From the NCBI GenBank assembly GCA_019637075.1, contig JAHBWI010000003.1, forward strand, positions 372,001-436,000: DNA of 64,000 nucleotides, written 5' to 3'. Each line of letters opens with the position of its first letter. The stretch's first letter is position 1. The notes under the pieces are model-generated. The model saw only the letters and a list, made by a program, of their open reading frames with translations, had not been told where the DNA came from and ran no database searches. A program made the position numbers and the translations under genes. The DNA is from Nitrospiraceae bacterium. Lineage in GTDB: Bacteria > Nitrospirota > Nitrospiria > Nitrospirales > Nitrospiraceae. Positions 1 through 64,000 of this stretch are shown here, in pieces.

Positions 1-43
1 AGGGGATGGGAACGGTGCGCTGCGGGGTCGGGAAGAGAACCGG

Positions 44-553
44 TCAGAAGACGGTCGCGCTGTTGCCTTCGGCGAGTTTCGAACGGAGGGTCTGGCTTTC
101 AAAAAAGATGATGCCCTGGTCGGTTCTGGTGTCGTAGCGCAAGGTGATCTCGCTGTCCCATCCCTGCCATGAGAGGAACTTCACGACGCCGCCGGCGATT
201 TGCCCCGGGGTTCGGTCGAGCGGGCCGTACTGGTTTTGCAAGTATCCCAAGACCTGGTCGTGAACCTCTTTGCCGTGGTACCGCACCGTCACACGGGCAA
301 ATTGGCCGTCGATCGTCATGAACCGCATCGAGTCGACGTTCGAGTTTCCAAGCGTCGGGACTCCGGCCTTGAGCTCGAAGTTGCGCAGCCGGCCGGCATC
401 TTCCACCTTTACGAAGCTGTCGGAATCCGCAAGGTTTGCCCCCCAGGTGATCCCTTCGAAGCCATTCGGGTCGTTGGCCATGGGGACGGCGCCTGCCTGG
501 AGCGACGGCAGCCATAGAAGAAGGACCAGCACACAGATGATGCGCCGGACCAT
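44..553 (-). CDS. Secreted protein of unknown function, DPxGF/WGA family, copy 1
   Basis: About 169 residues. An N-terminal signal peptide (MVRRIICVLVLLLWLPSLQAGA) precedes a mature domain starting with NDPNGFEGITWGA. Further conserved blocks are GQFARVTVRYHGKEVHDQV and YGPLDRTPGQ, then a W-Q-G segment and GIIFFES near the C-terminus. The same blocks recur in the genes at 579-1121 and 59665-60210, so the three are paralogues. The start at 553 was chosen because it places the hydrophobic signal at the N-terminus. It lies 25 bp downstream of the copy-2 stop on the same strand, so the two are probably co-transcribed. I recognise no function; the signal peptide suggests a periplasmic or envelope location. 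Confidence 0.75.
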   Translation of the reverse strand: MVRRIICVLVLLLWLPSLQAGAVPMANDPNGFEGITWGANLADSDSFVKVEDAGRLRNFELKAGVPTLGNSNVDSMRFMTIDGQFARVTVRYHGKEVHDQVLGYLQNQYGPLDRTPGQIAGGVVKFLSWQGWDSEITLRYDTRTDQGIIFFESQTLRSKLAEGNSATVF

Positions 554-578
554 CGCAGATGGGGTGTTTCGGCACCGC

Positions 579-1121
579 CTATTCGGCTGAATCCGTGATG
601 TAGTCATGGAAACGCGGTGAAAGTGTCCGGCTCTCGATAAACAGAAATCCCCGATCCAAGTTGGCTTCATAGGTCAGATTGATTTCGGTCTCAGGACCCC
701 GCCAATTATATTGCTGGTTCAGCCCACGCGTCATCTGTCCGGGAATCCGTTCCAATGCGCCGTAGGAGCGTTCTAGAAATGCCATCACTTGTTTGTGGGT
801 TTTGTCGCCGCGGTAGCGGATGGTGACGCGCGCAAACTGGCCGTCGACCGTCGACAGGAGCACGCTCTCGACGGGAATATCTCCGTAGAGCGATGGCCCG
901 CCTTGAAACGCATAGTCGGTGATGTGGGTGCTCGTGCGGAGCACTGCAAGCGCGGGAACCTCGTCGAGCTTGGCGCCCCACAGGAAATCCCGAAAACCCT
1001 TGGGGTCGTTCGTCATCGTGACCGCAAAGGCCGAAGTCAGCGACTCGAGGGCGAAGAGGGTAAGAAAAACCAGCAGCCGCAGCGGCGGTCGTGCGCCTGT
1101 TGTGAGTCGTCGGGTGTGCAT
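579..1121 (-). CDS. Secreted protein of unknown function, DPxGF/WGA family, copy 2
   Basis: 180 residues. The N-terminus has several Arg residues, then a hydrophobic stretch (LRLLVFLTLFALESL) and a likely cleavage site near AFA. The mature part begins TNDPKGFRDFLWGAKL and carries GQFARVTIRYRGDKTHKQV, YGALERIPGQ and an RGFLFIES block, matching the gene at 44-553 and the distant copy at 59665-60210. It is the first gene of a two-gene minus-strand unit and diverges from the phosphonate cassette beginning at 1273. The function is unknown. Tandem duplication with divergence is the simplest explanation for the adjacent copies. Confidence 0.78.
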   Translation of the reverse strand: MHTRRLTTGARPPLRLLVFLTLFALESLTSAFAVTMTNDPKGFRDFLWGAKLDEVPALAVLRTSTHITDYAFQGGPSLYGDIPVESVLLSTVDGQFARVTIRYRGDKTHKQVMAFLERSYGALERIPGQMTRGLNQQYNWRGPETEINLTYEANLDRGFLFIESRTLSPRFHDYITDSAE

Positions 1122-1192
1122 CGAGCTGTAACCGCGTCACTCGGCACGCTACCATGGGCGCGGAGGCGACGGCAACTTTCCCTTCCGATTTC

Positions 1193-1222
1193 TTGAGAAT
1201 GCCGAGGGGCCTTGGCTATAAT
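1193..1222 (+). promoter_or_regulatory. Sigma70-type promoter of the phosphonate cassette
   Basis: A -35 element TTGAGA (1193-1198), an 18-bp spacer and a perfect -10 TATAAT (1217-1222) lie about 50 bp upstream of the ATG at 1273. No later plus-strand promoter this good is visible before about 18.2 kb, so it may drive a long envelope operon. Confidence 0.65.
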
Positions 1223-1272
1223 GCGCGCTCTTGCATGCGCGTGATCTGAGCGAGGGAGCGAAACGCCACACC

Positions 1273-1770
1273 ATGATTGAAAGCGATGTCTTTGTCGACG
1301 CCCTCCAGCAGATGGGGGTGAACTTTTACACCGGGGTGCCGGATTCGATTCTGGGCGGCATCATTGAAGAGCTAATGACCCGGAAGCTCTATACCCCTGC
1401 GGTACGCGAGGACGAGGCGGTGGCGATGGCGGCGGGCGCCTTCATGGGCGGAATGATTCCCGCCGTGTTGATGCAGAATTCCGGCTTGGGCACGTCGCTC
1501 AATGCGTTGATTTCGCTCAACGTGATTTATCAGCAGCCCTGTATCCTGATCGTGTCCTGGCGAGGCTTTCAGGGGAAGGATGCCCCGGAGCATTTGGTCA
1601 TGGGCGAAACGATGCCGCAGTTGCTGGATACGATGAAGATTCCGCATCGGACCCTGTCGGAGCAGACGATGCTGGACGATTTGAAATGGGTCAGCCAGAC
1701 GTTCATGAAGCAACGGATCCCGGTCGCCTTGATCATCAAGAAGGGTGTGGTCAAGGCCTTGCATCCGTAA
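1273..1770 (+). CDS. Phosphonopyruvate (or sulfopyruvate) decarboxylase, alpha subunit
   Basis: 165 residues from ATG 1273. It matches the N-terminal pyrimidine-binding half of ThDP decarboxylases of the phosphonopyruvate/sulfopyruvate family: FYTGVPDSILGG near the N-terminus, the catalytic-Glu region AVREDEAVAMAAGA, and MQNSGLGTSLNALISLN. The other half is the next gene, so the enzyme is split, as in archaeal ComD/ComE, whereas most phosphonopyruvate decarboxylases are one chain of about 380 residues. The neighbours (AEP-type transaminase, cytidylyltransferase, CDP-alcohol transferase) favour phosphonopyruvate to phosphonoacetaldehyde over the sulfonate reaction. An upstream in-frame start at 1231 would only add a non-conserved tail. 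Function is inferred from motifs plus context; sulfopyruvate is the main alternative. Confidence 0.82.
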   Translation: MIESDVFVDALQQMGVNFYTGVPDSILGGIIEELMTRKLYTPAVREDEAVAMAAGAFMGGMIPAVLMQNSGLGTSLNALISLNVIYQQPCILIVSWRGFQGKDAPEHLVMGETMPQLLDTMKIPHRTLSEQTMLDDLKWVSQTFMKQRIPVALIIKKGVVKALHP

Positions 1771-1847
1771 AGAGCCGTGAAGGGCTCCGCATGAAAGCGG
1801 AGTCCGGATCCCGCGAAACTCGAGAGAAAAACGACGAGGTAACTGTT

Positions 1848-2426
1848 GTGAGGCCTGAACAAGGGACGATGCAGAGTCGGGCGCAGGCGATGGCGGCGTT
1901 GCTGGAACTGTTGACTGATCAACCGGTGATCGTCTGCAACGGGTTTCCATCGCGCGAGGCGCAGAAAATCGCCGACCGTCCCACCCACTTCTATATGATC
2001 GGCTCGATGGGGAATGCGCCGGCCATCGGACTCGGTGTCGCGCTGGCCAAGCCCAAGAAGCAGGTCGTGGTGTTCGACGGTGACGGCAACGTGTTGATGG
2101 GAATGGGAACGTTGGCGACCGTGGCCGCATTGAAGCCCAAGAATTTCATTCATGTGGTTTTCGATAACGAGGTGTACGGAACTACGGGGAATCAGCCGAC
2201 CATCTCCAACGTGGTGCCGCTCGAAAAGGTGGCCAAAGCCGCCGGGTACCTCAACGTCGAGCGGGTGAAGGATCGGGAAGATCTCGTGTATGAATTCAAA
2301 GACATGCTGAAAAAAGACGGACCCAGCCTGTTGCTGGTCAAGGTCAACGAGTTCGTCGAAGACGCCGGTCGGATCGTCCTCGATCCGCCCGATATTACCA
2401 AACGGTTTATGAAGGCCATCGAATAG
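1848..2426 (+). CDS. Phosphonopyruvate (or sulfopyruvate) decarboxylase, beta subunit
   Basis: 192 residues, the ThDP diphosphate-binding half of the enzyme begun at 1273. The ThDP/Mg motif is clear: FDGDGNVLMGMG followed about 20 residues later by FDNEVYGTTG (GDG...N type). IGSMGNAPAIGLGVALA is also characteristic. I chose GTG 1848 because a GAGGT ribosome-binding site ends 7 bases before it; ATG 1791 and ATG 1869 are in-frame alternatives. It should assemble with the alpha subunit to decarboxylate phosphonopyruvate, pulling the unfavourable PEP mutase equilibrium toward phosphonate. PEP mutase itself is not in the window. Confidence 0.82.
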   Translation: MRPEQGTMQSRAQAMAALLELLTDQPVIVCNGFPSREAQKIADRPTHFYMIGSMGNAPAIGLGVALAKPKKQVVVFDGDGNVLMGMGTLATVAALKPKNFIHVVFDNEVYGTTGNQPTISNVVPLEKVAKAAGYLNVERVKDREDLVYEFKDMLKKDGPSLLLVKVNEFVEDAGRIVLDPPDITKRFMKAIE

Positions 2427-2501
2427 CGGCGTCGTTCGTGAAGCGCCGCTCGTCCTACTCCCGGCTCACACCATTCGCCTCACGAAGAACGGAGCGCACA
2501 G

Positions 2502-3596
2502 GTGATATTGCTCAATCCCGGTCCCGTGAATGTTTCCGAGCGTGTCCGCCAGGCGCTCCTGCGTCCGGACATTTGCCATCGTGAGTCGGAATTCTACGAC
2601 CTCCTACATCGCATACAACACAAGCTGCTGAAAGCCTTCGTGCCGGGGGCAGAGTCCGAGTATGTGGCGGTCTTGTTGACCGGATCCGGCACGGCCGCGG
2701 TCGAGTCGGCCATCATGTCTTGCCTTCCGACCGGCAAGCGGATGCTCGTCATCAACAACGGTGTCTATGGCGAGCGGATCTCGAACATGATCGGTTTGCA
2801 CCGCCTGGGCGTTTCGGAGTTCAAGCTGGATTGGCACGTGAAGCCCGATCCGGAGCGGCTGCGGCTGGCGTTACGTCAGCATCCCGAGGTCCATGCGGTG
2901 GCCATGGTCCACCATGAGACCACAACGGGCCTCATCAATCCCGTGAAAGACATTGCCGATGTGGTCGACAGTCAGAACCGGGTGTTCGTGGTCGATTCCG
3001 TGAGCGGGTTGGGCGGCGAAAAGATCGACATTCCGGGCTCCCACATCTATATGGTGGCCGGAACCGCTGGAAAGTGCATTCAGGGATTCCCCGGCGTGTC
3101 GTTCGTGCTCCTTCGGAAAGGCTTCCTCGACCGTATGCGGGGCTATCCCAAGCGTTCCTGGTACCTGCACCTGACGCACTATGTGGATGATCAGGGGAAC
3201 GGAACCATTCCGTTCACCCCCGCGGTGCAGGTGTACTATGCGTTTGAGGAAGCGCTCGACGAATTGTTGGAGGAGGGCGTCCCGCAGCGCCTCGCCCGCT
3301 ATAAGAAGGCCTCGACCCGGATCAGGGAGCGCATGGCGCAACTCGGTGTGAAAGCCTTGTTGCCGGCGGACTCCCAGTCGAACACGATTACGGCATTTCA
3401 CCTCCCGTCCGGGCTGAGCTACGCGACTTTGCACGACCGGCTCAAGGAGCGAGGGTTTGTGATTTATGCCGGGCAGGGGCAACTGGAGGCGAAGATCTTC
3501 CGCATCGCCAACATGGGGGCTCTGACATCCCAGCAGATCGACGATTTTCTTTCCGCGTTCGAGCAGGTGCTTGAGAGCACGACCGTTCACTCATGA
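2502..3596 (+). CDS. phnW: 2-aminoethylphosphonate:pyruvate transaminase-like class V aminotransferase
   Basis: 364 residues from GTG 2502 with GGAG about 8 bases upstream. Fold type I PLP aminotransferase of the PhnW/alanine-glyoxylate group: NPGPVNVSERVRQALLRPD at the N-terminus, then CHRESEF, LLTGSGTAAVES and the PLP-lysine region AGTAGKCIQGFPGVSFVLL. In this cassette it would convert phosphonoacetaldehyde to 2-aminoethylphosphonate, that is, run in the biosynthetic direction. No phosphonatase (phnX) or transporter is adjacent, which argues against a catabolic role. Its stop overlaps the next start (ATGA), so translation is probably coupled. A different amino donor, or use on a sulfonate aldehyde, cannot be excluded. 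Confidence 0.82.
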   Translation: MILLNPGPVNVSERVRQALLRPDICHRESEFYDLLHRIQHKLLKAFVPGAESEYVAVLLTGSGTAAVESAIMSCLPTGKRMLVINNGVYGERISNMIGLHRLGVSEFKLDWHVKPDPERLRLALRQHPEVHAVAMVHHETTTGLINPVKDIADVVDSQNRVFVVDSVSGLGGEKIDIPGSHIYMVAGTAGKCIQGFPGVSFVLLRKGFLDRMRGYPKRSWYLHLTHYVDDQGNGTIPFTPAVQVYYAFEEALDELLEEGVPQRLARYKKASTRIRERMAQLGVKALLPADSQSNTITAFHLPSGLSYATLHDRLKERGFVIYAGQGQLEAKIFRIANMGALTSQQIDDFLSAFEQVLESTTVHS

Positions 3597-4312
3597 AAGC
3601 CGTCATTCTGGCCGCCGGAGTCGGGAAACGGCTCTGGCCCATCACACAGCACAAGCCAAAGTGCCTGATTGAGATCGGCGGCAAGACGTTGATCTCGCGG
3701 TATCTCGAGTCGCTCGCCGCCCTTCGCGTGAAGCAGGCCACGGTCGTGGTCGGCTACAAGCAGGAGATGATCCGCGCGGCGGTGGGGGACGGGCTCCACG
3801 GCGTCGATGTCACATACCTGGTGAACAATCAATTTCACCGAGGGAGTATTTCTTCGTTATGGCTGGCCAGGCCGGCGTTGGACGACGACGCAATCGTCAT
3901 GGATGCCGACGTCCTGTTTCATCGGGAAATCCTTCGTCGCCTCGTGGAGTCCGACCATGGGAATTGCCTGCTGATGGACGAGACGGTCAAGCAGAGCGGC
4001 GAGGAATGCATGGTGGTGGTGGAAGGCGGCCGTGTCATCGCGCTGAGCAAAAAGGTGCCCGATCGTTATGACCTCGCGGGGGAAGGCGTGGGATTTCTCA
4101 AGGTGCGCCGATCCGATATCCCGCATGTCGTCGGTTCCTTGAAAGGCTATATCGATCGCGACCGATGGGATATGGAATACGAGGACGGCTTGCTGCAATA
4201 CTTCACAGACGTGAAGGTCGGGCATGAAAAAATCGGCGGCTTGCCCTGGACCGAGATCGATTTTCCCGAAGACGTCACGAAGGCTGAACGGGACGTGTTG
4301 CCGAGACTCTGA
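3593..4312 (+). CDS. PntC-like CTP:phosphonate cytidylyltransferase (NTP transferase family)
   Basis: 239 residues. Rossmann-like nucleotidyltransferase signature at the N-terminus (MKAVILAAGVGKRLWPIT followed by KPKCL), a metal-binding DADVLF block near residue 103, and a C-terminal LPWTEIDFPEDV block typical of LicC/choline-phosphate-type cytidylyltransferases. In Treponema-type pathways PntC activates 2-aminoethylphosphonate to CMP-AEP and is fused or linked to an AEP transaminase. Here it overlaps the transaminase by 4 bp, which supports that role. The next gene is a CDP-alcohol transferase that would use the product. Substrate specificity (AEP versus phosphocholine or sugar phosphate) is inference from context. 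Confidence 0.78.
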   Translation: MKAVILAAGVGKRLWPITQHKPKCLIEIGGKTLISRYLESLAALRVKQATVVVGYKQEMIRAAVGDGLHGVDVTYLVNNQFHRGSISSLWLARPALDDDAIVMDADVLFHREILRRLVESDHGNCLLMDETVKQSGEECMVVVEGGRVIALSKKVPDRYDLAGEGVGFLKVRRSDIPHVVGSLKGYIDRDRWDMEYEDGLLQYFTDVKVGHEKIGGLPWTEIDFPEDVTKAERDVLPRL

Positions 4313-4376
4313 GCGTTTGGTCGGTGTCGCGTAGCCGAGATACGAATATGCGAGAGACGAGACACGAGCGGCGGAA

Positions 4377-5831
4377 ATGAGCGAAAGCACAGTACAGCAT
4401 GGCGCGGAGTTGCAGGGTTTGTCGACGGCGATCCTGCTTCCGGGCACGGGCCTGTTCGGTGATCGAGTCGGGCGCGGGCTGAGTGAGGTGGGTCCGCTGA
4501 CGAAGGTCGGCGGCCTGAGCCTGTTCCAGCGGGCCGTGCTCACACTCCAGCGCTCCGGGATCAGGCAACTGATCGTGCTGGTCGGGTCGGAAGAAGAAAT
4601 GCTCAAACAGACGCTCTCGCGCGGCGCCCGCGTGACGATTCCGGTACGGTGGATGCCCGTGCGGGAGTTTCCCCTGGACGACCCCCGGACCTGGGAATCG
4701 CTGGCGACCGAAGTGCGGGGGTTCTGTCTGATCGCGAGCGTCCAATCCGTCTTCTCAAAGGGATTGATCGAACATCTTCGTCAAAATGTGCGGGACGGAG
4801 AGGCGATGGTGGTGACGAGGCAATCCGGACAAGGGGAGCCGCCCATTGGTCGCCGTAACCCGGCCGTCGCGCTGCAAGAAGGCCGACTCGTATCCTTTCA
4901 CAACCAAACCGGTTTCGAGGGGCATCAGGTTGCGGCCGATATGGTCGTGCTGCCGGCCAACATTTTAATTCCGTCCGGCGGATCTTCGACATTGGGCGCG
5001 GCCACTCCGGCGGAGGGTTCCGGGGCCATTCCTGTCCGCCGTTGGCTGGAACGGGCTGCCGCCGATGGGCGGGTGCGAGTGGTGGCCGCGGCATCCAATG
5101 CAGGGCTGTGGTATCGAGACGTGTGGGATCACGCCAGCGCCGGCGTCGCCGAACGCACCCTGTTCCGCTCGCTCAAAGGGGAGGCGGAAGGATTTGTCGA
5201 TCGGTATTTCAATCGAACGTTCTCTCGGCCTCTGACCAAAGGGTTTCTGCGGCTGAAGTGTTCCCCGAATACCATCACGATGGTGGCGACAGTGATTGGG
5301 TTGTTGTCCGCTGTCGGATTCGGCTGGGGAACTTACGAGGCGGGCATTTTCGCTGCGCTGCTGTTCCAACTCGCGGCGGTCATCGATTGCTGCGATGGAG
5401 AGGTGGCCCGGTTGACCTTCACCGAATCGCCGTTCGGGGCCTGGCTGGATATTGCGATGGACAATGTCGTGCACATTGCCATTTTTGCCGGCATCGCCTG
5501 CGGGTCGTATCTGCGACAGTTCGGAAGCGAGGGGGCGTGGGTACCGTTGGCTCTCGGCGGGGCTGCGGTGTTCGGTAACGCCATGTCGTTCTGGCTGGTT
5601 ACCAAAGCACAGAAAATCGGCGCGGCGAAGGGTTGGAGTTCACCCAAGCAAGCGGCCTGGTCTGATTTCATTCTGAAAAATGTCGCGAGCCGCGACTTCT
5701 CCGTGATCGTATTTCTGTTCGCCGTGCTCGACAAGCTTGATTGGTTCCTCTGGATGGCCGCCCTCGGGTCGACGTTCTTTTGGTTCTTCATGCTGTGGGT
5801 GCTTCGCCCGACGGCGCGTGCCCGTGCTTAA
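4377..5831 (+). CDS. CDP-alcohol phosphatidyltransferase with N-terminal degenerate nucleotidyltransferase domain
   Basis: 484 residues, two domains. Residues about 15-260 resemble a sugar-nucleotidyltransferase fold (AILLPGTGLFGDRV, PLTKVGGLSLFQRAV, IRQLIVLVG). The Gly-rich loop is altered, and the usual DxD metal site is replaced by IASVQSVFS, so it may be inactive. Residues about 290-480 form a multi-helix CDP-alcohol phosphotransferase domain with the full DxxDGxxARx(8)GxxxDxxxD motif (DCCDGEVAR ... GAWLDIAMD). This architecture recalls archaeal bifunctional inositol-phosphate cytidylyltransferase/DIPP synthases. In context it would transfer 2-aminoethylphosphonate from its CMP derivative to a membrane lipid alcohol, making a phosphonolipid headgroup. 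The acceptor is unknown. Confidence 0.78.
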   Translation: MSESTVQHGAELQGLSTAILLPGTGLFGDRVGRGLSEVGPLTKVGGLSLFQRAVLTLQRSGIRQLIVLVGSEEEMLKQTLSRGARVTIPVRWMPVREFPLDDPRTWESLATEVRGFCLIASVQSVFSKGLIEHLRQNVRDGEAMVVTRQSGQGEPPIGRRNPAVALQEGRLVSFHNQTGFEGHQVAADMVVLPANILIPSGGSSTLGAATPAEGSGAIPVRRWLERAAADGRVRVVAAASNAGLWYRDVWDHASAGVAERTLFRSLKGEAEGFVDRYFNRTFSRPLTKGFLRLKCSPNTITMVATVIGLLSAVGFGWGTYEAGIFAALLFQLAAVIDCCDGEVARLTFTESPFGAWLDIAMDNVVHIAIFAGIACGSYLRQFGSEGAWVPLALGGAAVFGNAMSFWLVTKAQKIGAAKGWSSPKQAAWSDFILKNVASRDFSVIVFLFAVLDKLDWFLWMAALGSTFFWFFMLWVLRPTARARA

Positions 5832-6837
5832 GCTCACCCTTCTTGTCCTCGGGGCGCTGACCTTCTCCGCCCTCATCTGGAATATCGGCATCGCGCGCAT
5901 CTATGAGGCCGTGACCCAATTGGGCCCGGTGGCGCTGTTCATCGTGTTGCTCCCGTCGCTGCTGATGTATCTGCTCGAGGCCTACGGCTGGCGGGTGACG
6001 CTCGGCGATTGGGCCGACAGACTTCCATTCTGGCGGCTCTGGGCCATTCGCACGGCGGGTGAAGTCGTGAATATGACCACTCCCACGGCCTATGTGGGCG
6101 GCGAACCGCTCAAGGCGTTGCTCCTCAAACGGCATGGTGTGCCGATGGTCGAGGGTATGGCTTCGGTCGTGACGGCAAAAACTACCATGACCATTGCCCA
6201 AATTCTGTTCATCTTGGCAGGGATGGCGTTGGGATTTTGGCTGCTCGGGGGGAAAGGCTCCGCGGGACAAATGATCATGGCTGGTCTGGCCAGCGTGGGA
6301 TTGTTGGTGTTCGGAGTCGGGGCCTTCATGCTCGTTCAGCGCCATGGGATGTTCACCGGGATTCTCGGCCTCCTGCGCAAGGTAGGCTTGCGCATGGCGT
6401 ATCTTGAAGCGCGGGAGGAGAAGCTGCGGGAACTCGATCGCACGATTGCAGGTTTCTATACGCACGACCGCTCGGGATTCCTGCTGTCGACCATGATGTT
6501 TCTGCTCGGATGGTTGGCGGAAGCGTTGGAAGTCTATGTGATGATCGCCTGCCTCGGCCAGCCGGCGACGGTGCTGTCGGCGCTTGCCATCGGGGCGTTG
6601 TCTGTCTTCATCAAGGGCGGAACTTTCTTCATCCCGGGCAGTCTGGGAGCCCAGGATGCAGGCAACCTCCTCTTGGTGACAGCCTTCGGGTATAGCGAAG
6701 TAACCGGAATTACCTTTGCCTTGCTGCGGCGATTTCGTGAGTTGGTGTGGATTGGGCTCGGACTCCTCTGTTTCGCCTTGGTGGCACGTCATGTCGACAC
6801 GAGTCCGGAGTCGCCCGCAGGTCCGGTCGCCCTGTGA
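5824..6837 (+). CDS. LPG-synthase transmembrane-domain (UPF0104/flippase-like) membrane protein
   Basis: About 337 residues and strongly hydrophobic, with roughly 8 predicted membrane segments (for example LTLLVLGALTFSALIW and LFIVLLPSLLMYLLEAYGW). The loop block NMTTPTAYVGGEPLKALLL and the later GGTFFIPGSLGAQDAGN are typical of the lysylphosphatidylglycerol-synthase TM / HpnL-like family, some members of which translocate lipids. It starts at GTG 5824 (or GTG 5818), overlapping the preceding gene by 8-14 bp, so it is translationally coupled. The coupling suggests it moves or modifies the product of the upstream CDP-alcohol transferase. There is no aminoacyl-transferase domain, so it is not a full MprF. 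Confidence 0.75.
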   Translation: MLKLTLLVLGALTFSALIWNIGIARIYEAVTQLGPVALFIVLLPSLLMYLLEAYGWRVTLGDWADRLPFWRLWAIRTAGEVVNMTTPTAYVGGEPLKALLLKRHGVPMVEGMASVVTAKTTMTIAQILFILAGMALGFWLLGGKGSAGQMIMAGLASVGLLVFGVGAFMLVQRHGMFTGILGLLRKVGLRMAYLEAREEKLRELDRTIAGFYTHDRSGFLLSTMMFLLGWLAEALEVYVMIACLGQPATVLSALAIGALSVFIKGGTFFIPGSLGAQDAGNLLLVTAFGYSEVTGITFALLRRFRELVWIGLGLLCFALVARHVDTSPESPAGPVAL

Positions 6838-7011
6838 GCCCTCCTGCTACAATTGCATAAAACTCTCTCACTGCCCTGCTTCGAATTACCACCATATTCC
6901 TAAGTAATACTGGCCTCCCCGGCCACTCTGCGCTACACTGGGCAAGAGTAGGTTGAACGCGCAAGCCTCCTCGGCCGCGAGCGGCCCAATTACCAGATCA
7001 AGAGTGCAAGG

Positions 7012-8172
7012 ATGGCATACCGGCCCGAGCTATCGGCTGCGGCGAAACAGCGTCCTCGTGAAGGCGGGGGAGGCGGGACTCCTCAGCTGACAGGGGCGTT
7101 TGCCGTTCCTCCAGTGGATGACCCGGCGGAGGCGCTTCGTTTTTGTCGGGCCCTGGCCGCCGCATTGCAACCGTCCGCCACATTGGATGAATTGGCATCC
7201 ACCGGCCCTCGGTTGGGGTTCGTCAGTGCCGTGCCGGCTGCCGCTCCGGTGCCGATGCTCTCGATCGTCATTCCGGTCTTGAATGAGGAAGAGAACCTGC
7301 CGGCCCTGTATGGCCGGCTTACGAGCGTCTTGAACGGGTTCGGTTTCGATTATGAAATTGTCTTTGTCGACGACGGAAGCCAGGATCAAAGCCCGGCGAT
7401 CCTTCGGCGGTTGGAGGAACAGGATACACGCGTGACGGTCGTGGAGTTCGCCAGGAATTTCGGCCATCAGGTCGCGATCAGTGCGGGCTTGGAACATAGT
7501 CGTGGCCGTGCCGTCTGCATCATGGACGCCGATCTTCAAGATCCGCCCGAGGTGCTGCCGCGCTACCTCGAGAAGTGGCGAGAGGGTTGGGAAGTCGTCT
7601 ATGCCGTCCGGACCGAGCGGAAGGAATGGTGGGGGAAGCGTCTGGCCTATGCCGGCTTTTATCGTCTGCTGCAGAGCGTCGCGAATATTCAGATCCCGTT
7701 GGATGCAGGGGATTTTTGCATTATGGATCGGCGCGTGGTGGATCTCCTGGTACGCATGCCGGAACGGAATCGGTTTGTACGAGGGATTCGGAGTTGGGTC
7801 GGCTTCAAGCAGATCGGGGTCCCCTACGAGCGCCATGCGCGCCATGCTGGGGTTCCCAAGTATACGTTCCGTAGGCTGCTGTACTTGGCCCTCGATGGAT
7901 TGGTTTCGTTCAGCCATATGCCGTTGCGGGTGATTACGCTGCTCGGCCTCGCCGTGTCCCTGTTATCCTTCCTCGTCGCGCTGACCTATTTCGTGAAGAA
8001 GATCACCTATGGGGTCGGTGTCCCCGGTTTCACGACACTGGTCGTATCCATCTTTTTTCTTGCAGGAATCCAACTCATGACGATTGGAGTGATCGGCGAA
8101 TACATCGGCCGCATCTCGGATGAGGTCAAACGCCGACCGCTTTATGTCGCTCGTCGGGTCACTAGGAGATAA
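7012..8172 (+). CDS. Family 2 glycosyltransferase, dolichol-phosphate-mannose/GtrB type
   Basis: 386 residues. The GT2 catalytic domain begins near residue 82 (MLSIVIPVLNEEENLPALY) with VFVDDGSQDQS, FARNFGHQVAIS and the DADLQDPPE metal/donor motif. Two C-terminal membrane helices (MPLRVITLLGLAVSLLSFLVAL and TTLVVSIFFLAGIQLMTIG) precede the EYIGRISDEVKRRP tail typical of polyprenyl-phosphate glycosyltransferases. It likely makes a polyprenyl-phosphate-sugar donor. The N-terminal 80 residues are not part of the conserved domain, and ATG 7255 is an internal start that would remove them. It begins the glycan part of the locus after a 174-bp gap. Confidence 0.85.
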   Translation: MAYRPELSAAAKQRPREGGGGGTPQLTGAFAVPPVDDPAEALRFCRALAAALQPSATLDELASTGPRLGFVSAVPAAAPVPMLSIVIPVLNEEENLPALYGRLTSVLNGFGFDYEIVFVDDGSQDQSPAILRRLEEQDTRVTVVEFARNFGHQVAISAGLEHSRGRAVCIMDADLQDPPEVLPRYLEKWREGWEVVYAVRTERKEWWGKRLAYAGFYRLLQSVANIQIPLDAGDFCIMDRRVVDLLVRMPERNRFVRGIRSWVGFKQIGVPYERHARHAGVPKYTFRRLLYLALDGLVSFSHMPLRVITLLGLAVSLLSFLVALTYFVKKITYGVGVPGFTTLVVSIFFLAGIQLMTIGVIGEYIGRISDEVKRRPLYVARRVTRR

Positions 8173-8177
8173 GCGCT

Positions 8178-9404
8178 ATTCGCATCCTGATGTTTGATAA
8201 CGAGTTCCCGCCGCTCGGCGGGGGGACCGGGGTGGTCAATGAGCATCTCTTGCGCGAGATGGCCAAACGCCAGGATCTCACCGTTGACCTCGTGACGTCG
8301 TCGCGAAGCCCGCGAACCTACGAATTGGAGCAGTTCGCCGATCGCATCACGCTGCATAAGGTTCCGGTGGACAACCGGAACATCCATCACGCGACCAACG
8401 CCGAATTACTGCGCTACAGTCGTCGAGGGCTTCGCCTGGCCTATCGACTCGTCAAGCAATATCGTTACGACTTGACGTTCGCCTTCGCGGGAGTGCCGGC
8501 CGGCGCGATGAGCTATGCCTTACATCTGACGCATCGCCTTCCCTACCTCGTCTCGCTGCAGGGGCCGGATGTGCCGGGGTTTGAGGCGCGCTATGACTAC
8601 CTCTATCCGGTGTTGCGGCCGATCATCCGCAGAATCTGGCGGTCGGCTGCCGTGGTGACTGCGATCAGCGGTGAACAAGTCGAGCTGGCGCATCGGACGA
8701 TGCCGGAACTCAGAGCGATCACGGTGCCGAACGGTGTGGATACGGAACGATTCTGTCCTCGTGCAAAAGCGCCCTCCGAGGTGGTCACGCTTGTGTGCGC
8801 CGCTCGCCTCATCGAGCGAAAAGGCCAGCATTATCTCCTGCGGGCCGTGGCGCGGTTATGCGAGGCAAGTGCTCGACGGGTGAAAGTGACGTTGGTGGGA
8901 ACGGGAGATGCGGAACCGATGCTCCGTGAACTGGCCGAGCGGCTGGGGCTTGCCGATGACGTGACATTCCGGGGATTTGTCCCGCGTGCGGCCATGCCGG
9001 CCGAGTATCATGCGGCGGATATCTTTGTGTTGCCGTCCCAACACGAGGGCATGTCGATCGCGCTGCTGGAGGCGATGGCGTCGGGATTGCCGGTGGTGGT
9101 GACGGATACCGGTGGGACGGCGGAATTGGTGACGGATGGTGAGAACGGGAAGATCGTGCCTTGGGGTGATGAGAGCGCCTTGACCGATGCGCTGGCGTCG
9201 CTGGTGGACGCAACCGCTACGCGCCTGCGCATGGGGGCGGAAGGGCGCCGCCGTGCGGTGCGGTTCGGCTGGCCGGCGCTTGCGGCCCGGTATGTGGACC
9301 TTTGCTTGCAGGTGGCACAGGGCTCCGGGGTGTCGGAGGGAATCGACGATCGGCGGAGATTGCGCGCGATGGGTGACGATATGGCGGGAGGGGCCCGCGC
9401 ATGA
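8178..9404 (+). CDS. Family 4 glycosyltransferase with probable ATT start
   Basis: About 408 residues. GT-B fold: N-terminal FDNEFPPLGGGTGVVNEHL, then VPNGVDTERF, ARLIERKGQHYLLRA, and the C-terminal donor-binding LPSQHEGMSIALLEAMASG with the conserved EGMS/E pair. The first ATG (8190) lies 20 bases after the only good ribosome-binding site (AGGAGA, 8164-8169). ATT at 8178 has 8-base spacing and gives the family-typical N-terminus IRILMFDNEF. It follows the preceding stop by 5 bases and overlaps the next gene by 4 bp. The sugar and acceptor are unknown. Confidence 0.87.
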   Translation: MRILMFDNEFPPLGGGTGVVNEHLLREMAKRQDLTVDLVTSSRSPRTYELEQFADRITLHKVPVDNRNIHHATNAELLRYSRRGLRLAYRLVKQYRYDLTFAFAGVPAGAMSYALHLTHRLPYLVSLQGPDVPGFEARYDYLYPVLRPIIRRIWRSAAVVTAISGEQVELAHRTMPELRAITVPNGVDTERFCPRAKAPSEVVTLVCAARLIERKGQHYLLRAVARLCEASARRVKVTLVGTGDAEPMLRELAERLGLADDVTFRGFVPRAAMPAEYHAADIFVLPSQHEGMSIALLEAMASGLPVVVTDTGGTAELVTDGENGKIVPWGDESALTDALASLVDATATRLRMGAEGRRRAVRFGWPALAARYVDLCLQVAQGSGVSEGIDDRRRLRAMGDDMAGGARA

Positions 9405-10528
9405 AGACGAAGGCCGCAGTCTGCATTCTCACCAGTCAGTACTTTGATTGGGGCATTTACGGCGGGTTTGGGAGCATGTCCCGGAAATTGGCGGAGAGCC
9501 TTGCCCGGGATGGATTTCGTGTGAGCGTCATCGTGCCGGGGAGGCAGGGCCAGAAGCCGCGGGAGGTCATCGGCGGCGTCGAAGTTCGGAGCTTCTCCGC
9601 CAGAAACATCATCGAAGCCTGCCGCGTCATCCGGGAATCCGACGCGGACATCTTCCATTCCCAAGATCCGACCATCCTGACCTATCTGGCGCAGCGGTTT
9701 CATCCGAGGCGGACGCACCTCGTGACCAGCCGCGATCCGCGTGATCTGAAGGACTGGTGGACCGAGTTTCTGTATGCGACTCCCAAGCGCCGTCTGATGA
9801 CGCCGTTCAATTACCTGACGGAAGCCAGTTTGCTCGTGCGGTTGGGGGTGCAGGGGGCGCAGGGTGTATTTTGCCCGGCACATTTTCTGAAGGAAAAGGT
9901 CAAGCGGTTGTATCGCCTGTCGGTATTGCCGTCGCTGCTGCCGAACCTGATCGACGTGCCTCCGTCGTTGCCCCGAAAGGCCGACCAGCCGACCTTCACC
10001 TACCTCGCTCGCTGGGATAAGCGAAAGCGCCCGTGGATTTTTCTCGAATTGGCCAGACAGTTTCCGGAGTATCGCTTCGTGGCCGTGGGCCAGGGGAGCG
10101 CCTCGGCTGAGCGGGGATTCGATGAGGAACTGCGGCGCCGGCATCGCGACGTGCCGAACCTCGAAATGCCGGGGTTGATCAACCGTTTCACGGAACCGGA
10201 GCGTATGCATCGATTGCTCTCCGACACCTGGGTACTCGTGAGCACGGCCATTCGCGAGGGATTGCCGTTGACGTTCTTGGAGGCCGCCGCCTATGGGTGT
10301 CCGATCATCAGCCGGGTGGATCCGGATCAGTTCGCCACGAAATTCGGGCAACAAGTTCACGACGACGACTATGCCGGCGCCATCCGCCGCCTATTGGCCG
10401 ATGCGCCTTTGGAAAAGGGGCGGGCGGCGTACGAGTACGTGCGTGCGACCTACGAAACCTCGGCTGCCCTCAACGCCCACGTTGCCCAATACGATCACCA
10501 TGCCCGTACGAGGGGGCGCGCCGCGTGA
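9401..10528 (+). CDS. Family 4 glycosyltransferase
   Basis: 375 residues, GT-B type. The N-terminal acceptor domain has TSQYFDWGIYGGFGSMSRKLAE (a Gly-rich loop after the first strand) and DADIFHSQDP. The C-terminal donor domain carries FTYLARWDKRKRPWIFLELA, FVAVGQG and STAIREGLPLTFLEAAAYG with the conserved EGLP/E motif. It overlaps both neighbours by 4 bp (ATGA at 9401, GTGA at 10525), so it is tightly coupled in the glycan operon. It probably adds one sugar to the lipid-linked or secreted glycan. Confidence 0.85.
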   Translation: MKTKAAVCILTSQYFDWGIYGGFGSMSRKLAESLARDGFRVSVIVPGRQGQKPREVIGGVEVRSFSARNIIEACRVIRESDADIFHSQDPTILTYLAQRFHPRRTHLVTSRDPRDLKDWWTEFLYATPKRRLMTPFNYLTEASLLVRLGVQGAQGVFCPAHFLKEKVKRLYRLSVLPSLLPNLIDVPPSLPRKADQPTFTYLARWDKRKRPWIFLELARQFPEYRFVAVGQGSASAERGFDEELRRRHRDVPNLEMPGLINRFTEPERMHRLLSDTWVLVSTAIREGLPLTFLEAAAYGCPIISRVDPDQFATKFGQQVHDDDYAGAIRRLLADAPLEKGRAAYEYVRATYETSAALNAHVAQYDHHARTRGRAA

Positions 10529-11745
10529 GCGATGCGAACGGTACCGGCCGGCCGCGACATTGGTGCCTGACCGGTGGCTGGTTCGACAGTCCAAACGTCG
10601 GCGACAATGCCTTGTTGCTGGGCATCGTCGAGAGCCTCGGACGAACGACCCCGTCGAGATTCACAGTGCTGACTCCGGATCCTGCTCGGCTCGAGCGGCT
10701 CTATGGATTGTCTGCCCTAGCGCCACGCAAACACCCACTCAAGTTGGTACGTCTCCTCTGGTCGGTCGATACCCTGGTATTCACAGGAGGGTCCCCGTTT
10801 TTCGACCACGTGGCCCAGATGCTCTATTGCGCTGCGCTGACCGCCGTGGCATGGCTTGCGGGCGTGAAAGTGATCGTATGGGCCATTTGGCTGCGTCCCT
10901 TGGAAAACCGGCTGTGTCGCATCCTGGTTCGGTGGATTTGTCGGCAATCGGCGTACCTGAGCGGGCGAGACATGCAAACCGTGAACGCGTTGTCGGAACT
11001 GGTTTGGGGAGAGAACCCCGTTGAATTTGTTCCAGACCCGGCCACGCGACTGATGCCGTTGCCAATGGAGCAGGCGCGGGCCCTGCTGCGGGAGCAGGGA
11101 ATTTCCACCGATCGCGGGGTGGTCGCGATTTGCCTGAGGGGATTCCGGGCCGGTTCGGCATTCGGCGTGCACCACTACGATTCCCGGTTTTCGCCGCAGC
11201 AGGTTGACGCGTATCTCGAGGCGATCCGGTGTCTGGTACGGACGCTGTTGCGCGAGACAGACCGAACGATCGTGTTTGTCCCCATGCACACCGTCGAGCC
11301 GGACGATGATCGCCGACCGGCGGTTGCCGTCGTGGAGGGGTTGGATTGCGGTGCGGATCAGTCGCGGGTGAAGGTCCTGTTGCAACAATATCAGGCGGCC
11401 GAGATGAAGGCCATGCTCGGGCTAATGGACGTGGTCGTGGGGGTGCGATTCCACGCGCTGCTCTTGGCCTCTTCGATGGCCACTCCCGTCATCGGTGTGT
11501 CGTATGCGTCGAAGAACGAAAGCCTCATGGATCTGCTCGGGCAGCGCGAACGCCTGGTGCGGCTTCAGGAGGTATCCGGCGAAGGATTGAGCCGCCGGGT
11601 GTTGGACGCGCTGGCGCAACAGGGGCAGATTCGAGCTGACTTGAAACAGCGCGCTGAGATGTTTTCGGCCGCCTACGACGGGCAATTGTCGCGAATCGTC
11701 ACTCTGGTCACCGGGCCCGCGCGTGTGGGGTCCTTGAGCATTTAA
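10525..11745 (+). CDS. Polysaccharide pyruvyl transferase family protein
   Basis: About 406 residues from GTG 10525, overlapping the previous stop by 4 bp. The N-terminus has TGGWFDSPNVGDNALLLGI, the NxGD motif characteristic of the polysaccharide pyruvyltransferase (CsaB/WcaK) family, followed by LVFTGGSPFFDH. The C-terminal half has VVGVRFHALLLASSMATPVIGVSYASKN, where RFHAL matches the conserved R-x-H-x-x-I block. Family members ketalise sugars with pyruvate from PEP, adding negative charge to a glycan. Its presence suggests the locus product is an acidic polysaccharide. The extended in-frame ORF starting at 10297 overlaps the previous gene too far to be the real start. Confidence 0.85.
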   Translation: MSDANGTGRPRHWCLTGGWFDSPNVGDNALLLGIVESLGRTTPSRFTVLTPDPARLERLYGLSALAPRKHPLKLVRLLWSVDTLVFTGGSPFFDHVAQMLYCAALTAVAWLAGVKVIVWAIWLRPLENRLCRILVRWICRQSAYLSGRDMQTVNALSELVWGENPVEFVPDPATRLMPLPMEQARALLREQGISTDRGVVAICLRGFRAGSAFGVHHYDSRFSPQQVDAYLEAIRCLVRTLLRETDRTIVFVPMHTVEPDDDRRPAVAVVEGLDCGADQSRVKVLLQQYQAAEMKAMLGLMDVVVGVRFHALLLASSMATPVIGVSYASKNESLMDLLGQRERLVRLQEVSGEGLSRRVLDALAQQGQIRADLKQRAEMFSAAYDGQLSRIVTLVTGPARVGSLSI

Positions 11746-11789
11746 CCGAGACACTGAACGCAGGGCAGGAAGCGCGTCCTCCTCCATTT

Positions 11790-13328
11790 ATGTCAGCCAA
11801 GCGCATCGCCAAAGGCATCGTCTCTGTCGGCACCTGGTCCGCGACGAAACTCGTCGTGGCCGGGCTCGCATTGCCGCTGTATTCCCGTCTCTTGGGCATC
11901 GATGGCTACGGCCAATATGCCTATTACGTGGCGCTGTTGATGATCTGCGTACATCCCGCCAACTTCGGCATGAGGCAGATGCTCACGAAGCACATTGCCG
12001 AACGACCGGAAGAGCGGCCACGCGCGCGGGGACTTGCGAGCTTTGCGGCTCGTGTCACGCTGGTGAGCTCGCTCGTGGTGGGGCTGGTCGCATCGTTGCT
12101 GCAGGTGAGTGCCGCCTACTGGAAACTCCAGACAGCCGGCATGATGCTGTTAGTCGTGGGGACCTTGTGGGCGCAGCAGGTCCATCAACATGCCGCCGGG
12201 ATTCTGCACGGCTTGCATCGGGAGGATGAAGAAACACTTCCTGCCTCGATGGGGATCGCGCTGTCGGGCCTTGCCGGGATTCTGCTCGCGGCGTTGGGAT
12301 TCGGCGTGGCCGGAGTCTTGATCGGGATGCTGACGGGGACGGTATTGGTGGCGGTGGTGACGTTGCGGCGGGCCGCAGCTGCATTGGACGAATCGGGTGG
12401 CGAGGCCACTGCTGACCCGGTGCCGCGGCGCGAGTTGTTGCTGTTCGGCATGGTCAGCATGGGCTATACGGGCATGGCCATGGTGCTCTATTCCGTCGAC
12501 GTGGTGTTGGTGCGACACTTCTCCGGAGATCAACAGACGGGGCTCTATGCGGCGGCGGTGCAATGGTCGGAGTTCGTCTGGTTCGTGCCGATCGCCATCG
12601 AAGGCGTGATGCTCCAATCGACCGCGCGTTTGTGGGCGGAGAACCGCCTGGATGAGCTTTCCCGATTGGTGAGTCGGTTGATGAGGTACGTGATGGTGAG
12701 CACGGCCTATCTGCTCATCGTCGTGATGGTGTTTGCGAGCCAAACCGTGACCTTGTACTTCGGCCCGCAGTTTGAGCAAGCGGCCGTGCCGTTGCAATTA
12801 TTGGTGCCGGGCGTATTTGCCTTTTCCTTGGCCCGCGTGATGCGGCCGGTGATTCAGGCTCACGGCTGGGTCGCCACCCTCTTCAAGACGGTGTCGGCCG
12901 CCACGCTGGTGAACGTGGTGCTGAATGTGGTCTTGGTGCCGCGATGGGGGGCGGCCGGGGCATCGGTCGCCACCTCCGCCTCATTCCTGATGGTGACGAT
13001 TTCCTATGTTCTCCTCTTGCGCCGCGAGGGGGTTCGTCCGTTTGAGGAGTTTCCCTTCGGTCGATTCGGCCTCCTCTGCGGCGTGACCGTGACCGTCTTG
13101 ATGCCGATTGGACTACTCATCACCGAGCCGCTCGTCGCCCTGACGACGGGGGTGGTGTTGTCGGTCGCATTGTATTGGGGAGGCGTATTTTGGCTTGGGC
13201 TGATCCGCATTCGCGAACTGGAACAGATCGTCGACAGCCTTCCGGGGGCGCTTCGTCCCACGGCAGTGAAGGTGATGGGGTACCTGCAGCCGCTTTTGGG
13301 GCGGCTCAGCGTCATGGCACCGAACTGA
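11790..13328 (+). CDS. Wzx-type polysaccharide flippase (MOP/MATE superfamily)
   Basis: 512 residues with about 12-14 hydrophobic segments. The N-terminus SVGTWSATKLVVAGLALPLYSRLLG and the following GYGQYAYYVALL are typical of the oligosaccharidyl-lipid flippase family. A mid-protein repeat (LFGMVSMGYTGMAMVLYSVDVVLVRHFSGD) mirrors the N-terminal half, as expected. It sits among glycosyltransferases, so it probably flips the lipid-linked repeat unit across the inner membrane. No Wzy polymerase or Wza/Wzc export gene is recognisable in the window, so polymerisation and export functions must lie elsewhere. Confidence 0.87.
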   Translation: MSAKRIAKGIVSVGTWSATKLVVAGLALPLYSRLLGIDGYGQYAYYVALLMICVHPANFGMRQMLTKHIAERPEERPRARGLASFAARVTLVSSLVVGLVASLLQVSAAYWKLQTAGMMLLVVGTLWAQQVHQHAAGILHGLHREDEETLPASMGIALSGLAGILLAALGFGVAGVLIGMLTGTVLVAVVTLRRAAAALDESGGEATADPVPRRELLLFGMVSMGYTGMAMVLYSVDVVLVRHFSGDQQTGLYAAAVQWSEFVWFVPIAIEGVMLQSTARLWAENRLDELSRLVSRLMRYVMVSTAYLLIVVMVFASQTVTLYFGPQFEQAAVPLQLLVPGVFAFSLARVMRPVIQAHGWVATLFKTVSAATLVNVVLNVVLVPRWGAAGASVATSASFLMVTISYVLLLRREGVRPFEEFPFGRFGLLCGVTVTVLMPIGLLITEPLVALTTGVVLSVALYWGGVFWLGLIRIRELEQIVDSLPGALRPTAVKVMGYLQPLLGRLSVMAPN

Positions 13329-13342
13329 GGCAGGAGATTTCG

Positions 13343-14223
13343 TTGACGCAGGATCGTCATGTGGTGTCGGTGGTGATTCCGACGTTCGGGCGCGAGACGC
13401 TCGAGCTGACCCTTGCGGCGCTGGCGCGGCAGATGCGTCTGCCCGACGAGGTGCTGCCGATCATCGATCATGCTCGCCGCGGGGAGGCTTGGGGCGCAAT
13501 CAGGGGCTACTTCAGAGCAAAGGAGATTTGATCGCGTTTACCGACGATGATGCGGTGCCGAGGGAAGATTGGCTTGAGCAGCTTGTCAATGCGATCGATC
13601 GGCATGACGCCGCGGCCGCCGGAGGAACCTTTCAGGAGTCAGATCCGCTGTTGGATGCCATTCGGTGGCGAAAGCCATTGCCCACGGTGGAGCAGGTTGA
13701 CGACGTCGGATTGGTGGGGAACGGCGCCAATATTCTGTTCCGGCGCGAATGGTTGGATCGGTGCCTACGAGAGGACGGTTATGTCTTCAATGAATGCTTC
13801 GCAGGGTCCGGCGAGGATTGGGAATTGATTTGGAGATTCCAGAAACGTGGCGCTCGGATGGTCTATGTCCCCAACCACCCGGTGCATCTGCGAAAGGTCA
13901 CCCCGATGAGTTTATGTCGACACAGTTTTCACCGCGGGGTGGGGATCGCGCGGTTGTATCGGATCATGAATCAGGATCAGGTCAGCGTGGCCCCGCACGA
14001 AAGCCTGTTGTGGGGGCAAGGCATACAGAGGGCGAGACCACGGTGGATGCGGGCCTTGTGGAAAAAGCTGTTCGGCTCGTTCGAGCGTCGCCTGTTTCGT
14101 GACGCCCGGCATTTCTGGAGCTATCGGCTGGGGGAAAAAGCGCAGGCAGTCGGATTCGTGTGGGAGTTGGCATTCAGGACGCCGATGTCGCGTCTGCAAA
14201 CCAAAACGGGCAGAGAGTCGTAA
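13343..14223 (+). pseudogene. Family 2 glycosyltransferase, frameshifted with probable internal deletion
   Basis: Starts at TTG 13343 behind GGCAGGAGA. The first frame encodes VVSVVIPTFGRETLELTLAA and LPDEVLPIIDHA, the start of a GT2 domain. The rest (RNQGLLQSKGDLIAFTDDD, a W-x-D-R block and FAGSGEDWELIWRF) continues in another frame from about 13470-13490. The join falls where GT2 proteins normally have about 30 residues between the first DxD-like strand and the RNxG helix; only about half that remains. This looks like a frameshift plus short deletion, or a sequencing error. As given, no full-length protein can be made without recoding. Confidence 0.75.
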
Positions 14224-14250
14224 GCAGAGAGAGAAGGTAGGAGGAAAGGA

Positions 14251-15585
14251 ATGCCGAGCATCGAGTTGCGCATGAAGGCCTGGTTCGGGGACGAACCGCT
14301 GAACCTGACGTTTCCCGATTCGTGGCGGGTGGTCGATCTGGGCCCGCCCGACGAGCCGGGCTTGACGCAGGAGCAGATGCGAGATCGTTTCACCCGGCCG
14401 ATCGGCGCGGCTCCGCTGTGGCAATCGGCCAAGGGGAAGCGCCGTGTCGCCATTGTCGTCGATGATTTAACCAGGCCGACTCCTGCGGCTGATGTATTGC
14501 CGTTGCTGGTTGCGGACCTCCGACGGGCTGGAATTGCGGAAACAGCCATTACGGTTTTTGTCGCCGGCGGCACCCATCCGCCCGATTCAGGGGACGCCGT
14601 CGTGAAGAAGGTTGGGGCGCAGATTGCCGCCACCCTTCGCGTAGTGCCCCACGATTGTCATGGAGAGCTGGCGGATCTAGGGACCTCGCCGGCGGGGTTG
14701 CCGGTGAAGATCAATCGCCTATTCATGGAGTGCGATCTCAAGATCGGGATCGGTTGCCTCTATCCCCATCCCTTTGCCGGGTTTTCCGGCGGCGCCAAGA
14801 TCGTGTTGCCTGGTCTCTGCGGGGCGGAGACGACCCGCATGATGCATGACTATGTGCGCGGCGCACGCGCGCGCGGCGGCTCGATTCACACAGAGGTACG
14901 GCGGGATATGGTGGCCATCGCCAGACGCGCCGGGCTCGAATTCATCGTCAACGTGACGCTGAACCGGCATCGTGCCATCAGCGGGTTGTTTGCCGGGGAC
15001 GTCGAACAAGCCTTCGAATCCGGCGTGCAGGCGGCGCGGCAGCTCTACCGGGTGGCGTCGCCGCCTCGAGCGGATGTCGTGGTCGCGGACATGTATCCCT
15101 TCGACGGCAGCTGGCAGTTTGCGCAGGATCGCGGTCTCTGGCCGCTGGAACGGACCGGTGCCGGAACGTCGAAGGTCGTGATCGCTGCTTGCCCGCAGGG
15201 CGTCGGCAACCATGAGCTGTTTCCGGTGGCGAGCCCCTTGTGGTCCCGTCTTGCCCGCCGCCTGCGACACTTGGGGCCGTCGGACCTCAGCCGTCCGGTT
15301 GAAAAAATCCAGACCATCTTAGCCTTGATGCGCCGGAAGCGCGAGCCGTTGTTGGTCATGGCGCCGGGTCTTCAAGCGAATGACGTGACGCGGATCTTTC
15401 CGCGCGCCCGATGGTTTCGTGAGTGGAACGATTTGGCGGCGGTGTTGCGGGAACGCCACGGCGAGGGACCGAGAACCGTCGCAGTGTACCGTTGCGCGCC
15501 GTTGCTTCTGGCGGATGGGTCTGATCGGGCTGAGGCATCGGCTGCCGTAGATTCTGTGCCGGCCCCTGCGGCCGATCAAGCGTAA
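14251..15585 (+). CDS. LarA-like (nickel-pincer lactate racemase family) protein
   Basis: 444 residues with a strong ribosome-binding site (AGGAGG) upstream of ATG 14251. Matches the LarA/DUF2088 fold: VDDLTRPTP near residue 71, AGGTHPP with His109, and YPHPFAGFSGGAKIVLPGL with His173 and Lys183. These align with the catalytic and cofactor-binding His108, His174 and Lys184 of Lactiplantibacillus LarA, where the lysine holds the nickel-pincer nucleotide. LarA homologues epimerise or racemise various 2-hydroxy acids, so the substrate need not be lactate. No larB, larC or larE cofactor genes are nearby. Its place inside a glycan locus suggests a hydroxy-acid or sugar-acid substituent; that is inference. 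Confidence 0.8.
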   Translation: MPSIELRMKAWFGDEPLNLTFPDSWRVVDLGPPDEPGLTQEQMRDRFTRPIGAAPLWQSAKGKRRVAIVVDDLTRPTPAADVLPLLVADLRRAGIAETAITVFVAGGTHPPDSGDAVVKKVGAQIAATLRVVPHDCHGELADLGTSPAGLPVKINRLFMECDLKIGIGCLYPHPFAGFSGGAKIVLPGLCGAETTRMMHDYVRGARARGGSIHTEVRRDMVAIARRAGLEFIVNVTLNRHRAISGLFAGDVEQAFESGVQAARQLYRVASPPRADVVVADMYPFDGSWQFAQDRGLWPLERTGAGTSKVVIAACPQGVGNHELFPVASPLWSRLARRLRHLGPSDLSRPVEKIQTILALMRRKREPLLVMAPGLQANDVTRIFPRARWFREWNDLAAVLRERHGEGPRTVAVYRCAPLLLADGSDRAEASAAVDSVPAPAADQA

Positions 15586-15602
15586 AGGGGAGGGCGTTGA
15601 GC

Positions 15603-16472
15603 ATGAATCGCGGCATCTGGCTGGTGCTCGAAGTCATCTTCGATACGCTGATGTTCGCTCCGTACCTGCTTCGGGGGCGCTTTTCCTGGCGGATCAAAGC
15701 ACGAATCCTGGCTACCTACACGCGCCTGACATGCAAGTTGCTGTTCCTGCATCCGGTCCGGCCGCTCGATCGTGAGCGCCTGTTTGGTTGGACGATTCGT
15801 TGTTTCGACTATCGAACCTTCCACCTCCTTTGCCGGGTGATTTGGCTTCGAAACGAATATTACTTCGAAGCACCGACTCCGCGTCCGCTCGTGCTGGATT
15901 GCGGCGCCAACATCGGCCTCGCGACCGTCTATTTCAAGTGGCTGTATCCGGAGGCGGAAGTGCATGCGTTCGAGCCGGATCCCGCGACCTTTGCCCTGTT
16001 GAAGGAGAATGTGGCGGCGAACCATCCGAGCAGGGTCCAGGTCTACAACGTTGCGCTGTCGGATGTGTCCGGTACCGCCGAATTTCACGTCGACCATGCC
16101 CATCCCGGCGCGCTACGAATGAGTTTGAATCCGCTGCGAATGCCCAAGGACACAGTCACGGTCCCCACCCTCGCCCTATCGGAGTTGTTCGAGACCCTGT
16201 TGGCCGGGCGGCAGGTGGATTTCCTGAAGCTCGACGTCGAAGGGGCGGAGGATGAGGTGTTGCGGGATCTGGCGGGGAAGGGGTGCCTCAAGGCTGTGCG
16301 CGAGTTGCTGATCGAGTTCCATCACAAGATCGGCGGAGAACGCGCACAGTTGGCATCGTTCTTGTCCGTATTGGAATCGCAGGGGTTCGATTATCAACTC
16401 GATGCGGTCTGTATGCCGCTGTACGAGCGCAATCGCTACCAAAACGTCATGTTGTATGCCTATCGTGACTAG
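15603..16472 (+). CDS. FkbM-family methyltransferase
   Basis: About 289 residues. The AdoMet-binding core starts near residue 100 (LVLDCGANIGLATVYFKWL, then AEVHAFEPDP). The later VDFLKLDVEGAEDEVL block is the family-defining LKxDxEGxE motif. The N-terminal 90 residues are basic with a partly hydrophobic stretch (WLVLEVIFDTLMFAPYLL) and may be membrane-associated. ATG 15603 lies 8 bases after GGGGAGGG; TTG 15597 would sit too close to it. FkbM enzymes O-methylate hydroxyls, often on glycans or lipids, so it likely decorates the product of this locus. Confidence 0.85.
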   Translation: MNRGIWLVLEVIFDTLMFAPYLLRGRFSWRIKARILATYTRLTCKLLFLHPVRPLDRERLFGWTIRCFDYRTFHLLCRVIWLRNEYYFEAPTPRPLVLDCGANIGLATVYFKWLYPEAEVHAFEPDPATFALLKENVAANHPSRVQVYNVALSDVSGTAEFHVDHAHPGALRMSLNPLRMPKDTVTVPTLALSELFETLLAGRQVDFLKLDVEGAEDEVLRDLAGKGCLKAVRELLIEFHHKIGGERAQLASFLSVLESQGFDYQLDAVCMPLYERNRYQNVMLYAYRD

Positions 16473-16524
16473 GGATGCCCGGCAGGCGATGCCTGCACAC
16501 AGAGATTCTCGGGAGTCGAGCGGG

Positions 16525-18135
16525 ATGGAGTTGGAGGACCCGTGCGCCCTGTCTGATGTGGCTCGTCGGGATGGGCCGACGCCCGGGAAACGCGACGGTC
16601 CTGCCTGGCGACGGGGCGTCGTCGCAACGGTCTTCGCGGCGGCGGCCATCCTGATGGGGCTTTTCGAACTGGATCGCACGCCGGCACCCTGGTGGGATGA
16701 AGGGTGGACCCTTTGCGTGGCGCGGCAATGGGTCGAGACGGGTCACTATGGCTGCTTATTGGAGGGGCGCCCGGCGCCACCGATTTTGGCCGGTCATTTT
16801 CCGGTGGTGGCCTCCGTCGCAGCGGGTTTTCAATTGTTGGGGGTCGGGCTGTGGCAGGCGAGATTCATCGGGGTGCTCTACAGCGTACTTACGCTGGCGC
16901 TGCTCTATGGGCTGACGGCGCGCTGCTTCGATCAGAAAGTGGCGACAGTCACGTTGGTCCTGGCTCTGTTCTTGCCCGTGAATTGGCAGATGCATCCGCT
17001 CATTCTTGGGCGGCAGGTGTTGGGCGAGATGCCCATGCTGTGTTTTCTCCTGGCCGGGTACCTCTGCGCGACCTTTCTGCACCGCCATCCCGGCTGGTGG
17101 GTCGGTGCGGTCGGCTGTTGGGGTTTGGCGCTCTGGACGAAGGCGCAGGTCCGTCCATTCTGGACCTTGTCGCTGACCGTGCCGTTGATGTGGAGCCTTG
17201 CGCGACGGGATTGGCGGACAAGCTTCTGGGTCAGCAGCGCAGGAGCGGCGGCCTGGGGGTTGTTCTTGCTCTTGGGAGAACTGAAATCGCTCGTCTTGGC
17301 GGGACACACCTTGCCCACACCGACGATGACGGGCTTGCTCCAGGCCTCCGCGTTGGTATTTGCTCCGCGCGTTCGGATGGATGCCGTGATCTTTACCGCC
17401 ACCTTCCTGGTCCCGACCCTTTGCGGGCTCGGCGTGGCCGTCTGGTCGACCGTCGCGCACTGGCGAACAGGCGATGCGATTCACGGCTTAGCGGTCCCGC
17501 GTGTCATGTTGCTCACATTTGCCGTCAGTTGGTTTGGGTGGTTCTTTTGTCTCTCGTTGGGAGGAGCACGCTACGCGTTCCCCATGTGGTTTGCGGCATC
17601 GCCGTTCGTTGCCGCGATCATCGTCGAATGGAGTCATGGCCTCGATCTTCGGGCCGTCCGCCGTGGACTGAGGGGGCAAGGCGACGGTCCGTGGAGCAAG
17701 GCCAGAGCGTTGGCTGTCGTGTCGCTCGCGCTATTGCTCTGTTGGATGGCGGTGCAGGCGCGCATACATTTCAAAGGTCGCGAGGCGGACCAGGCGCTTC
17801 CGCAAGTCGTCGAGTATCTCCACGAGCATGTGCCGACTGGGGCGATGATCGAAACTTACGAAAGCGAACTGTTTCTGCTCTTGGACCGCCCATACCATTA
17901 TCCGCCCGCTGAATTGAACGTAGATTTGATCAGGCAAGGATGGCATGCCCAACGGCATCTGACCTACGACCCTCTGCAAGCCGATCCGGCCTTCGTGGTC
18001 GTGGGTGAGTTCGGTCGCTGGGCCAACCTCTACCAATCGCTCGTCGACGAGGGACAACTGAAGTTGCTCCATCGGGTGGGCCGGTATCAGGTTTACGAAC
18101 GAGTGCGTGCTCGGGTGCCTGCAGTGACTCCTTAA
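16525..18135 (+). CDS. GT39-like multi-membrane glycosyltransferase
   Basis: About 536 residues from ATG 16525 (ATG 16489 is an in-frame alternative). One N-terminal helix (VVATVFAAAAILMGLFEL) is followed by TPAPWWDEGWTL, whose acidic W-x-D-E pair in the first periplasmic loop is characteristic of PMT/ArnT/GT39-type enzymes using polyprenyl-phosphate sugars. About ten more hydrophobic segments follow, then a soluble C-terminal part from roughly residue 430. With the GT2 gene at 7012, which probably makes a polyprenyl-phosphate sugar, it could add that sugar on the periplasmic face. It is the last gene of the plus-strand run. Confidence 0.8.
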   Translation: MELEDPCALSDVARRDGPTPGKRDGPAWRRGVVATVFAAAAILMGLFELDRTPAPWWDEGWTLCVARQWVETGHYGCLLEGRPAPPILAGHFPVVASVAAGFQLLGVGLWQARFIGVLYSVLTLALLYGLTARCFDQKVATVTLVLALFLPVNWQMHPLILGRQVLGEMPMLCFLLAGYLCATFLHRHPGWWVGAVGCWGLALWTKAQVRPFWTLSLTVPLMWSLARRDWRTSFWVSSAGAAAWGLFLLLGELKSLVLAGHTLPTPTMTGLLQASALVFAPRVRMDAVIFTATFLVPTLCGLGVAVWSTVAHWRTGDAIHGLAVPRVMLLTFAVSWFGWFFCLSLGGARYAFPMWFAASPFVAAIIVEWSHGLDLRAVRRGLRGQGDGPWSKARALAVVSLALLLCWMAVQARIHFKGREADQALPQVVEYLHEHVPTGAMIETYESELFLLLDRPYHYPPAELNVDLIRQGWHAQRHLTYDPLQADPAFVVVGEFGRWANLYQSLVDEGQLKLLHRVGRYQVYERVRARVPAVTP

Positions 18136-18216
18136 TTGTGTCCCTTCCCAACTCCTGCTTGCGTCACCTTCGCCATGCAGGTGTTTGGACGACAGGCTGG
18201 TGCCTAGGAAAAATGC

Positions 18217-18244
18217 TTTACAGAAATAGGGAAATGTCTATAAT
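18217..18244 (+). promoter_or_regulatory. Sigma70-type promoter of the small Cys/His protein
   Basis: TTTACA (18217-18222), a 16-bp spacer and a perfect TATAAT (18239-18244). Expected transcription start is near 18251, giving a leader of about 36 nt before ATG 18287. It lies in an AT-rich stretch unlike the surrounding coding sequence. Confidence 0.65.
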
Positions 18245-18286
18245 GATTTTCGTCAGGGCCATTTCTCTCGAGAAAGGTTGCCCCCC

Positions 18287-18472
18287 ATGCAGCAACTGAC
18301 GGCAATCCTCCTGAGGCGAGCCTGGAAGCGGCAGGGCAACGATCTCTGCCTTCACCCGTCCGTCGAGCCGGAGTATGAGCAAGCAGTGCCGACGGGGGGG
18401 ACTGTGTGTCTCGTCTGCGGTAGCTATGTTGAGAGTCCGCCTCGCGGGCATCCCCAGCCGGTAGTCGACTGA
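18287..18472 (+). CDS. Small Cys/His-containing protein, possible zinc ribbon
   Basis: 61 residues (MQQLTAILLRRAWKRQG...). A basic N-terminus is followed by LCLHP and then VCLVCGSYVES, giving a CxH ... CxxC arrangement that could bind a metal. It has its own promoter (18217-18244), an AGAAAGG ribosome-binding site, and stands alone between larger genes, all of which support a real gene despite its length. An in-frame ATG at 18278 would add three residues. I do not recognise the family. Confidence 0.55.
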   Translation: MQQLTAILLRRAWKRQGNDLCLHPSVEPEYEQAVPTGGTVCLVCGSYVESPPRGHPQPVVD

Positions 18473-18632
18473 GCCGCTTGATGTGCCTCCGTGCCGCATC
18501 GGCCGGCCCCGATCTAATCCTCGTTGTCCACGGTAACCAGACCTGCGTCAAACAATAAATCGGGCGAGAGCGCTCACACTCAGGTCACGGCCGGCCTTGT
18601 ACCCAGAGGCGAGTGACCGGCCTCCGCTCGAC

Positions 18633-19025
18633 TCAGGCCGAATAGTGCTCTTGGAGATTACTGCGCTGGAAGCGGGTGATGTGCCTGATCAGCAACTCGC
18701 GGTTTTGCGTGGTGAGTTTCACAAAGCGGGCATGCAGGCGATAGCCGCCTGCGGTGAGGGGGTTGAGTCGTAGCACCTCGATGGGTGAGGTGAATACCGA
18801 TTGGTCCGGCAACTGCAGCGTGAGCGTAAGAGTGTCGTTGGGTTGGTACGGCGCATCGACCGTCATGCCGATGCCGCCGCCGCTGATGTTGATCGATTTC
18901 TCGACGAAGAGCGTCTCCTTGCCACCGTTGGCGGCTTCGAGCTTCACGGGAAGTGTCACGGTGATGCGGTAATAGTCGCGGCGATCTTGTGCGGACGGCT
19001 GCGAGTGGGGCCTGTCCAGTGACAT
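18633..19025 (-). CDS. PilZ-domain protein
   Basis: 130 residues. Contains the c-di-GMP-binding signature of PilZ domains: RRDYYR (RxxxR) near residue 17 and, about 30 residues later, NISGGGIGM (the [D/N]xSxxG motif). The remainder fits a single PilZ beta-barrel with no other domain. It probably acts as a soluble c-di-GMP effector, perhaps in motility or exopolysaccharide control; type IV pilus genes lie at 49-53.6 kb. ATG 19025 is preceded by a TATACT at 19036-19041 on the same strand, too close for an ordinary leader. It diverges from cstA. Confidence 0.85.
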   Translation of the reverse strand: MSLDRPHSQPSAQDRRDYYRITVTLPVKLEAANGGKETLFVEKSINISGGGIGMTVDAPYQPNDTLTLTLQLPDQSVFTSPIEVLRLNPLTAGGYRLHARFVKLTTQNRELLIRHITRFQRSNLQEHYSA

Positions 19026-19110
19026 AGTGGTAAGAAGTATAGCAAAGTCGGTGGGGACTCGGCGCTGCCAGACGGACGTACCTCGGGGTTTTTGTGATAG
19101 GATGCCGCGC

Positions 19111-21120
19111 ATGTCGGCTGTCATGCAGGCCTTGTGGGCCGTCCTCTCCATTCTCGGCGCCGTATCCCTCGCTCACGTCGTCGGTCTCGTCAACCCTTCC
19201 GAAAAAGTGAATGGTCTGTGGCTCGTCGTGGCTGCCGCCTGCATATATGTGCTGGCCTATCGTTTCTATGGGCGCTGGATTGCCCGACGGGTCGTCGAAC
19301 TGAACGACCAGCGCGTGACGCCTGCCGTGCGGCTGAACGACGGGGTGAACTTTCATCCCACAAACCGGGTCGTGCTTTTCGGACACCACTTCGCTGCGAT
19401 TGCCGGGGCCGGTCCGCTTCTTGGGCCGGTCCTTGCGGCGCAATTCGGTTTTCTTCCCGGGTTCCTTTGGCTGGTGATCGGTGCGGTGCTTGCGGGCGCG
19501 GTGCAGGACTTCATTATCCTGGTCGCCTCGATGCGTCGCAACGGGCGCTCGCTGCCTGAGATCGCCCACGACGAACTGGGGTCGATTACCGGCACCGCGA
19601 CGGCAGTGGCGGTGCTCTTTATCGTGGTGGTGGCATTGGCCGGGCTGGGTTTCGCGGTGGTCAATGCGCTCCATCACAACGCCTGGGGAACCTTCACGAT
19701 TGCGATGACGATCCCGATCGGTTTGATGATGGGCTTCTACCTTCAGAGGTTTCGACCTGGTGCGGTGGCAGAGGTGTCGGTTCTGGGCGTGGTGCTCTTG
19801 ATCGCGGCTGTGATGTTCGGCCGGGTCGTCGGTCAGTCTTCCTACGCGTGGCTGTTCGAGTTCGAGAAACCGGCGCTGGTCTGGCTGCTTGCAGGGTATG
19901 GATTTCTGGCCTCGGTGTTGCCCGGCTGGATGCTGCTGGTTCCGCGCGGCTACTTGTCCACCTTTATGAAGTTGGGCGTGGTGTTTCTGCTCGGCTTCGG
20001 AGTCATCCTCATGGCTCCGACGATAGAAATGCCCAGGGTTACCGCATTCGCCAACGGTGGCGGGCCGATCATTCCCGGCACATTGTTCCCGTTCCTGTTC
20101 ATCACGATTGCCTGCGGCGCGGTTTCCGGTTTTCACTCGCTCGTATCGTCCGGAACGACGCCGAAAATGATCGAGCAGGAATCCCAAGCTGTGGTCGGAT
20201 ATGCGGCCATGCTGTTGGAAAGCTTTGTCGGGGTCATGGCGCTGATTGCGGCCTCCGTCCTGATTCCCGGCGACTATTTGGCGATCAACACGACGCTCTC
20301 GCCGGACAAATTGGCCGCCATGGGGTTTGCGCCGTCCCGAATCGCCGAACTCTCGCAACTCGTCGAAGTGGATGTGGCGGGACGTCCCGGAGGCGCGGTG
20401 TCTTTGGCTGTGGGTATGGCCTCGATCTTCGCCGCATTGCCCGGCATGTCGGGATTGATGGCCTACTGGTATCAGTTTGCGTTGGTGTTTGAGGCCCTGT
20501 TCATTCTGACCACGATCGATACCGGGACTCGTGTCGCACGCTACCTCATTCAGGAAATGGCCGGCCGGGTCTATGCGCCGTTTCGCCGGATGAATTGGCT
20601 GCCCGGCGTTCTGTTGAGCAGCGCTTTTGTGGTCGGCTCCTGGGCCTATCTCATCGGGACGGGCAGCATCTCGACGATCTGGCCGATGTTCGGCGCGGCA
20701 AACCAGCTGCTGGGCACCTTGGCGCTCTGTATCGCGACGACGGTGTTGATCAAGATGTGGAAGTCTCCGTACCTGTGGGTGACGGCCTTGCCGATGCTGT
20801 TCGTGGGACTCATCACCCTGACGGGCTCGTACGAAATGTTCGGCATGTTCATGAGGAAGGCGGCGACTTTGGCGGCGGGGCAGGCATTCGCTCTGTACCT
20901 AGATGCGGTGCTCGTGGCGGTGGTGGCATTGTTGGGAGTCATCGTCTTGAGCGACAGCCTGAAGCAGTGGTATGGCTATGTCGTCCTGAAGAGACCGTTT
21001 ACGAGCAGCGAGGTGTTCGTGACGGCAGGCGGTGGAACGGCCGGTCATCGACGCTCCACTATTTGTCGCCATGGGGCGAACCAGGGGTTCAAGCTTCCTC
21101 CGGGCGGGGGATGCTGCTGA
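19111..21120 (+). CDS. cstA: Carbon starvation protein CstA-like peptide/pyruvate transporter
   Basis: About 669 residues, a membrane protein with about 16-18 hydrophobic segments. Family blocks include VNFHPTNRVVLFGHHFAAIAGAGPLLGPVLAAQ near the N-terminus, GAVQDFIILVASMRR, ACGAVSGFHSLVSSGTTPKMI, TIDTGTRVARYLIQE and FGAANQLLG. These are diagnostic of the CstA family, which imports peptides or pyruvate. ATG 19111 has AGGA 8 bases upstream; ATG 19102 is in frame. The last 30 residues are Gly- and Cys-rich and not conserved. There is no adjacent LytTR-type regulatory pair. Confidence 0.93.
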   Translation: MSAVMQALWAVLSILGAVSLAHVVGLVNPSEKVNGLWLVVAAACIYVLAYRFYGRWIARRVVELNDQRVTPAVRLNDGVNFHPTNRVVLFGHHFAAIAGAGPLLGPVLAAQFGFLPGFLWLVIGAVLAGAVQDFIILVASMRRNGRSLPEIAHDELGSITGTATAVAVLFIVVVALAGLGFAVVNALHHNAWGTFTIAMTIPIGLMMGFYLQRFRPGAVAEVSVLGVVLLIAAVMFGRVVGQSSYAWLFEFEKPALVWLLAGYGFLASVLPGWMLLVPRGYLSTFMKLGVVFLLGFGVILMAPTIEMPRVTAFANGGGPIIPGTLFPFLFITIACGAVSGFHSLVSSGTTPKMIEQESQAVVGYAAMLLESFVGVMALIAASVLIPGDYLAINTTLSPDKLAAMGFAPSRIAELSQLVEVDVAGRPGGAVSLAVGMASIFAALPGMSGLMAYWYQFALVFEALFILTTIDTGTRVARYLIQEMAGRVYAPFRRMNWLPGVLLSSAFVVGSWAYLIGTGSISTIWPMFGAANQLLGTLALCIATTVLIKMWKSPYLWVTALPMLFVGLITLTGSYEMFGMFMRKAATLAAGQAFALYLDAVLVAVVALLGVIVLSDSLKQWYGYVVLKRPFTSSEVFVTAGGGTAGHRRSTICRHGANQGFKLPPGGGCC

Positions 21121-21233
21121 TCGGATAGACGCGTCGGCGCTCTCGACTCCTCATGCCTACTCATATGATGTGCCTGAAGCATTCCACGCCGCGTGTTTCA
21201 CGAATGGCCGACAACGACAATCAGGAGGTTACC

Positions 21234-21731
21234 GTGGCTGATCAATTTTCATTCGATGTCGTATCTGAAGTGAACATGCAGGAGATGAAGAACGTCGTCG
21301 ATCAGTCGACCAAGGAAATCAAACAGCGATTCGATTTCAAGGATTCGAAGACGGAGATCATGCTGAAGGAAAAAGAGAAGGAATTGTCGGTGGTGTCAGA
21401 CGACGAGTACAAGCTGAAGGCGGTGCAAGAAATCATCAAAGGCAAGTGCGTGAAGCGCGGCGTGTCCCTCAAGGCATTCAACTACGGCGCCATCGAGCAA
21501 GCGCTGGGCGGGACCGTCCGTCAGGTTGCCAAAATCCAAAGTGGCATCGCATCCGAGAAGGCCAAGGAGATTACGAAGGCCGTGAAGGATTCCAAGCTCA
21601 AGGTGCAGGCGCAGATTCAAGGCGAACAGGTGCGGGTGCTGAGCAAGAGCAAAGACGAACTGCAGTCGACGATCGCCTTCTTGAAGGGGAAAGATTTCGG
21701 CATCGATCTACAATACACGAATTTTCGGTGA
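21234..21731 (+). CDS. YajQ-family (UPF0234) nucleotide-binding protein
   Basis: 165 residues from GTG 21234 with AGGAGG 5 bases upstream. Typical sequence throughout: QFSFDVVSEVNMQEMKNVVD, RFDFKDSKTEI, VKRGVSLKAFNYG, IQAQIQGEQVRVLSKSKDELQ-like and a C-terminal FLKGKDFGIDLQYTNFR. Members bind nucleotides or c-di-GMP, and some act in virulence regulation. The length matches the family norm (about 163). Upstream in-frame ATGs (21153, 21204) would add a non-conserved tail. It is probably transcribed separately from cstA (113-bp gap). Confidence 0.93.
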   Translation: MADQFSFDVVSEVNMQEMKNVVDQSTKEIKQRFDFKDSKTEIMLKEKEKELSVVSDDEYKLKAVQEIIKGKCVKRGVSLKAFNYGAIEQALGGTVRQVAKIQSGIASEKAKEITKAVKDSKLKVQAQIQGEQVRVLSKSKDELQSTIAFLKGKDFGIDLQYTNFR

Positions 21732-21844
21732 GTCGGGCGAGGGCGTCGGTCGGTTGGCTTGCCTGACGAGCGCCCGCTATTTCCCACGGAGTGCACCGTT
21801 GCCGGTACTGGTTTACGTCCGGTGGGCCTGACGAGGGGCCACGT

Positions 21845-22867
21845 GTGAAGCGCTTCCTTTTATGCCTGCTGTGCTGCATTGTTCTGACCCTCCCAGGGTG
21901 CGGTGGCAGCGATCCGATCGTCGTCATTCAACTCCATCCCAAGAATCCCGACATCCTCTACATCGCCACCAACGACTACATCTTCAAGACGCGAGACGGG
22001 GGCAAGACCTGGTCGAATCTCACGAAAGGCATGAGCCATTCGCGAGTGATTGCGATGGCGGTCGATCCGGCCTATCCAGCCACCGTCTATGCCGGCACGA
22101 AGGGTGACGCCGTCTACAAGAGTTACGACGGCGGGCAGCGCTGGGCTTCTATGCGGGCCGGCCTCGATGATGCCACCATTTCTTCTGTGGTGAACCAGTT
22201 CATATTTGATCCGCTGGACAGTCAGCACATTTTGCTCGCGACCACCATGGGGGTGTATGAGAGCAAAAACGGCGGAGAGAATTGGTCGAAGCGGATGGAT
22301 GGGATGAAGGAAGTGTTGATGGTCATCACCTTGGGGATGGATCCGGCCCACCCTTCCGTACTCTACGCCGGGACGAGCGGCGGCGTGTACAAATCAACCG
22401 ATCAGGCCGGACATTGGGAGAAGGTGAACAACGGCCTCGTGCCTCCGGACATGGTGAAGACCTCGCGTGCGCTGAATGTGACGTCCATCCAGGTTGATCC
22501 GTTCGATTCTTCAATAGTCTATGCCGCGACTCTAGCCGGTCTGTACAAGACGACTGATGGAGCGGCGAGTTGGGCGCGAATCGGGGAGTCGCTTGCCGAT
22601 CAGATGATCATCGCGATGGTGGTCGACCGAGCACGCAAAGGGGTGTTGTATGTGGCGGGTCGCGATGGGGTACATCGGAGTGAGGATGCCGGGGCAAGCT
22701 GGGTCACGCTCAACGAGGGGCTGGCCTCGACGAATGTCCGCTCGCTGGCCCAGAGCCAGATAGACCCTAAGCTGTTTTATGCCGGAACGAACGGTAGTGG
22801 TCTCTACCGCAGCGGTGACGGGGGAATGAAGTGGGAGCCTCTTCCGTCCTCGTTTTCGAAAGAATGA
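21845..22867 (+). CDS. Lipoprotein with seven-repeat Asp-box (BNR/YCF48-like) beta-propeller
   Basis: 340 residues from GTG 21845. N-terminal lipoprotein signal (KRFLLCLLCCIVLTLPGC) with lipobox LPGC. The mature part has seven Asp-box-like repeats: DGGKTW, DGGQRW, NGGENW, DQAGHW, DGAASW, DAGASW and DGGMKW. Each is preceded by a strand of the VYAGT/LYAGT type, spaced 40-55 residues apart, consistent with a seven-bladed propeller. Related propellers include YCF48/HCF136 assembly factors and sialidase-like sensors, but the catalytic residues of sialidases are not evident. Likely an envelope-anchored binding or assembly protein; substrate unknown. Confidence 0.85.
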   Translation: MKRFLLCLLCCIVLTLPGCGGSDPIVVIQLHPKNPDILYIATNDYIFKTRDGGKTWSNLTKGMSHSRVIAMAVDPAYPATVYAGTKGDAVYKSYDGGQRWASMRAGLDDATISSVVNQFIFDPLDSQHILLATTMGVYESKNGGENWSKRMDGMKEVLMVITLGMDPAHPSVLYAGTSGGVYKSTDQAGHWEKVNNGLVPPDMVKTSRALNVTSIQVDPFDSSIVYAATLAGLYKTTDGAASWARIGESLADQMIIAMVVDRARKGVLYVAGRDGVHRSEDAGASWVTLNEGLASTNVRSLAQSQIDPKLFYAGTNGSGLYRSGDGGMKWEPLPSSFSKE

Positions 22868-22915
22868 AACGACGCTCGAGGTTGCGGCTGGGACTCCGAC
22901 CGAGTCGCGTTTACG

Positions 22916-24010
22916 CTACCGTCGCGACGGGTTGTTGAGGGAAGAGTCTCCGATCGCCGGGCCTACGCCGCGGTTTTGCACCCCGGAGCCTTGCGCGTTC
23001 TGGGATTTGTCGATATCGAAGCCGAAGCTGTTCGGCAGGTTGGTGTCCTGGGTGCGGGGACCGACCCGATCAGTCAGCGCGCTATCCCTCGCGTCTTCCC
23101 CCCGCCTGGGCTTCAGCGATTCATTCACATTGCTGTAGGGAGACACGGTGGCGCCGATGTCGGCCCCGAAGCTCGGATTCAGCGATTGGTTCAGCTCGGT
23201 GTTTTCGATATCGCCGCCGATGCGGACCGGAAGCGTGGTGTCATGAATGTCCATGCCGGTGGGGGCGGAATTCGGCAGCTTGCGGCTGTGGAATTGTTTC
23301 TGCAGGTCGTCACGGTCCTCCTCGATACGCCTGGTCTCAATCCCTCGCTCTTCGTAGCCCAATGAGTCGAGTTTTTCCATCCGGCCGATGATGTCGGTGA
23401 GTTTAGCTTCGATCTTGTGCAGGTCGTCTCGAGCCCTGGCGACGGTGCCGACGATCTCGCTCAACGTCCACTGCCGGGCGAACGTTCCCAGTTTGGGAGA
23501 TTTTCCGGCGCCGCCGTCGAGCCCACTCAGTCCCGATCCTCTACCGAAGCCGGCGCTGTTGTAGATGCCCTTCTGTTGCACCGACATGAGAATATGGTTG
23601 GCATGGTCCAGGAGCTCGTCGATTTTTTCCAGCGAATCGATGTCAGTGACGCAACAGTCGAGGAACGCCCGATATTCCTTCGTAAACTTTGAGGCTTCGT
23701 TCTGAATTTCAAGGATTTTGAGCGGTTCCTTGGGGGGATCCTGCTGGACATCTTCTTCCTGTCGGCCGTACCGTTTCGGCTTTTTGCGGTCTCGCTCCGC
23801 ATCGTAGAGGGCGGCACAATCGCCGTCCGCGGTGGCGGAAATTTGCTTGTCTGATGTCCGGTCGGGACACCAATAGACCTTGCCCGGTTGATTCAAGGGA
23901 TTGTTGGAGCGGAACTCGCCTGCGTGGCCGACCAACGGTTGGTGGAGCAGATACCAGCCGATGAGCAGCATGAGAAGAGGCGCCGTATGCCAGCCGAGTG
24001 ATTTCATCAT
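22916..24010 (-). CDS. Secreted hypothetical protein with coiled middle and C-terminal G-x-D-I repeats
   Basis: 364 residues. Signal peptide LGWHTAPLLMLLIGWYLL ... GHA, then a short Cys-containing segment (VYWCPDRTSD, DGDCAALYDAE), a charged helical middle (residues about 100-250) and a low-complexity C-terminus. The C-terminus repeats a degenerate unit beginning GMDIHDTTL, GGDIENTEL, GADIGATV, GEDARDSAL, GFDIDKSQ, at irregular 13-26 residue spacing. I recognise no family. The repeats suggest a structural or binding role outside the inner membrane. A promoter at 24020-24048 lies so close that the transcript may be nearly leaderless. It converges with the propeller gene. Confidence 0.7.
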   Translation of the reverse strand: MMKSLGWHTAPLLMLLIGWYLLHQPLVGHAGEFRSNNPLNQPGKVYWCPDRTSDKQISATADGDCAALYDAERDRKKPKRYGRQEEDVQQDPPKEPLKILEIQNEASKFTKEYRAFLDCCVTDIDSLEKIDELLDHANHILMSVQQKGIYNSAGFGRGSGLSGLDGGAGKSPKLGTFARQWTLSEIVGTVARARDDLHKIEAKLTDIIGRMEKLDSLGYEERGIETRRIEEDRDDLQKQFHSRKLPNSAPTGMDIHDTTLPVRIGGDIENTELNQSLNPSFGADIGATVSPYSNVNESLKPRRGEDARDSALTDRVGPRTQDTNLPNSFGFDIDKSQNAQGSGVQNRGVGPAIGDSSLNNPSRR

Positions 24011-24019
24011 AGTGAACCG

Positions 24020-24048
24020 ATTCTGCGCCCGGGTCCTGGATGTGTCAA
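24020..24048 (-). promoter_or_regulatory. Putative promoter of the secreted repeat protein
   Basis: On the minus strand: TTGACA (24048-24043), 17-bp spacer, CAGAAT (24025-24020). The expected start of transcription, near 24013, is only about 3 bases before the ATG at 24010, so either the message is leaderless or the true start codon is further in. It is divergent from the asnS promoter. Confidence 0.4.
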
Positions 24049-24072
24049 CGAAACGAGCGAATTGCGCGTGCC

Positions 24073-24101
24073 TTGCAAACCTCTGCGCTGTTCGCTAGGC
24101 T
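24073..24101 (+). promoter_or_regulatory. Putative asnS promoter
   Basis: TTGCAA (24073-24078), 17-bp spacer, TAGGCT (24096-24101), with the predicted transcript starting about 40 bases before ATG 24149. The -10 is a weak match. It lies 24 bp from the divergent promoter of the secreted repeat protein. Confidence 0.4.
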
Positions 24102-24148
24102 CGCCCGCGAGAGAGCCGTGCAACTGACCAATACAGAAGGGTGTATCC

Positions 24149-25441
24149 ATGCCTGTGATCTATATCGATGAGGCCGGCGCGCACGCGGGCCAGGAAGTCA
24201 CGATCCGCGGCTGGCTGCGCAGTCGGCGAGACAAGGGGAAGCTGCATTTCCTCATCCTGCGAGACGGTACGGGCGATTTGCAGGCGGTGGTCAGCAAGGC
24301 TGCCGTCGGTGACGAGCAATTCGCTCGGTCTGCAGAATTGACGCAGGAGTCGAGCGTCGTCCTCACCGGTACGTTGCGTCAGGATGTCCGTGCGCCAGGC
24401 GGCTTCGAACTGGATGTGCGGCGTCTCGACGTGCTGCAGGTGGCCCAGCCATTCCCGATACAGCCGAAGGAACACGGGACCGGCTTTCTGATGGAGCATC
24501 GACATCTTTGGTTACGGTCCAGCCGCCAGCACGCTGTGCTGCGGGTGCGTCACGAAATCATTCGCGCCTGCCGGAATTTTTTCGATGATCGGGGATTCAC
24601 GCTCGTGGATGCGCCGATTTTCACGCCGAATGCCTGCGAAGGCACGACGACGCTGTTCCAAACTCAGTACTTCGATGAGACGGCATACTTAACCCAAAGC
24701 GGGCAACTATACAGCGAGGCCACGGCTGCGGCGTTTGGGAAAGTGTACTGCTTCGGTCCGACCTTTCGTGCGGAGAAATCCAAAACACGCCGGCATCTGA
24801 TGGAGTTTTGGATGGTGGAACCGGAGGTTGCATTTGCCGAACTGAGCGACATGATGGAGTTGGCAGAGCAATTCCTATCGCATATCGTGGCGGCCGTGCT
24901 CCGTCATCGTCGCGGCGAGTTGCAAATTCTTGAGCGCGATATTGCCAAACTGGAACGGGTGGTGGCGCCATTCCCGCGCATAACCTATGAAGACGCAATC
25001 GCGCTGCTGCAGCGCCGAGGTAATCCTGCGAAGTTGGGTGACGATTTCGGCGGCGATGAGGAGACGATTCTCTCGAATGAATTCGATCGGCCCGTAATCG
25101 TGCATCGATATCCGGCGGCGTTGAAAGCCTTTTATATGCAAACGGATCCTGCTCGGACAGATCTCGCGCTCTGCATGGATGTGCTCGCGCCAGAGGGCTA
25201 CGGTGAAATTATCGGCGGTGGGCAGCGCATTCACGAATACGACAAGCTGTTGGCGAGACTTCACGAACATCATCTGCCGCTCGAGGCTTTCCAGTGGTAT
25301 CTCGATTTGCGCCGGTACGGTTCCGTTCCTCATGCGGGATTCGGCATGGGAATCGAACGGGCGGTGGCGTGGATCTGCGGCCTTGAGCACGTCCGAGAAA
25401 CCATCCCTTTCCCCCGCATGCTCTATCGGCTCTACCCGTAA
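24149..25441 (+). CDS. asnS: Asparaginyl-tRNA synthetase
   Basis: 430 residues, class IIb aminoacyl-tRNA synthetase. N-terminal OB-fold anticodon-binding domain ([20 protein letters not shown]), then the catalytic domain with class II motif 2 ([20 protein letters not shown], arginine and TRRHL) and motif 3 near the C-terminus ([16 protein letters not shown]). The [17 protein letters not shown] block is typical of AsnRS rather than AspRS. It charges tRNA-Asn with asparagine in the cytoplasm. It is a single-gene unit. Confidence 0.93.
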
Positions 25442-25675
25442 TCGCTCTCCACGGTCCCCGGCGAATGGCCGCCGGGGACATTCCCCAGATTTCAAAGTTT
25501 CCGACGCCTGACTGTCCATTTCTCAGGACTGTGCAGCCCTCTTCCATCAGATTTGTTGCTAGGTGGGATAGTTTCCCACAGACTTCTCCACAGTTGTGGA
25601 TAGTGATGAATTTGCGTCTCCATTTTACTCGGCAGAATAACAAATAATAATGCTGATATTTCAAGGTAAATTCTG

Positions 25676-25703
25676 TTGACAAGGGTTTGGTTGGGTGTAT
25701 ACT
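25676..25703 (+). promoter_or_regulatory. Main promoter of the dcw cluster
   Basis: Consensus -35 TTGACA (25676-25681), 16-bp spacer and TATACT (25698-25703), in an AT-rich stretch that stands out from the surrounding GC-rich DNA. Transcription would start near 25710, just before the MraZ-box-like repeats. The rest of the 25442-25675 intergenic sequence holds no gene I can support. Confidence 0.75.
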
Positions 25704-25715
25704 CCGACCATCGAG

Positions 25716-25740
25716 TGGGTAAAAGTGGGTGAAAATGGAA
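25716..25740 (+). promoter_or_regulatory. MraZ-box-like repeats (operator) overlapping the rsmH start
   Basis: Three direct repeats at exact 10-bp period: TGGGT (25716), TGGGT (25726), TGGAA (25736), separated by 5-bp spacers AAAAG and GAAAA. This matches the known MraZ operator of dcw promoters (TGGGN repeats with 5-bp spacers). It lies immediately downstream of the dcw promoter. No mraZ gene is present upstream of rsmH here. Confidence 0.6.
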
Positions 25741-26651
25741 AAACAGATGTCGCCCGCGTTGCCCATGAGCCAGTTCTCATTGAAGAAATACTTTTTTGGC
25801 TGCGGTGCAAACCCGGTGGAGTCTACGTGGACTGCACGATCGGCTATGCAGGGCTAGCCATTCGAATACTCGATCAGAGCGCCCCGTCCGGAGTGCTGGT
25901 CGGGATCGATCGCGATCGTGATGCCCTGGATGCGGCGCGTCACCGATTGGCGACGGCTGAGTCTCGTGCGCGGTTGCACCACGGAAACTTTAGTGACCTG
26001 AAATCGGTCGTGTCGCAGTTCGGATTCTCGCGTGTGGATGGTGTCGTGTTCGATTTGGGCGTGTCCTCTCCCCAGCTCGATCGTGCCGACCGCGGTTTCA
26101 GCTTTCGTGAAGATGGTCCGCTCGACATGCGGATGGATCGAGCGGAGGGCCGCACCGCAGCCGATCTGGTTCGCGAGTTGCCCGAAAGCGAGTTGGCGGA
26201 CGTGTTGTACCACCTCGGCGAAGAGCGATACTCGCGGCGAATCGCCCGCGCCATTGTGCAGGCTCGCCGGGAGGCGTCGATTGAGACGACGGGGCGTCTG
26301 GCCGCAATTGTGGAGCGCGCCGTTCCCGGATTTTACCGTCACGGACGGATTCACTGCGCGACGCGGACCTTTCAGGCGCTGCGCATTGCGGTGAATCGGG
26401 AGCTGGAAGTGCTTGAGCCGGCGCTCCGCGATGCCGTCGATATTTTGGCGCCGGGCGGACGCGTGTGCGCCGTCTCGTTTCATTCGCTCGAAGACCGTAT
26501 CGTTAAGACGACCTTCCGTGCTCTGGCCTCTGGTCCCGACGCATCGTTGCAGATCCTCACGAAGAAGCCGGTTATGGCCTCTGAGGTTGAATGTTGCCGA
26601 AATCCCCGATCGCGCAGCGCGAAGTTGCGGGTCGGAGAGCGGCTTTCCTAA
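25725..26651 (+). CDS. rsmH: 16S rRNA m4C1402 methyltransferase RsmH (MraW)
   Basis: About 308 residues. Conserved blocks: HEPVLIEEILFWL at the N-terminus, GGVYVDCTIGYAGLA (AdoMet loop), LDRADRGFSFREDGPLDMRM, RTFQALRIAVNREL and VSFHSLEDRIVK. It N4-methylates C1402 of 16S rRNA. The AdoMet loop reads GYAGLA where the family usually has GxGGHS, a notable substitution. GTG 25725 is the only in-frame ATG/GTG/TTG start downstream of the promoter, and it sits inside the MraZ-like repeats with a weak ribosome-binding site; GTG 25695 falls within the promoter. First gene of the dcw cluster. Confidence 0.92.
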   Translation: MGENGKTDVARVAHEPVLIEEILFWLRCKPGGVYVDCTIGYAGLAIRILDQSAPSGVLVGIDRDRDALDAARHRLATAESRARLHHGNFSDLKSVVSQFGFSRVDGVVFDLGVSSPQLDRADRGFSFREDGPLDMRMDRAEGRTAADLVRELPESELADVLYHLGEERYSRRIARAIVQARREASIETTGRLAAIVERAVPGFYRHGRIHCATRTFQALRIAVNRELEVLEPALRDAVDILAPGGRVCAVSFHSLEDRIVKTTFRALASGPDASLQILTKKPVMASEVECCRNPRSRSAKLRVGERLS

Positions 26652-26663
26652 GGAGCGTACGCA

Positions 26664-27002
26664 ATGAAAGCCATCGCATTCGCCGCCATCACGTCCTTGG
26701 TCCTGCTCTTCGTGTGGGAGCGTGTGGACATTGTTCGGATCGGATACCAGATCGAACGATTGAAAGGGCAGAAAGTGGTGCTCGAGCGAGAACGTGACGA
26801 ACTGCGCGTCAAGCTGTCGACCCTCACTGCACCGGAACGGATCGCCAGGATGGCTACGGACAAGTTGGGCATGATTCAGCCGGACAAGGGGCAGGTGGTG
26901 GTCGTACATCTGGAGCCGGAAGTCCCTACGGTTCCGGTGCTGGCCGAGCGGCAGGGTGAGATGACTCTCGCGAAGAACGTCGTATTCCGGAGAAACCGGT
27001 AG
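26664..27002 (+). CDS. ftsL: Cell division protein FtsL
   Basis: 112 residues, bitopic. One N-terminal membrane helix (AIAFAAITSLVLLFVWERV) is followed by a coiled-coil periplasmic segment (IGYQIERLKGQKVVLERERDELRVKLSTL) and APERIARMATDKLGMIQP, the Leu/Met-rich motif shared by FtsL proteins. It would pair with FtsB and FtsQ to recruit FtsW/FtsI to the septum. Position between rsmH and ftsI is the standard one. Its stop overlaps the ftsI start by one base. Confidence 0.85.
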   Translation: MKAIAFAAITSLVLLFVWERVDIVRIGYQIERLKGQKVVLERERDELRVKLSTLTAPERIARMATDKLGMIQPDKGQVVVVHLEPEVPTVPVLAERQGEMTLAKNVVFRRNR

Positions 27003-28720
27003 TGGCAACCGTCCCCTTCCGAGGTCGCCGATTCGTGGTGGCCGGCCTGTTGGCCGCCGGGTTCTGTGTCGTGCTCGTGCGCCTGGTCAACCTCCAGGTG
27101 CAGCAGTCGGCGGAGCTGACCCAGCGAGCCGATCGCCAACATCAAAAGAACGTGACGCTTGAGGGGGCTCGCGGTACCATTTACGACCGGAACAGCAAAG
27201 TGTTGGCGATGAACGTGGAAGTGCCGTCCGTGTTCGGTGTGCCGACGAGTCTGGAGGATCCTCGCCGCACCGCCCGGAATTTGTCGTCGATTCTCCACGT
27301 CAAAGCGACAGAGTTGGAAAAGAAACTGAAGCAGGAAAAGCATTTCGTATGGCTCGCGCGCAAACTGGAGCCCGAGCAGGGTCGTCGCCTCGAGCAACTT
27401 TCGCTGGACGGGGTCGGGGTCGTGATGGAAGGACGACGCTTCTATCCTAAGGGGCCGCTGTTGTCCCACGTGCTGGGTTTCGCCGGCATGGATGACCGTG
27501 GCTTGGAGGGGATCGAGCTGAGGTATGAGCAATATCTGCGCGGCGAGAAGCGCAACGTGGTGCTGCAACGCGATGCCTTGGGCCGGGCGGTTTTCCCGAA
27601 GGGGCTCAACGAGGAGGGCGCTGCGGGCGGCCACAGCCTGACGTTGACCGTCGACGAAGTGATTCAGTACATCGCTGAAAAGGAACTCGACGAAGCGGTG
27701 AGCCGCTCCAGCGCGAAGTCGGGCACGATCGTCGTGATGGATCCCAAAACGGGCGGCATCTTGGCCATGGCCGTGAGTCCAAGATTTGATCCGAATACCG
27801 TGGGTGCATTGGTTCCGGACCGATGGCGGAACCGGGCGCTGACGGACACGTACGAACCCGGCTCGACGATGAAGACCGTAATTGCGGCGGCGGCGCTCGA
27901 AGAAAAGGTGATGCGGCCCGACTCCATGCTCTATGGTGAAAACGGGCAATTTCAGATCGCCAAGACCGTCATTCACGACCATGAAAAAATGGGATGGATG
28001 ACCTTCGCTCAGATGATTCAAAAGTCGAGCAATATCGGCGCGGCGAAAGTGGGCATGGCGCTCGGTGAATGGCGTGTGTTTGATTATTTAAAGGAGTTCG
28101 GTTTCGGGGATAAGACCGGCATCGATCTGCCGGGGGAAACCGGCGGTCTCCTCAAGAGCCCTCGGGAGTGGGGCAAGCGTTCGCTCGCCTCGATTTCAAT
28201 GGGCCAAGAGGTCGGGGTGACACCGCTACAGATGGTCACGGCCATTTCGGCGATTGCGAACGGCGGCGTCTTGATGAAGCCTCACCTGGTTTCTGAAATT
28301 CGCAACGCCAAAGGGCAATTGATCGCGCAGACCATGCCGCAGGCTCGACGCCGCGTGATCTCCGAGGACACCGCCCGCACCCTGACACACCTTCTTGAAG
28401 GGGTCGTGACGAATGGAACCGGCGGCAAAGCGGCCATTCCCGGGTATCGCGTCGCAGGCAAGACGGGAACGGCCCAGAAAGTGGATCCACGGACCGGAGC
28501 CTATTCCTCAACGCTGCTGGTCGGTTCGTTCTTGGGCTACGTACCGGCGGAAGATCCGCGTTTGGCCATGATCGTGGTGATCGACGAGCCGCACGGCGAG
28601 GGGTGGGGCGGCGTGGTGGCGGCGCCGGTATTCCGGCGGGTGGGAGAGCAAGTCCTCAACTATCTCGGAGTGGCGGTGGACGAACCTGTCAAGCTCGCGA
28701 TGGCGGGCTTTGAATCGTGA
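27002..28720 (+). CDS. ftsI: Septal peptidoglycan transpeptidase FtsI (PBP3)
   Basis: 572 residues from GTG 27002. A single N-terminal membrane helix (VVAGLLAAGFCVVLVRLV) leads into the class B PBP dimerisation domain with GTIYDRN near residue 58. The transpeptidase domain has all three motifs: STMK with nucleophile Ser288, SSN at about 342-344, and KTGT at about 487-490. It cross-links septal peptidoglycan together with FtsW. There is no C-terminal PASTA domain, unlike Gram-positive PBP2x/SpoVD. Confidence 0.95.
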   Translation: MATVPFRGRRFVVAGLLAAGFCVVLVRLVNLQVQQSAELTQRADRQHQKNVTLEGARGTIYDRNSKVLAMNVEVPSVFGVPTSLEDPRRTARNLSSILHVKATELEKKLKQEKHFVWLARKLEPEQGRRLEQLSLDGVGVVMEGRRFYPKGPLLSHVLGFAGMDDRGLEGIELRYEQYLRGEKRNVVLQRDALGRAVFPKGLNEEGAAGGHSLTLTVDEVIQYIAEKELDEAVSRSSAKSGTIVVMDPKTGGILAMAVSPRFDPNTVGALVPDRWRNRALTDTYEPGSTMKTVIAAAALEEKVMRPDSMLYGENGQFQIAKTVIHDHEKMGWMTFAQMIQKSSNIGAAKVGMALGEWRVFDYLKEFGFGDKTGIDLPGETGGLLKSPREWGKRSLASISMGQEVGVTPLQMVTAISAIANGGVLMKPHLVSEIRNAKGQLIAQTMPQARRRVISEDTARTLTHLLEGVVTNGTGGKAAIPGYRVAGKTGTAQKVDPRTGAYSSTLLVGSFLGYVPAEDPRLAMIVVIDEPHGEGWGGVVAAPVFRRVGEQVLNYLGVAVDEPVKLAMAGFES

Positions 28721-28723
28721 GAC

Positions 28724-30232
28724 ATGACCCTCGATGAATTGATCGGCCCCATCCAGGGGCTCCTTGGTGTGCAGGGACGGACCGGAGATCAGCGCGTGAC
28801 GATCGCCGATGTGACGGACGATTCCCGCAAGGTGAAGCCGGGAGCACTCTTCGTTGCGGTGAAGGGGGAGCGGGTTGACGGCCACGATTTTCTGGACGCC
28901 GTTGCGAAGCAACAGCCGGCGGCGGTCGTCGCCCAACGGCCGGTGTCGCTCGGATCGATTCCCATCGTAATGGTCAAGGACTCACGCGCGGCGTTGGGCC
29001 TCCTGGGGGCCCGGTTCCACGGAAATCCTTCCGCTCGGTTGCGGCTGATCGGAGTGACCGGCACCAATGGAAAGACGACGACGACCTATGTGGTGAAGAG
29101 CATGCTGGAGGCGGTCGGCCGGCATGTGGGGCTCATCGGCACCGTCGCATATCTGGTGGGATCCGAAACCATTCCCGCTTCCCATACCACGCCCGGCGCC
29201 CTGGAATTGCAGAGTTTGTTTGCCCGTATGGTCACGGCGAAGCTCGATAGTGCGGTGATGGAGGTGTCCTCCCACGCGCTTGCGCTGGATCGGACGGCGG
29301 GCGCGGAATTCGATGTGGCGGTCTTTACCAACCTGACGCAGGACCATCTCGATTTTCATGTCGACATGGAAAGTTACTTTCAGGCGAAACGTCGACTGTT
29401 TTCCGAGCTGGGCCAAGGCGAAACCAAGCCGGGACGAAAACGAGCCGTCATCAATTTGGACGACCCGTGGGGAGGACGGATGCGGGATGCCTGCACGGCT
29501 CCGGTCTGGACCTATGGTCTTCATTCCCCTGCCGATCTGCGGGCGGAGCGGTTAACTCTGTCGCCGAAAGGCACCTCCTTCAGGCTCTGTACGCCGGTGG
29601 GCGATATCGACATCGAGAGCCGTCTGGTCGGCGAACACAACGTCTATAACCTCCTCGCTGCGATCGGCGTGGTGTTGCACGAGGGCATGACCCTTGAGCA
29701 GGTGCATTCAGCAGTTGCTCGCGTCACCAACGTGCCGGGACGGTTCGAGCGTGTCGAAGCCGGCCAAGATTTCACCGTCGTGGTGGATTATGCCCATACG
29801 GAGGATGCGCTCATTCGATTGTTGACTGCCGCACAAGCGTTGCGCACCGGACGAATCATCACGGTGTTCGGCTGCGGTGGCGACCGTGACCGGACGAAGC
29901 GTCCGAAAATGGGCCGCGCGGCGGTCCAATACAGCGATGTGGTCGTGCTGACGTCAGACAATCCACGGACCGAGGATCCAGCCGCGATCCTGCGCGAGGT
30001 GGAAGTCGGCGTGAAAGAGGCGCTGGCGGTCAGGGGCCATGTGCAGTACCGGATGATTGCGGATCGCAAGGCTGCTATCGAGACGGCCGTTGTGGAAGCC
30101 AAGTCAGGCGACATGGTGCTGATTGCGGGCAAGGGGCATGAGGATTATCAGATCGTGGGGACGACGAAACACCATTTCGACGATCGGGAAGTCGCGCGGG
30201 ACGCGATTGTCCGTCGGCGAACGCCCCTGTAG
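28724..30232 (+). CDS. murE: UDP-MurNAc-tripeptide synthetase (meso-DAP-adding) MurE
   Basis: 502 residues. ATP-binding loop GVTGTNGKTTTTYVV near residue 110, SSHALALDR and the C-terminal DNPRTEDP block. The DNPR motif is the signature of enzymes that add meso-diaminopimelate rather than lysine, so the wall is of A1-gamma type. It adds the third residue to UDP-MurNAc-L-Ala-D-Glu in the cytoplasm. Starts 3 bases after the ftsI stop. Confidence 0.95.
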   Translation: MTLDELIGPIQGLLGVQGRTGDQRVTIADVTDDSRKVKPGALFVAVKGERVDGHDFLDAVAKQQPAAVVAQRPVSLGSIPIVMVKDSRAALGLLGARFHGNPSARLRLIGVTGTNGKTTTTYVVKSMLEAVGRHVGLIGTVAYLVGSETIPASHTTPGALELQSLFARMVTAKLDSAVMEVSSHALALDRTAGAEFDVAVFTNLTQDHLDFHVDMESYFQAKRRLFSELGQGETKPGRKRAVINLDDPWGGRMRDACTAPVWTYGLHSPADLRAERLTLSPKGTSFRLCTPVGDIDIESRLVGEHNVYNLLAAIGVVLHEGMTLEQVHSAVARVTNVPGRFERVEAGQDFTVVVDYAHTEDALIRLLTAAQALRTGRIITVFGCGGDRDRTKRPKMGRAAVQYSDVVVLTSDNPRTEDPAAILREVEVGVKEALAVRGHVQYRMIADRKAAIETAVVEAKSGDMVLIAGKGHEDYQIVGTTKHHFDDREVARDAIVRRRTPL

Positions 30233-30268
30233 CGATGAGTCGAACAAAGGACAAGTGATAGGCGCGAG

Positions 30269-31708
30269 ATGACGTCGCTGTTTACCGTTGAAGAGGTCTT
30301 GGAGGTCCTGGGCGCCAGACTGTTGTCCGGCAGGTCGCCCGCCTGTTTGAAAAAGCGGATCAAGCGGGTGATCAGCGATTCCCGGGCCGTCGGAAAAGGC
30401 GATCTGTTCGTGGCATTCCAAGGGGATCGCTTCGACGGGCATGCCTTCGTTCCTGCCTCGTTCGGGAAGGGGGCTGTGGCTGCCATCGTGCAGGAGGACT
30501 ATACGCCGCCGCCGTCCAAGCGAACCGTCGAGTCGCCTGTACTGATAGGCGTGAAGGACACGCTGGAGGCCTATCAAAAGTTGGCCACCTACCACCGGAG
30601 CCGCTTCCCGATTCCGGTCATCGCCGTGACAGGGAGCAATGGGAAGACGACGACGAAAGAAATGGTGGCGCACGTGGTGGCGCAACGTTGGCGAACCTTG
30701 AAAACCGAGGGCAATCTCAACAACCGGATCGGGGTGCCTCAGACCTTGTTTCTTCTCACGCCGCGCCACCAGGCGGCCGTGATCGAGATGGGGGTGGACC
30801 AGCAGGGGCAGACCACCAAGCTTTGCGAGATCGCCGAGCCTACGGTCGGCCTCATTACGAATATCGGGCCGGATCACCTGGAATTTTTCGGCAGCATGGA
30901 GGGATCGGCGCAGGCCAAGGCGGAGTTGCTCGAGCAGCTTCCCGAGGACGGCGCGGTGATCCTGAATGCCGACGATGAGTATTTTGATTACTTGGCCGCG
31001 CGAGCCCAGTGCCGGGTCGTCTCGTTCGGCCAGTCTCCGAAGGCGGATGTGCGCGCAGTAGGCATCGCTGCCGACGCCAAGGGCGGGACGGTGTTCGGGC
31101 TGGTGCTTCCAGGGAAAAGCCGTCAGACGCAGGTTCGCATTTGTACGCAAGGCACGCACAACGTCGGCAATGCTCTGGCGGCGGCGGCGGTCGGGCATGC
31201 CTTGGGGCTTTCGGGGAGCGCGATCGCCGAAGGGCTTGGGAAGTTTCGCCCGGCAGCCATGCGTTCGCAAATCAGCATGATGCACGGCGTCCGGGTGATC
31301 AACGACTGTTACAACGCGAACCCTGCTTCGATGAAGGCGGCCTTGCAGCTGCTGGCCGAGTTGGGGCGAGGGAAGCGGTCGATCGCCGTCGTCGGAGACA
31401 TGTTGGAATTGGGGCCAGAAAGCAAGCGCATGCACCGGGAGGTCGGGGCCTTCGTGGCTGCACAGGGGATCAATCGCCTGCTGGCCTGCGGTGCGTTGGG
31501 CAAGGAGATCGCCGAAGGGGCCAGGCAGGCCGGGCTGTCGTCCGATCGGATCGTCGAGCTGCCGGATTCCGCTGCGGGCGGCGCGATGCTCAAGACGATG
31601 GTGCGACAGGGCGACGTCGTGTTGGTGAAAGCGTCCCGCGGGATGCGAATGGAACAGGTCATCGAGACGCTGGCCGGCCTGCGACGCGGCGCCAAGAAAG
31701 CCTCATGA
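30269..31708 (+). CDS. murF: UDP-MurNAc-tripeptide:D-Ala-D-Ala ligase MurF
   Basis: 479 residues. Mur-ligase layout: N-terminal substrate-binding domain (VISDSRAVGKGDLFVAFQGDRFDGH), ATP loop AVTGSNGKTTTKEMV near residue 120, TEGNLNNRIGVP, NIGPDHLEFFGS, and the C-terminal INDCYNANPASMKAAL and GDMLELG blocks characteristic of MurF. It adds D-Ala-D-Ala, made by the ddl product at 39107, to complete the pentapeptide. It follows murE by 36 bp and precedes a short hairpin before mraY. Confidence 0.95.
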   Translation: MTSLFTVEEVLEVLGARLLSGRSPACLKKRIKRVISDSRAVGKGDLFVAFQGDRFDGHAFVPASFGKGAVAAIVQEDYTPPPSKRTVESPVLIGVKDTLEAYQKLATYHRSRFPIPVIAVTGSNGKTTTKEMVAHVVAQRWRTLKTEGNLNNRIGVPQTLFLLTPRHQAAVIEMGVDQQGQTTKLCEIAEPTVGLITNIGPDHLEFFGSMEGSAQAKAELLEQLPEDGAVILNADDEYFDYLAARAQCRVVSFGQSPKADVRAVGIAADAKGGTVFGLVLPGKSRQTQVRICTQGTHNVGNALAAAAVGHALGLSGSAIAEGLGKFRPAAMRSQISMMHGVRVINDCYNANPASMKAALQLLAELGRGKRSIAVVGDMLELGPESKRMHREVGAFVAAQGINRLLACGALGKEIAEGARQAGLSSDRIVELPDSAAGGAMLKTMVRQGDVVLVKASRGMRMEQVIETLAGLRRGAKKAS

Positions 31709-31735
31709 AGGGTGGTTTGAGGTAGACCTTTTACC

Positions 31736-31756
31736 GCCCGTCACGGATCGACGGGC
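31736..31756 (+). other. RNA hairpin between murF and mraY
   Basis: Perfect 7-bp inverted repeat GCCCGTC / GACGGGC with a 7-nt loop, ending 14 bases before the mraY start. No U-tract follows, so it is not an ordinary intrinsic terminator. It could influence mraY translation or mRNA processing, or be incidental in GC-rich DNA. Confidence 0.3.
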
Positions 31757-31770
31757 AGAGACACAGTAGG

Positions 31771-32847
31771 ATGCTGTACAACTGGCTTTATCCCCTCCAC
31801 ACACAGTTTTCGTTTCTCAACGTCTTCCGGTACCAAAGCTTCCGAATCATCTATGCGGCGGTCACCGCGTTCCTCATCGCCTTTGTGATGGCACCCTGGG
31901 TCATTCGCAAGCTGCAGGAGATCAAGCTCGGGCAGCAGATTCGCGACGACGGTCCGAAACGTCACTTGACGAAGAGCGGAACCCCGACCATGGGCGGTAT
32001 CCTGATCGTCTTTGCCGTGGTGTTGTCGACGGTTCTGTGGGCCGACATCACCAATCGGTACGTATGGCTGGTCGTGCTGGCGACCGTAGGTTTCGGCGCG
32101 GTCGGGTTTGCCGACGACTACTTGAAGTTCATCAAGCGGCAATCGAAGGGCCTGTCGGCCTCCCAGAAATTTGCCGGGCAGATTCTCGTCGCACTGGCCA
32201 TCGGCATCTTCCTCTATACGTTGCCCAGCTACACGACCAAACTGAGCGTCCCCTTCTTCAAGTCGTTCAATCCCGACCTGGGGTGGTTCTACATCGTGTT
32301 CGTCATGTTGGTGATCGTCGGCAGTTCGAATGCCGTCAACCTGACCGACGGCCTGGATGGACTTGCGATCGGTCCGGTCATGATCGCTGCCTTGGCCTAT
32401 ACGATCGTCGCCTATGTGACGGGCAATCGCGTGATGGCCGAGTATTTGCTGATCCCCTATATAGAAGGAGCCGGGGAAATCGCGATCTTCACCGGCGCGA
32501 TCCTGGGATCGAGCCTCGGCTTTCTCTGGTTCAATACCTATCCCGCCTCGGTGTTCATGGGCGACGTGGGGTCGTTGCCGTTGGGTGCGGCGCTTGGGAC
32601 CGTGGCGGTCATCAGCAAGCATGAGCTGCTGTTGCTCTTGGTCGGCGGGGTGTTCGTCATCGAGGCACTCTCGGTGATCCTGCAGGTCGGTTCTTACAAG
32701 CTGCGCGGCAAACGCATCTTCAGCATGGCGCCGATCCATCACCATTTTGAAATGAAGGGCTGGGATGAGCCGAAAGTCGTGGTGCGGCTGTGGATCATCG
32801 CCATCCTGTTGGCCCTTTTGAGCTTGAGCACGTTGAAGCTGCGGTAA
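31771..32847 (+). CDS. mraY: Phospho-MurNAc-pentapeptide translocase MraY
   Basis: 358 residues, about ten membrane helices. Catalytic motifs of the polyprenyl-phosphate N-acetylhexosamine phosphotransferase family: FADDYLKF (Asp pair), [21 protein letters not shown] and the MraY-specific [12 protein letters not shown]. It transfers phospho-MurNAc-pentapeptide to undecaprenyl phosphate, making lipid I in the inner membrane. Length is normal for the family. Confidence 0.96.
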
Positions 32848-32856
32848 GGGAGCATC

Positions 32857-34242
32857 GTGAACGTCAAGGATATGCGCGTCGCAGTCGTGGGGTTGGCTCG
32901 AAGCGGCGTCGGGGCTGCCAAATTACTCGACCGCCTGGGAGCGAAGGTGACGGTAGCGGATCGAAAAGAGCCGCAAGATCTGACGGCCATGTTGGCGCAA
33001 CTGGATCGCGCGAGGATCGGGGTTCAGGTCGGGGCATCGTACGAAGCGGCGATCGACAATGCTGAATTGGTCGTGATCAGTCCCGGTGTACCCACCGGCC
33101 ATGAGGCCCTCAAGCGTGCCCGCGCGCGCGGCGTGCGGGTGATCGGCGAGTTGGAATTGGCCAGCCGGTACCTGACCGCTCCAATCGTGGCGGTGACGGG
33201 AACCAATGGGAAAAGCACGACCGTCACTCTGATCGGTAAGTTTCTGCAGGAAGCCGGAAAGAAGGTTTTCGTGGGAGGAAACCTCGGCACGGCCGCCAGC
33301 GAAGCGGCGTTGGCGACGCTCAACGCCAAGGAACGGGGCGGCGCGGCCTACGACTTTGCGGTGATCGAAGTCTCCAGCTTTCAGCTCGAGACCATCGAAC
33401 AGTTTCATCCCTGGATTGCGGCGATCTTGAATGTCACCGTGGACCACATGGATCGCTATGACTCCGAGCGGGATTACATTGCCGCGAAGGCACGGATTTT
33501 TGAGAACCAGACGGCAGCCGACTACACCCTGTTCAATCTGGACGACGCGCCGGTGGCCGCGCTGCGGACGAAAGCCAAGAGCCGGGTGATCGGATTTCGC
33601 CGGAGCGCCGCTTCAGTGCCGGGCCTGGCGGGGGAGACGTTCCTCGACGGCGATCGGATCGTCACTACGGTACGCGGTACGCGTGAGGAAATCTGCCGCC
33701 GCAGCGAGATGCGGTTGATCGGCCTGCACAACGTCGAAAACGTAATGGCGGCCGTGACCTATGGTCTCCTCTGCGGCTGCTCCCTGGAGGCGATCCGGTC
33801 GGTGCTGAAGACTTTTCCGGGGTTGGAGCATGCGTTGGAAGTGGTGCGGGAACGGGGAGGAGTTCGCTACGTCAATGATTCCAAGGGCACGAACGTCGAT
33901 GCTGTAGTGAAAGCGTTGGAAGGCATTGAACAACCGATCTGGTTGATTGCCGGCGGACGGGACAAGGGCGGAGATTTTTCCCGCCTGGTGCCGTTGATTC
34001 GGGAGAGGGTGAAGCGGCTTGTGTTGATCGGTGAGGCGGCCGGGCGCATTCAAAGCGTCATGGGTGCGTTCGATCGAATCAGTCATGCAGCGACTCTCCG
34101 CGACGCCGTGGAACTCGCTGCTCGAGGGGCGCAGCCCGGCGAGGTCGTCTTACTCTCGCCGGCCTGCGCCAGCTTCGACATGTTCGCGGACTATCAGGAT
34201 CGTGGGCGTCAATTCAAGGCCCTGGTGAACGCCCTGCCGTAA
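32857..34242 (+). CDS. murD: UDP-MurNAc-L-Ala:D-Glu ligase MurD
   Basis: 461 residues from GTG 32857 with GGGAG 5 bases upstream. N-terminal dinucleotide-like domain (MRVAVVGLARSGVGAAKLL), ATP loop AVTGTNGKSTTVTLIG, VEVSSFQLE-type block (IEVSSFQLETIE) and the C-terminal NDSKGTNVDAVVKALEG motif specific to MurD. It adds D-glutamate to UDP-MurNAc-L-Ala. A 105-bp spacer separates it from ftsW, one of the longer gaps inside the cluster. Confidence 0.95.
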   Translation: MNVKDMRVAVVGLARSGVGAAKLLDRLGAKVTVADRKEPQDLTAMLAQLDRARIGVQVGASYEAAIDNAELVVISPGVPTGHEALKRARARGVRVIGELELASRYLTAPIVAVTGTNGKSTTVTLIGKFLQEAGKKVFVGGNLGTAASEAALATLNAKERGGAAYDFAVIEVSSFQLETIEQFHPWIAAILNVTVDHMDRYDSERDYIAAKARIFENQTAADYTLFNLDDAPVAALRTKAKSRVIGFRRSAASVPGLAGETFLDGDRIVTTVRGTREEICRRSEMRLIGLHNVENVMAAVTYGLLCGCSLEAIRSVLKTFPGLEHALEVVRERGGVRYVNDSKGTNVDAVVKALEGIEQPIWLIAGGRDKGGDFSRLVPLIRERVKRLVLIGEAAGRIQSVMGAFDRISHAATLRDAVELAARGAQPGEVVLLSPACASFDMFADYQDRGRQFKALVNALP

Positions 34243-34347
34243 CCCGGGGCACTCAGCACTCATGATGAGGAATCAATGACACGGTGGTGTGTACGTCGTC
34301 CGGCATCCGGCGCCCGGCATCGCGGCCGGCTTTCGAGGGGATGATGT

Positions 34348-35556
34348 ATGGCGCAGCGAGCTGCGGGAACCCTGTCGCTCCCCTGGCCGACGTCGGTGCA
34401 GCGGCCGTCGAAAAGTGTCGCGTTGGATCCGGTGATCCTGGCGGTCACCCTGATCTTGGCCATGGTGGGCTTGGTCATGGTGTTCAGCGCCAGCGCGGTC
34501 GTGGCGGGCAATCGCTTTCACGACCCCTGGTATTTCCTGAAGCGCCAGCTGGCTTGGTTGGCGGTCGGGCTGGTTCTGATGCACGTGGCCTCGAAGATCG
34601 ACTACGCGATCTGGAAAAAGGCCGCCATCCCACTGTTGTTCGTGACGACGGTGATGCTGGTCCTCGTGCTGGTGCCGTCGTTGGGGAGTGCAGCGAAGGG
34701 CGCCCGTCGCTGGCTGCGACTCGGGCCGGTCAATCTGCAGCCGGCCGAGATGGTGAAGCTGGTGGCGGTGATCTACATCGCGTCGTTCTTGACGAACAAA
34801 GGCGACAAACTCACGCTCTTCGCGCGGGGTTTGCTGCCGCCGTTGATGGTTCTCGCCATGCTGAGCGGCCTGGTCCTGTTGGAGCCGGACTTGGGCACGG
34901 TCGTGGTCATGGGGCTTGTGGTCGTGACGCTACTGTTTCTAGGCGGCGCGCGGGTCAAGCATCTCGCCCTGTTGGCCTTGATTGCGTTGCCGGCTGTGGC
35001 CATCCTGATTTTGGGATCGCCGTACCGCCGTCAACGGATGCTGACGTTTCTTTCGCCGTGGAAGGATGCCTCGGATGCGGGCTTCCAGATCACGCAATCT
35101 TTTCTGGCCTTCGGGAGCGGCGGACTGTTCGGCGTGGGACTCGGCGAGGGGAAACAGAAGCTGTTCTTTCTGCCGGAAGCGCATACGGACTTCGTGTTGG
35201 CCCTGGTCGGCGAAGAATTGGGCCTGATGGGAAGCGCCACGATCATTCTCCTCTTCGGGCTGTTCGTCGTGAAGGGATTCCAGATCGCACGACGGGCGCG
35301 GCATCCGTTCGGCCGCCATCTCGCGACCGGGATTACGTTGCTCATCGGCATGCAGGCCTTGGTCAATGCCGCCGTTGTGACCGGGCTCTTGCCGACCAAA
35401 GGATTGACGTTGCCGTTCGTCAGTTACGGGGGATCATCCTTGGTTGCGAGTCTATTCGGGGTCGGGATTCTGCTGAACATTTCGCGCGATCGGCACGGCG
35501 GGCGCGAATCGGAACCGCAACGGAGCGGGCGTGTGAGTCGAGCGGCTCAAGGATGA
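34348..35556 (+). CDS. ftsW: Septal peptidoglycan polymerase FtsW (SEDS family)
   Basis: 402 residues with about ten membrane segments. SEDS landmarks: GLVMVFSASAVVA in the first helix, GARRWLRLGPVNLQPAEMVKL, LLLEPDLGT-type block (VLLEPDLGTVVVMG), HTDFVLALVGEELG and the C-terminal GLLPTKGLTLPFVSYGGSSL. It polymerises lipid II at the septum in complex with FtsI. Its stop overlaps the murG start (ATGA), implying translational coupling. Confidence 0.95.
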   Translation: MAQRAAGTLSLPWPTSVQRPSKSVALDPVILAVTLILAMVGLVMVFSASAVVAGNRFHDPWYFLKRQLAWLAVGLVLMHVASKIDYAIWKKAAIPLLFVTTVMLVLVLVPSLGSAAKGARRWLRLGPVNLQPAEMVKLVAVIYIASFLTNKGDKLTLFARGLLPPLMVLAMLSGLVLLEPDLGTVVVMGLVVVTLLFLGGARVKHLALLALIALPAVAILILGSPYRRQRMLTFLSPWKDASDAGFQITQSFLAFGSGGLFGVGLGEGKQKLFFLPEAHTDFVLALVGEELGLMGSATIILLFGLFVVKGFQIARRARHPFGRHLATGITLLIGMQALVNAAVVTGLLPTKGLTLPFVSYGGSSLVASLFGVGILLNISRDRHGGRESEPQRSGRVSRAAQG

Positions 35557-36674
35557 CGATTGTGATCGCGGCCGGCGGAACCGGCGGACATCTGTATCCG
35601 GCCGTGGCCGTGGCACGCGAGTTCTTGCGGCGGGATCCCTCGACAAAGATTCTGTTCGTCGGGACGGCCCGAGGCATCGAACGAAAAGTGTTGGCCCATG
35701 AGGGATTTGCGTTGGAACTGATCTCCGCGAAGCCTCTGATGGGGAAGAGTCCGGTGGAGATCGTCAAGGCGCTGCTCGCGGTACCTGTGAGCCTGTGGCA
35801 GTCGCTCCGAATTTTGAAAGCGAACCAGGCGGATTTGGTGTTTGGTGTCGGTGGCTATACCAGCCCCACAATGGTGCTGGCGGCGGCGATGAAGGGAATT
35901 CCGGGAGTGATCCTGGAACCCAACGCCCACCCGGGAATGGCGAACAAGGCGGTGGCCCCGTTGGCGAGTCGGATTTTCTTGGCGTTTGAGTCGACGGTGC
36001 GATTCTTCGATCGGGCCAAGACGCGGGTGGTGGGGACGCCGGTTCGGCAGGCCTTTTTGCAGGCAGCGGTGCAGTCCGCGGTGACGGAACAAAAACAAAC
36101 CGCGCGCCATCTGTTGATTTTTGGGGGAAGTCAGGGGGCGAAAGCGATCAATCAAGCGATGATCGACGCTCTTCCCTCGCTCAAGCGGATGCCAGAGGTA
36201 CCGGCCATTACACATCAGACAGGAGAGGCGGATCACGCGCGCGTGGTTGCGGCGTACCGGGAGCAAGGAGTCACGGCTGAGGTGGTGCCCTTTCTCTACG
36301 ACATGCCCTCGGTCTTACGGACGGCTGACTTGGTGGTGGCCCGGTCCGGCGCGATGACGATCGCCGAACTGACGGTCTGCGGTAAGCCGGCCATCCTGAT
36401 TCCGTTGCCGACGGCGATCTACAACCACCAACTCCGGAATGCCGAGGTCATGGCCAATGCGGGTGGGGCGGTGCTGCTGCCCCAGGCGGATCTCACGGGG
36501 GCGAGATTGGCTGACACGATTCGGGACATTATGAGCGATGAGGGAAAGCTCGAGACGATGGGCCGCCGGAGCTGGGGTATGCGCCGCATCGACGCGGCGG
36601 AGACCATCGTCCGTGAATGCTATGACGTGATGGGGAGGCGTCATGAGACCAGTAGAGGTGCTAGCGCCGGCTGA
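35553..36674 (+). CDS. murG: UDP-GlcNAc:lipid I GlcNAc transferase MurG
   Basis: 373 residues from ATG 35553, the only start consistent with the conserved N-terminus VIAAGGTGGHLYPAVAVA. GT28 features include GVGGYTSPTMVLAA, LEPNAHPGMANK, FGGSQGAKAINQA and the donor site VVARSGAMTIAELTVCGKPAILIPLP. It converts lipid I to lipid II on the cytoplasmic membrane face. The same frame stays open upstream through ftsW, but that region is not translated as part of murG. Confidence 0.95.
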   Translation: MTIVIAAGGTGGHLYPAVAVAREFLRRDPSTKILFVGTARGIERKVLAHEGFALELISAKPLMGKSPVEIVKALLAVPVSLWQSLRILKANQADLVFGVGGYTSPTMVLAAAMKGIPGVILEPNAHPGMANKAVAPLASRIFLAFESTVRFFDRAKTRVVGTPVRQAFLQAAVQSAVTEQKQTARHLLIFGGSQGAKAINQAMIDALPSLKRMPEVPAITHQTGEADHARVVAAYREQGVTAEVVPFLYDMPSVLRTADLVVARSGAMTIAELTVCGKPAILIPLPTAIYNHQLRNAEVMANAGGAVLLPQADLTGARLADTIRDIMSDEGKLETMGRRSWGMRRIDAAETIVRECYDVMGRRHETSRGASAG

Positions 36675-36756
36675 ACGGCGCCCCTGGGAGGGGCGGCTTG
36701 AGCGGAGAGGCAATACCAATGGCGGGACACAGGGAACGAAGTTGAGGCGGACGGCA

Positions 36757-38145
36757 ATGTTTAGAAAAACACAACACATCCATTTGGTGGGCATCGGGGG
36801 ATCGGGGATGAGCGGCATTGCCGAGGTGCTTCTGACTCTCGGCTACAAAGTCAGCGGGTCAGACTTGGCCCAGTCGGAAACGACCCGCCGACTGGAGGAA
36901 CTCGGCGGACGGATTGCCGTCGGCCATCACGAGTCCAATATCGGCGAAGCGCAGGTGGTCGTGATCTCCTCCGCGGTGTCGCCGTCGAACCCGGAGGTCG
37001 TCGCAGCCAAAGCGCGGCAGATCCCGGTCATCCCGCGAGCCGAGATGTTGGCGGAGTTGATGCGATTGAAGTTCGGCGTGGCGATCGCCGGCGCCCACGG
37101 CAAGACGACGACGACGTCGATGGTGGCGAACGTCCTGGCCCAGGGAGGGCTGGATCCCACGATGGTGATCGGCGGGAAGGTCAACGCGCTGGGCAGTCAT
37201 GCTCGTTTGGGCCGCGGCGACCTGCTCGTGGCGGAAGCCGACGAAAGCGACGGGTCGTTTTTGCGGCTGTCCCCGACGATCGTGGCCGTTACCAATCTGG
37301 ATCGCGAGCATCTCGATCATTACGGCTCGATGGAACGGCTGAACGACTGCTTCCTCGAGTTCATCAACAAGGTGCCGTTTTATGGGTTGGCGGTCTTGTG
37401 CGCGGATGACGAGCGGTTGCGGAATCTCTTCCCACGCATCGTGAAGCGGTATCAGACCTACGGGTTGAACGAACAGCCGGGCATGGTGCCGGACTTCCGC
37501 GCCACGGACATCAGCTTGAAGCAGTGGGGCTCGGAGTTTCGAGCCTTCTTCCGCGGGCGCAATCTTGGCCCGTTCCGGCTCTCGATTCCCGGCATCCACA
37601 ATGTGTCGAACTCGCTGGTCGCGATTGCGATCGGCATGGAGCTGGACATCCCGGTCGACCTCATTCGGAAGGGACTGGCGGCCTTCACGGGCGTTGAACG
37701 GCGCTTCCACTTGCGGGGTGAGAAAGCCGGGATCATGGTTGTCGATGACTATGGGCATCATCCGACCGAAGTGAAGGCCACGATCGCGGCTGCAAAACAA
37801 GGATGGAACCGGCGGGTGGTCGTACTGTTTCAACCCCATCGCTACACGCGTTCCCGGGATTTGATGCAGGAGTTCGCCCATGCGTTCGACCAGGCGGACG
37901 CGCTGTTCATGACCGAGATTTACGCGGCCGGCGAACAGCCGATTCCAGGCGTGTCGGGTGAAAAGCTGGTGGAAGCCGTGCGAGCGGCGGGACACCCCTC
38001 CGCGACGTTTGTCGAGCGGAAGGATGGTTTGGTGGATCAGGTGCTCCCAACGTTGAAACCCGGCGATCTGGTGATCACGTTGGGCGCGGGCGATATCTGG
38101 AAGACTGGAATGGCGATTCTCGAACGGTTGCCGGCATCGGCGTAA
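36757..38145 (+). CDS. murC: UDP-MurNAc:L-Ala ligase MurC
   Basis: 462 residues from ATG 36757, where the conserved N-terminus IHLVGIGGSGMSGIAEVLL begins. ATP loop GAHGKTTTTSMVA, EADESDGSFL, NLDREHLDHYG and the C-terminal DDYGHHPTEVKATI and FQPHRYTR blocks are all present. It adds the first amino acid of the stem peptide. The in-frame extension to 36643 covers the murG end and is not conserved. Confidence 0.95.
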   Translation: MFRKTQHIHLVGIGGSGMSGIAEVLLTLGYKVSGSDLAQSETTRRLEELGGRIAVGHHESNIGEAQVVVISSAVSPSNPEVVAAKARQIPVIPRAEMLAELMRLKFGVAIAGAHGKTTTTSMVANVLAQGGLDPTMVIGGKVNALGSHARLGRGDLLVAEADESDGSFLRLSPTIVAVTNLDREHLDHYGSMERLNDCFLEFINKVPFYGLAVLCADDERLRNLFPRIVKRYQTYGLNEQPGMVPDFRATDISLKQWGSEFRAFFRGRNLGPFRLSIPGIHNVSNSLVAIAIGMELDIPVDLIRKGLAAFTGVERRFHLRGEKAGIMVVDDYGHHPTEVKATIAAAKQGWNRRVVVLFQPHRYTRSRDLMQEFAHAFDQADALFMTEIYAAGEQPIPGVSGEKLVEAVRAAGHPSATFVERKDGLVDQVLPTLKPGDLVITLGAGDIWKTGMAILERLPASA

Positions 38146-38149
38146 AGCC

Positions 38150-39100
38150 ATGCGAGGAAAGGAGCCGGGTGCAACAAGACCGTCTCGGTCCAAACAGCGC
38201 CAAAGTCGTCAGGACTGGGAGCGCATTCTCGCGGGTGTGCGCGGGGCCGTTACGTTCGGTGCGCCCTTGGGCCCTTTTACCTCGTTTCGTATCGGGGGGC
38301 CTGCGGATGTCCTGGTCGAGCCGGCGGATGTCGAGGATGTGCAGCGCATCGTGGCCCAGGCCAAAGCCGCGAAGGTCCCGGTTTTCGTGGTCGGCGGCAC
38401 GAACCTTCTCATTCGCGACGGCGGGATCCGCGGCATCGTGCTCAGCCTCTCGAAACTCAAGGCGATCAGGCAGGAACCGGGCGAGGTGCTCTATGCGGAG
38501 GGAGGCGTCGGGATGCCGACGTTGATCGGGTACGCCATTCGTCGTTCCCTTGCGGGGCTTGAATGGGGCGCCGGCATCCCCGGTACCGTCGCCGGTTGTG
38601 TCGTGATGAATGCCGGGACTCGATTGGGCGAGATGAAAGACTCATTGAAGGCGGTGCAGATGGTCGACCCGAAAGGCCGTCTCCTGGAGATCCCCGCCGC
38701 CGAGATCCCGTTCAGCTACCGGCGGGCCCATTTGCCGCCCGGCATTGTGGTGGGGGTGTGGGTGCAGCTGCGTCCCGGCAAGCACGAGGAAATCGACAAG
38801 GTCGTCAAAGACTATCTGCAGTACCGGAAAGACACGCAGCCCCTGACCCAACCGAGCGCCGGTTGCGTGTTCAAGAATCCTCCCGGTGACTCGGCCGGCC
38901 GACTGGTCGATGCCGCCGGGTTGAAGGGGGCCAGGGTCGGCGATGCCCAAGTGTCGGAGAAGCACGCCAACTTCATGGTGAACGTGGGACAGGCGAAGGC
39001 CCAAGACGTGTTGGCCCTGATCAAGAAGGTGCGGGCGGCGGTGAAGAAGCAGACGGGCGTCACGCTGGAACTGGAATTGAAAGTCGTGGGAACGGCCTGA
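38150..39100 (+). CDS. murB: UDP-N-acetylenolpyruvylglucosamine reductase MurB
   Basis: 316 residues. FAD-binding PCMH-type domain (FTSFRIGGPADVLVEP, VFVVGGTNLLIRDGGIRG) and the C-terminal MurB domain with PSAGCVFKNPPGDSAGRLVDAAGLKG, whose Ser is the usual proton donor. Type IIa-like in size. It reduces UDP-GlcNAc-enolpyruvate to UDP-MurNAc. The first 25 residues are basic and poorly conserved, so the start could be slightly downstream. It begins 4 bases after the murC stop. Confidence 0.94.
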   Translation: MRGKEPGATRPSRSKQRQSRQDWERILAGVRGAVTFGAPLGPFTSFRIGGPADVLVEPADVEDVQRIVAQAKAAKVPVFVVGGTNLLIRDGGIRGIVLSLSKLKAIRQEPGEVLYAEGGVGMPTLIGYAIRRSLAGLEWGAGIPGTVAGCVVMNAGTRLGEMKDSLKAVQMVDPKGRLLEIPAAEIPFSYRRAHLPPGIVVGVWVQLRPGKHEEIDKVVKDYLQYRKDTQPLTQPSAGCVFKNPPGDSAGRLVDAAGLKGARVGDAQVSEKHANFMVNVGQAKAQDVLALIKKVRAAVKKQTGVTLELELKVVGTA

Positions 39101-39106
39101 GGACGA

Positions 39107-40108
39107 ATGGGGAGTGAGATGGAAAGCCAAGCGCGCAAGCCCCTGACGCAGTCGAGAATCGGAGTCTTAATGGGCGGGCAGTCGTCCGAGCGGGAGGTGT
39201 CGCTCAAGACGGGTGACGCGGTGCATCGCTCACTGGTGCGGAGCGGGTACGACGCGGTCGCCATCGACGTCGGTCCGACGCTCCATCAAACCCTGCAGGA
39301 TCAAAGGGTGGAGATCGCTTTCCTGGCGCTTCATGGACCGGGAGGTGAAGACGGTGCGATCCAGGGGTTTCTGGAAACCGTGGGCATTCCCTATACGGGT
39401 TCCGGTGTGCGAGCCAGCGCAATCGGCATGCATAAGGTGGCGACCAAGACACAATTGGCGGTCTACGGCATTCCGGTACCGGCCGGTACGGTCGTTCTGC
39501 GCGGGGCCTCCGCCGGACTGACTCGGACCCTGTCGCAAGCCAAGCTGAAACTGCCGGTCGTTGTAAAACCCGCAAGCCAGGGTTCCACCATCGGCGTCAC
39601 GATCGTCCGCAAGCCCTCCCAATGGAAAGCGGCGCTGGAACTTGCACATCGCTACGATGAGGAAGCGATGGTCGAGGCATTCATTCCCGGCCATGAAGTG
39701 ACCCTGTCGCTCTTGGGAGCCCGGGACGGCTCCGTGGCCGGATTGCCTGCCGTGGAAATCGTGGCGCCGGATGGGTTCTACGACTTTTCGGCCAAGTACC
39801 AAAAGGGTCGCACGCAATATCTCTGTCCCGCGCCCCTGTCAAAGCCGATCACCAAACTGATCACCCAATTGGCCATCACGACGTTTCGCGTGCTGGGTTG
39901 CCAGGGCGCCGCGCGCGTCGACTTTCGGATTACGCCCAAAGGTAAGCCGTATGTGTTGGAGATCAACACGGTGCCGGGCATGACGGAAACGAGTTTGTTG
40001 CCGATGGCGGCCGCAAAGGCGGGGATTTCGTACGACGCGTTGACCGAGCGGATTCTGCAATCGGCGCTGCAGCGTAGCGGGGTGGGACCGTTTCGAACGG
40101 TGAGGTGA
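39107..40108 (+). CDS. ddl: D-alanine--D-alanine ligase
   Basis: 333 residues, ATP-grasp fold. N-terminal LMGGQSSEREVSLKTG, the GPGGEDGAIQGFLE loop, YTGSGVRASAIGMHK, and the C-terminal GAARVDFRI ... YVLEINTVPGMTETSLLP metal-binding and D-Ala-binding block. It makes the D-Ala-D-Ala used by MurF. An internal ATG at 39119 is an alternative start. It lies in the usual place between murB and ftsQ. Confidence 0.95.
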   Translation: MGSEMESQARKPLTQSRIGVLMGGQSSEREVSLKTGDAVHRSLVRSGYDAVAIDVGPTLHQTLQDQRVEIAFLALHGPGGEDGAIQGFLETVGIPYTGSGVRASAIGMHKVATKTQLAVYGIPVPAGTVVLRGASAGLTRTLSQAKLKLPVVVKPASQGSTIGVTIVRKPSQWKAALELAHRYDEEAMVEAFIPGHEVTLSLLGARDGSVAGLPAVEIVAPDGFYDFSAKYQKGRTQYLCPAPLSKPITKLITQLAITTFRVLGCQGAARVDFRITPKGKPYVLEINTVPGMTETSLLPMAAAKAGISYDALTERILQSALQRSGVGPFRTVR

Positions 40109-40112
40109 CGGG

Positions 40113-40982
40113 ATGGCCTGGAAGTTCAAACGCGCGAACAAGGACAAGTTGAGCCCTCGGGCCAACGCGCGTTTGGAGGCCGCGGGGGATCGACATCGCG
40201 GCAAGGATGGGCAAAGCGCATGGGCGCGATTCGGCCACGGCATGTTGATCACGTTGCGGGTCGTGGCCACGATCACCGTCTTGGTCGGCGGCTGTTCGGG
40301 ACTGTTCGTGTTAGCGCGCGAATTGGGCCCGATGACGAGGGAGTGGTTCCTGGTGCGGTCCGTGTCGGTCGAGGGACTCAATCATGTGACGCGAAAAGAA
40401 GTCATCGGCCGATTGGCCCTCAAGCCGGACACCACTCTGTATTCCGTCAACCCGACCTGGTTGGCCGAGCGACTGCGGACGCATCCATGGATCAAAGACG
40501 CGACGGTGACGCTCAAGCCGCTACACGAAGTGCACATTGAAGTGAAAGAGCGCGTGCCGGCGGTCGTCGTCCGAACCATTTCGGAGAATTTGTTGGCGGA
40601 TGCCGACGGATATCTGCTGGCCCGAATCGGCTCCACCGATGATCCCGCGCTGCCGATCCTCTCCGGTGTAGACGGCAAAGGATTGGTGCAGGGCCGGTCG
40701 GAGGAGCGTAAGGCGGTTGCCGTGGGTGCCATGCTGGCAAAGATGGTGGGGCAAACGACGGGAGGGCGGCCCGACATCGACGTACATAACCTGAACAATC
40801 TCGTGGTGTCCGTGCAGGGCGTGACCTTTCAGTTCAGCGAATCGTCGATGGATCAGCAGTGGCAACGCTTCTTGAAAATGCGGCCCGCATTGCGGGACGT
40901 GGCGTTTGACGGCGAGGGCGCGCGGGCAAGCGAGATCGATCTGCGGTTTGCCGACCGCGTCATTGTAAGGGGAAGGGGGTGA
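40113..40982 (+). CDS. ftsQ: Cell division protein FtsQ
   Basis: 289 residues. A basic cytoplasmic tail of about 45 residues, one membrane helix (LITLRVVATITVLVGGCSGLFVLA), a POTRA domain (VRSVSVEGLNHVTRKEVIGRL, THPWIKDATVTLKPLHEVHIEVKER) and a beta domain with DGYLLARI. It links FtsL/FtsB to the divisome in the periplasm. Its end overlaps the ftsA start by 4 bp. Confidence 0.9.
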   Translation: MAWKFKRANKDKLSPRANARLEAAGDRHRGKDGQSAWARFGHGMLITLRVVATITVLVGGCSGLFVLARELGPMTREWFLVRSVSVEGLNHVTRKEVIGRLALKPDTTLYSVNPTWLAERLRTHPWIKDATVTLKPLHEVHIEVKERVPAVVVRTISENLLADADGYLLARIGSTDDPALPILSGVDGKGLVQGRSEERKAVAVGAMLAKMVGQTTGGRPDIDVHNLNNLVVSVQGVTFQFSESSMDQQWQRFLKMRPALRDVAFDGEGARASEIDLRFADRVIVRGRG

Positions 40983-42223
40983 GGCGAGTGCCGAAGAGAG
41001 ATCACATCTTGGTCGGTCTGGACATCGGGACCACGAAGATTTGCGCCATTGTTGCGGAAGTGCCAGAGGAAGGGCCGCTGAACATCATCGGGGTCGGCTC
41101 CTGTCCCTCGCGCGGTCTGCGCAAGGGTGTGGTAGTGAACATCGAAAGTACGGTGGAGTCGATCAAGAAGGCCGTGGAGGAAGCGGAACTCATGGCAGCC
41201 GTGCAGATCAATTCGGTCTATACGGGGATCGCGGGAAGCCATATTTCCGGAGAGAACCTCAAGGGGGTCGTGGCCCTCAAAAAACAGGAGGTCACGCGGG
41301 AAGACATCAGCCGCGCCGTGGAGAGCGCGCGGACACTCGCCGTCATCCCGCACGAGCGACGCATTCTGCACGTGCTGCCGCGCGAATTCATGGTCGACGA
41401 TCAGGAAGGGGTTCGCGAACCGCTCGGGATGTCCGGTACTCGCCTTGAGGTGAATGTCCACGTGATCACAGGCGCGGTGACCTCCGCACAGAACATTATC
41501 AAGAGCGTCAATCGGGCCGGTCTTGATGTCGTCGATATCATCTTGCAGCCGCTCGCCAGCAGTGAAGCGGTGCTCAGTGCGGAAGAACGCGAGCTCGGTG
41601 TGGCGATGGTCGATCTCGGCGGCGGCACCACCGACCTGGCGATCTTTCTCGACGGCAGCATTCGCCACACGGCGGTCCTGCCGATCGGCGGACAGAACCT
41701 GACGAAAGATTTGGCGATCGGTTTGCTCACGTCGCAGACCGACGCGGAAAGGATCAAGGTCCAGCACGGGATCGCGCGCACCGATTTGATCCACGGCCAT
41801 CAGACCGTGGAAGTGCCGTCGGTGGGAGATCGGCCGCCCCGGCAGTTTTCTCGCCGGGACATCGCCGAGATTCTCGAGCCGCGCGTCGAGGAAATGTTTG
41901 ATTTAGTCAAACGTGAAATTGTGCGGGCCGGATACGAGGGAATGCTGGGCGCCGGAGTAGTCATCACCGGCGGTACGTCTTTGCTGGAAGGCATGCCCGA
42001 TGCGGCGGAGCGGGTCTTGAACCTGCCGGCGCGGCGCGGGGTTCCGACGGGAATCGGCGGATTGCGCGACATCGTCAGCAATCCGATGCATGCCACCGGC
42101 GTCGGCCTCCTGCTGCATGCGCGGCAGCATGCCGAAGAACTGGAGACGGCGGGAATCCGCCACGGCAAAGGATTTGGGAAGGTGTTCGATCGTATGCGCT
42201 CGTGGATGTTTGAGTTCTTCTAA
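40979..42223 (+). CDS. ftsA: Cell division protein FtsA
   Basis: 414 residues from GTG 40979. Actin-like ATPase: [19 protein letters not shown] (phosphate 1), 1C domain in the middle, [16 protein letters not shown] (phosphate 2), [14 protein letters not shown] (adenosine motif). The C-terminal amphipathic helix [12 protein letters not shown] would anchor FtsZ filaments to the membrane. It works with the adjacent FtsZ. Confidence 0.95.
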
Positions 42224-42278
42224 CTTTCGCGGTCGGCATGATGCCGGGTACGCGACATCGTCAAAGGGAGGTGTCACG

Positions 42279-43478
42279 ATGTTTTCATTCCAGGAGGAAC
42301 CCCAGTCACCCGTTCGCATCAAAGTGATCGGCGTTGGAGGGGCCGGGTGCAACGCCATCAATACCATGATTACCGGCGGCCTCTGCCGCGTGGATTTTGT
42401 CGCCGCGAACACCGACGTGCAGGCGTTGGAACGCTCCCATGCGGCCTACAAAATTCAGATCGGACCGGAACGGACCCGCGGTCTCGGAGCCGGCGCCAAG
42501 CCGGAGGTGGGACGAGATGCGGCGTTGGAGAGCAAGGATGCGATCAGGGAGAGTTTGTCGGGCGCCGATATGGTGTTCGTCACGGCCGGCATGGGTGGCG
42601 GGACCGGCACCGGCGCCGCGCCGATCGTCGCGAGCATCGCTCGGGAGTTGGGCATTCTCACGGTGGCGGTCGTGACCAAGCCTTTCCAATACGAGGGGCA
42701 TCGGCGCATGAGCCACGCGGAGGAAGGCATTCGGGATTTGAAGCGGCATGTCGACACCTTGCTGATCATTCCCAATCAGCGTCTGTTGGGCATCGTGGAT
42801 AAGGCGACTCCGCTGCTCGACGCATTCAAGGTGGCCGATGATGTCCTTCGCCAAGCGATCCAGGGCATCGCCGATGTCATCACGACGACCGGTCTGGTCA
42901 ATGTGGACTTTGCCGATGTGCGGACGATCATGGCCCACACAGGACGAGCGGTGATGGGCATGGGCATGGCCCGTGGCGCAAACCGCGCGCAGGAAGCGGC
43001 CAATCAAGCGATTTGCAGCCCGCTGTTGGAAGAAGGCAGCGTGGAAGGCGCCCGCGGGGTGTTGCTGAACATTACCGGCGGCCCCAACATGTCGCTGCAT
43101 GAAGTCGAGGAAGCCGCGTCGATCGTGCAACGGGCGGCGGACTCGGAAGCCAACATCATCGTGGGCCAGGTCATCAACCCTGAGATCGGCGACGATTTGG
43201 TGGTCACCGTCATCGCCACCGGTTTCGAGCGAGAGGAACAACCGGCTGCACGTCCCGTCGCGGCAGAACGTCCGGCGGCCAAGCCCGCTCCCGCCCGAAC
43301 CGGCCAACAAGTCCTAGCCGGGGTGCATTCTTCCGGGATGGAGCGGCCGCACAAGGATCTGGATCGCCCGACTTTCCTGCGCCGGATGGGTGATACAAGA
43401 GAAGCGGCCGAACGTGTGGCGGTGCTGGGCGACGACGAGTGGGATGTGCCGACGTTTTTGAGAAAGCAGGCGGACTAA
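42279..43478 (+). CDS. ftsZ: Cell division GTPase FtsZ
   Basis: 399 residues from ATG 42279 with a GGGAGGTG ribosome-binding site. Tubulin-like GTPase with [10 protein letters not shown], the signature [13 protein letters not shown] and the T7-loop region FADVRTIM. A Pro/Ala/Arg-rich linker (about residues 310-375) leads to the conserved C-terminal peptide [11 protein letters not shown] that binds FtsA. It forms the Z ring. The in-frame extension to 42090 covers ftsA and is not coding for FtsZ. Confidence 0.97.
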
Positions 43479-43516
43479 CCCTCCGCTGAAAGAGCGGGCA
43501 GGAGCAGCAACGCAAC

Positions 43517-44251
43517 ATGGCCTCGGCGCATATCACACTGCCGTCGTTCGCGACGAGCAGGCAAGGCGTGGAGCATTTCTTCGGCACTCGGGGATCGTCC
43601 CTGCAGGTGACGCCGGGTCGTTCTCAGCCGGCCGGCAATCAGGGGGGCCGAAGGGCCAATGTGGTCGTGTCGGTCAAGCAGGTCCACGGCACTGATGTCC
43701 TCGTGGTGGATCGGCCGGTGAGAGAAGAAGAGACGTTCGAGGGGGGTTGGGACGCGCTCGTGACGAATCAGCCCGGGGTCATGGTCACGGTTCGCACCGC
43801 GGATTGTGTGCCGGTGCTGTTGCATGATCCGACCAGCCGTGTCGTCGCAGCCATCCATGCCGGATGGCGTGGCGCGGTGGCGGGCATCGTGCCGAAAACG
43901 ATCGCCCTGATGGCGGATCGCTTCGGCGTGCGCTTCGAGGCTCTGCGCATGGCCATCGGCCCTTCCGCCGGGCCTTGCTGTTATGAAGTCGACGAGCCGG
44001 TGCTGGCTCGGCTGCGCGAAGCCTTCTCCGACTGGGAAACCGTCGTGCGGCCGGTTGGCAATGCCAAGGCCCATCTGAATCTCCGCGACTTCGTTCGGCG
44101 GCAGGTCATGGCGGACGGCCTGCGGGCCGAGCAAGTCACAACCGTGAATGCCTGCACGATTTGCCACCCGGACCTGTTCTACAGCTACCGCCGCGAGGGG
44201 GCCGTCAAGGCGACGATGGTCAGCGGGATCGTGCTGACGGCGCCGCGATAG
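43517..44251 (+). CDS. pgeF: Peptidoglycan editing factor PgeF (YfiH/laccase-domain family)
   Basis: 244 residues. Cys/His metal-site motifs of the family are all visible: VKQVHG, RTADCVPVLL, AAIHAGWRGAVAG and SAGPCCYEV. Members act as purine-nucleoside/polyphenol-type oxidoreductases, and in E. coli the protein removes muropeptides wrongly carrying L-Ser from peptidoglycan precursor pools. Its place directly downstream of ftsZ agrees with a wall-quality role. Confidence 0.9.
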   Translation: MASAHITLPSFATSRQGVEHFFGTRGSSLQVTPGRSQPAGNQGGRRANVVVSVKQVHGTDVLVVDRPVREEETFEGGWDALVTNQPGVMVTVRTADCVPVLLHDPTSRVVAAIHAGWRGAVAGIVPKTIALMADRFGVRFEALRMAIGPSAGPCCYEVDEPVLARLREAFSDWETVVRPVGNAKAHLNLRDFVRRQVMADGLRAEQVTTVNACTICHPDLFYSYRREGAVKATMVSGIVLTAPR

Positions 44252-44348
44252 CCGTGGCCTGAGCGCTGGTGTGCAGCTGCTCGTGGGTTCGGACGGCGGC
44301 AATCGAGTCCGTCGGCGAGGAATAGGATTGTGCCCGACTGGTGGCGGG

Positions 44349-45056
44349 ATGGACGGGGATGTCGTAGCGATCGAGCGGCAGGTCAAGGTGGTGCTGGAGC
44401 GAATCCACCGGGCCGCCGAGCGATCAGGTCGTCCGCCGGCTTTGGTCCGCCTGATTGCCGCGTCAAAGACCGCTCCGGTGGAGCGGCTTCGTGACGCCTG
44501 GCAGGCCGGGGTGCGGCATTTTGGAGAAAACAGACTGCAGGAAGCCCTGCCGAAGATCGAGCAACTCGGCTGTCCGGATGTGACCTGGCATTTCATCGGG
44601 ACACTGCAGCGCCGGAAGGTTAAGGCCGTCGTCGGCCGATTTCATACGATCCACTCCGTCGATAGCCTGGCATTGGCTGAGGAAATCGACCGGCGTGCCG
44701 CCGAGGCGGGGATCTGCCAGCGGGTCTTGCTGGAAATCAACCTCGGAGGAGAGGCCAGTAAAGGGGGATTTGATCCCACGGACCTTCCGACCGTCTTGCC
44801 GGTGCTGGACCGGCTGGCCCACCTTGAAGTCCGCGGTCTCATGGCGATTCCCCCGCCGACGCCGACCCCGGAGGATGCCCGGCCCTACTTTCGGCGGCTC
44901 CGCGAACTCGGACGAGCATTGACAGGGGGGCAATTCCGGAACATTAATATGCTCGAGCTTTCGATGGGAATGTCCCAAGACTATGAAGTAGCCATTGAAG
45001 AGGGGGCGACCTACGTGCGGGTTGGAACGGCGATTTTTGGAGCGCGTCATGTCTAG
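44349..45056 (+). CDS. YggS-family PLP homeostasis protein
   Basis: 235 residues from ATG 44349. Alanine-racemase-like barrel: LIAASKTAPVERL with the PLP lysine, HFGENRLQEAL, WHFIGTLQRRKVKAV, HSVDSLALAEEI, RGLMAIPPP and the C-terminal LSMGMSQDYEVAIEEGATYVRVG. It binds PLP and buffers vitamin B6 and amino-acid pools without known catalysis. Its stop overlaps proC by 8 bp. Confidence 0.92.
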   Translation: MDGDVVAIERQVKVVLERIHRAAERSGRPPALVRLIAASKTAPVERLRDAWQAGVRHFGENRLQEALPKIEQLGCPDVTWHFIGTLQRRKVKAVVGRFHTIHSVDSLALAEEIDRRAAEAGICQRVLLEINLGGEASKGGFDPTDLPTVLPVLDRLAHLEVRGLMAIPPPTPTPEDARPYFRRLRELGRALTGGQFRNINMLELSMGMSQDYEVAIEEGATYVRVGTAIFGARHV

Positions 45057-45867
45057 GGCAGGGAAGAACCGATCGCTGGCATTTTTGGGCGGCGGCCAAA
45101 TGGCTGAGGCGCTCATCGGCGGCCTGCTGGCTTCGCAAGCGAGTCAGCCCGAAGCGATTTGGGCTACCGATCCGGCCCCGGCCAGGCGGGACCTGCTCAA
45201 GTCACGGTTCGGGATCCAGGTCGGTGAGCAGAACGTCGCAGCTGTTCGACAGGCGGATATGGTCGTGCTCGCCGTGAAACCGCAAGTCATGGGGCCGGTG
45301 CTGGCTGAGGTTGGTGCCTCGATGGCCGGCAAGTTGGTGGTCTCGATCGCGGCCGGGGTGACGACGGAATGGATCAAGTCCAAAGTGACGGCTCCGCGCG
45401 GAATCGTGCGGGCCATGCCGAATACGCCGGCGCTGGTCCGTGAAGGGGTCACTGCCCTGGCCTATCAGGGCGACTTGAGTTCGGATGATGCGGCTGCCGT
45501 GCAACATCTCTTCGCGGCAGTCGGGCGTGTGGTCACGGTTGAAGAACGGCTGATGGATGCCGTGACCGGTCTCAGCGGCAGCGGGCCTGCCTACGTCTTC
45601 GTGGCGATCGAGGCGCTGGCCGACGGCGGCGTCAAGATGGGGTTGCCACGAGCGACGGCAGAACTGTTGGCCGCACAGACGGTGTTTGGCGCGGCACGAC
45701 TGGTGTTGGAGCGAGGCGAGCATCCGGCCAAGCTGAAGGATCAAGTGGCGTCCCCCGGAGGGACGACGATTGCGGGCTTGCACCAATTGGAAGCGGGCGG
45801 CTTCAGAAGCTGCCTCATGGGGGCGGTCGAGGCGGCCACCAAACGATCACAGGAGTTGGGACGCTGA
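45049..45867 (+). CDS. proC: Pyrroline-5-carboxylate reductase
   Basis: 272 residues from ATG 45049. N-terminal NAD(P)-binding LAFLGGGQMAEALIGGLL, VVLAVKPQVMGPVL, VRAMPNTPALVREG and the C-terminal dimerisation helix VTGLSGSGPAYVFVAIEALADGGVKMGL with SPGGTTIAGL. It makes proline from pyrroline-5-carboxylate. It overlaps both the YggS gene (8 bp) and the YggT gene (1 bp). Confidence 0.95.
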   Translation: MSRAGKNRSLAFLGGGQMAEALIGGLLASQASQPEAIWATDPAPARRDLLKSRFGIQVGEQNVAAVRQADMVVLAVKPQVMGPVLAEVGASMAGKLVVSIAAGVTTEWIKSKVTAPRGIVRAMPNTPALVREGVTALAYQGDLSSDDAAAVQHLFAAVGRVVTVEERLMDAVTGLSGSGPAYVFVAIEALADGGVKMGLPRATAELLAAQTVFGAARLVLERGEHPAKLKDQVASPGGTTIAGLHQLEAGGFRSCLMGAVEAATKRSQELGR

Positions 45868-46163
45868 TGTTTGTCATGGGAAACGTGCTGCAGGGGGTCG
45901 CGACGGTGCTGGATACGGTGTTGTGGCTCTACATGTGGGTCATCATTGCCCGGGCGTTGATCTCGTGGGTCAACCCTGATCCCTGGAATCCCATCGTGCA
46001 ATTTCTCGAGCGGGTCACGGAGCCGGTCCTCACGCCGATCCGCCGCCTGATCGGTTGGCGAATGGGGATCGATCTCTCGCCGATGATTGCCATCCTGATC
46101 CTCGTATTTCTACAATATGCCGTCGTTCAGTCACTGCGGGATATCGCCGTCCGGATGCACTAA
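45867..46163 (+). CDS. YggT-family membrane protein
   Basis: 98 residues, two membrane helices (VLDTVLWLYMWVIIARALISW and LSPMIAILILVFLQYAVVQSL) flanking the family block NPDPWNPIVQFLERVTEPVLTPIRRLI. YggT/YlmG proteins lie near division genes in many bacteria and are linked to nucleoid and septum organisation. It begins on the last base of the proC stop codon. Confidence 0.88.
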   Translation: MFVMGNVLQGVATVLDTVLWLYMWVIIARALISWVNPDPWNPIVQFLERVTEPVLTPIRRLIGWRMGIDLSPMIAILILVFLQYAVVQSLRDIAVRMH

Positions 46164-46182
46164 CCAAGGCTAGAGGTGTCGC

Positions 46183-46692
46183 ATGAAAATCACCCCGATC
46201 GACATTCAGCAGATGGTCTTCCAGGTCAAGTTCCGGGGCTACGACAAGGATGAGGTGAACCGCTTTCTCGAAGAATTGGCCCTGACGTTCGAGAACTTGA
46301 ATCGCGACAACGCATCCTTGCGTGAGAAGATGGCCGTGACCGAACAGCAGCTCGCCGATCTGAAGCGGACGGAGACGACGCTGTCCAATACGTTGGTGTC
46401 GGCGCAATCCCTTGCGGAAGACGTCAAACGTTCGGCCCAGCGAGAGGCCGACTTGATCATCAAGGAGGCCGAACTCAAGGCCAGCGAGATTCTTCGTCAG
46501 GCGCGGGTCGAGTTGACCGGCATGCAGCGAGACTTGTCGGATCTGCAGAAACAGCGGCTCATGATGGTCGAGCGCTTCCGTTCCACCTTGCGTTCGTTTG
46601 AGCGGATGCTGGAAGTCGAGGAAAGCGAGGTCTTTCACGCGGAGTCGGCGGCCGATGACAAGTTGGCCGGCGAATCGAGCTCTGCACGATAA
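46183..46692 (+). CDS. DivIVA-domain protein
   Basis: 169 residues. N-terminal DivIVA domain (ITPIDIQQMVFQVKFRGYDKDEVNRFLEEL, with the GYDxxEVxxFL signature) followed by coiled coil through residue 150. DivIVA proteins sense negative membrane curvature at poles and septa. Finding it after yggT mirrors the ylm cluster of Gram-positives, here in an apparently diderm organism. Confidence 0.9.
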   Translation: MKITPIDIQQMVFQVKFRGYDKDEVNRFLEELALTFENLNRDNASLREKMAVTEQQLADLKRTETTLSNTLVSAQSLAEDVKRSAQREADLIIKEAELKASEILRQARVELTGMQRDLSDLQKQRLMMVERFRSTLRSFERMLEVEESEVFHAESAADDKLAGESSSAR

Positions 46693-46806
46693 TCTTCGCG
46701 ACCGCCGTTTCGATGCCTCTTCGGCCATTGACGACGGTCTGCCCAGTGGTTTCCATCGTCCCAGTCACCTGCTTCGAATCCCCACGCCGGGTCTGAGGCC
46801 CTTTCC

Positions 46807-47952
46807 ATGACCGGTTCGCGAACGCTCGATGCCGCAATGCAGGCAGCCGCATCGGACGGTGTGTTTCCGGGAGCGGTGCTTGCCGTAAGGCTCCGGGGCG
46901 TACTGGTATATGAAGGCGCAGCGGGAGTGGTTTCTCTCGATCCTCCCGGTCCGGCGGTGACCAATGACACCGTCTATGATTTGGCCTCCCTGACCAAAGT
47001 TCTCGCCACCACGACAGCCCTGCTCCTGCTTGTTCAGGAAGAAGCGCTCCATCTCGAGACCCGTCTCGATGCCGTCCTGCCCGAGCTGTTGGGGGCACAA
47101 GTTGGAGCCGTGCGGATCCGGCACCTGCTCACGCACAGTTCCGGCCTGCCCGGCTGGCGTCCATTCTATGAGCGTGTGGCGGAGCGGGAGGCCGCTGAAC
47201 CGGGATTCCTCGGCAGTCCCGCCGCCCGTCTGGCCGTGCTCGACTATATTCGCAACGAGGGCTTCATTTATGACACCGGGGCAAGGAGTCTCTATAGTGA
47301 TCTCGGGTTCATGTTGTTGGGGATGGTGGTGGAGCGATTGACCGGTCAGTCTCTGGATCGATTTTGCGAAGCGCGCATCTATCGACCGGCTGCCGTGTCC
47401 CCGATCGGATATTTGCCCCAGCAGTGGTCGGAACGGAGTCTATTCGGGATTGGGAGGCCGATGACCATTGCGCCGACGGAACTCGATCCATGGCGAGGGA
47501 GGTTGCTTTGCGGCGAAGTCCACGATGAAAACGCCTGTGCGCTTGGAGGCGTCGCCGGTCACGCCGGATTGTTTGGTACGGCCGGAGCGGTGTTGGCGGT
47601 GTCGCAGCTCTGGATGGACGGCTACCGCGGGAAGCCCGGGCTCTTGGAGCCGCAGCTGGTCAGGCAGTTCGTCGCGCGGCAGACAGTGCCTGATTCGAGT
47701 TGGGCATTGGGGTGGGATACTCCCACGGCTCCGTCTTCATCCGGCACGAAATTCTCGGCCGGTTCGTTCGGCCACCTGGGCTATACGGGGACGTCGCTTT
47801 GGGTTGATCCCAGCCGGGAACTCGAAGTCGTGCTGCTGTCGAACCGCGTGCATCCGACCAGGCGCAACGAGCGGATCCGGGAGTTCCGCCCGAAGATTCA
47901 CGATCTGGTCTGTCAGGAATTGCTGGGATTGTCAGCGGGGGATCAGGATTGA
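46807..47952 (+). CDS. Beta-lactamase-family serine hydrolase
   Basis: 381 residues. Class C/PBP4*-type fold with the SxxK nucleophile SLTK (in YDLASLTKVLATTTALLLL), a YSD second motif (SLYSDLGFMLLG) and a C-terminal HLGYTGTSLWVDP block standing in for KTG. LTHSSGLPGW is also typical. There is no obvious signal peptide, so it may be cytoplasmic. Possible roles are a D-Ala carboxypeptidase-like or esterase activity; true beta-lactamase activity is not implied. Its 3' end overlaps a convergent gene by 10 bp. Confidence 0.87.
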   Translation: MTGSRTLDAAMQAAASDGVFPGAVLAVRLRGVLVYEGAAGVVSLDPPGPAVTNDTVYDLASLTKVLATTTALLLLVQEEALHLETRLDAVLPELLGAQVGAVRIRHLLTHSSGLPGWRPFYERVAEREAAEPGFLGSPAARLAVLDYIRNEGFIYDTGARSLYSDLGFMLLGMVVERLTGQSLDRFCEARIYRPAAVSPIGYLPQQWSERSLFGIGRPMTIAPTELDPWRGRLLCGEVHDENACALGGVAGHAGLFGTAGAVLAVSQLWMDGYRGKPGLLEPQLVRQFVARQTVPDSSWALGWDTPTAPSSSGTKFSAGSFGHLGYTGTSLWVDPSRELEVVLLSNRVHPTRRNERIREFRPKIHDLVCQELLGLSAGDQD

Positions 47953-48263
47953 AGATCCGCGTAATCGGTCCAGGTTTCCTTCTCCGCCAGGTACCGACTA
48001 CCTTTGAAATTGGGGCGCGAGCGGAGCCGCGTAAAGCCGAGACCCTGCAACCGGTCCACGACAGACTTGACTGCCTCTGCCGCCGTCGGATGGGCCGACC
48101 CTTCGACCGCCAGTGCCTCGTAGGTCACTTTTCCCATGTAACCGCCTGCGACGCGATTTACCAGCACCGCACGGTTGAAATACCGATCGCTGGGATCGAT
48201 CCCTTCGATCTGGTGTCGCTCGACCAGGCCCTCTTTCTTGAACAGAAGCGGGAGGGAACTCAT
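47943..48263 (-). CDS. Small hypothetical protein
   Basis: 106 residues. ATG 48263 has GGAGGT a few bases upstream (the ATG at 48275 overlaps that site). No signal peptide or membrane segment; DPSDRYFNRAVLVNRVAGGYMGKVTYEAL and AAEAVKSVVDRLQGLGFTRLRSR suggest a small alpha/beta fold. It has a good promoter of its own (48311-48339, minus strand). I do not recognise the family. Confidence 0.7.
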   Translation of the reverse strand: MSSLPLLFKKEGLVERHQIEGIDPSDRYFNRAVLVNRVAGGYMGKVTYEALAVEGSAHPTAAEAVKSVVDRLQGLGFTRLRSRPNFKGSRYLAEKETWTDYADLQS

Positions 48264-48310
48264 GCCTACCTCCATGATTCGCGCCGCCCGCCGGCGCGCA
48301 TGAGGGCCAG

Positions 48311-48339
48311 ATTATAGGGACCTGCCGGTCGGAGTGCAA
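48311..48339 (-). promoter_or_regulatory. Promoter of the small minus-strand protein
   Basis: Minus strand TTGCAC (48339-48334), 17-bp spacer, perfect TATAAT (48316-48311), about 48 bases before ATG 48263. Back-to-back with the pgsA promoter, the two -35 elements only 6 bp apart. Confidence 0.65.
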
Positions 48340-48345
48340 CCGTCG

Positions 48346-48375
48346 TTGACAAGGTTCTGCAGGCCTTTCTATGAT
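48346..48375 (+). promoter_or_regulatory. pgsA promoter
   Basis: Consensus TTGACA (48346-48351), 18-bp spacer, TATGAT (48370-48375), about 60 bases before the pgsA start. A shared regulator binding between the two divergent -35 elements could affect both genes. Confidence 0.65.
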
Positions 48376-48436
48376 GCGCTTTCCTCCGCAGCTCTGTCGT
48401 ACGTGCTTGATCAGCACATGAGGCCGTTCCGCGTCG

Positions 48437-48979
48437 ATGAACATGAATGTTCCCAATAGCCTGACGATTCTCCGGATTCTTCTGATTCCGGTGTACGTGG
48501 GGCTGTTGAATTACGAGCAGTTCGACTACGCGCTGGCGGTACTGTTCATTGCGGGGCTGACCGACGCCCTGGACGGCACGATCGCACGCGTTGCCAATCA
48601 ACGGACCAGGCTGGGCGAGGTCCTTGATCCTCTGGCCGACAAGCTCATGCTCACGACCGGCTTCATCACCCTCTCGGTCATGCATCTTGTTCCCCTGTGG
48701 GTCACCATTCTCGTGGCGAGCCGCGACTTGATCTTGATGCTGGGAACCGCGGTCGCCCAGTTTACCGAGACGAGGGTGGACATCTCGCCCACGGCCTTGG
48801 GCAAGGGGACGACCCTAGTGCAATTGACGACGCTGGTGGCCGTCGTGTTCTTCGCCTCCCGCCGCTATGATCTCGCCACTCTCGATCCGCTCCTTTATGC
48901 CATGGGCGGTGTCACCTTGATGTCCGGGCTTCATTATTTGTACCGCGGCTACGTCCACGTCACTACCAGCCAAGCCTGA
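48437..48979 (+). CDS. pgsA: CDP-diacylglycerol--glycerol-3-phosphate phosphatidyltransferase
   Basis: 180 residues, four to five membrane helices. Starts NVPNSLTILRILLIPVYVGLL, typical of PgsA, and carries the CDP-alcohol motif DALDGTIARVANQRTRLGEVLDPLADK (DxxDGxxAR...GxxxDxxxD). It makes phosphatidylglycerol phosphate in the inner membrane. It is clearly distinct from the fused CDP-alcohol transferase at 4377. Confidence 0.92.
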   Translation: MNMNVPNSLTILRILLIPVYVGLLNYEQFDYALAVLFIAGLTDALDGTIARVANQRTRLGEVLDPLADKLMLTTGFITLSVMHLVPLWVTILVASRDLILMLGTAVAQFTETRVDISPTALGKGTTLVQLTTLVAVVFFASRRYDLATLDPLLYAMGGVTLMSGLHYLYRGYVHVTTSQA

Positions 48980-49043
48980 GATTCTCCGCTCCAGTTGAGG
49001 CGTTTCGCACCTTCAGCCGCCGCTGCGCGAAAGGTGCATTCGT

Positions 49044-49070
49044 TTGACAGTTTTTCGGTCGTCTTATAGA
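49044..49070 (+). promoter_or_regulatory. Putative pilC promoter
   Basis: TTGACA (49044-49049), 15-bp spacer, TATAGA (49065-49070), 69 bases upstream of ATG 49139. The spacer is short, so confidence is moderate. No -24/-12 sigma54 site was seen upstream of pilC, although PilR encoded nearby would be expected to use sigma54 at pilA. Confidence 0.45.
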
Positions 49071-49138
49071 CTTCGAACATGGTCGAAGGCGCATAAGCAC
49101 GCGTATTGCAAGGCGTCCAGAGGAGCGCAAGGAATTTT

Positions 49139-50353
49139 ATGAGCACATTCGCATACGTCGGACGAACCCGTCAGGGCGCCGTAAAAAAAGGCGAACTGAC
49201 CGCCAAAACCCGTGAAGAAGCCGTCGACCAACTTCGCAAGCAAAATGTGGTGGTCACCAGCCTCGAGGAAAAATCCGGGAAGGGCAAGTTTTCGCTGAAA
49301 CTCGGCAGCGGCCTGACCGACAAGGACCTCGTGGTGTTCACTCGGCAGTTCGGCACCATGATCAACGCCGGGTTGCCGTTGATCCAATGTCTCGACATTC
49401 TTTCGACGCAATCGGAAAACAAGGTGCTGCGGGAAACCGTCGGCGAGGTGAAGAACAGCGTCGAGGCCGGCTCGACTTTTTCCGACGCGTTGAAGAGGCA
49501 CCCCAAGGTGTTCGACGAACTGTATGTGAACATGATCCACGCCGGGGAAGTCGGCGGGTTGCTCGATACCATTCTGACTCGTCTCGCCAAACACATCGAA
49601 AAAGCGATGAAGCTGAAGGCCCAGATCAAGTCGGCCATGGTGTACCCGACCGCGATCATCGGTGTGGCCGTGATCGTCATCAGCGTCTTGATGGTGTGGG
49701 TCATCCCGATTTTCGCCAAGATGTTCGCCGAAATGTCGCAAGGCAAGATGGGCTTGCCTGGTCCGACACAGCTCGTCATCGATATCAGCAACTTTTTCCA
49801 GAGCTTCTGGTACCTCATGCTCGGCGGGTTCATTGCGTCGGTCATCGGGATTAAGAAATATTATGGGACGACCAAAGGCCGCATCTTCATCGACCGCTTG
49901 CTGCTGAAGACACCGGTCGTCGGAGACCTGATCCGAAAGGCCTCGGTCGCGAAGTTCACCCGGACGCTCGGGACCCTGATCACCAGCGGCGTGCCGCTGC
50001 TCGAAGGGTTGAGCATCTGCGCGAAGACGTCGGGAAACAAGGTCCTCGAGGAAGCGCTGATGAACGCCCGAATCAGCATCAGCGGCGGCAAAACCATCTC
50101 GGAGCCCCTGGCCAAAAGCCAAGTATTCCCCAAGATGGTGACCCACATGATTGCCGTTGGCGAATCGACCGGCGCGCTCGACGCGATGTTGGGGAAGATT
50201 GCGGACTTTTATGAAGACGAGGTCGACCAGGCGGTGGCGGCCCTGACGTCGTTGTTGGAGCCGATGATGATGGTTATCCTCGGGACCATCATCGGATTCA
50301 TCGTCATCGCGATGTATTTGCCGATCTTCACCATGGCGCAGGCCATCGGCTAA
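49139..50353 (+). CDS. pilC: Type IV pilus inner-membrane platform protein PilC (GspF family)
   Basis: 404 residues from ATG 49139. Two T2SSF domains: the first has LVVFTRQFGTMINAGLPLIQCLDIL and AGEVGGLLDTILTRLAKHIEKAMKLKAQIKSAMVYP; the second has FTRTLGTLITSGVPLLEGLSI and IAVGESTGALDAMLGKIADFYEDEVD. Three membrane segments are evident (AIIGVAVIVISVLMVWVIPIF and others). It couples pilus ATPases to pilin assembly. The PilB/PilT ATPases and pilins are not in the window. Confidence 0.92.
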   Translation: MSTFAYVGRTRQGAVKKGELTAKTREEAVDQLRKQNVVVTSLEEKSGKGKFSLKLGSGLTDKDLVVFTRQFGTMINAGLPLIQCLDILSTQSENKVLRETVGEVKNSVEAGSTFSDALKRHPKVFDELYVNMIHAGEVGGLLDTILTRLAKHIEKAMKLKAQIKSAMVYPTAIIGVAVIVISVLMVWVIPIFAKMFAEMSQGKMGLPGPTQLVIDISNFFQSFWYLMLGGFIASVIGIKKYYGTTKGRIFIDRLLLKTPVVGDLIRKASVAKFTRTLGTLITSGVPLLEGLSICAKTSGNKVLEEALMNARISISGGKTISEPLAKSQVFPKMVTHMIAVGESTGALDAMLGKIADFYEDEVDQAVAALTSLLEPMMMVILGTIIGFIVIAMYLPIFTMAQAIG

Positions 50354-50383
50354 GCGTCGACCGGGCATCTCAAGGGCGTACGG

Positions 50384-50403
50384 GCCGGATCGTGCGATCC
50401 GGC
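50384..50403 (+). other. Inverted repeat between pilC and pilS
   Basis: Perfect 20-base inverted repeat (arms GCCGGATC and GATCCGGC around GTGC), 30 bp downstream of the pilC stop in the 192-bp gap before pilS. There is no U-run after it, so it may be a weak terminator, an mRNA-stabilising hairpin or a protein-binding site. Confidence 0.4.
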
Positions 50404-50545
50404 TCGCTTCCGCCCATCCATCGGGGCACAGAGCCCTCCATGGTTCCCTCCCATCCACAAGCTATCTGTACGGGGCCGAGCCGGCATGATCTTCGGCATT
50501 TCCGATCCCACGTCCGCGCCTGCTTCGTGTGCGGCATGAGTCTCC

Positions 50546-52240
50546 ATGGATGAATTGAAAACCAGATTGAATTGGCTCATGGGACTGCGGGTCCTCGTCG
50601 TGACCCTGCTGCTGGGTCTGTCGCTCGCCTTTCAGGTGACCAGGGGCGAAGTCGTTCCCACCTTCTATGCCCTGATCATCTTTACGTATGTCATTACGAT
50701 CGCCTATGCCTTTCTCTTGCGTACCCTGTCTTCCCAACCGAACCTGACCCTTTTTACCTGGGCGCAGGTCGGAATGGACTTCGCGCTCGAGACGATTTTG
50801 GTGGCTCGCACGGGCGGTATCGAAAGCCCCTTCGCCGTTCTCTATGTCATCACCGTGACCGTCGCCAGCCTGGTTCCACGCCGGCGGGTCGGCCTCGTGA
50901 CGGGCAGCGGCTGCACCCTGCTCTTTGGTGTCGTCACGGCGGCGCAATACTTCGGGTTTTTCCAGTCGCTCGGGTGGTTGGCGCCGAGCAAGCTCACGGC
51001 GGCCGAAACGCTGCAGACCTTCGGCGTCTATGGATTGGCCTTTATGGTGGTGGGGCTGCTGAGCGGTGTCTTGGCCGATCAGTTGCGCCATGCCGACCAA
51101 TCGCTGCGCGAGAAGGAACAGGGGCTGACGCGGCTTCAAGTCTTTCACGAGAACATCGTGCAGAGCATCAGCAGCGGGGTGTTTACGACCGATGAGGCCG
51201 GCCGCATCACGTCGTTCAACCCGGCCGCGCAGGAGGCGACCGGCTACGACTTCGCCCAGGTGAAGGGCCGATCGTGGCGGGAGGTCTTCAATTGGCACCC
51301 GAGTGAACCGTCGGAAGAAGCGACGTTGACCTCGCTGGCGCCCGTGCGATTTGAGGTGGAGTGCAAGCGTGCGGACGGCACTCGCCTGGTGCTGGGCATG
51401 ACCGTGTCGCCGCTGCATGAGCAGGGACGGCAGACCGGGTTGGTCGGGGTCTTCAAGGACCTGACCCAAATCCGGGATATGGAAGAGGAGATGCGGCGTA
51501 AAGATTGGCTCGCCAATCTCGGAGAGATGTCGGCGGGGATGGCGCATGAGATTCGTAACCCGCTGGGCGCCCTGGCCGGCGCCATGCAGATGTTGCGCAA
51601 GGATGTCGGATCGGACGAGACCAGTCAGCGTCTGATGGATATCGCCATCCGTGAAGCCAAGCGCCTAGACAACATCATCACGGAATTTCTTCAGTACGCC
51701 AGGCCTCCGGCCCTGCAGTTGATCGAGCATGATTTGAACAAAGTCCTTGCCGATACGCTCGATCTGATCCAACATGAAGCCAGGTCGAGGAAACGCATCA
51801 AGATCGCAACGACGATCGCGCCGGATTCTATGAAGGCGCCCGTGGATCAAGATCAACTGCGGCAGGTCTTCTGGAATTTGGCGACCAACGCCTTCGATGC
51901 GATGCCCGACGGCGGCACGCTGACGATCGGGACCGGTTTCAGGAGAATCGACGTGGGCGGACGGCGCTCGGATGTGATCGAAATTTCCTTTCAAGATACT
52001 GGCGAAGGTATTCCCAAGCAGAACTTCGACAAGATTTTTCTTCCGTTTTTCACGACCAAGAGAGAAGGCTCGGGGCTGGGATTGGCCCAGGTGCACCGCA
52101 TCGTGGATCTGCACGGTGGGTGGGTCAAGGTGGAAAGCGACGTCGGCAAGGGCGCGCGCTTTGTCGTGTGTCTGCCGCAGTCGACGGAGAACGGCGTGCG
52201 TTTGTGGCATGAGGGAAGGGAACCGTGGAAAAGATTTTAG
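50546..52240 (+). CDS. pilS: Type IV pilus sensor histidine kinase PilS
   Basis: 564 residues. About six N-terminal membrane helices, then a PAS domain (residues about 205-310), HisKA domain with the phospho-acceptor His334 in MAHEIRNPLGALAG, and an HATPase_c domain with N box NLATNAFDAMPDGG, DTGEGIP and GSGLGLAQ. It phosphorylates the PilR protein encoded next, and overlaps it by 16 bp. PilS in Pseudomonas responds to pilin levels in the membrane. Confidence 0.9.
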   Translation: MDELKTRLNWLMGLRVLVVTLLLGLSLAFQVTRGEVVPTFYALIIFTYVITIAYAFLLRTLSSQPNLTLFTWAQVGMDFALETILVARTGGIESPFAVLYVITVTVASLVPRRRVGLVTGSGCTLLFGVVTAAQYFGFFQSLGWLAPSKLTAAETLQTFGVYGLAFMVVGLLSGVLADQLRHADQSLREKEQGLTRLQVFHENIVQSISSGVFTTDEAGRITSFNPAAQEATGYDFAQVKGRSWREVFNWHPSEPSEEATLTSLAPVRFEVECKRADGTRLVLGMTVSPLHEQGRQTGLVGVFKDLTQIRDMEEEMRRKDWLANLGEMSAGMAHEIRNPLGALAGAMQMLRKDVGSDETSQRLMDIAIREAKRLDNIITEFLQYARPPALQLIEHDLNKVLADTLDLIQHEARSRKRIKIATTIAPDSMKAPVDQDQLRQVFWNLATNAFDAMPDGGTLTIGTGFRRIDVGGRRSDVIEISFQDTGEGIPKQNFDKIFLPFFTTKREGSGLGLAQVHRIVDLHGGWVKVESDVGKGARFVVCLPQSTENGVRLWHEGREPWKRF

Positions 52241-53604
52241 TCGTCGATGACGAACAGAGCTTGCGGGACGTGCTCAGCATCATGCTGAAGCGGGCGGGGT
52301 ACGCCGTCACGGTCGCGGCCGACGGCGAAGAGGCGATCGCGAATCTTCAGAAGGAAATCTTTGACCTTGTCATTACCGACCTGCGGATGCCGAAGATCGG
52401 TGGGCTCGAGGTGTTGAAGGCCGTCAAGGCCGCGTCTCCCGAGACCGTGGTGCTCATGATTACGGCGTTTGCCTCGGCCGATTCCGCCGTCGAAGCGATG
52501 AAGCACGGCGCCTATGACTATCTCACCAAGCCGTTCCAAGTGGATGAAGTGCAGCTCATCATCCGCAACGCCCTCGAGCGCCGCCGCCTCTCCACCGAGA
52601 ACATGCTGCTCAAGCGGGAGATGGCGAGCCACTCGTCTTTTTCCCAGATCATCGGCCAAAGCGAGGCGATGCAGAAGGTCTACGAGGTCATCAAGAAGGT
52701 CGCCGACTCCAAGAGCAACGTGCTGATCGGCGGAGAGAGCGGTACCGGTAAGGAACTGGTGGCGCGGGCGATCCATTACAACAGTGCCCGCGCGCAGATG
52801 CCGTTCGTGACCGTCAATTGCAGTGCGGTACCGGAAACGCTGCTGGAGAGCGAGCTGTTCGGGCACATGAAGGGTTCGTTCACGGGGGCCGTGTCGAACA
52901 AGGCCGGACTGTTCGAGGTGGCGAACGGCGGCACGATCTTTCTGGACGAAATCGGCGACACGACGCCCGCCATACAGGTGAAGCTGCTCCGGGTGATCCA
53001 GGAACGCGAATTTCGTCGGGTGGGTGGTACGCAGGACGTCAAGGTGGATGTGCGGATCATTGCTGCGACCAACCGGGATCTGGAAAAAGCCGTGGCCGAA
53101 GGAGCGTTCCGTGAAGACCTGTACTATCGGCTGGACGTCATTCCGATCCGCCTCCCGCCGTTGCGAATGCGGTCGGGCGACATTCCCCTTCTGTCGCAAC
53201 ATTTCTTGGAGAAATTTGCCAAGGAAAGTGGTAAACCAGTTCCGACGATGAGCCAGGAGGCCATGCGTGTCCTGTTGGCGCATGAATGGCGGGGAAACGT
53301 TCGAGAACTGGAAAACGTGATCGAACGCGTCGTGGCCTTCACCACGGGATCGTCGGTGACGGATGCGGATATTCGCGGATGGTTGCACAAGCCGGTGAGC
53401 ACACAGCAAGCGCTCCCGACCGATCTGCCGGAAGACGGGTTGGATCTGGAAGGGCTCATCAACTCCATCGAAAAGGATCTGCTGCTGAAGGCCTTGGAGC
53501 GCAGCCAGTGGGTCAAGAAACGGGCCGCACGGTTGTTGCGGCTGAATACCCGATCGTTCCGGTACCGCCTCGAAAAGTATGAAATCAAAGGAGGCCGGGA
53601 TTAG
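52225..53604 (+). CDS. pilR: Sigma54-dependent response regulator PilR
   Basis: 459 residues from GTG 52225. Receiver domain with Asp52 (VITDLRMPKIGG), AAA+ domain with Walker A GESGTGKE and the sigma54-contact loop GSFTGA (a GAFTGA variant common in this family), and a C-terminal Fis-type helix-turn-helix (LEGLINSIEKDLLLKALERSQW ... AARLLRLNTRSFRYRLEKYEIK). It would activate pilin genes, which lie outside the window. Confidence 0.92.
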   Translation: MEKILVVDDEQSLRDVLSIMLKRAGYAVTVAADGEEAIANLQKEIFDLVITDLRMPKIGGLEVLKAVKAASPETVVLMITAFASADSAVEAMKHGAYDYLTKPFQVDEVQLIIRNALERRRLSTENMLLKREMASHSSFSQIIGQSEAMQKVYEVIKKVADSKSNVLIGGESGTGKELVARAIHYNSARAQMPFVTVNCSAVPETLLESELFGHMKGSFTGAVSNKAGLFEVANGGTIFLDEIGDTTPAIQVKLLRVIQEREFRRVGGTQDVKVDVRIIAATNRDLEKAVAEGAFREDLYYRLDVIPIRLPPLRMRSGDIPLLSQHFLEKFAKESGKPVPTMSQEAMRVLLAHEWRGNVRELENVIERVVAFTTGSSVTDADIRGWLHKPVSTQQALPTDLPEDGLDLEGLINSIEKDLLLKALERSQWVKKRAARLLRLNTRSFRYRLEKYEIKGGRD

Positions 53605-53625
53605 CGCCGTTCCTGTAGTCTGCGA

Positions 53626-54528
53626 GTGACAGCGACCAACCTGGTAGTTCAGGCTCCCGCCAAGATCAATCCCATTCTCCGCGTGCTCGAACGCCGGCCG
53701 GACGGCTTTCATGCGGTCTGGTCCGTCATGCAGACCGTCGGTCTGGAAGACGACCTGGCCATTCAAGTTCGACCGGGCGGGACCGGGCGGATCGATCTTT
53801 CCTGTGATCAACCGGGCCTGGCAGTGGATCAATCGAACCTCGTTCATCGCGCCGCCCGGCTGGTGTTGGACCGATCGGGACAGCGTGCCGACGTGTCGAT
53901 TCGACTGACCAAGCGAATTCCGATGGGCGCCGGGTTGGGTGGGGGCAGCAGCGATGCCGCCGCCACAATGATAGGTTTGGATCGGGCGTTAAGCCTGGGC
54001 TGGTCACTGGGCCTGATGAGTGAAGTAGGGGCACAACTGGGTAGCGACGTGCCGTTCTTTTTCGTGGCGCCTTCGGCCTGTGTGACCGGCCGGGGTGAAG
54101 TGGTTCAGCCGATCCGGCTGTCGGGGCATCGCTGGATCGTGTTGGTGAATCCCGGGTTTCCGGTGGAAACCAAGTGGGCGTATCAGCAGCTTTCCTCCAC
54201 AAGAGGCGCAGTGAGGCCTGTGTCGGACACCATGAAGCACCTTGCGTCCGGAGCCGCGGTTGCTTGGGAAAGCCTGAGCCTGCTTGCCGAGAACGACTTT
54301 GAGCCTCCCGTATTTGAAGCCCATCCGGTCTTGGGCGAGATTAAGCGGCATCTCCTGACCCATGGTGCCGAGGCAGCGTTGTTATCGGGCAGCGGAGCCA
54401 CCGTGTTCGGGGTCTTTGCCGAGCAGGCAACGGCGGGGGGTGCGGCTGCATCCTGGGGTAATCGTCCCGGCATGAAAGTCTTCGTTGTCCCAACCTGCGA
54501 CAAGGGCATCCAGGTGACTTCCGGTTGA
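53626..54528 (+). CDS. ispE: 4-diphosphocytidyl-2-C-methyl-D-erythritol kinase
   Basis: 300 residues from GTG 53626. GHMP kinase motifs: VQAPAKINPILRVLERRPDGFH at the N-terminus, the ATP loop PMGAGLGGGSSDAAATMIGL, and LLSGSGATVFGVF near the C-terminus. It phosphorylates CDP-ME in the MEP isoprenoid pathway, which supplies undecaprenyl phosphate for wall and glycan synthesis. Start and spacing suggest co-transcription with pilS-pilR. Confidence 0.93.
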   Translation: MTATNLVVQAPAKINPILRVLERRPDGFHAVWSVMQTVGLEDDLAIQVRPGGTGRIDLSCDQPGLAVDQSNLVHRAARLVLDRSGQRADVSIRLTKRIPMGAGLGGGSSDAAATMIGLDRALSLGWSLGLMSEVGAQLGSDVPFFFVAPSACVTGRGEVVQPIRLSGHRWIVLVNPGFPVETKWAYQQLSSTRGAVRPVSDTMKHLASGAAVAWESLSLLAENDFEPPVFEAHPVLGEIKRHLLTHGAEAALLSGSGATVFGVFAEQATAGGAAASWGNRPGMKVFVVPTCDKGIQVTSG

Positions 54529-54571
54529 CAGGCCGGTGTCTCTCTCCGCTTCCCCTCCTCTGCACGACTTG

Positions 54572-54601
54572 TTGACAACTTCTCAAGGTTTTCGCTATTG
54601 T
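54572..54601 (+). promoter_or_regulatory. prs promoter
   Basis: Consensus TTGACA (54572-54577), 18-bp spacer, TATTGT (54596-54601). The leader before ATG 54752 would be about 144 nt, long enough for regulation, but I see no recognisable riboswitch. No tRNA gene is present here. Confidence 0.6.
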
Positions 54602-54751
54602 TCTGTGCTTCGGTAGGCATCCTCTTGTCCTGACAACAGTACGAGGTCATCGGGATTCCCGTGAGGGGTCGTCCGTGCCCGCCGTTTTGAACGAATTCGA
54701 TCTGTAATCTCTGAACACCGGCATCGCCACGTACCGCGTCTGAGGGGTGGA

Positions 54752-55693
54752 ATGAATAGGGAACTGAAGCTCTTCTCGGGCAGCGCCAATCTTGCGCTTG
54801 CGCAGGATATCTGTAAGTATTTGGGGATTCCGCTCGGTTGCGCCACGGTCTCGTCGTTCAGCGACGGCGAAATCCGCATCAGGATCGATGAAAACGTGCG
54901 CGGTGCCGATGTTTTTGTGAGCCAATCCTGTTGCTCGCCGGTCAACGATTCGATCATGGAAATGCTGATCATGATCGACGCGCTGAAGCGCTCGTCGGCC
55001 AATCGTATTACCGCCGTCATTCCCTACTTCGGCTACGCCAGGCAGGATCGTAAGGACCAGCCACGTGTGCCGATCTCCGCGAAGTTGGTGGCGGATCTTG
55101 TGACCACGGCCGGTGCCGACCGGGTGCTCACGATGGATTTGCACGCGAGCCAGATTCAAGGTTTCTTCAATATTCCAGTTGATCACCTGTATGCGTTGCC
55201 GGTCCTGATGGACTACATCACCAAGCGCAAAATCGAGGATCTCGTGGTGGTGTCGCCCGATGCCGGCGGCGTGGAGCGGGCGCGGGCCTTCGCCAAACGG
55301 TTGCAGGCGAATTTGGCCATCATCGACAAACGTCGAGAGGGGCCGAACCAAGCCCAGGTGATGAACATCATCGGCGACGTGCAGGGCAAGAGCGCGTTGT
55401 TGCTCGACGACATGATCGATACCGCCGGCACGATCGTCCAAGGCGCGCAGGCTTGCTTCGACAAGGGAGCCCGTGAAGTTTGGGCCGGTTGTACGCACGG
55501 TGTCTTGTCCGGCCCGGCACTGGAACGCTTGCAGAATTCCTGTCTCACGCAGGTCGTGGTGACTGATTCCATTCCCTTGCGCGGCAAGGAAATAAAGTGT
55601 CCGAAGTTGCATGTATTGTCCGTGGCGCCCCTGCTGGGAGAAGCCATCCGGCGCATCCATGAAGATGAATCGGTGAGTTCGTTGTTCGTGTAG
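54752..55693 (+). CDS. prs: Ribose-phosphate pyrophosphokinase
   Basis: 313 residues. Starts [21 protein letters not shown], with [42 protein letters not shown] (flexible loop), [11 protein letters not shown], the PRPP region [20 protein letters not shown] and [17 protein letters not shown]. It makes PRPP for nucleotides, histidine and tryptophan. It leads the prs-rplY-pth-ychF group. Confidence 0.96.
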
Positions 55694-55731
55694 TCCGTCC
55701 GCATGGCGCGACGGGTCGAGGAGGCATAGAG

Positions 55732-56505
55732 ATGAAATTCGAGATGAACGCGGAAATCAGACAACAGGGCGGCAAGGGACAGGCCCGCCAATTGCGGCGT
55801 TCGGGGAAAGTGCCGGCCGTGTTGTATGGACAGGGAGAGTGCCTGCTGTTGAGCGTAAGCCCGGAAGAACTGGTGAAGGTGCTCCGCGCCCAGACCGGTT
55901 CCACCGCGCTGATTACCTTGACGGTGAAGGGGACTTCCGGTAAGCCGACGCGCACTGCGCTCCTTCGGGACTACCAGGTGGAACCGGTGGACGGCAACGT
56001 GCTGCACGCCGATTTCTTCGAGGTTTCGATGGATAAGCCGATTCGCGTCAAGGTGCCGGTGCACCTGACGGGCGGTCAGCCGGTGGGCGTCAAGGACGGC
56101 GGTGTGCTGCACCACGTGTTGCGCGACATCCACATCGAATGTCTCCCGGCGGCACTGCCGGATTTCATTGAAGTCGACGCATCGGGTCTCCACATCAACC
56201 AGGGCATCCATCTGAAGGAATTGCCCCGGGCAGCCGGACTCCGGTTCCTCGATGATCCGGATCACATGGTCGTGAGCGTGGCGGCGCCGATGTCCGATGC
56301 GAAGCTCGAAGCCTTGCTCACCAGCACAGCTGGTGGAGCCGAAGGGGCGAAGGAGCCGGAAGTGGCGGCGAAGGGGAAAGCGGCGGCTGAAGCGGCGGCC
56401 GGCGGCGCCGAGGGCGCGGCCAAGGCCGGAGCGGCGGCCGAAGCAAAGCCCGGTGCTGCGGCGGCTCCGAAGGCCGAGAAGAAGGAACCGGAGAAGAAGA
56501 AGTAG
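55732..56505 (+). CDS. rplY: 50S ribosomal protein L25 (CTC form)
   Basis: 257 residues. N-terminal L25 domain (GGKGQARQLRRSGKVPAVLYGQG) plus the TL5/CTC C-terminal domain (DFFEVSMDKPIRVKVPVHLTGG, GVLHHVLRDIHIECLPAALPDFIEVD). A long Ala/Gly/Lys/Glu tail (residues about 200-257) is low-complexity. It binds 5S rRNA. The position between prs and pth is conserved in many bacteria. Confidence 0.95.
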   Translation: MKFEMNAEIRQQGGKGQARQLRRSGKVPAVLYGQGECLLLSVSPEELVKVLRAQTGSTALITLTVKGTSGKPTRTALLRDYQVEPVDGNVLHADFFEVSMDKPIRVKVPVHLTGGQPVGVKDGGVLHHVLRDIHIECLPAALPDFIEVDASGLHINQGIHLKELPRAAGLRFLDDPDHMVVSVAAPMSDAKLEALLTSTAGGAEGAKEPEVAAKGKAAAEAAAGGAEGAAKAGAAAEAKPGAAAAPKAEKKEPEKKK

Positions 56506-56510
56506 CTGCG

Positions 56511-57092
56511 TTGCGTCTGATTGTTGGGTTGGGCAATCCCGGCCCCGACTATGCCGAGACCAGGCACAATGTCGGATGCTGGGTCATCGAACGGGCCGCC
56601 GCGCGTTGGTCCATCCGCCTCGCAAGGAAAGGGGTGGCCATGCGCGGGTCGGGCCGGGCCCGCTCCAAGCTGGTCGAGTTGGCCGGCATGCTGGACTGGA
56701 TGAACGTCACCGGTCCTCCCCTCAAGGGCCTCCTGCGCGAGTTGAGCCTCACCGCCGACGACCTCGTGATCGTCCATGACGATTTGGATTTGGAACCGGG
56801 GCGTCTGCGCATCAGACCGTCGGGCGGAAGCGGTGGGCACAACGGCCTCAAATCCATCATCGACGCCCTTGGGACCGCAAACTTCGTTCGCGTGAAGATC
56901 GGGATCGGCCGTCCAGCCCCCGGTCAGGACTCCGCCGATTACGTGTTGGAAGACGTAGGCAAGGACGAGCGGGCGGTATACGATCCCTGCCTGGAACGGG
57001 CCGTGGATGCCTTGGAAATACTGTTGAACCGGGACGTTGCCGCTGCGATGAATCAGTTCAATGTCCGGCCCCGTGAAACGGATCAGACCTGA
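56511..57092 (+). CDS. pth: Peptidyl-tRNA hydrolase
   Basis: 193 residues from TTG 56511, 5 bases after the rplY stop. Family motifs: LIVGLGNPGPDYAETRHNVG with catalytic His19, VIVHDDLDLEPGRLRIR with the conserved Asp, and GGSGGHNGLKSIIDALG. It recycles peptidyl-tRNA. The TTG start is required to reach the conserved N-terminus. Confidence 0.95.
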   Translation: MRLIVGLGNPGPDYAETRHNVGCWVIERAAARWSIRLARKGVAMRGSGRARSKLVELAGMLDWMNVTGPPLKGLLRELSLTADDLVIVHDDLDLEPGRLRIRPSGGSGGHNGLKSIIDALGTANFVRVKIGIGRPAPGQDSADYVLEDVGKDERAVYDPCLERAVDALEILLNRDVAAAMNQFNVRPRETDQT

Positions 57093-57171
57093 TTTTCCAA
57101 CCTCAAGGGGCGGGCGTTCAGGCTTCCACCTTTAAGACAGATCACTCACCACTCACAGTTAGGTTGAACAG

Positions 57172-58263
57172 ATGGGTCTCTGCTGCGGAATGATCGGGCT
57201 CCCGAACGTCGGAAAGACAACGGTCTACAACGCATTGACGGGTGGTGGAGCGCTGGCGGCGAACTATCCCTTCGCCACCGTGGATCCCAACACCGGCGTC
57301 GCCGTTGTCCCGGACCCGCGCCTCCGCGTGCTGACCGATATATTCAAGTCGAAGAAAACGACCTATAGCACCTTGGAGGTCCGTGATATCGCCGGCCTCG
57401 TCGAGGGAGCGAGCAAGGGCGAGGGATTGGGCAACCAGTTCCTGGGCCACATTCGCGAGGTCGATGCGTTGCTGCACGTCGTGCGCTGTTTTCAGGGAAC
57501 CGACGTGGTCCACGTCAGCGGCGGAGTGGATCCCATTCGCGACATCGGCACCATCGAGACGGAGCTGATGCTGGCCGACCTGGAGACGCTGGATCGCCGG
57601 AAGCAGAAGACTGAGAAGAAAGTGCGGGCGGGCGAGAAGAAGGCCGCGGGGGAAGTCGCCTTCATCCAGAAACTGATGGAGTTGCTCGACAAGGGGCAGT
57701 GGCTCGGCAACCTCTCCTATACGCCGGATGAACGGGCCATGCTCACCGAGTTTCAATTGCTCGCGGCAAAACCGGTGCTGTTCGTCGCCAACGTTTCCGA
57801 GAATGCCGCGGCGGATGAGCCGTTGGTCAAGGCGGTGCGGGAGTTGGCCGACAAACGTAGCTCGCGGGTCGTGACGATCTGCGGCCAGTTCGAAGCGGAG
57901 CTGTCTTCCTTGCCTGAGGCCGAGCGCGACGATTTCCTCAAGGAAATGGGTTTGACGGAGTCCGGCTTGGTGCGACTGACCCGCGAAGCCTATACCCTGC
58001 TCAGGATCGTGACATTCTTCACGGCGGGCGAAATCGAATCGCGCGCCTGGCCCATTCCCGAAGGGACCAAGGCGCCGCAAGCGGCCGGAAAGATCCACAC
58101 CGATATGGAGCGGGGATTTATCCGGGCCGAGGTCTACCACTACGACGACCTGCTGGCCTGCGGCAGCGAGGCGAAGGTAAAGGAAAAGGGCTTGTTTCGT
58201 CTCGAGGGCAAAGACTACGTGATCAAAGAGGCAGATATCGTCTACTTCCGCTTCGCCGTCTAG
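57172..58263 (+). CDS. ychF: YchF/OLA1-family ATPase
   Basis: 363 residues. P-loop [18 protein letters not shown], switch region [20 protein letters not shown], and an NVSE sequence (FVANVSENA) where GTPases have NKxD; this NxxE form underlies the ATP preference of YchF. A coiled-coil insert and a C-terminal TGS domain ([42 protein letters not shown]) complete it. It binds ribosomes and is linked to oxidative stress responses. Confidence 0.95.
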
Positions 58264-58386
58264 CAGGTTGCCGATAAGACTGCAAAGTTTGGCGGCGGGG
58301 ACTTGCGGACCAAACGGCCCTTGTGTGCGGTTCTGCATGTGGTAGAGTGAAAGCAGAATCGCAGGATCACGAGCAGAAGGGATGCC

Positions 58387-59592
58387 ATGACGGCGCATCG
58401 ACCTTCACCGCTGTCCCTCTCCGATTTTGAGATTTCCCCCGAGCGCGGATTCCTCCCTGCGACCGATCCCCTCAGCGAAGTGCCGGGTGAGCCGATCTTA
58501 AACGAGATTGCCCTGGACCTTCACCACTTGCTCACCGCGCGCCGGTTCCGCGATTTCATCCACGATCGCCGGGATGTCGTGGGGGCCGTGGCCGACGATT
58601 GGAACCTCGACACCTTCCGGGCCGCCATGCGGACCCTGTCGTTTGCGGGCCATGCGTATGTGTGGGAGGACCCGGAGCATCCTGCAATGCGCCTGCCGGC
58701 AAGTCTTGCGATGCCTTGGTGGCTCGTCGCGAAGCAACTTGGCCGTCCTCCCGTGCTCTCGTACGCCTCCTACGCGTTGCATAACTGGCGGCGTCTGGAT
58801 CCGAGCAAGCCGATCGAGTTGGGTAATATCGTGCTGCGACAGATGTTTCTCGGCGGCCTCGATGAAGAGTGGTTCGTGCTGGTGCATGTGGAAATCGAAG
58901 CGAAAGCGGGCCCGGGGCTGGTGGGCCTGGTCCAGGCTCAGAATGCGGCGGCGGTCAATGATCCGGCCGGGGTGCTGGAAGGACTTCAACGCCTGGCTCG
59001 TGCACAAGAATCGATGCGGGAGACGCTTCTCCGCATGCCCGAGCGCTGTGATCCCTATATCTATTACAGCCGAGTTCGCCCCTACATTCATGGGTGGAAG
59101 AATAATCTCTCCCTTCCCCAAGGGCTTCTCTACGAAGGTGTGGCAGACTATGCCGACCGGCCGCAGCAATTCCGCGGCGAAACCGGCGCACAGAGTGCCA
59201 TTGTCCCCGCGCTCGACGCCGGGTTAGGCATCCGCCATGCCGATGATCCGTTGACTCAATACTTGCAGGAGATGCGCGAGTACATGCCGCCTCGCCATCG
59301 GGCTTTTGTCGCGGCGCTGGAATCCCGAATTGATGCGAGGCAGCGTCCTCTGCTGTTAGGGTATGTGGAGGATCGGAAGGCAACTCACCCGGAACTCTGG
59401 TCTGCCTACTGCATCTGCATAGATCTCTTGGCACAGTTCCGCGAGATTCACGTGGGTTATGCAGACCGCTATATCTTCCGGCAGCACCAATCGCATGCCA
59501 GCAATCCCACCGCAGTGGGGACCGGCGGCACTCCCTTCATGCCCTACCTATCCAAACACCTCGAAGAAACGAAGCGCGCGACGCATTCGTGA
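58387..59592 (+). CDS. Indoleamine 2,3-dioxygenase-family heme protein
   Basis: 401 residues, full length for the family. N-terminal GFLPATDPLSEVPGEP; YALHNWRRLDPSKP; YIYYSRVRPYIHGWKNN with LPQGLLYEGV; FRGETGAQSAIVPALDAGLGI; YLQEMREYMPPRHRAFV; the proximal heme ligand His355 in FREIHVGYADRYI; and the GTGGTPFMPYL loop at 378-388. These match human IDO1 blocks in order. It would open the indole ring of tryptophan (or a related indole) to N-formylkynurenine. No kynurenine-pathway neighbours are present, so the biological role is open. It stands alone downstream of ychF. Confidence 0.85.
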   Translation: MTAHRPSPLSLSDFEISPERGFLPATDPLSEVPGEPILNEIALDLHHLLTARRFRDFIHDRRDVVGAVADDWNLDTFRAAMRTLSFAGHAYVWEDPEHPAMRLPASLAMPWWLVAKQLGRPPVLSYASYALHNWRRLDPSKPIELGNIVLRQMFLGGLDEEWFVLVHVEIEAKAGPGLVGLVQAQNAAAVNDPAGVLEGLQRLARAQESMRETLLRMPERCDPYIYYSRVRPYIHGWKNNLSLPQGLLYEGVADYADRPQQFRGETGAQSAIVPALDAGLGIRHADDPLTQYLQEMREYMPPRHRAFVAALESRIDARQRPLLLGYVEDRKATHPELWSAYCICIDLLAQFREIHVGYADRYIFRQHQSHASNPTAVGTGGTPFMPYLSKHLEETKRATHS

Positions 59593-59664
59593 ATGCTGCT
59601 GAGTTTCGACTGGGGTCAAGAAATCGAGTGGATCGATCGGTGAACTCGCCCGGCGGTGAGGCGA

Positions 59665-60210
59665 TCAGTAGGTGGCGCCGCCGAGGTCTGGATCCGGGGC
59701 CATATTACCCTCCGAGAAGCGGAGGGCAAACGCACGGTTTTCGAAGAAGATGATGCCCCGGTCCTTCATCTCTTCGTAGCGCAACACGATCTCACTCTCT
59801 TCCCCCTGCCAGTTATATTGCTGCACTGGTCCTTTGGATATTTGGCCCGGTGTGCGATCGAGCTGCCCATATTGAGATTGGAAGTAGTCGACGATTTGTT
59901 GGTGGACGGGTTTGCCATGGTAACGAATAATGACTCGCACGAATTGACCGTTATAGGTCTGGAATCGCATCGAGTCGACTTGGGCGGAGCCGAGGTGCAG
60001 CGGTCCCTGCTTGAGTTCGTAGCCCTTGATGTGTTGCGTGTTCTCGACGAGGGCAAATTCTGAGGATTCCGTGAAGGTCGCGCCCCACGGGATGCCTTCG
60101 AACCCTTGCGGGTCGGGGGACATGGGAACGGCGCGGGCGTAGAGGGGGAGCAGTCCGAGGAGGATTCCCGAAAACAAGAGGCCTGAGAGGAGGCGGCGAG
60201 TCGCTGACAT
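59665..60210 (-). CDS. Secreted protein of unknown function, DPxGF/WGA family, copy 3
   Basis: 181 residues from ATG 60210. Signal peptide (LLSGLLFSGILLGLLPLYARA), then SPDPQGFEGIPWGATF, GQFVRVIIRYHGKPVHQQ, YGQLDRTPGQISKGPVQQYNWQG and RGIIFFENRAF. It aligns along its length with the tandem pair at 44-1121, about 59 kb away. The ATG at 60390 would add an unconserved tail. Function is unknown. It is divergent from the PagL-like gene at 60583, and sits in an envelope gene cluster. Confidence 0.78.
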   Translation of the reverse strand: MSATRRLLSGLLFSGILLGLLPLYARAVPMSPDPQGFEGIPWGATFTESSEFALVENTQHIKGYELKQGPLHLGSAQVDSMRFQTYNGQFVRVIIRYHGKPVHQQIVDYFQSQYGQLDRTPGQISKGPVQQYNWQGEESEIVLRYEEMKDRGIIFFENRAFALRFSEGNMAPDPDLGGATY

Positions 60211-60582
60211 GCCCGGTCCTTTCTGTTGCAGGCCCGGTCGACGAACTGCTATGTCCGGCCGTTTGGCGCGCGTTGTTGAATTCCCGCGCCTCCCCATCCT
60301 ACCCCAAGCCGGGGACCGGTTGTCCACCAGGAAGGCTCCTAGGTCCCCGAGGTCGGAGGCCCACTCTGCCGCGCACAAAGCCCCCAACAACCCCGGGGCT
60401 CCCGCTCGGAGCGGTTCTGTGCTATTGTCCGGCCGTGATGAAGGTTCGGAGCTTCGGCCGGTGTTGTCCGGTGCCTGTGATGCTCCTCGACTAACGCCGG
60501 GAGCACGGTCATCGGATCCTATCCACTCAACGGTTCTGCCATCAGACTGCCCCGTATCCGCTCAGGCCTCGTCCTTTGGTTT
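60211..60582. other. Divergent intergenic region
   Basis: 372 bp between a minus-strand secreted protein and the first PagL-like gene. It must carry two divergent promoters. A weak TG-plus-TATTGT extended -10-like element near 60421-60432 is all I can point to. No gene is supportable here. The PagL-like reading frame stays open back to 60481, so part of this region (from 60511 or 60547) may be its N-terminus through a rare start codon. Confidence 0.5.
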
Positions 60583-61110
60583 GTGCTGACCCTATTCGCG
60601 TGGCAGCCAGGTCCGTCGATCTCAGGCGGCGTATCGCTCATGTCCGTCAATGTGCGCTATGGGATCAGCGGCAGCTCGCCCATCGGCGAGCAGACCCAGA
60701 CCGACTTTCACCAATACGACGTAGCGGCGACATTGCGCCTACCCTGGCAGTGGTATCACAGCTCCGGCTGGGGCCTGAGCACGAGGCTCGTTCTGAGCGG
60801 AGGGGCACTGACAGGCGCCAAGGAAACCAACTTGATTGCCACGGCAGTCCCGGTGGTGGCGTTCGGCAGCCAGGATGAGCGGTTTTCCATCGATATGGGT
60901 GGCGGCGGTGCCCTGCTCAGCGACTACAAGTTCGGTGAACAGAATTTCGGCGGGCCCTTTCAATTCGTCTGGACCTTCGGCGTGAATCTCGGCTTGTTCG
61001 GACCGGTCGGGTTGGCCTATCATTTCCAGCACTACTCCGATGCCACGATCTATGGACACGATAGCCGCGGGGTCGATCTGCACCTCTTCGAAGTCGGCTA
61101 CCGGTTTTGA
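60583..61110 (+). CDS. PagL-like lipid A 3-O-deacylase family outer-membrane protein, copy 1
   Basis: At least 175 residues. Outer-membrane barrel pattern ending in FEVGYRF, with the family's His-x-Ser site in FQHYSDATIYGHDSRGVDLH near the C-terminus and LPWQWYHSSGWGL before the first strands. The residue aligned with the PagL catalytic Glu appears to be Asp (GVD). The true start is unclear: GTG 60583 cuts the signal peptide short, whereas the open frame upstream (RLPRIRSGLVLWFVLTLFAW, via CTG 60547 or ATC 60511) would give a complete one. PagL removes a 3-O-acyl chain from lipid A. A paralogue lies at 62646. Confidence 0.68.
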   Translation: MLTLFAWQPGPSISGGVSLMSVNVRYGISGSSPIGEQTQTDFHQYDVAATLRLPWQWYHSSGWGLSTRLVLSGGALTGAKETNLIATAVPVVAFGSQDERFSIDMGGGGALLSDYKFGEQNFGGPFQFVWTFGVNLGLFGPVGLAYHFQHYSDATIYGHDSRGVDLHLFEVGYRF

Positions 61111-61144
61111 TCGTTCCACCTGAACGGTTTGAGGATTTGTTCCG

Positions 61145-61357
61145 ATGCGTAAGCCCGGTGAACCGATTTATCTTGGTCGACACCTGCTCGTGCTCGTGCT
61201 GGCAGTCGTGGCGCCGTTTGGCCTTCCCCGCCTCTATGAACTGGTGGTCGGGCCCCTGGGGTTTGGGACCAGGTTCCTCGCCGGGCTGGTGATTGCCGTC
61301 GGCGCAGGCCTTCTGCTCTATCGGTTGTACAATTCCACCGCGCAAAACCAGCCGTAG
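61145..61357 (+). CDS. Small two-helix membrane protein
   Basis: 70 residues from ATG 61145. Two membrane helices (HLLVLVLAVVAPFGLPRLY and FLAGLVIAVGAGLLLYRLY) joined by a short loop, with a polar C-terminus. It starts 34 bp after the PagL-like gene on the same strand, so it is probably co-transcribed. I recognise no family. Confidence 0.55.
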   Translation: MRKPGEPIYLGRHLLVLVLAVVAPFGLPRLYELVVGPLGFGTRFLAGLVIAVGAGLLLYRLYNSTAQNQP

Positions 61358-61489
61358 TCCAATTCCGGTTCACAAATCCGCACAACTTCGCAGGGTTCAC
61401 AACCTGACTCGACCGGACCGCCGGCGCGATCGCCAACTTGTCCAATGTCCTCGCGCGGCTGCTTGTTATGATATCGACAAGCCTCGCCC

Positions 61490-62149
61490 ATGGGAGCAAC
61501 AGCCATGGTACACGCGAGGTCCATCCGCAATCAGATCTTCCTCGGATTCTTAGTCCTCCTCATTAATCTCATACTCTGTTCGAGCCGGCTCCACGCGGAA
61601 TGGTACGTGGCCGGGCAGATCGGTGTGAATTTTGCCGACCCCCTGCGCAATGTGCGAGGGAGCGGGGCACTGGCAGGGCTCGATTCGCCGAACTTCAATC
61701 TTGTCACGAGTCCCGCCTTCGGCGGCAAGATTGGGTTGTTCCCAGGTCACGGGATTCTGGGCCTCGAACTCGACGTCACTCAGAGTGCTCCCCACATCAA
61801 ACATCTCGATGAGGTGCCCGGTATTCATCTGAGCGTGACGAACATCGGGGCCCATGTGCTATTGCGGTATCCCGGGGTCACGTGGCAGCCCTATATCGGC
61901 GGCGGTCCAACTGTGCTGGTGGCCCGGCTCGGCAGTTCCGCGACGACGGAGTCGGACAGCCAAGTCTCGATCGGCGGCAACGTGCTGGCGGGGATTCGCA
62001 CGTTTCTCACGCCTCAGGTTGCCCTGTTCACCGAGTATAAGTACACGGATTCGACCTTTCGATTCGGGGGAGCGTTCGGTCCGGTCGGCGGATTCGATGC
62101 CACCTATCGAGCACACCAAGTCTTTGTCGGGCTGTCGTACCATTTTTAG
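61490..62149 (+). CDS. Outer-membrane beta-barrel (opacity/OmpW-like) protein
   Basis: 219 residues. Signal peptide (NQIFLGFLVLLINLILCSSRLHA) and alternating beta-strands: EWYVAGQIGVNF, GKIGLFPGHGILGLELDVTQS, GAHVLLRYPGVTWQPYIGGGP, AGIRTFLTPQVALFTEYKYT, ending FVGLSYHF with the C-terminal Phe recognised by the BAM machinery. An eight-stranded barrel is likely. The internal ATG at 61505 is an alternative start. No substrate is evident. Confidence 0.8.
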   Translation: MGATAMVHARSIRNQIFLGFLVLLINLILCSSRLHAEWYVAGQIGVNFADPLRNVRGSGALAGLDSPNFNLVTSPAFGGKIGLFPGHGILGLELDVTQSAPHIKHLDEVPGIHLSVTNIGAHVLLRYPGVTWQPYIGGGPTVLVARLGSSATTESDSQVSIGGNVLAGIRTFLTPQVALFTEYKYTDSTFRFGGAFGPVGGFDATYRAHQVFVGLSYHF

Positions 62150-62215
62150 CGGGAGGCGGCTGCCGAGGCATGTATGAGGAGTTGTCATGTCCGAGGTACA
62201 GACAGGAGGTGTCAG

Positions 62216-62527
62216 ATGATGGGAGCCATTCGATCGTTCCTGCGCAATGCGGTGGTGGGCGCGATCTTATTGAGTCCGGCTTCCTGCGCGCAGTCACTTC
62301 ATCAAACCGAACGGCTCACGAGGCTCGATCAAGCCGTCAGCTACGGCTATGAGGAGCCCGGACCAGCGTACTTCGGACCGGCCTGGTGGCCGCTCGGGTA
62401 CTACGGCTATCCGGGTTACGGCTGGTTCGGCGGGGGATCTGGAGCGACGGGGCGTCAGAGCGCCGGTTCGCCGACACCGAAACCGAGTCCACCGGCCAAT
62501 GCACCGCCGCAATTCAAAAAGAAATGA
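62216..62527 (+). CDS. Small Gly/Tyr/Pro-rich lipoprotein
   Basis: 103 residues from ATG 62216 with AGGAGGT 5 bases upstream. Signal with lipobox-like LSPASC, then a segment rich in Tyr, Gly and Trp (GPAWWPLGYYGYPGYGWFGGG) and a Pro/Lys-rich C-terminus. It probably sits on the outer membrane. The longer in-frame start at 62174 overlaps sequence without a ribosome-binding site. Unknown family. Confidence 0.7.
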   Translation: MMGAIRSFLRNAVVGAILLSPASCAQSLHQTERLTRLDQAVSYGYEEPGPAYFGPAWWPLGYYGYPGYGWFGGGSGATGRQSAGSPTPKPSPPANAPPQFKKK

Positions 62528-62645
62528 GGCATGCGAGGCTGCGCCGTCTCGTGCTATGGTGCAACTTGCATCTTGTGGTTGCTCGACGTGCCGGCGGTCC
62601 GAACTCCGCTTCGCTCGGTGAGGAACCGAGTCGAAGGAGTGGAGT

Positions 62646-63215
62646 GTGCCCCGAGGTTCGTTTGGAAGTGTGATGATGTTCGTCGGTGCGTTCCTCTGGG
62701 GAGTCGCATGGACGGCCTATGCCGGTGACACCGAACTCATGGCGGTCGGCCTCCGGGGAGGCTTGAGCGTCAAGGGGAGTTCACCTCTTGGGGAAGAGCA
62801 ACGCCGCGTCTTCGCCGCCGGCGATGCCCTCGCAATGTGGCGCTTGCCGTGGAGTTGGTACGGCGCTTCCGGATGGGGTGTCGGCACGCGGCTTCTCGCG
62901 AGTGTCGGCGTGTTGGAAGGAGAAGGGGCAACGGCGGGCGTGCTCACGGCCGTCCCCTTGATTGCATTCGGCGATCGGGACGGGCGCGTGACATTGGACG
63001 CCGGGGCCGGAGGCGCGTTGCTCACTCGGCACCGATTCGGTCTTCAAGACTTCGGCGGGCCGTTCCAATTCGTCGGCACTGCCGGACTCAGCGCAGTCCT
63101 CATCCACCCTTTCACCGTGGGTTACCGTTTTCAGCACTACTCGGATGGCACGATCTACGGCCGCGACAGCCGCGGAGTCGATCTGCACATGATTGAGTGG
63201 ACCTATCGATTCTAG
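62646..63215 (+). CDS. PagL-like lipid A 3-O-deacylase family outer-membrane protein, copy 2
   Basis: 189 residues from GTG 62646. Signal peptide (VMMFVGAFLWGVAWTAYAG), LPWSWYGASGWGVGTRLL, LLTRHRFGLQDFGGPFQFVG and the C-terminal site YRFQHYSDGTIYGRDSRGVDLHMIEWTYRF. It aligns with copy 1 (60583) along its length and shares the Asp in place of the PagL Glu. It likely trims lipid A or is a diverged barrel of related fold. Confidence 0.75.
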   Translation: MPRGSFGSVMMFVGAFLWGVAWTAYAGDTELMAVGLRGGLSVKGSSPLGEEQRRVFAAGDALAMWRLPWSWYGASGWGVGTRLLASVGVLEGEGATAGVLTAVPLIAFGDRDGRVTLDAGAGGALLTRHRFGLQDFGGPFQFVGTAGLSAVLIHPFTVGYRFQHYSDGTIYGRDSRGVDLHMIEWTYRF

Positions 63216-63809
63216 CCGCCCTCAGTGTTCTCACTCCCGCCGATTTTCTTCCGAAACAGCCGAAGGTCGAAGAGATCTTCTGGACTCTTCGGCATCGACG
63301 ACTCATCGAATCGACGATGCAGGATTTGTCCAGCGGTGACTGTCGTAATGTGAGACAAGGGTTTCGCTGAGCGGTGGTGTCGGCTCTCCTTTTTCCGCAA
63401 TCCCTCGCCGTATCTCATTTCGTACATCGTGTATCTACTTGGATAAATATCCATCGCCCCAGATGATGAGCAGCTGCCGATGTTCGCTCTCGGGCCCGTG
63501 TGACGGCAATGCGGTTTGTCTACCACTCCGCGTCGCGATAGCTGCGCCGACGAATTCTCGCCAGCCGCTTACTGCAGTACCAAAGGAGCGCGCGGTGCGA
63601 TCCTGCCGCCGATGCGGCCTGCGGCTTGGTTTGAGATCTCCAGATATTTCCCACCATTCAGGAGCAACAATGGCAAGCATCCTGCAGATATCGCCGGCAA
63701 TTAGAGCTGTCGGTCCAAGACGAGCTTGCAGTGGCCGGATGGTCCGATCAATATTCCGGCCCGTTTTGCCGCTACGTATTGTTCGCGCCTATCGAGTGGG
63801 GAGGACCTC
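63216..63809 (+). other. 594-bp region without a supportable gene
   Basis: No reading frame here has recognisable domains, a good ribosome-binding site or codon use like its neighbours. An imperfect hairpin at 63292-63320 (arms GCATCG-A-CGA / TCG-A-CGATGC, 6+3 bp with one mismatch) may end the PagL-like transcript. The 3' end must carry the promoter of the gene at 63810, but no convincing element stands out. Confidence 0.45.
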
Positions 63810-64000
63810 ATGCGTTCATGTACTCTTGTCGTCACAGGACTCGTTGCCGTGCTGTCGGCTCTTGCGCCGGGCCAGCCGAAGGCCTTTGCGCAGACGGTCA
63901 CACCGTTTCAGCTTGTCGGGCATATCGAACAATTCTCGCTCGATAATCCCGCCGATAAGCTGACCGGGGCCAAGATGACCGTCAACGGCATCCAGGTTGT
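63810..64000 (+). CDS. Secreted protein, 5' part only (cut by window end)
   Basis: First 63 residues visible. ATG 63810 follows GGGGAGGA closely. Signal peptide (LVVTGLVAVLSALAPGQPKAFA), then VTPFQLVGHIEQFSLDNPADKLTGAKMTVNGIQV and the frame continues past the window edge. The opening resembles a small beta-domain that recurs in secreted copper- or adhesion-type proteins, but too little is seen to assign it. Confidence 0.7.
   Translation, partial: MRSCTLVVTGLVAVLSALAPGQPKAFAQTVTPFQLVGHIEQFSLDNPADKLTGAKMTVNGIQV

Follow-up and report, generated by a model that had tools for sequence, protein, structure and literature searches.

The coding sequence at positions 58387..59592 (+ strand) of the window, by which we mean the whole 64,000-nucleotide stretch of Nitrospiraceae DNA that was analysed, encodes an intact member of the indoleamine 2,3-dioxygenase (IDO) family, 401 amino acids long, as established by Pfam, sequence and structure comparison. 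Judging from its sequence and from that of its relatives, the product is, with a probability of roughly 0.6, a working IDO heme enzyme that would convert L-tryptophan and O2 to N-formylkynurenine, acting alone and outside NAD synthesis, for tryptophan turnover.

An intact protein of the IDO family and its predicted active site

The open reading frame begins with ATG and has no internal stops. The Pfam profile for IDO (PF01231) matched the protein with an E value of 7.2e-86 and 289 bits in comparison to a cut-off of 26 bits. The alignment is full-length, running from residue 11 to residue 397 of the protein and covering positions 2-411 of the 412 in the profile. The same Pfam scan found no second family in the protein at E ≤ 0.001, the TDO family PF03301 included, which distinguishes it from TDO, and none of the NCBIfam models matched it. 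TDO and IDO carry out the same class of reaction. The initial annotation had called this gene a full-length IDO homologue and had proposed a search with the IDO-family HMM; in that search PF01231 was the best-scoring family without a competitor, and the claim was borne out further by the structural comparison.

The closest solved chains by sequence were IDO2 (198 bits) and IDO1 (139 bits). An AlphaFold model built from 25 sequences reached a pTM of 0.83 and a mean pLDDT of 77, and it superposed on IDO2 with a Z score of 43.7 (2.4 Å over 381 residues) and on IDO1 with a Z score of about 41 over about 370 residues, so that in the model the predicted IDO fold spans both domains. The loop of residues 364-382, which carries the GTGGT motif, and residues 264-268 had pLDDT values below 50 and are poorly modelled. 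The vertebrate IDO2 and IDO1 chains thus share with the protein the family and the full-length fold, as well as the heme ligand, Arg231, the Thr379 loop, Tyr126 and Phe163, while they differ from it in overall sequence (26-35% identity in structural alignments) and at three positions, where the protein has His for Thr or Ser at 167, Tyr for Phe at 226 and Gly for Ala at 264. A promoter and terminator scan of positions 58200-59750 detected nothing and was uninformative.

To compare individual residues, we used an alignment of 79 Nitrospirota rows, 6 haloarchaeal rows, 4 other prokaryotic rows and 2 vertebrate chains (IDO1 and IDO2). His355 (codon 59449..59451, + strand), which had been proposed from the sequence as the proximal heme ligand, pairs in this alignment with IDO1 His346 and is the predicted ligand here as well. 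The GTGGT loop singled out in the same proposal (residues 378-382, 59518..59532, + strand) aligns with the Thr379 loop of IDO1, with Thr379 falling at the same position, and Arg231 (codon 59077..59079, + strand), the predicted holder of the substrate carboxylate, aligns with IDO1 Arg231. Among the Nitrospirota rows that have a residue at the site, and in IDO1 numbering, conservation was complete for Tyr126 (78/78), Phe163 (79/79), Arg231 (79/79), Asp274 (79/79), Arg343 (78/78), His346 (78/78) and Thr379 (77/77). In the 29 loci of the whole-genome set the key residues were again kept in 29/29, save Thr379 in one copy; this sole exception is the copy of genome G034, which has an internal stop and misses the Thr379 loop.

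According to PMC5758539, the counterparts of IDO1 Ser167, Arg231 and Thr379 in human TDO are His76, Arg144 and Thr342; in TDO the Arg and Thr hold the carboxylate and the ammonium of tryptophan, and a hydrogen bond links the histidine and the indole nitrogen. The conservation of Arg231 and Thr379 therefore favours an amino-acid substrate such as tryptophan. By analogy, His355 of the Nitrospiraceae protein would hold the heme, Arg231 would grip the substrate carboxylate and Thr379 of the flexible loop the ammonium, and the indole ring of L-tryptophan would be opened with O2 to give N-formylkynurenine.

Distribution, inheritance and genomic neighbourhood

IDO genes were found in 38 of 99 relatives, in three of which (G034, G040 and G049) the copy is broken or a remnant. 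Across the phylum 66 of 295 genomes have one, all 66 of them within one order; Candidatus Nitrospira defluvii and N. moscoviensis are among the carriers. The view that IDO-type proteins are uncommon in bacteria is consequently only partly correct, the gene being common within this lineage. Bacterial IDOs have been studied since at least 2011, as PMC4191572 notes in citing Yuasa et al. Among the titles and opening parts of abstracts on Nitrospira together with IDO or kynurenine, no paper on a Nitrospira IDO was found.

For comparison of loci, 80 of the 175 found, from named genomes, were kept; 79 of these have Nitrospirota-type titles (one of them, L043, is titled Nitrosospira) and one is from Fimbriimonadales. 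Among named organisms, the closest relatives of the protein belong to Nitrospira, with 75-78% identity to the Candidatus N. defluvii group, and the tree placed the protein with that group (support 100/99, 5 rows). The Nitrospirales IDOs in the tree formed one clade to which the Fimbriimonadales protein was sister, with thin sampling outside the order. Vertical inheritance within the order accompanied by repeated loss is the simplest reading of the distribution. In genus g6, broken or remnant copies were seen in G034, G040, G049 and G319, in the form of an internal-stop copy and of C-terminal fragments, and because of these copies the loss of IDO appears to be still continuing in that genus. 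The gene is under purifying selection: the median dN/dS was 0.098 over 283 pairs with 0.05 < dS < 1.2, from 77 coding sequences. We also considered an origin from mobile elements; a phage origin was rejected on 0 matches in 50,697 phage records, and a plasmid origin was rejected with matches in 10 of 72,556 plasmid records and a top identity not above 45%.

Upstream of the IDO gene lie a peptidyl-tRNA hydrolase gene (56511..57092, + strand), which we take to be pth from its family, and, between pth and IDO, the gene for the GTPase YchF (57172..58263, + strand). The pth gene, which is the upstream neighbour in defluvii-type loci, was upstream of IDO in 16 of 80 related loci and ychF in 0 of the 80 searched, while ahcY was found upstream in 36/80 and metK in 33/80, the distance from ahcY to IDO ranging from about 0.1 to 2.4 kb. 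Genes nearby in other loci encode a Y-family polymerase, an alcohol dehydrogenase, a DUF6502 protein, a secretin, a Mur-ligase-like protein or a MeaB GTPase. On these counts an operon with the upstream genes was rejected; the IDO gene is outside any conserved operon, and ychF is not a functional partner of IDO. Secondary metabolism, one of the purposes that the initial annotation had left open, finds no support in the neighbourhoods examined. The junction between pth and IDO was either tight or occupied by other short ORFs in related loci, which suggests a site at which insertions vary. Downstream of the gene we observed two paralogues of the PagL-type lipid A deacylase (PF09411) at 60583-61110 (69 bits) and 62646-63215 (67 bits), with a gene for an outer-membrane beta-barrel protein between them.

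Kynurenine pathway genes and the possible fate of the product

In the source genome (4.06 Mb in 22 contigs), profile searches gave no kynureninase match at E ≤ 0.001 and no TDO. The kynureninase cut-off was passed by 0 of 99 genomes, while the same search gave matches in 7 of 14 control genomes; TDO was found in 4 of 99 genomes, and 3-hydroxyanthranilate dioxygenase (3-HAO) in 0 of 99, the control genomes being likewise at 0. NadA, by comparison, is encoded in the source genome, in 92/99 genomes and in 34/35 of the IDO carriers. The remark that no kynureninase lies nearby can thus be widened to the whole genome. The parallel remark on formamidase holds for the surroundings of the gene, where none is close, but a formamidase-like protein of family PF04199, scoring below the arylformamidase cut-off, is encoded on another contig; this formamidase search covered the PF04199 type. 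IDO is therefore an orphan of the kynurenine pathway in its own genome.

These results bear directly on NAD synthesis, which had been listed as a possible purpose. In eukaryotes either TDO or IDO opens the kynurenine route to NAD (PMC4217691). The absence of kynureninase and TDO together with the presence of NadA contradicts this purpose and makes a NAD role for the IDO very unlikely, and the idea that the protein starts a de novo route from tryptophan to NAD is one to which we give next to no credence.

It could also be supposed that IDO is the first step of a full route from tryptophan to anthranilate whose kynureninase was overlooked by the search. Some relatives do have kynureninase-like genes adjoining a TDO-family gene, and in two of them, G012 and G085, this pair occurs in addition to IDO. 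In G012 the TDO-family gene is followed by the kynureninase-like gene at L152:4708-6908, and in G085 the same order is found on contig C3 near 55-57 kb (G085:C3); two further genomes, G067 and G073, have the pair without IDO. The G012 TDO-family gene passed the Pfam cut-off but scored under the NCBIfam equivalog cut-off (238 vs 391 bits), as did the kynureninase-like gene (152 vs 246 bits). However, in these IDO carriers the kynureninase-like genes sit with TDO and at a distance from IDO: in G012, where IDO and TDO are on a single 4.73 Mb contig, the pair and the IDO gene are far apart, at 0.35 Mb vs 1.58 Mb. Given also that no genome out of 99 passed the kynureninase cut-off and that the source genome had no match, while half of the controls did, we regard the anthranilate route as improbable. 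The two genomes suggest a role for their IDO apart from supplying a kynureninase. They are, in addition, an exception that qualifies the statement in PMC4191572 that TDO and IDO occur in bacteria exclusively of each other.

In the preferred reading, that of a stand-alone tryptophan dioxygenase, IDO would thus feed neither NAD synthesis nor a kynureninase route; a hydrolase that is either unlinked or of broad specificity might turn N-formylkynurenine into kynurenine, which might then, as a guess, be exported or transaminated. No consistent partner gene that would consume N-formylkynurenine or kynurenine was found across the loci, and this counts against that reading. So does the example of IDO2-type proteins, which are intact IDOs and yet can favour substrates other than L-Trp (PMC4191572).

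A gene for a hydrolase of family PF04199 recurs in the neighbourhood of IDO. In 24 of 80 loci it is within about 2.7 kb, placed in either of two ways (7 divergent upstream and 17 convergent downstream); of the 52 loci that extend 3.5 kb or more to each side, 17 have it. One of the PF04199 proteins adjoining IDO scored 115 bits with isatin hydrolase A in comparison to 58 bits with kynurenine formamidase. Such observations would fit a broad indole oxygenase, the substrate of which would be indole, a substituted indole or an environmental tryptophan derivative and the role of which would be detoxification or signal quenching, and the product of which would in part of Nitrospira pass to a neighbouring exported PF04199 hydrolase that is more isatin-hydrolase-like than kynurenine-formamidase-like. 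That ancestral IDO was a broad indole oxidiser is a published hypothesis (PMC4191572).

Several results stand against this proposal. The invariance of Arg231 and Thr379 in the Nitrospirota rows that have the residue points to an amino acid rather than to indole. The PF04199 gene is absent from six genomes with intact IDO (G027, G036, G041, G046, G051 and G053), and within the family it is found in 22/28 in comparison to 21/32 genomes with and without intact IDO (Fisher p 0.39); over the 99 genomes the association reached a Fisher p of 0.03, uncorrected for kinship. The picture also varies between genera: in g6 the hydrolase is present in 4/4 genomes with intact IDO and in 0/4 without, while in g10 five of seven intact-IDO genomes lack it and another has a stop-containing fragment that was counted as present. 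A fixed partnership with IDO is therefore unsupported, given 24/80 loci and the family-level p value, although its proximity to IDO in those loci hints that the two are connected in some members of the genus. In the source genome the PF04199 protein is single-copy, encoded on contig C1 (L149:6893-8962) and unlinked to IDO, and it matched the KynB model TIGR03035 with 100 bits in comparison to a cut-off of 223, that is, below equivalog level. Its N-terminus resembles, by eye, a lipoprotein signal, so that the protein would sit in another compartment. The gene is divergent from an ORF whose translation, also judged by eye, is RuBisCO-like. Taken together, the anchoring residues favour an amino-acid substrate such as tryptophan over the indole purpose named earlier, and we consider a broad indole oxygenase a candidate of low probability.

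The distal histidine, related enzymes and meaning for Nitrospira

At position 167 the protein has a histidine (codon 58885..58887, + strand) that aligns with Ser167 of human IDO1 and thereby with His76 of human TDO. All 89 prokaryotic IDO rows have His at this position (Nitrospirota 79/79, haloarchaea 6/6, and 4/4 of the others, namely Sphingobium, two Methylocystis and Fimbriimonadales), while human IDO1 has Ser and the IDO2 chain Thr; the comparison covered prokaryotic rows and these two vertebrate chains. The serine of human IDO1 is a non-defining feature of the family, absent from the protein described here. As the prokaryotic proteins compared combine His167 with Arg231 and Thr379, they carry the residue trio of TDO on an IDO chain, and by analogy with His76 of human TDO the distal-pocket His167 probably forms a hydrogen bond with the indole nitrogen. 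The effect of His in an IDO scaffold is not certain, since the change of Ser167 to His in human IDO1 dramatically destabilised the ferrous-oxy complex (PMC5758539).

Two groups of plasmid IDOs outside the phylum share these residues. Haloarchaeal plasmid IDOs (Haladaptatus, Natronosalvus, Natronococcus and Halomicrococcus) belong to the same family with 32-37% identity and have His167, Arg231, Thr379 and the proximal His; unlike the gene described here, they adjoin kynU in 6/6 annotated loci, a count that leaves out the seventh match, the unannotated Natronococcus sp. AD-5, and an alpha/beta hydrolase gene in 4/6, and they have Gly or Ala at position 227. A tryptophan route is thus compatible with an active site of this kind. 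Alphaproteobacterial plasmid IDOs (Sphingobium and Methylocystis) are closer, with 39-45% identity and the same His167, Arg231 and Thr379, and no kynurenine gene is annotated alongside in the 3 loci; in the two Methylocystis proteins, which are shorter (L155 and L159; 358 and 372 aa), the residue aligned with Asp274 of IDO1 is Val or Ile.

Members of Nitrospira rank among the major oxidisers of nitrite, and the source organism, given its kinship and the NxrA-like sequence in its genome, probably oxidises nitrite as well. Another idea is that the protein serves nitric oxide or nitrite chemistry as a heme protein, with tryptophan oxidation being secondary. NxrA-like sequences were present in 31/35 genomes with complete or near-complete IDO in comparison to 44/64 others (Fisher p 0.03, uncorrected for kinship), and human IDO1 is reported to have nitrite reductase activity (PMC9220124, citing Lim et al. 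2019). Yet 44 of the 75 NxrA carriers are without intact IDO, the haloarchaeal IDOs that adjoin kynU have retained these active-site residues too, and the substrate-anchoring residues would be superfluous for NO chemistry, all of which leaves little room for this idea.

A broader reading that joins these lines is quite speculative and, in our judgement, has only a slim chance of being right. His167 would be ancestral in IDO and the Ser of IDO1 later, so that IDO and TDO would both have started out holding tryptophan by one and the same set of three residues; nitrite-oxidising Nitrospira would have kept an enzyme of the ancestral type, for neither catabolism nor NAD, as a stand-alone oxygenase for nitrogen-oxide chemistry or for the release of kynurenines to neighbours.

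The role of the distal residue has been approached in published work by mutating human IDO1 and TDO, and the prokaryotic IDOs with His167 offer natural enzymes for probing it. The enzyme itself is an ordinary one, a prokaryotic addition to the known IDO family; what it adds to the physiology of Nitrospira is a conserved dioxygenase under selection, for the product of which no consistent consuming enzyme was found.
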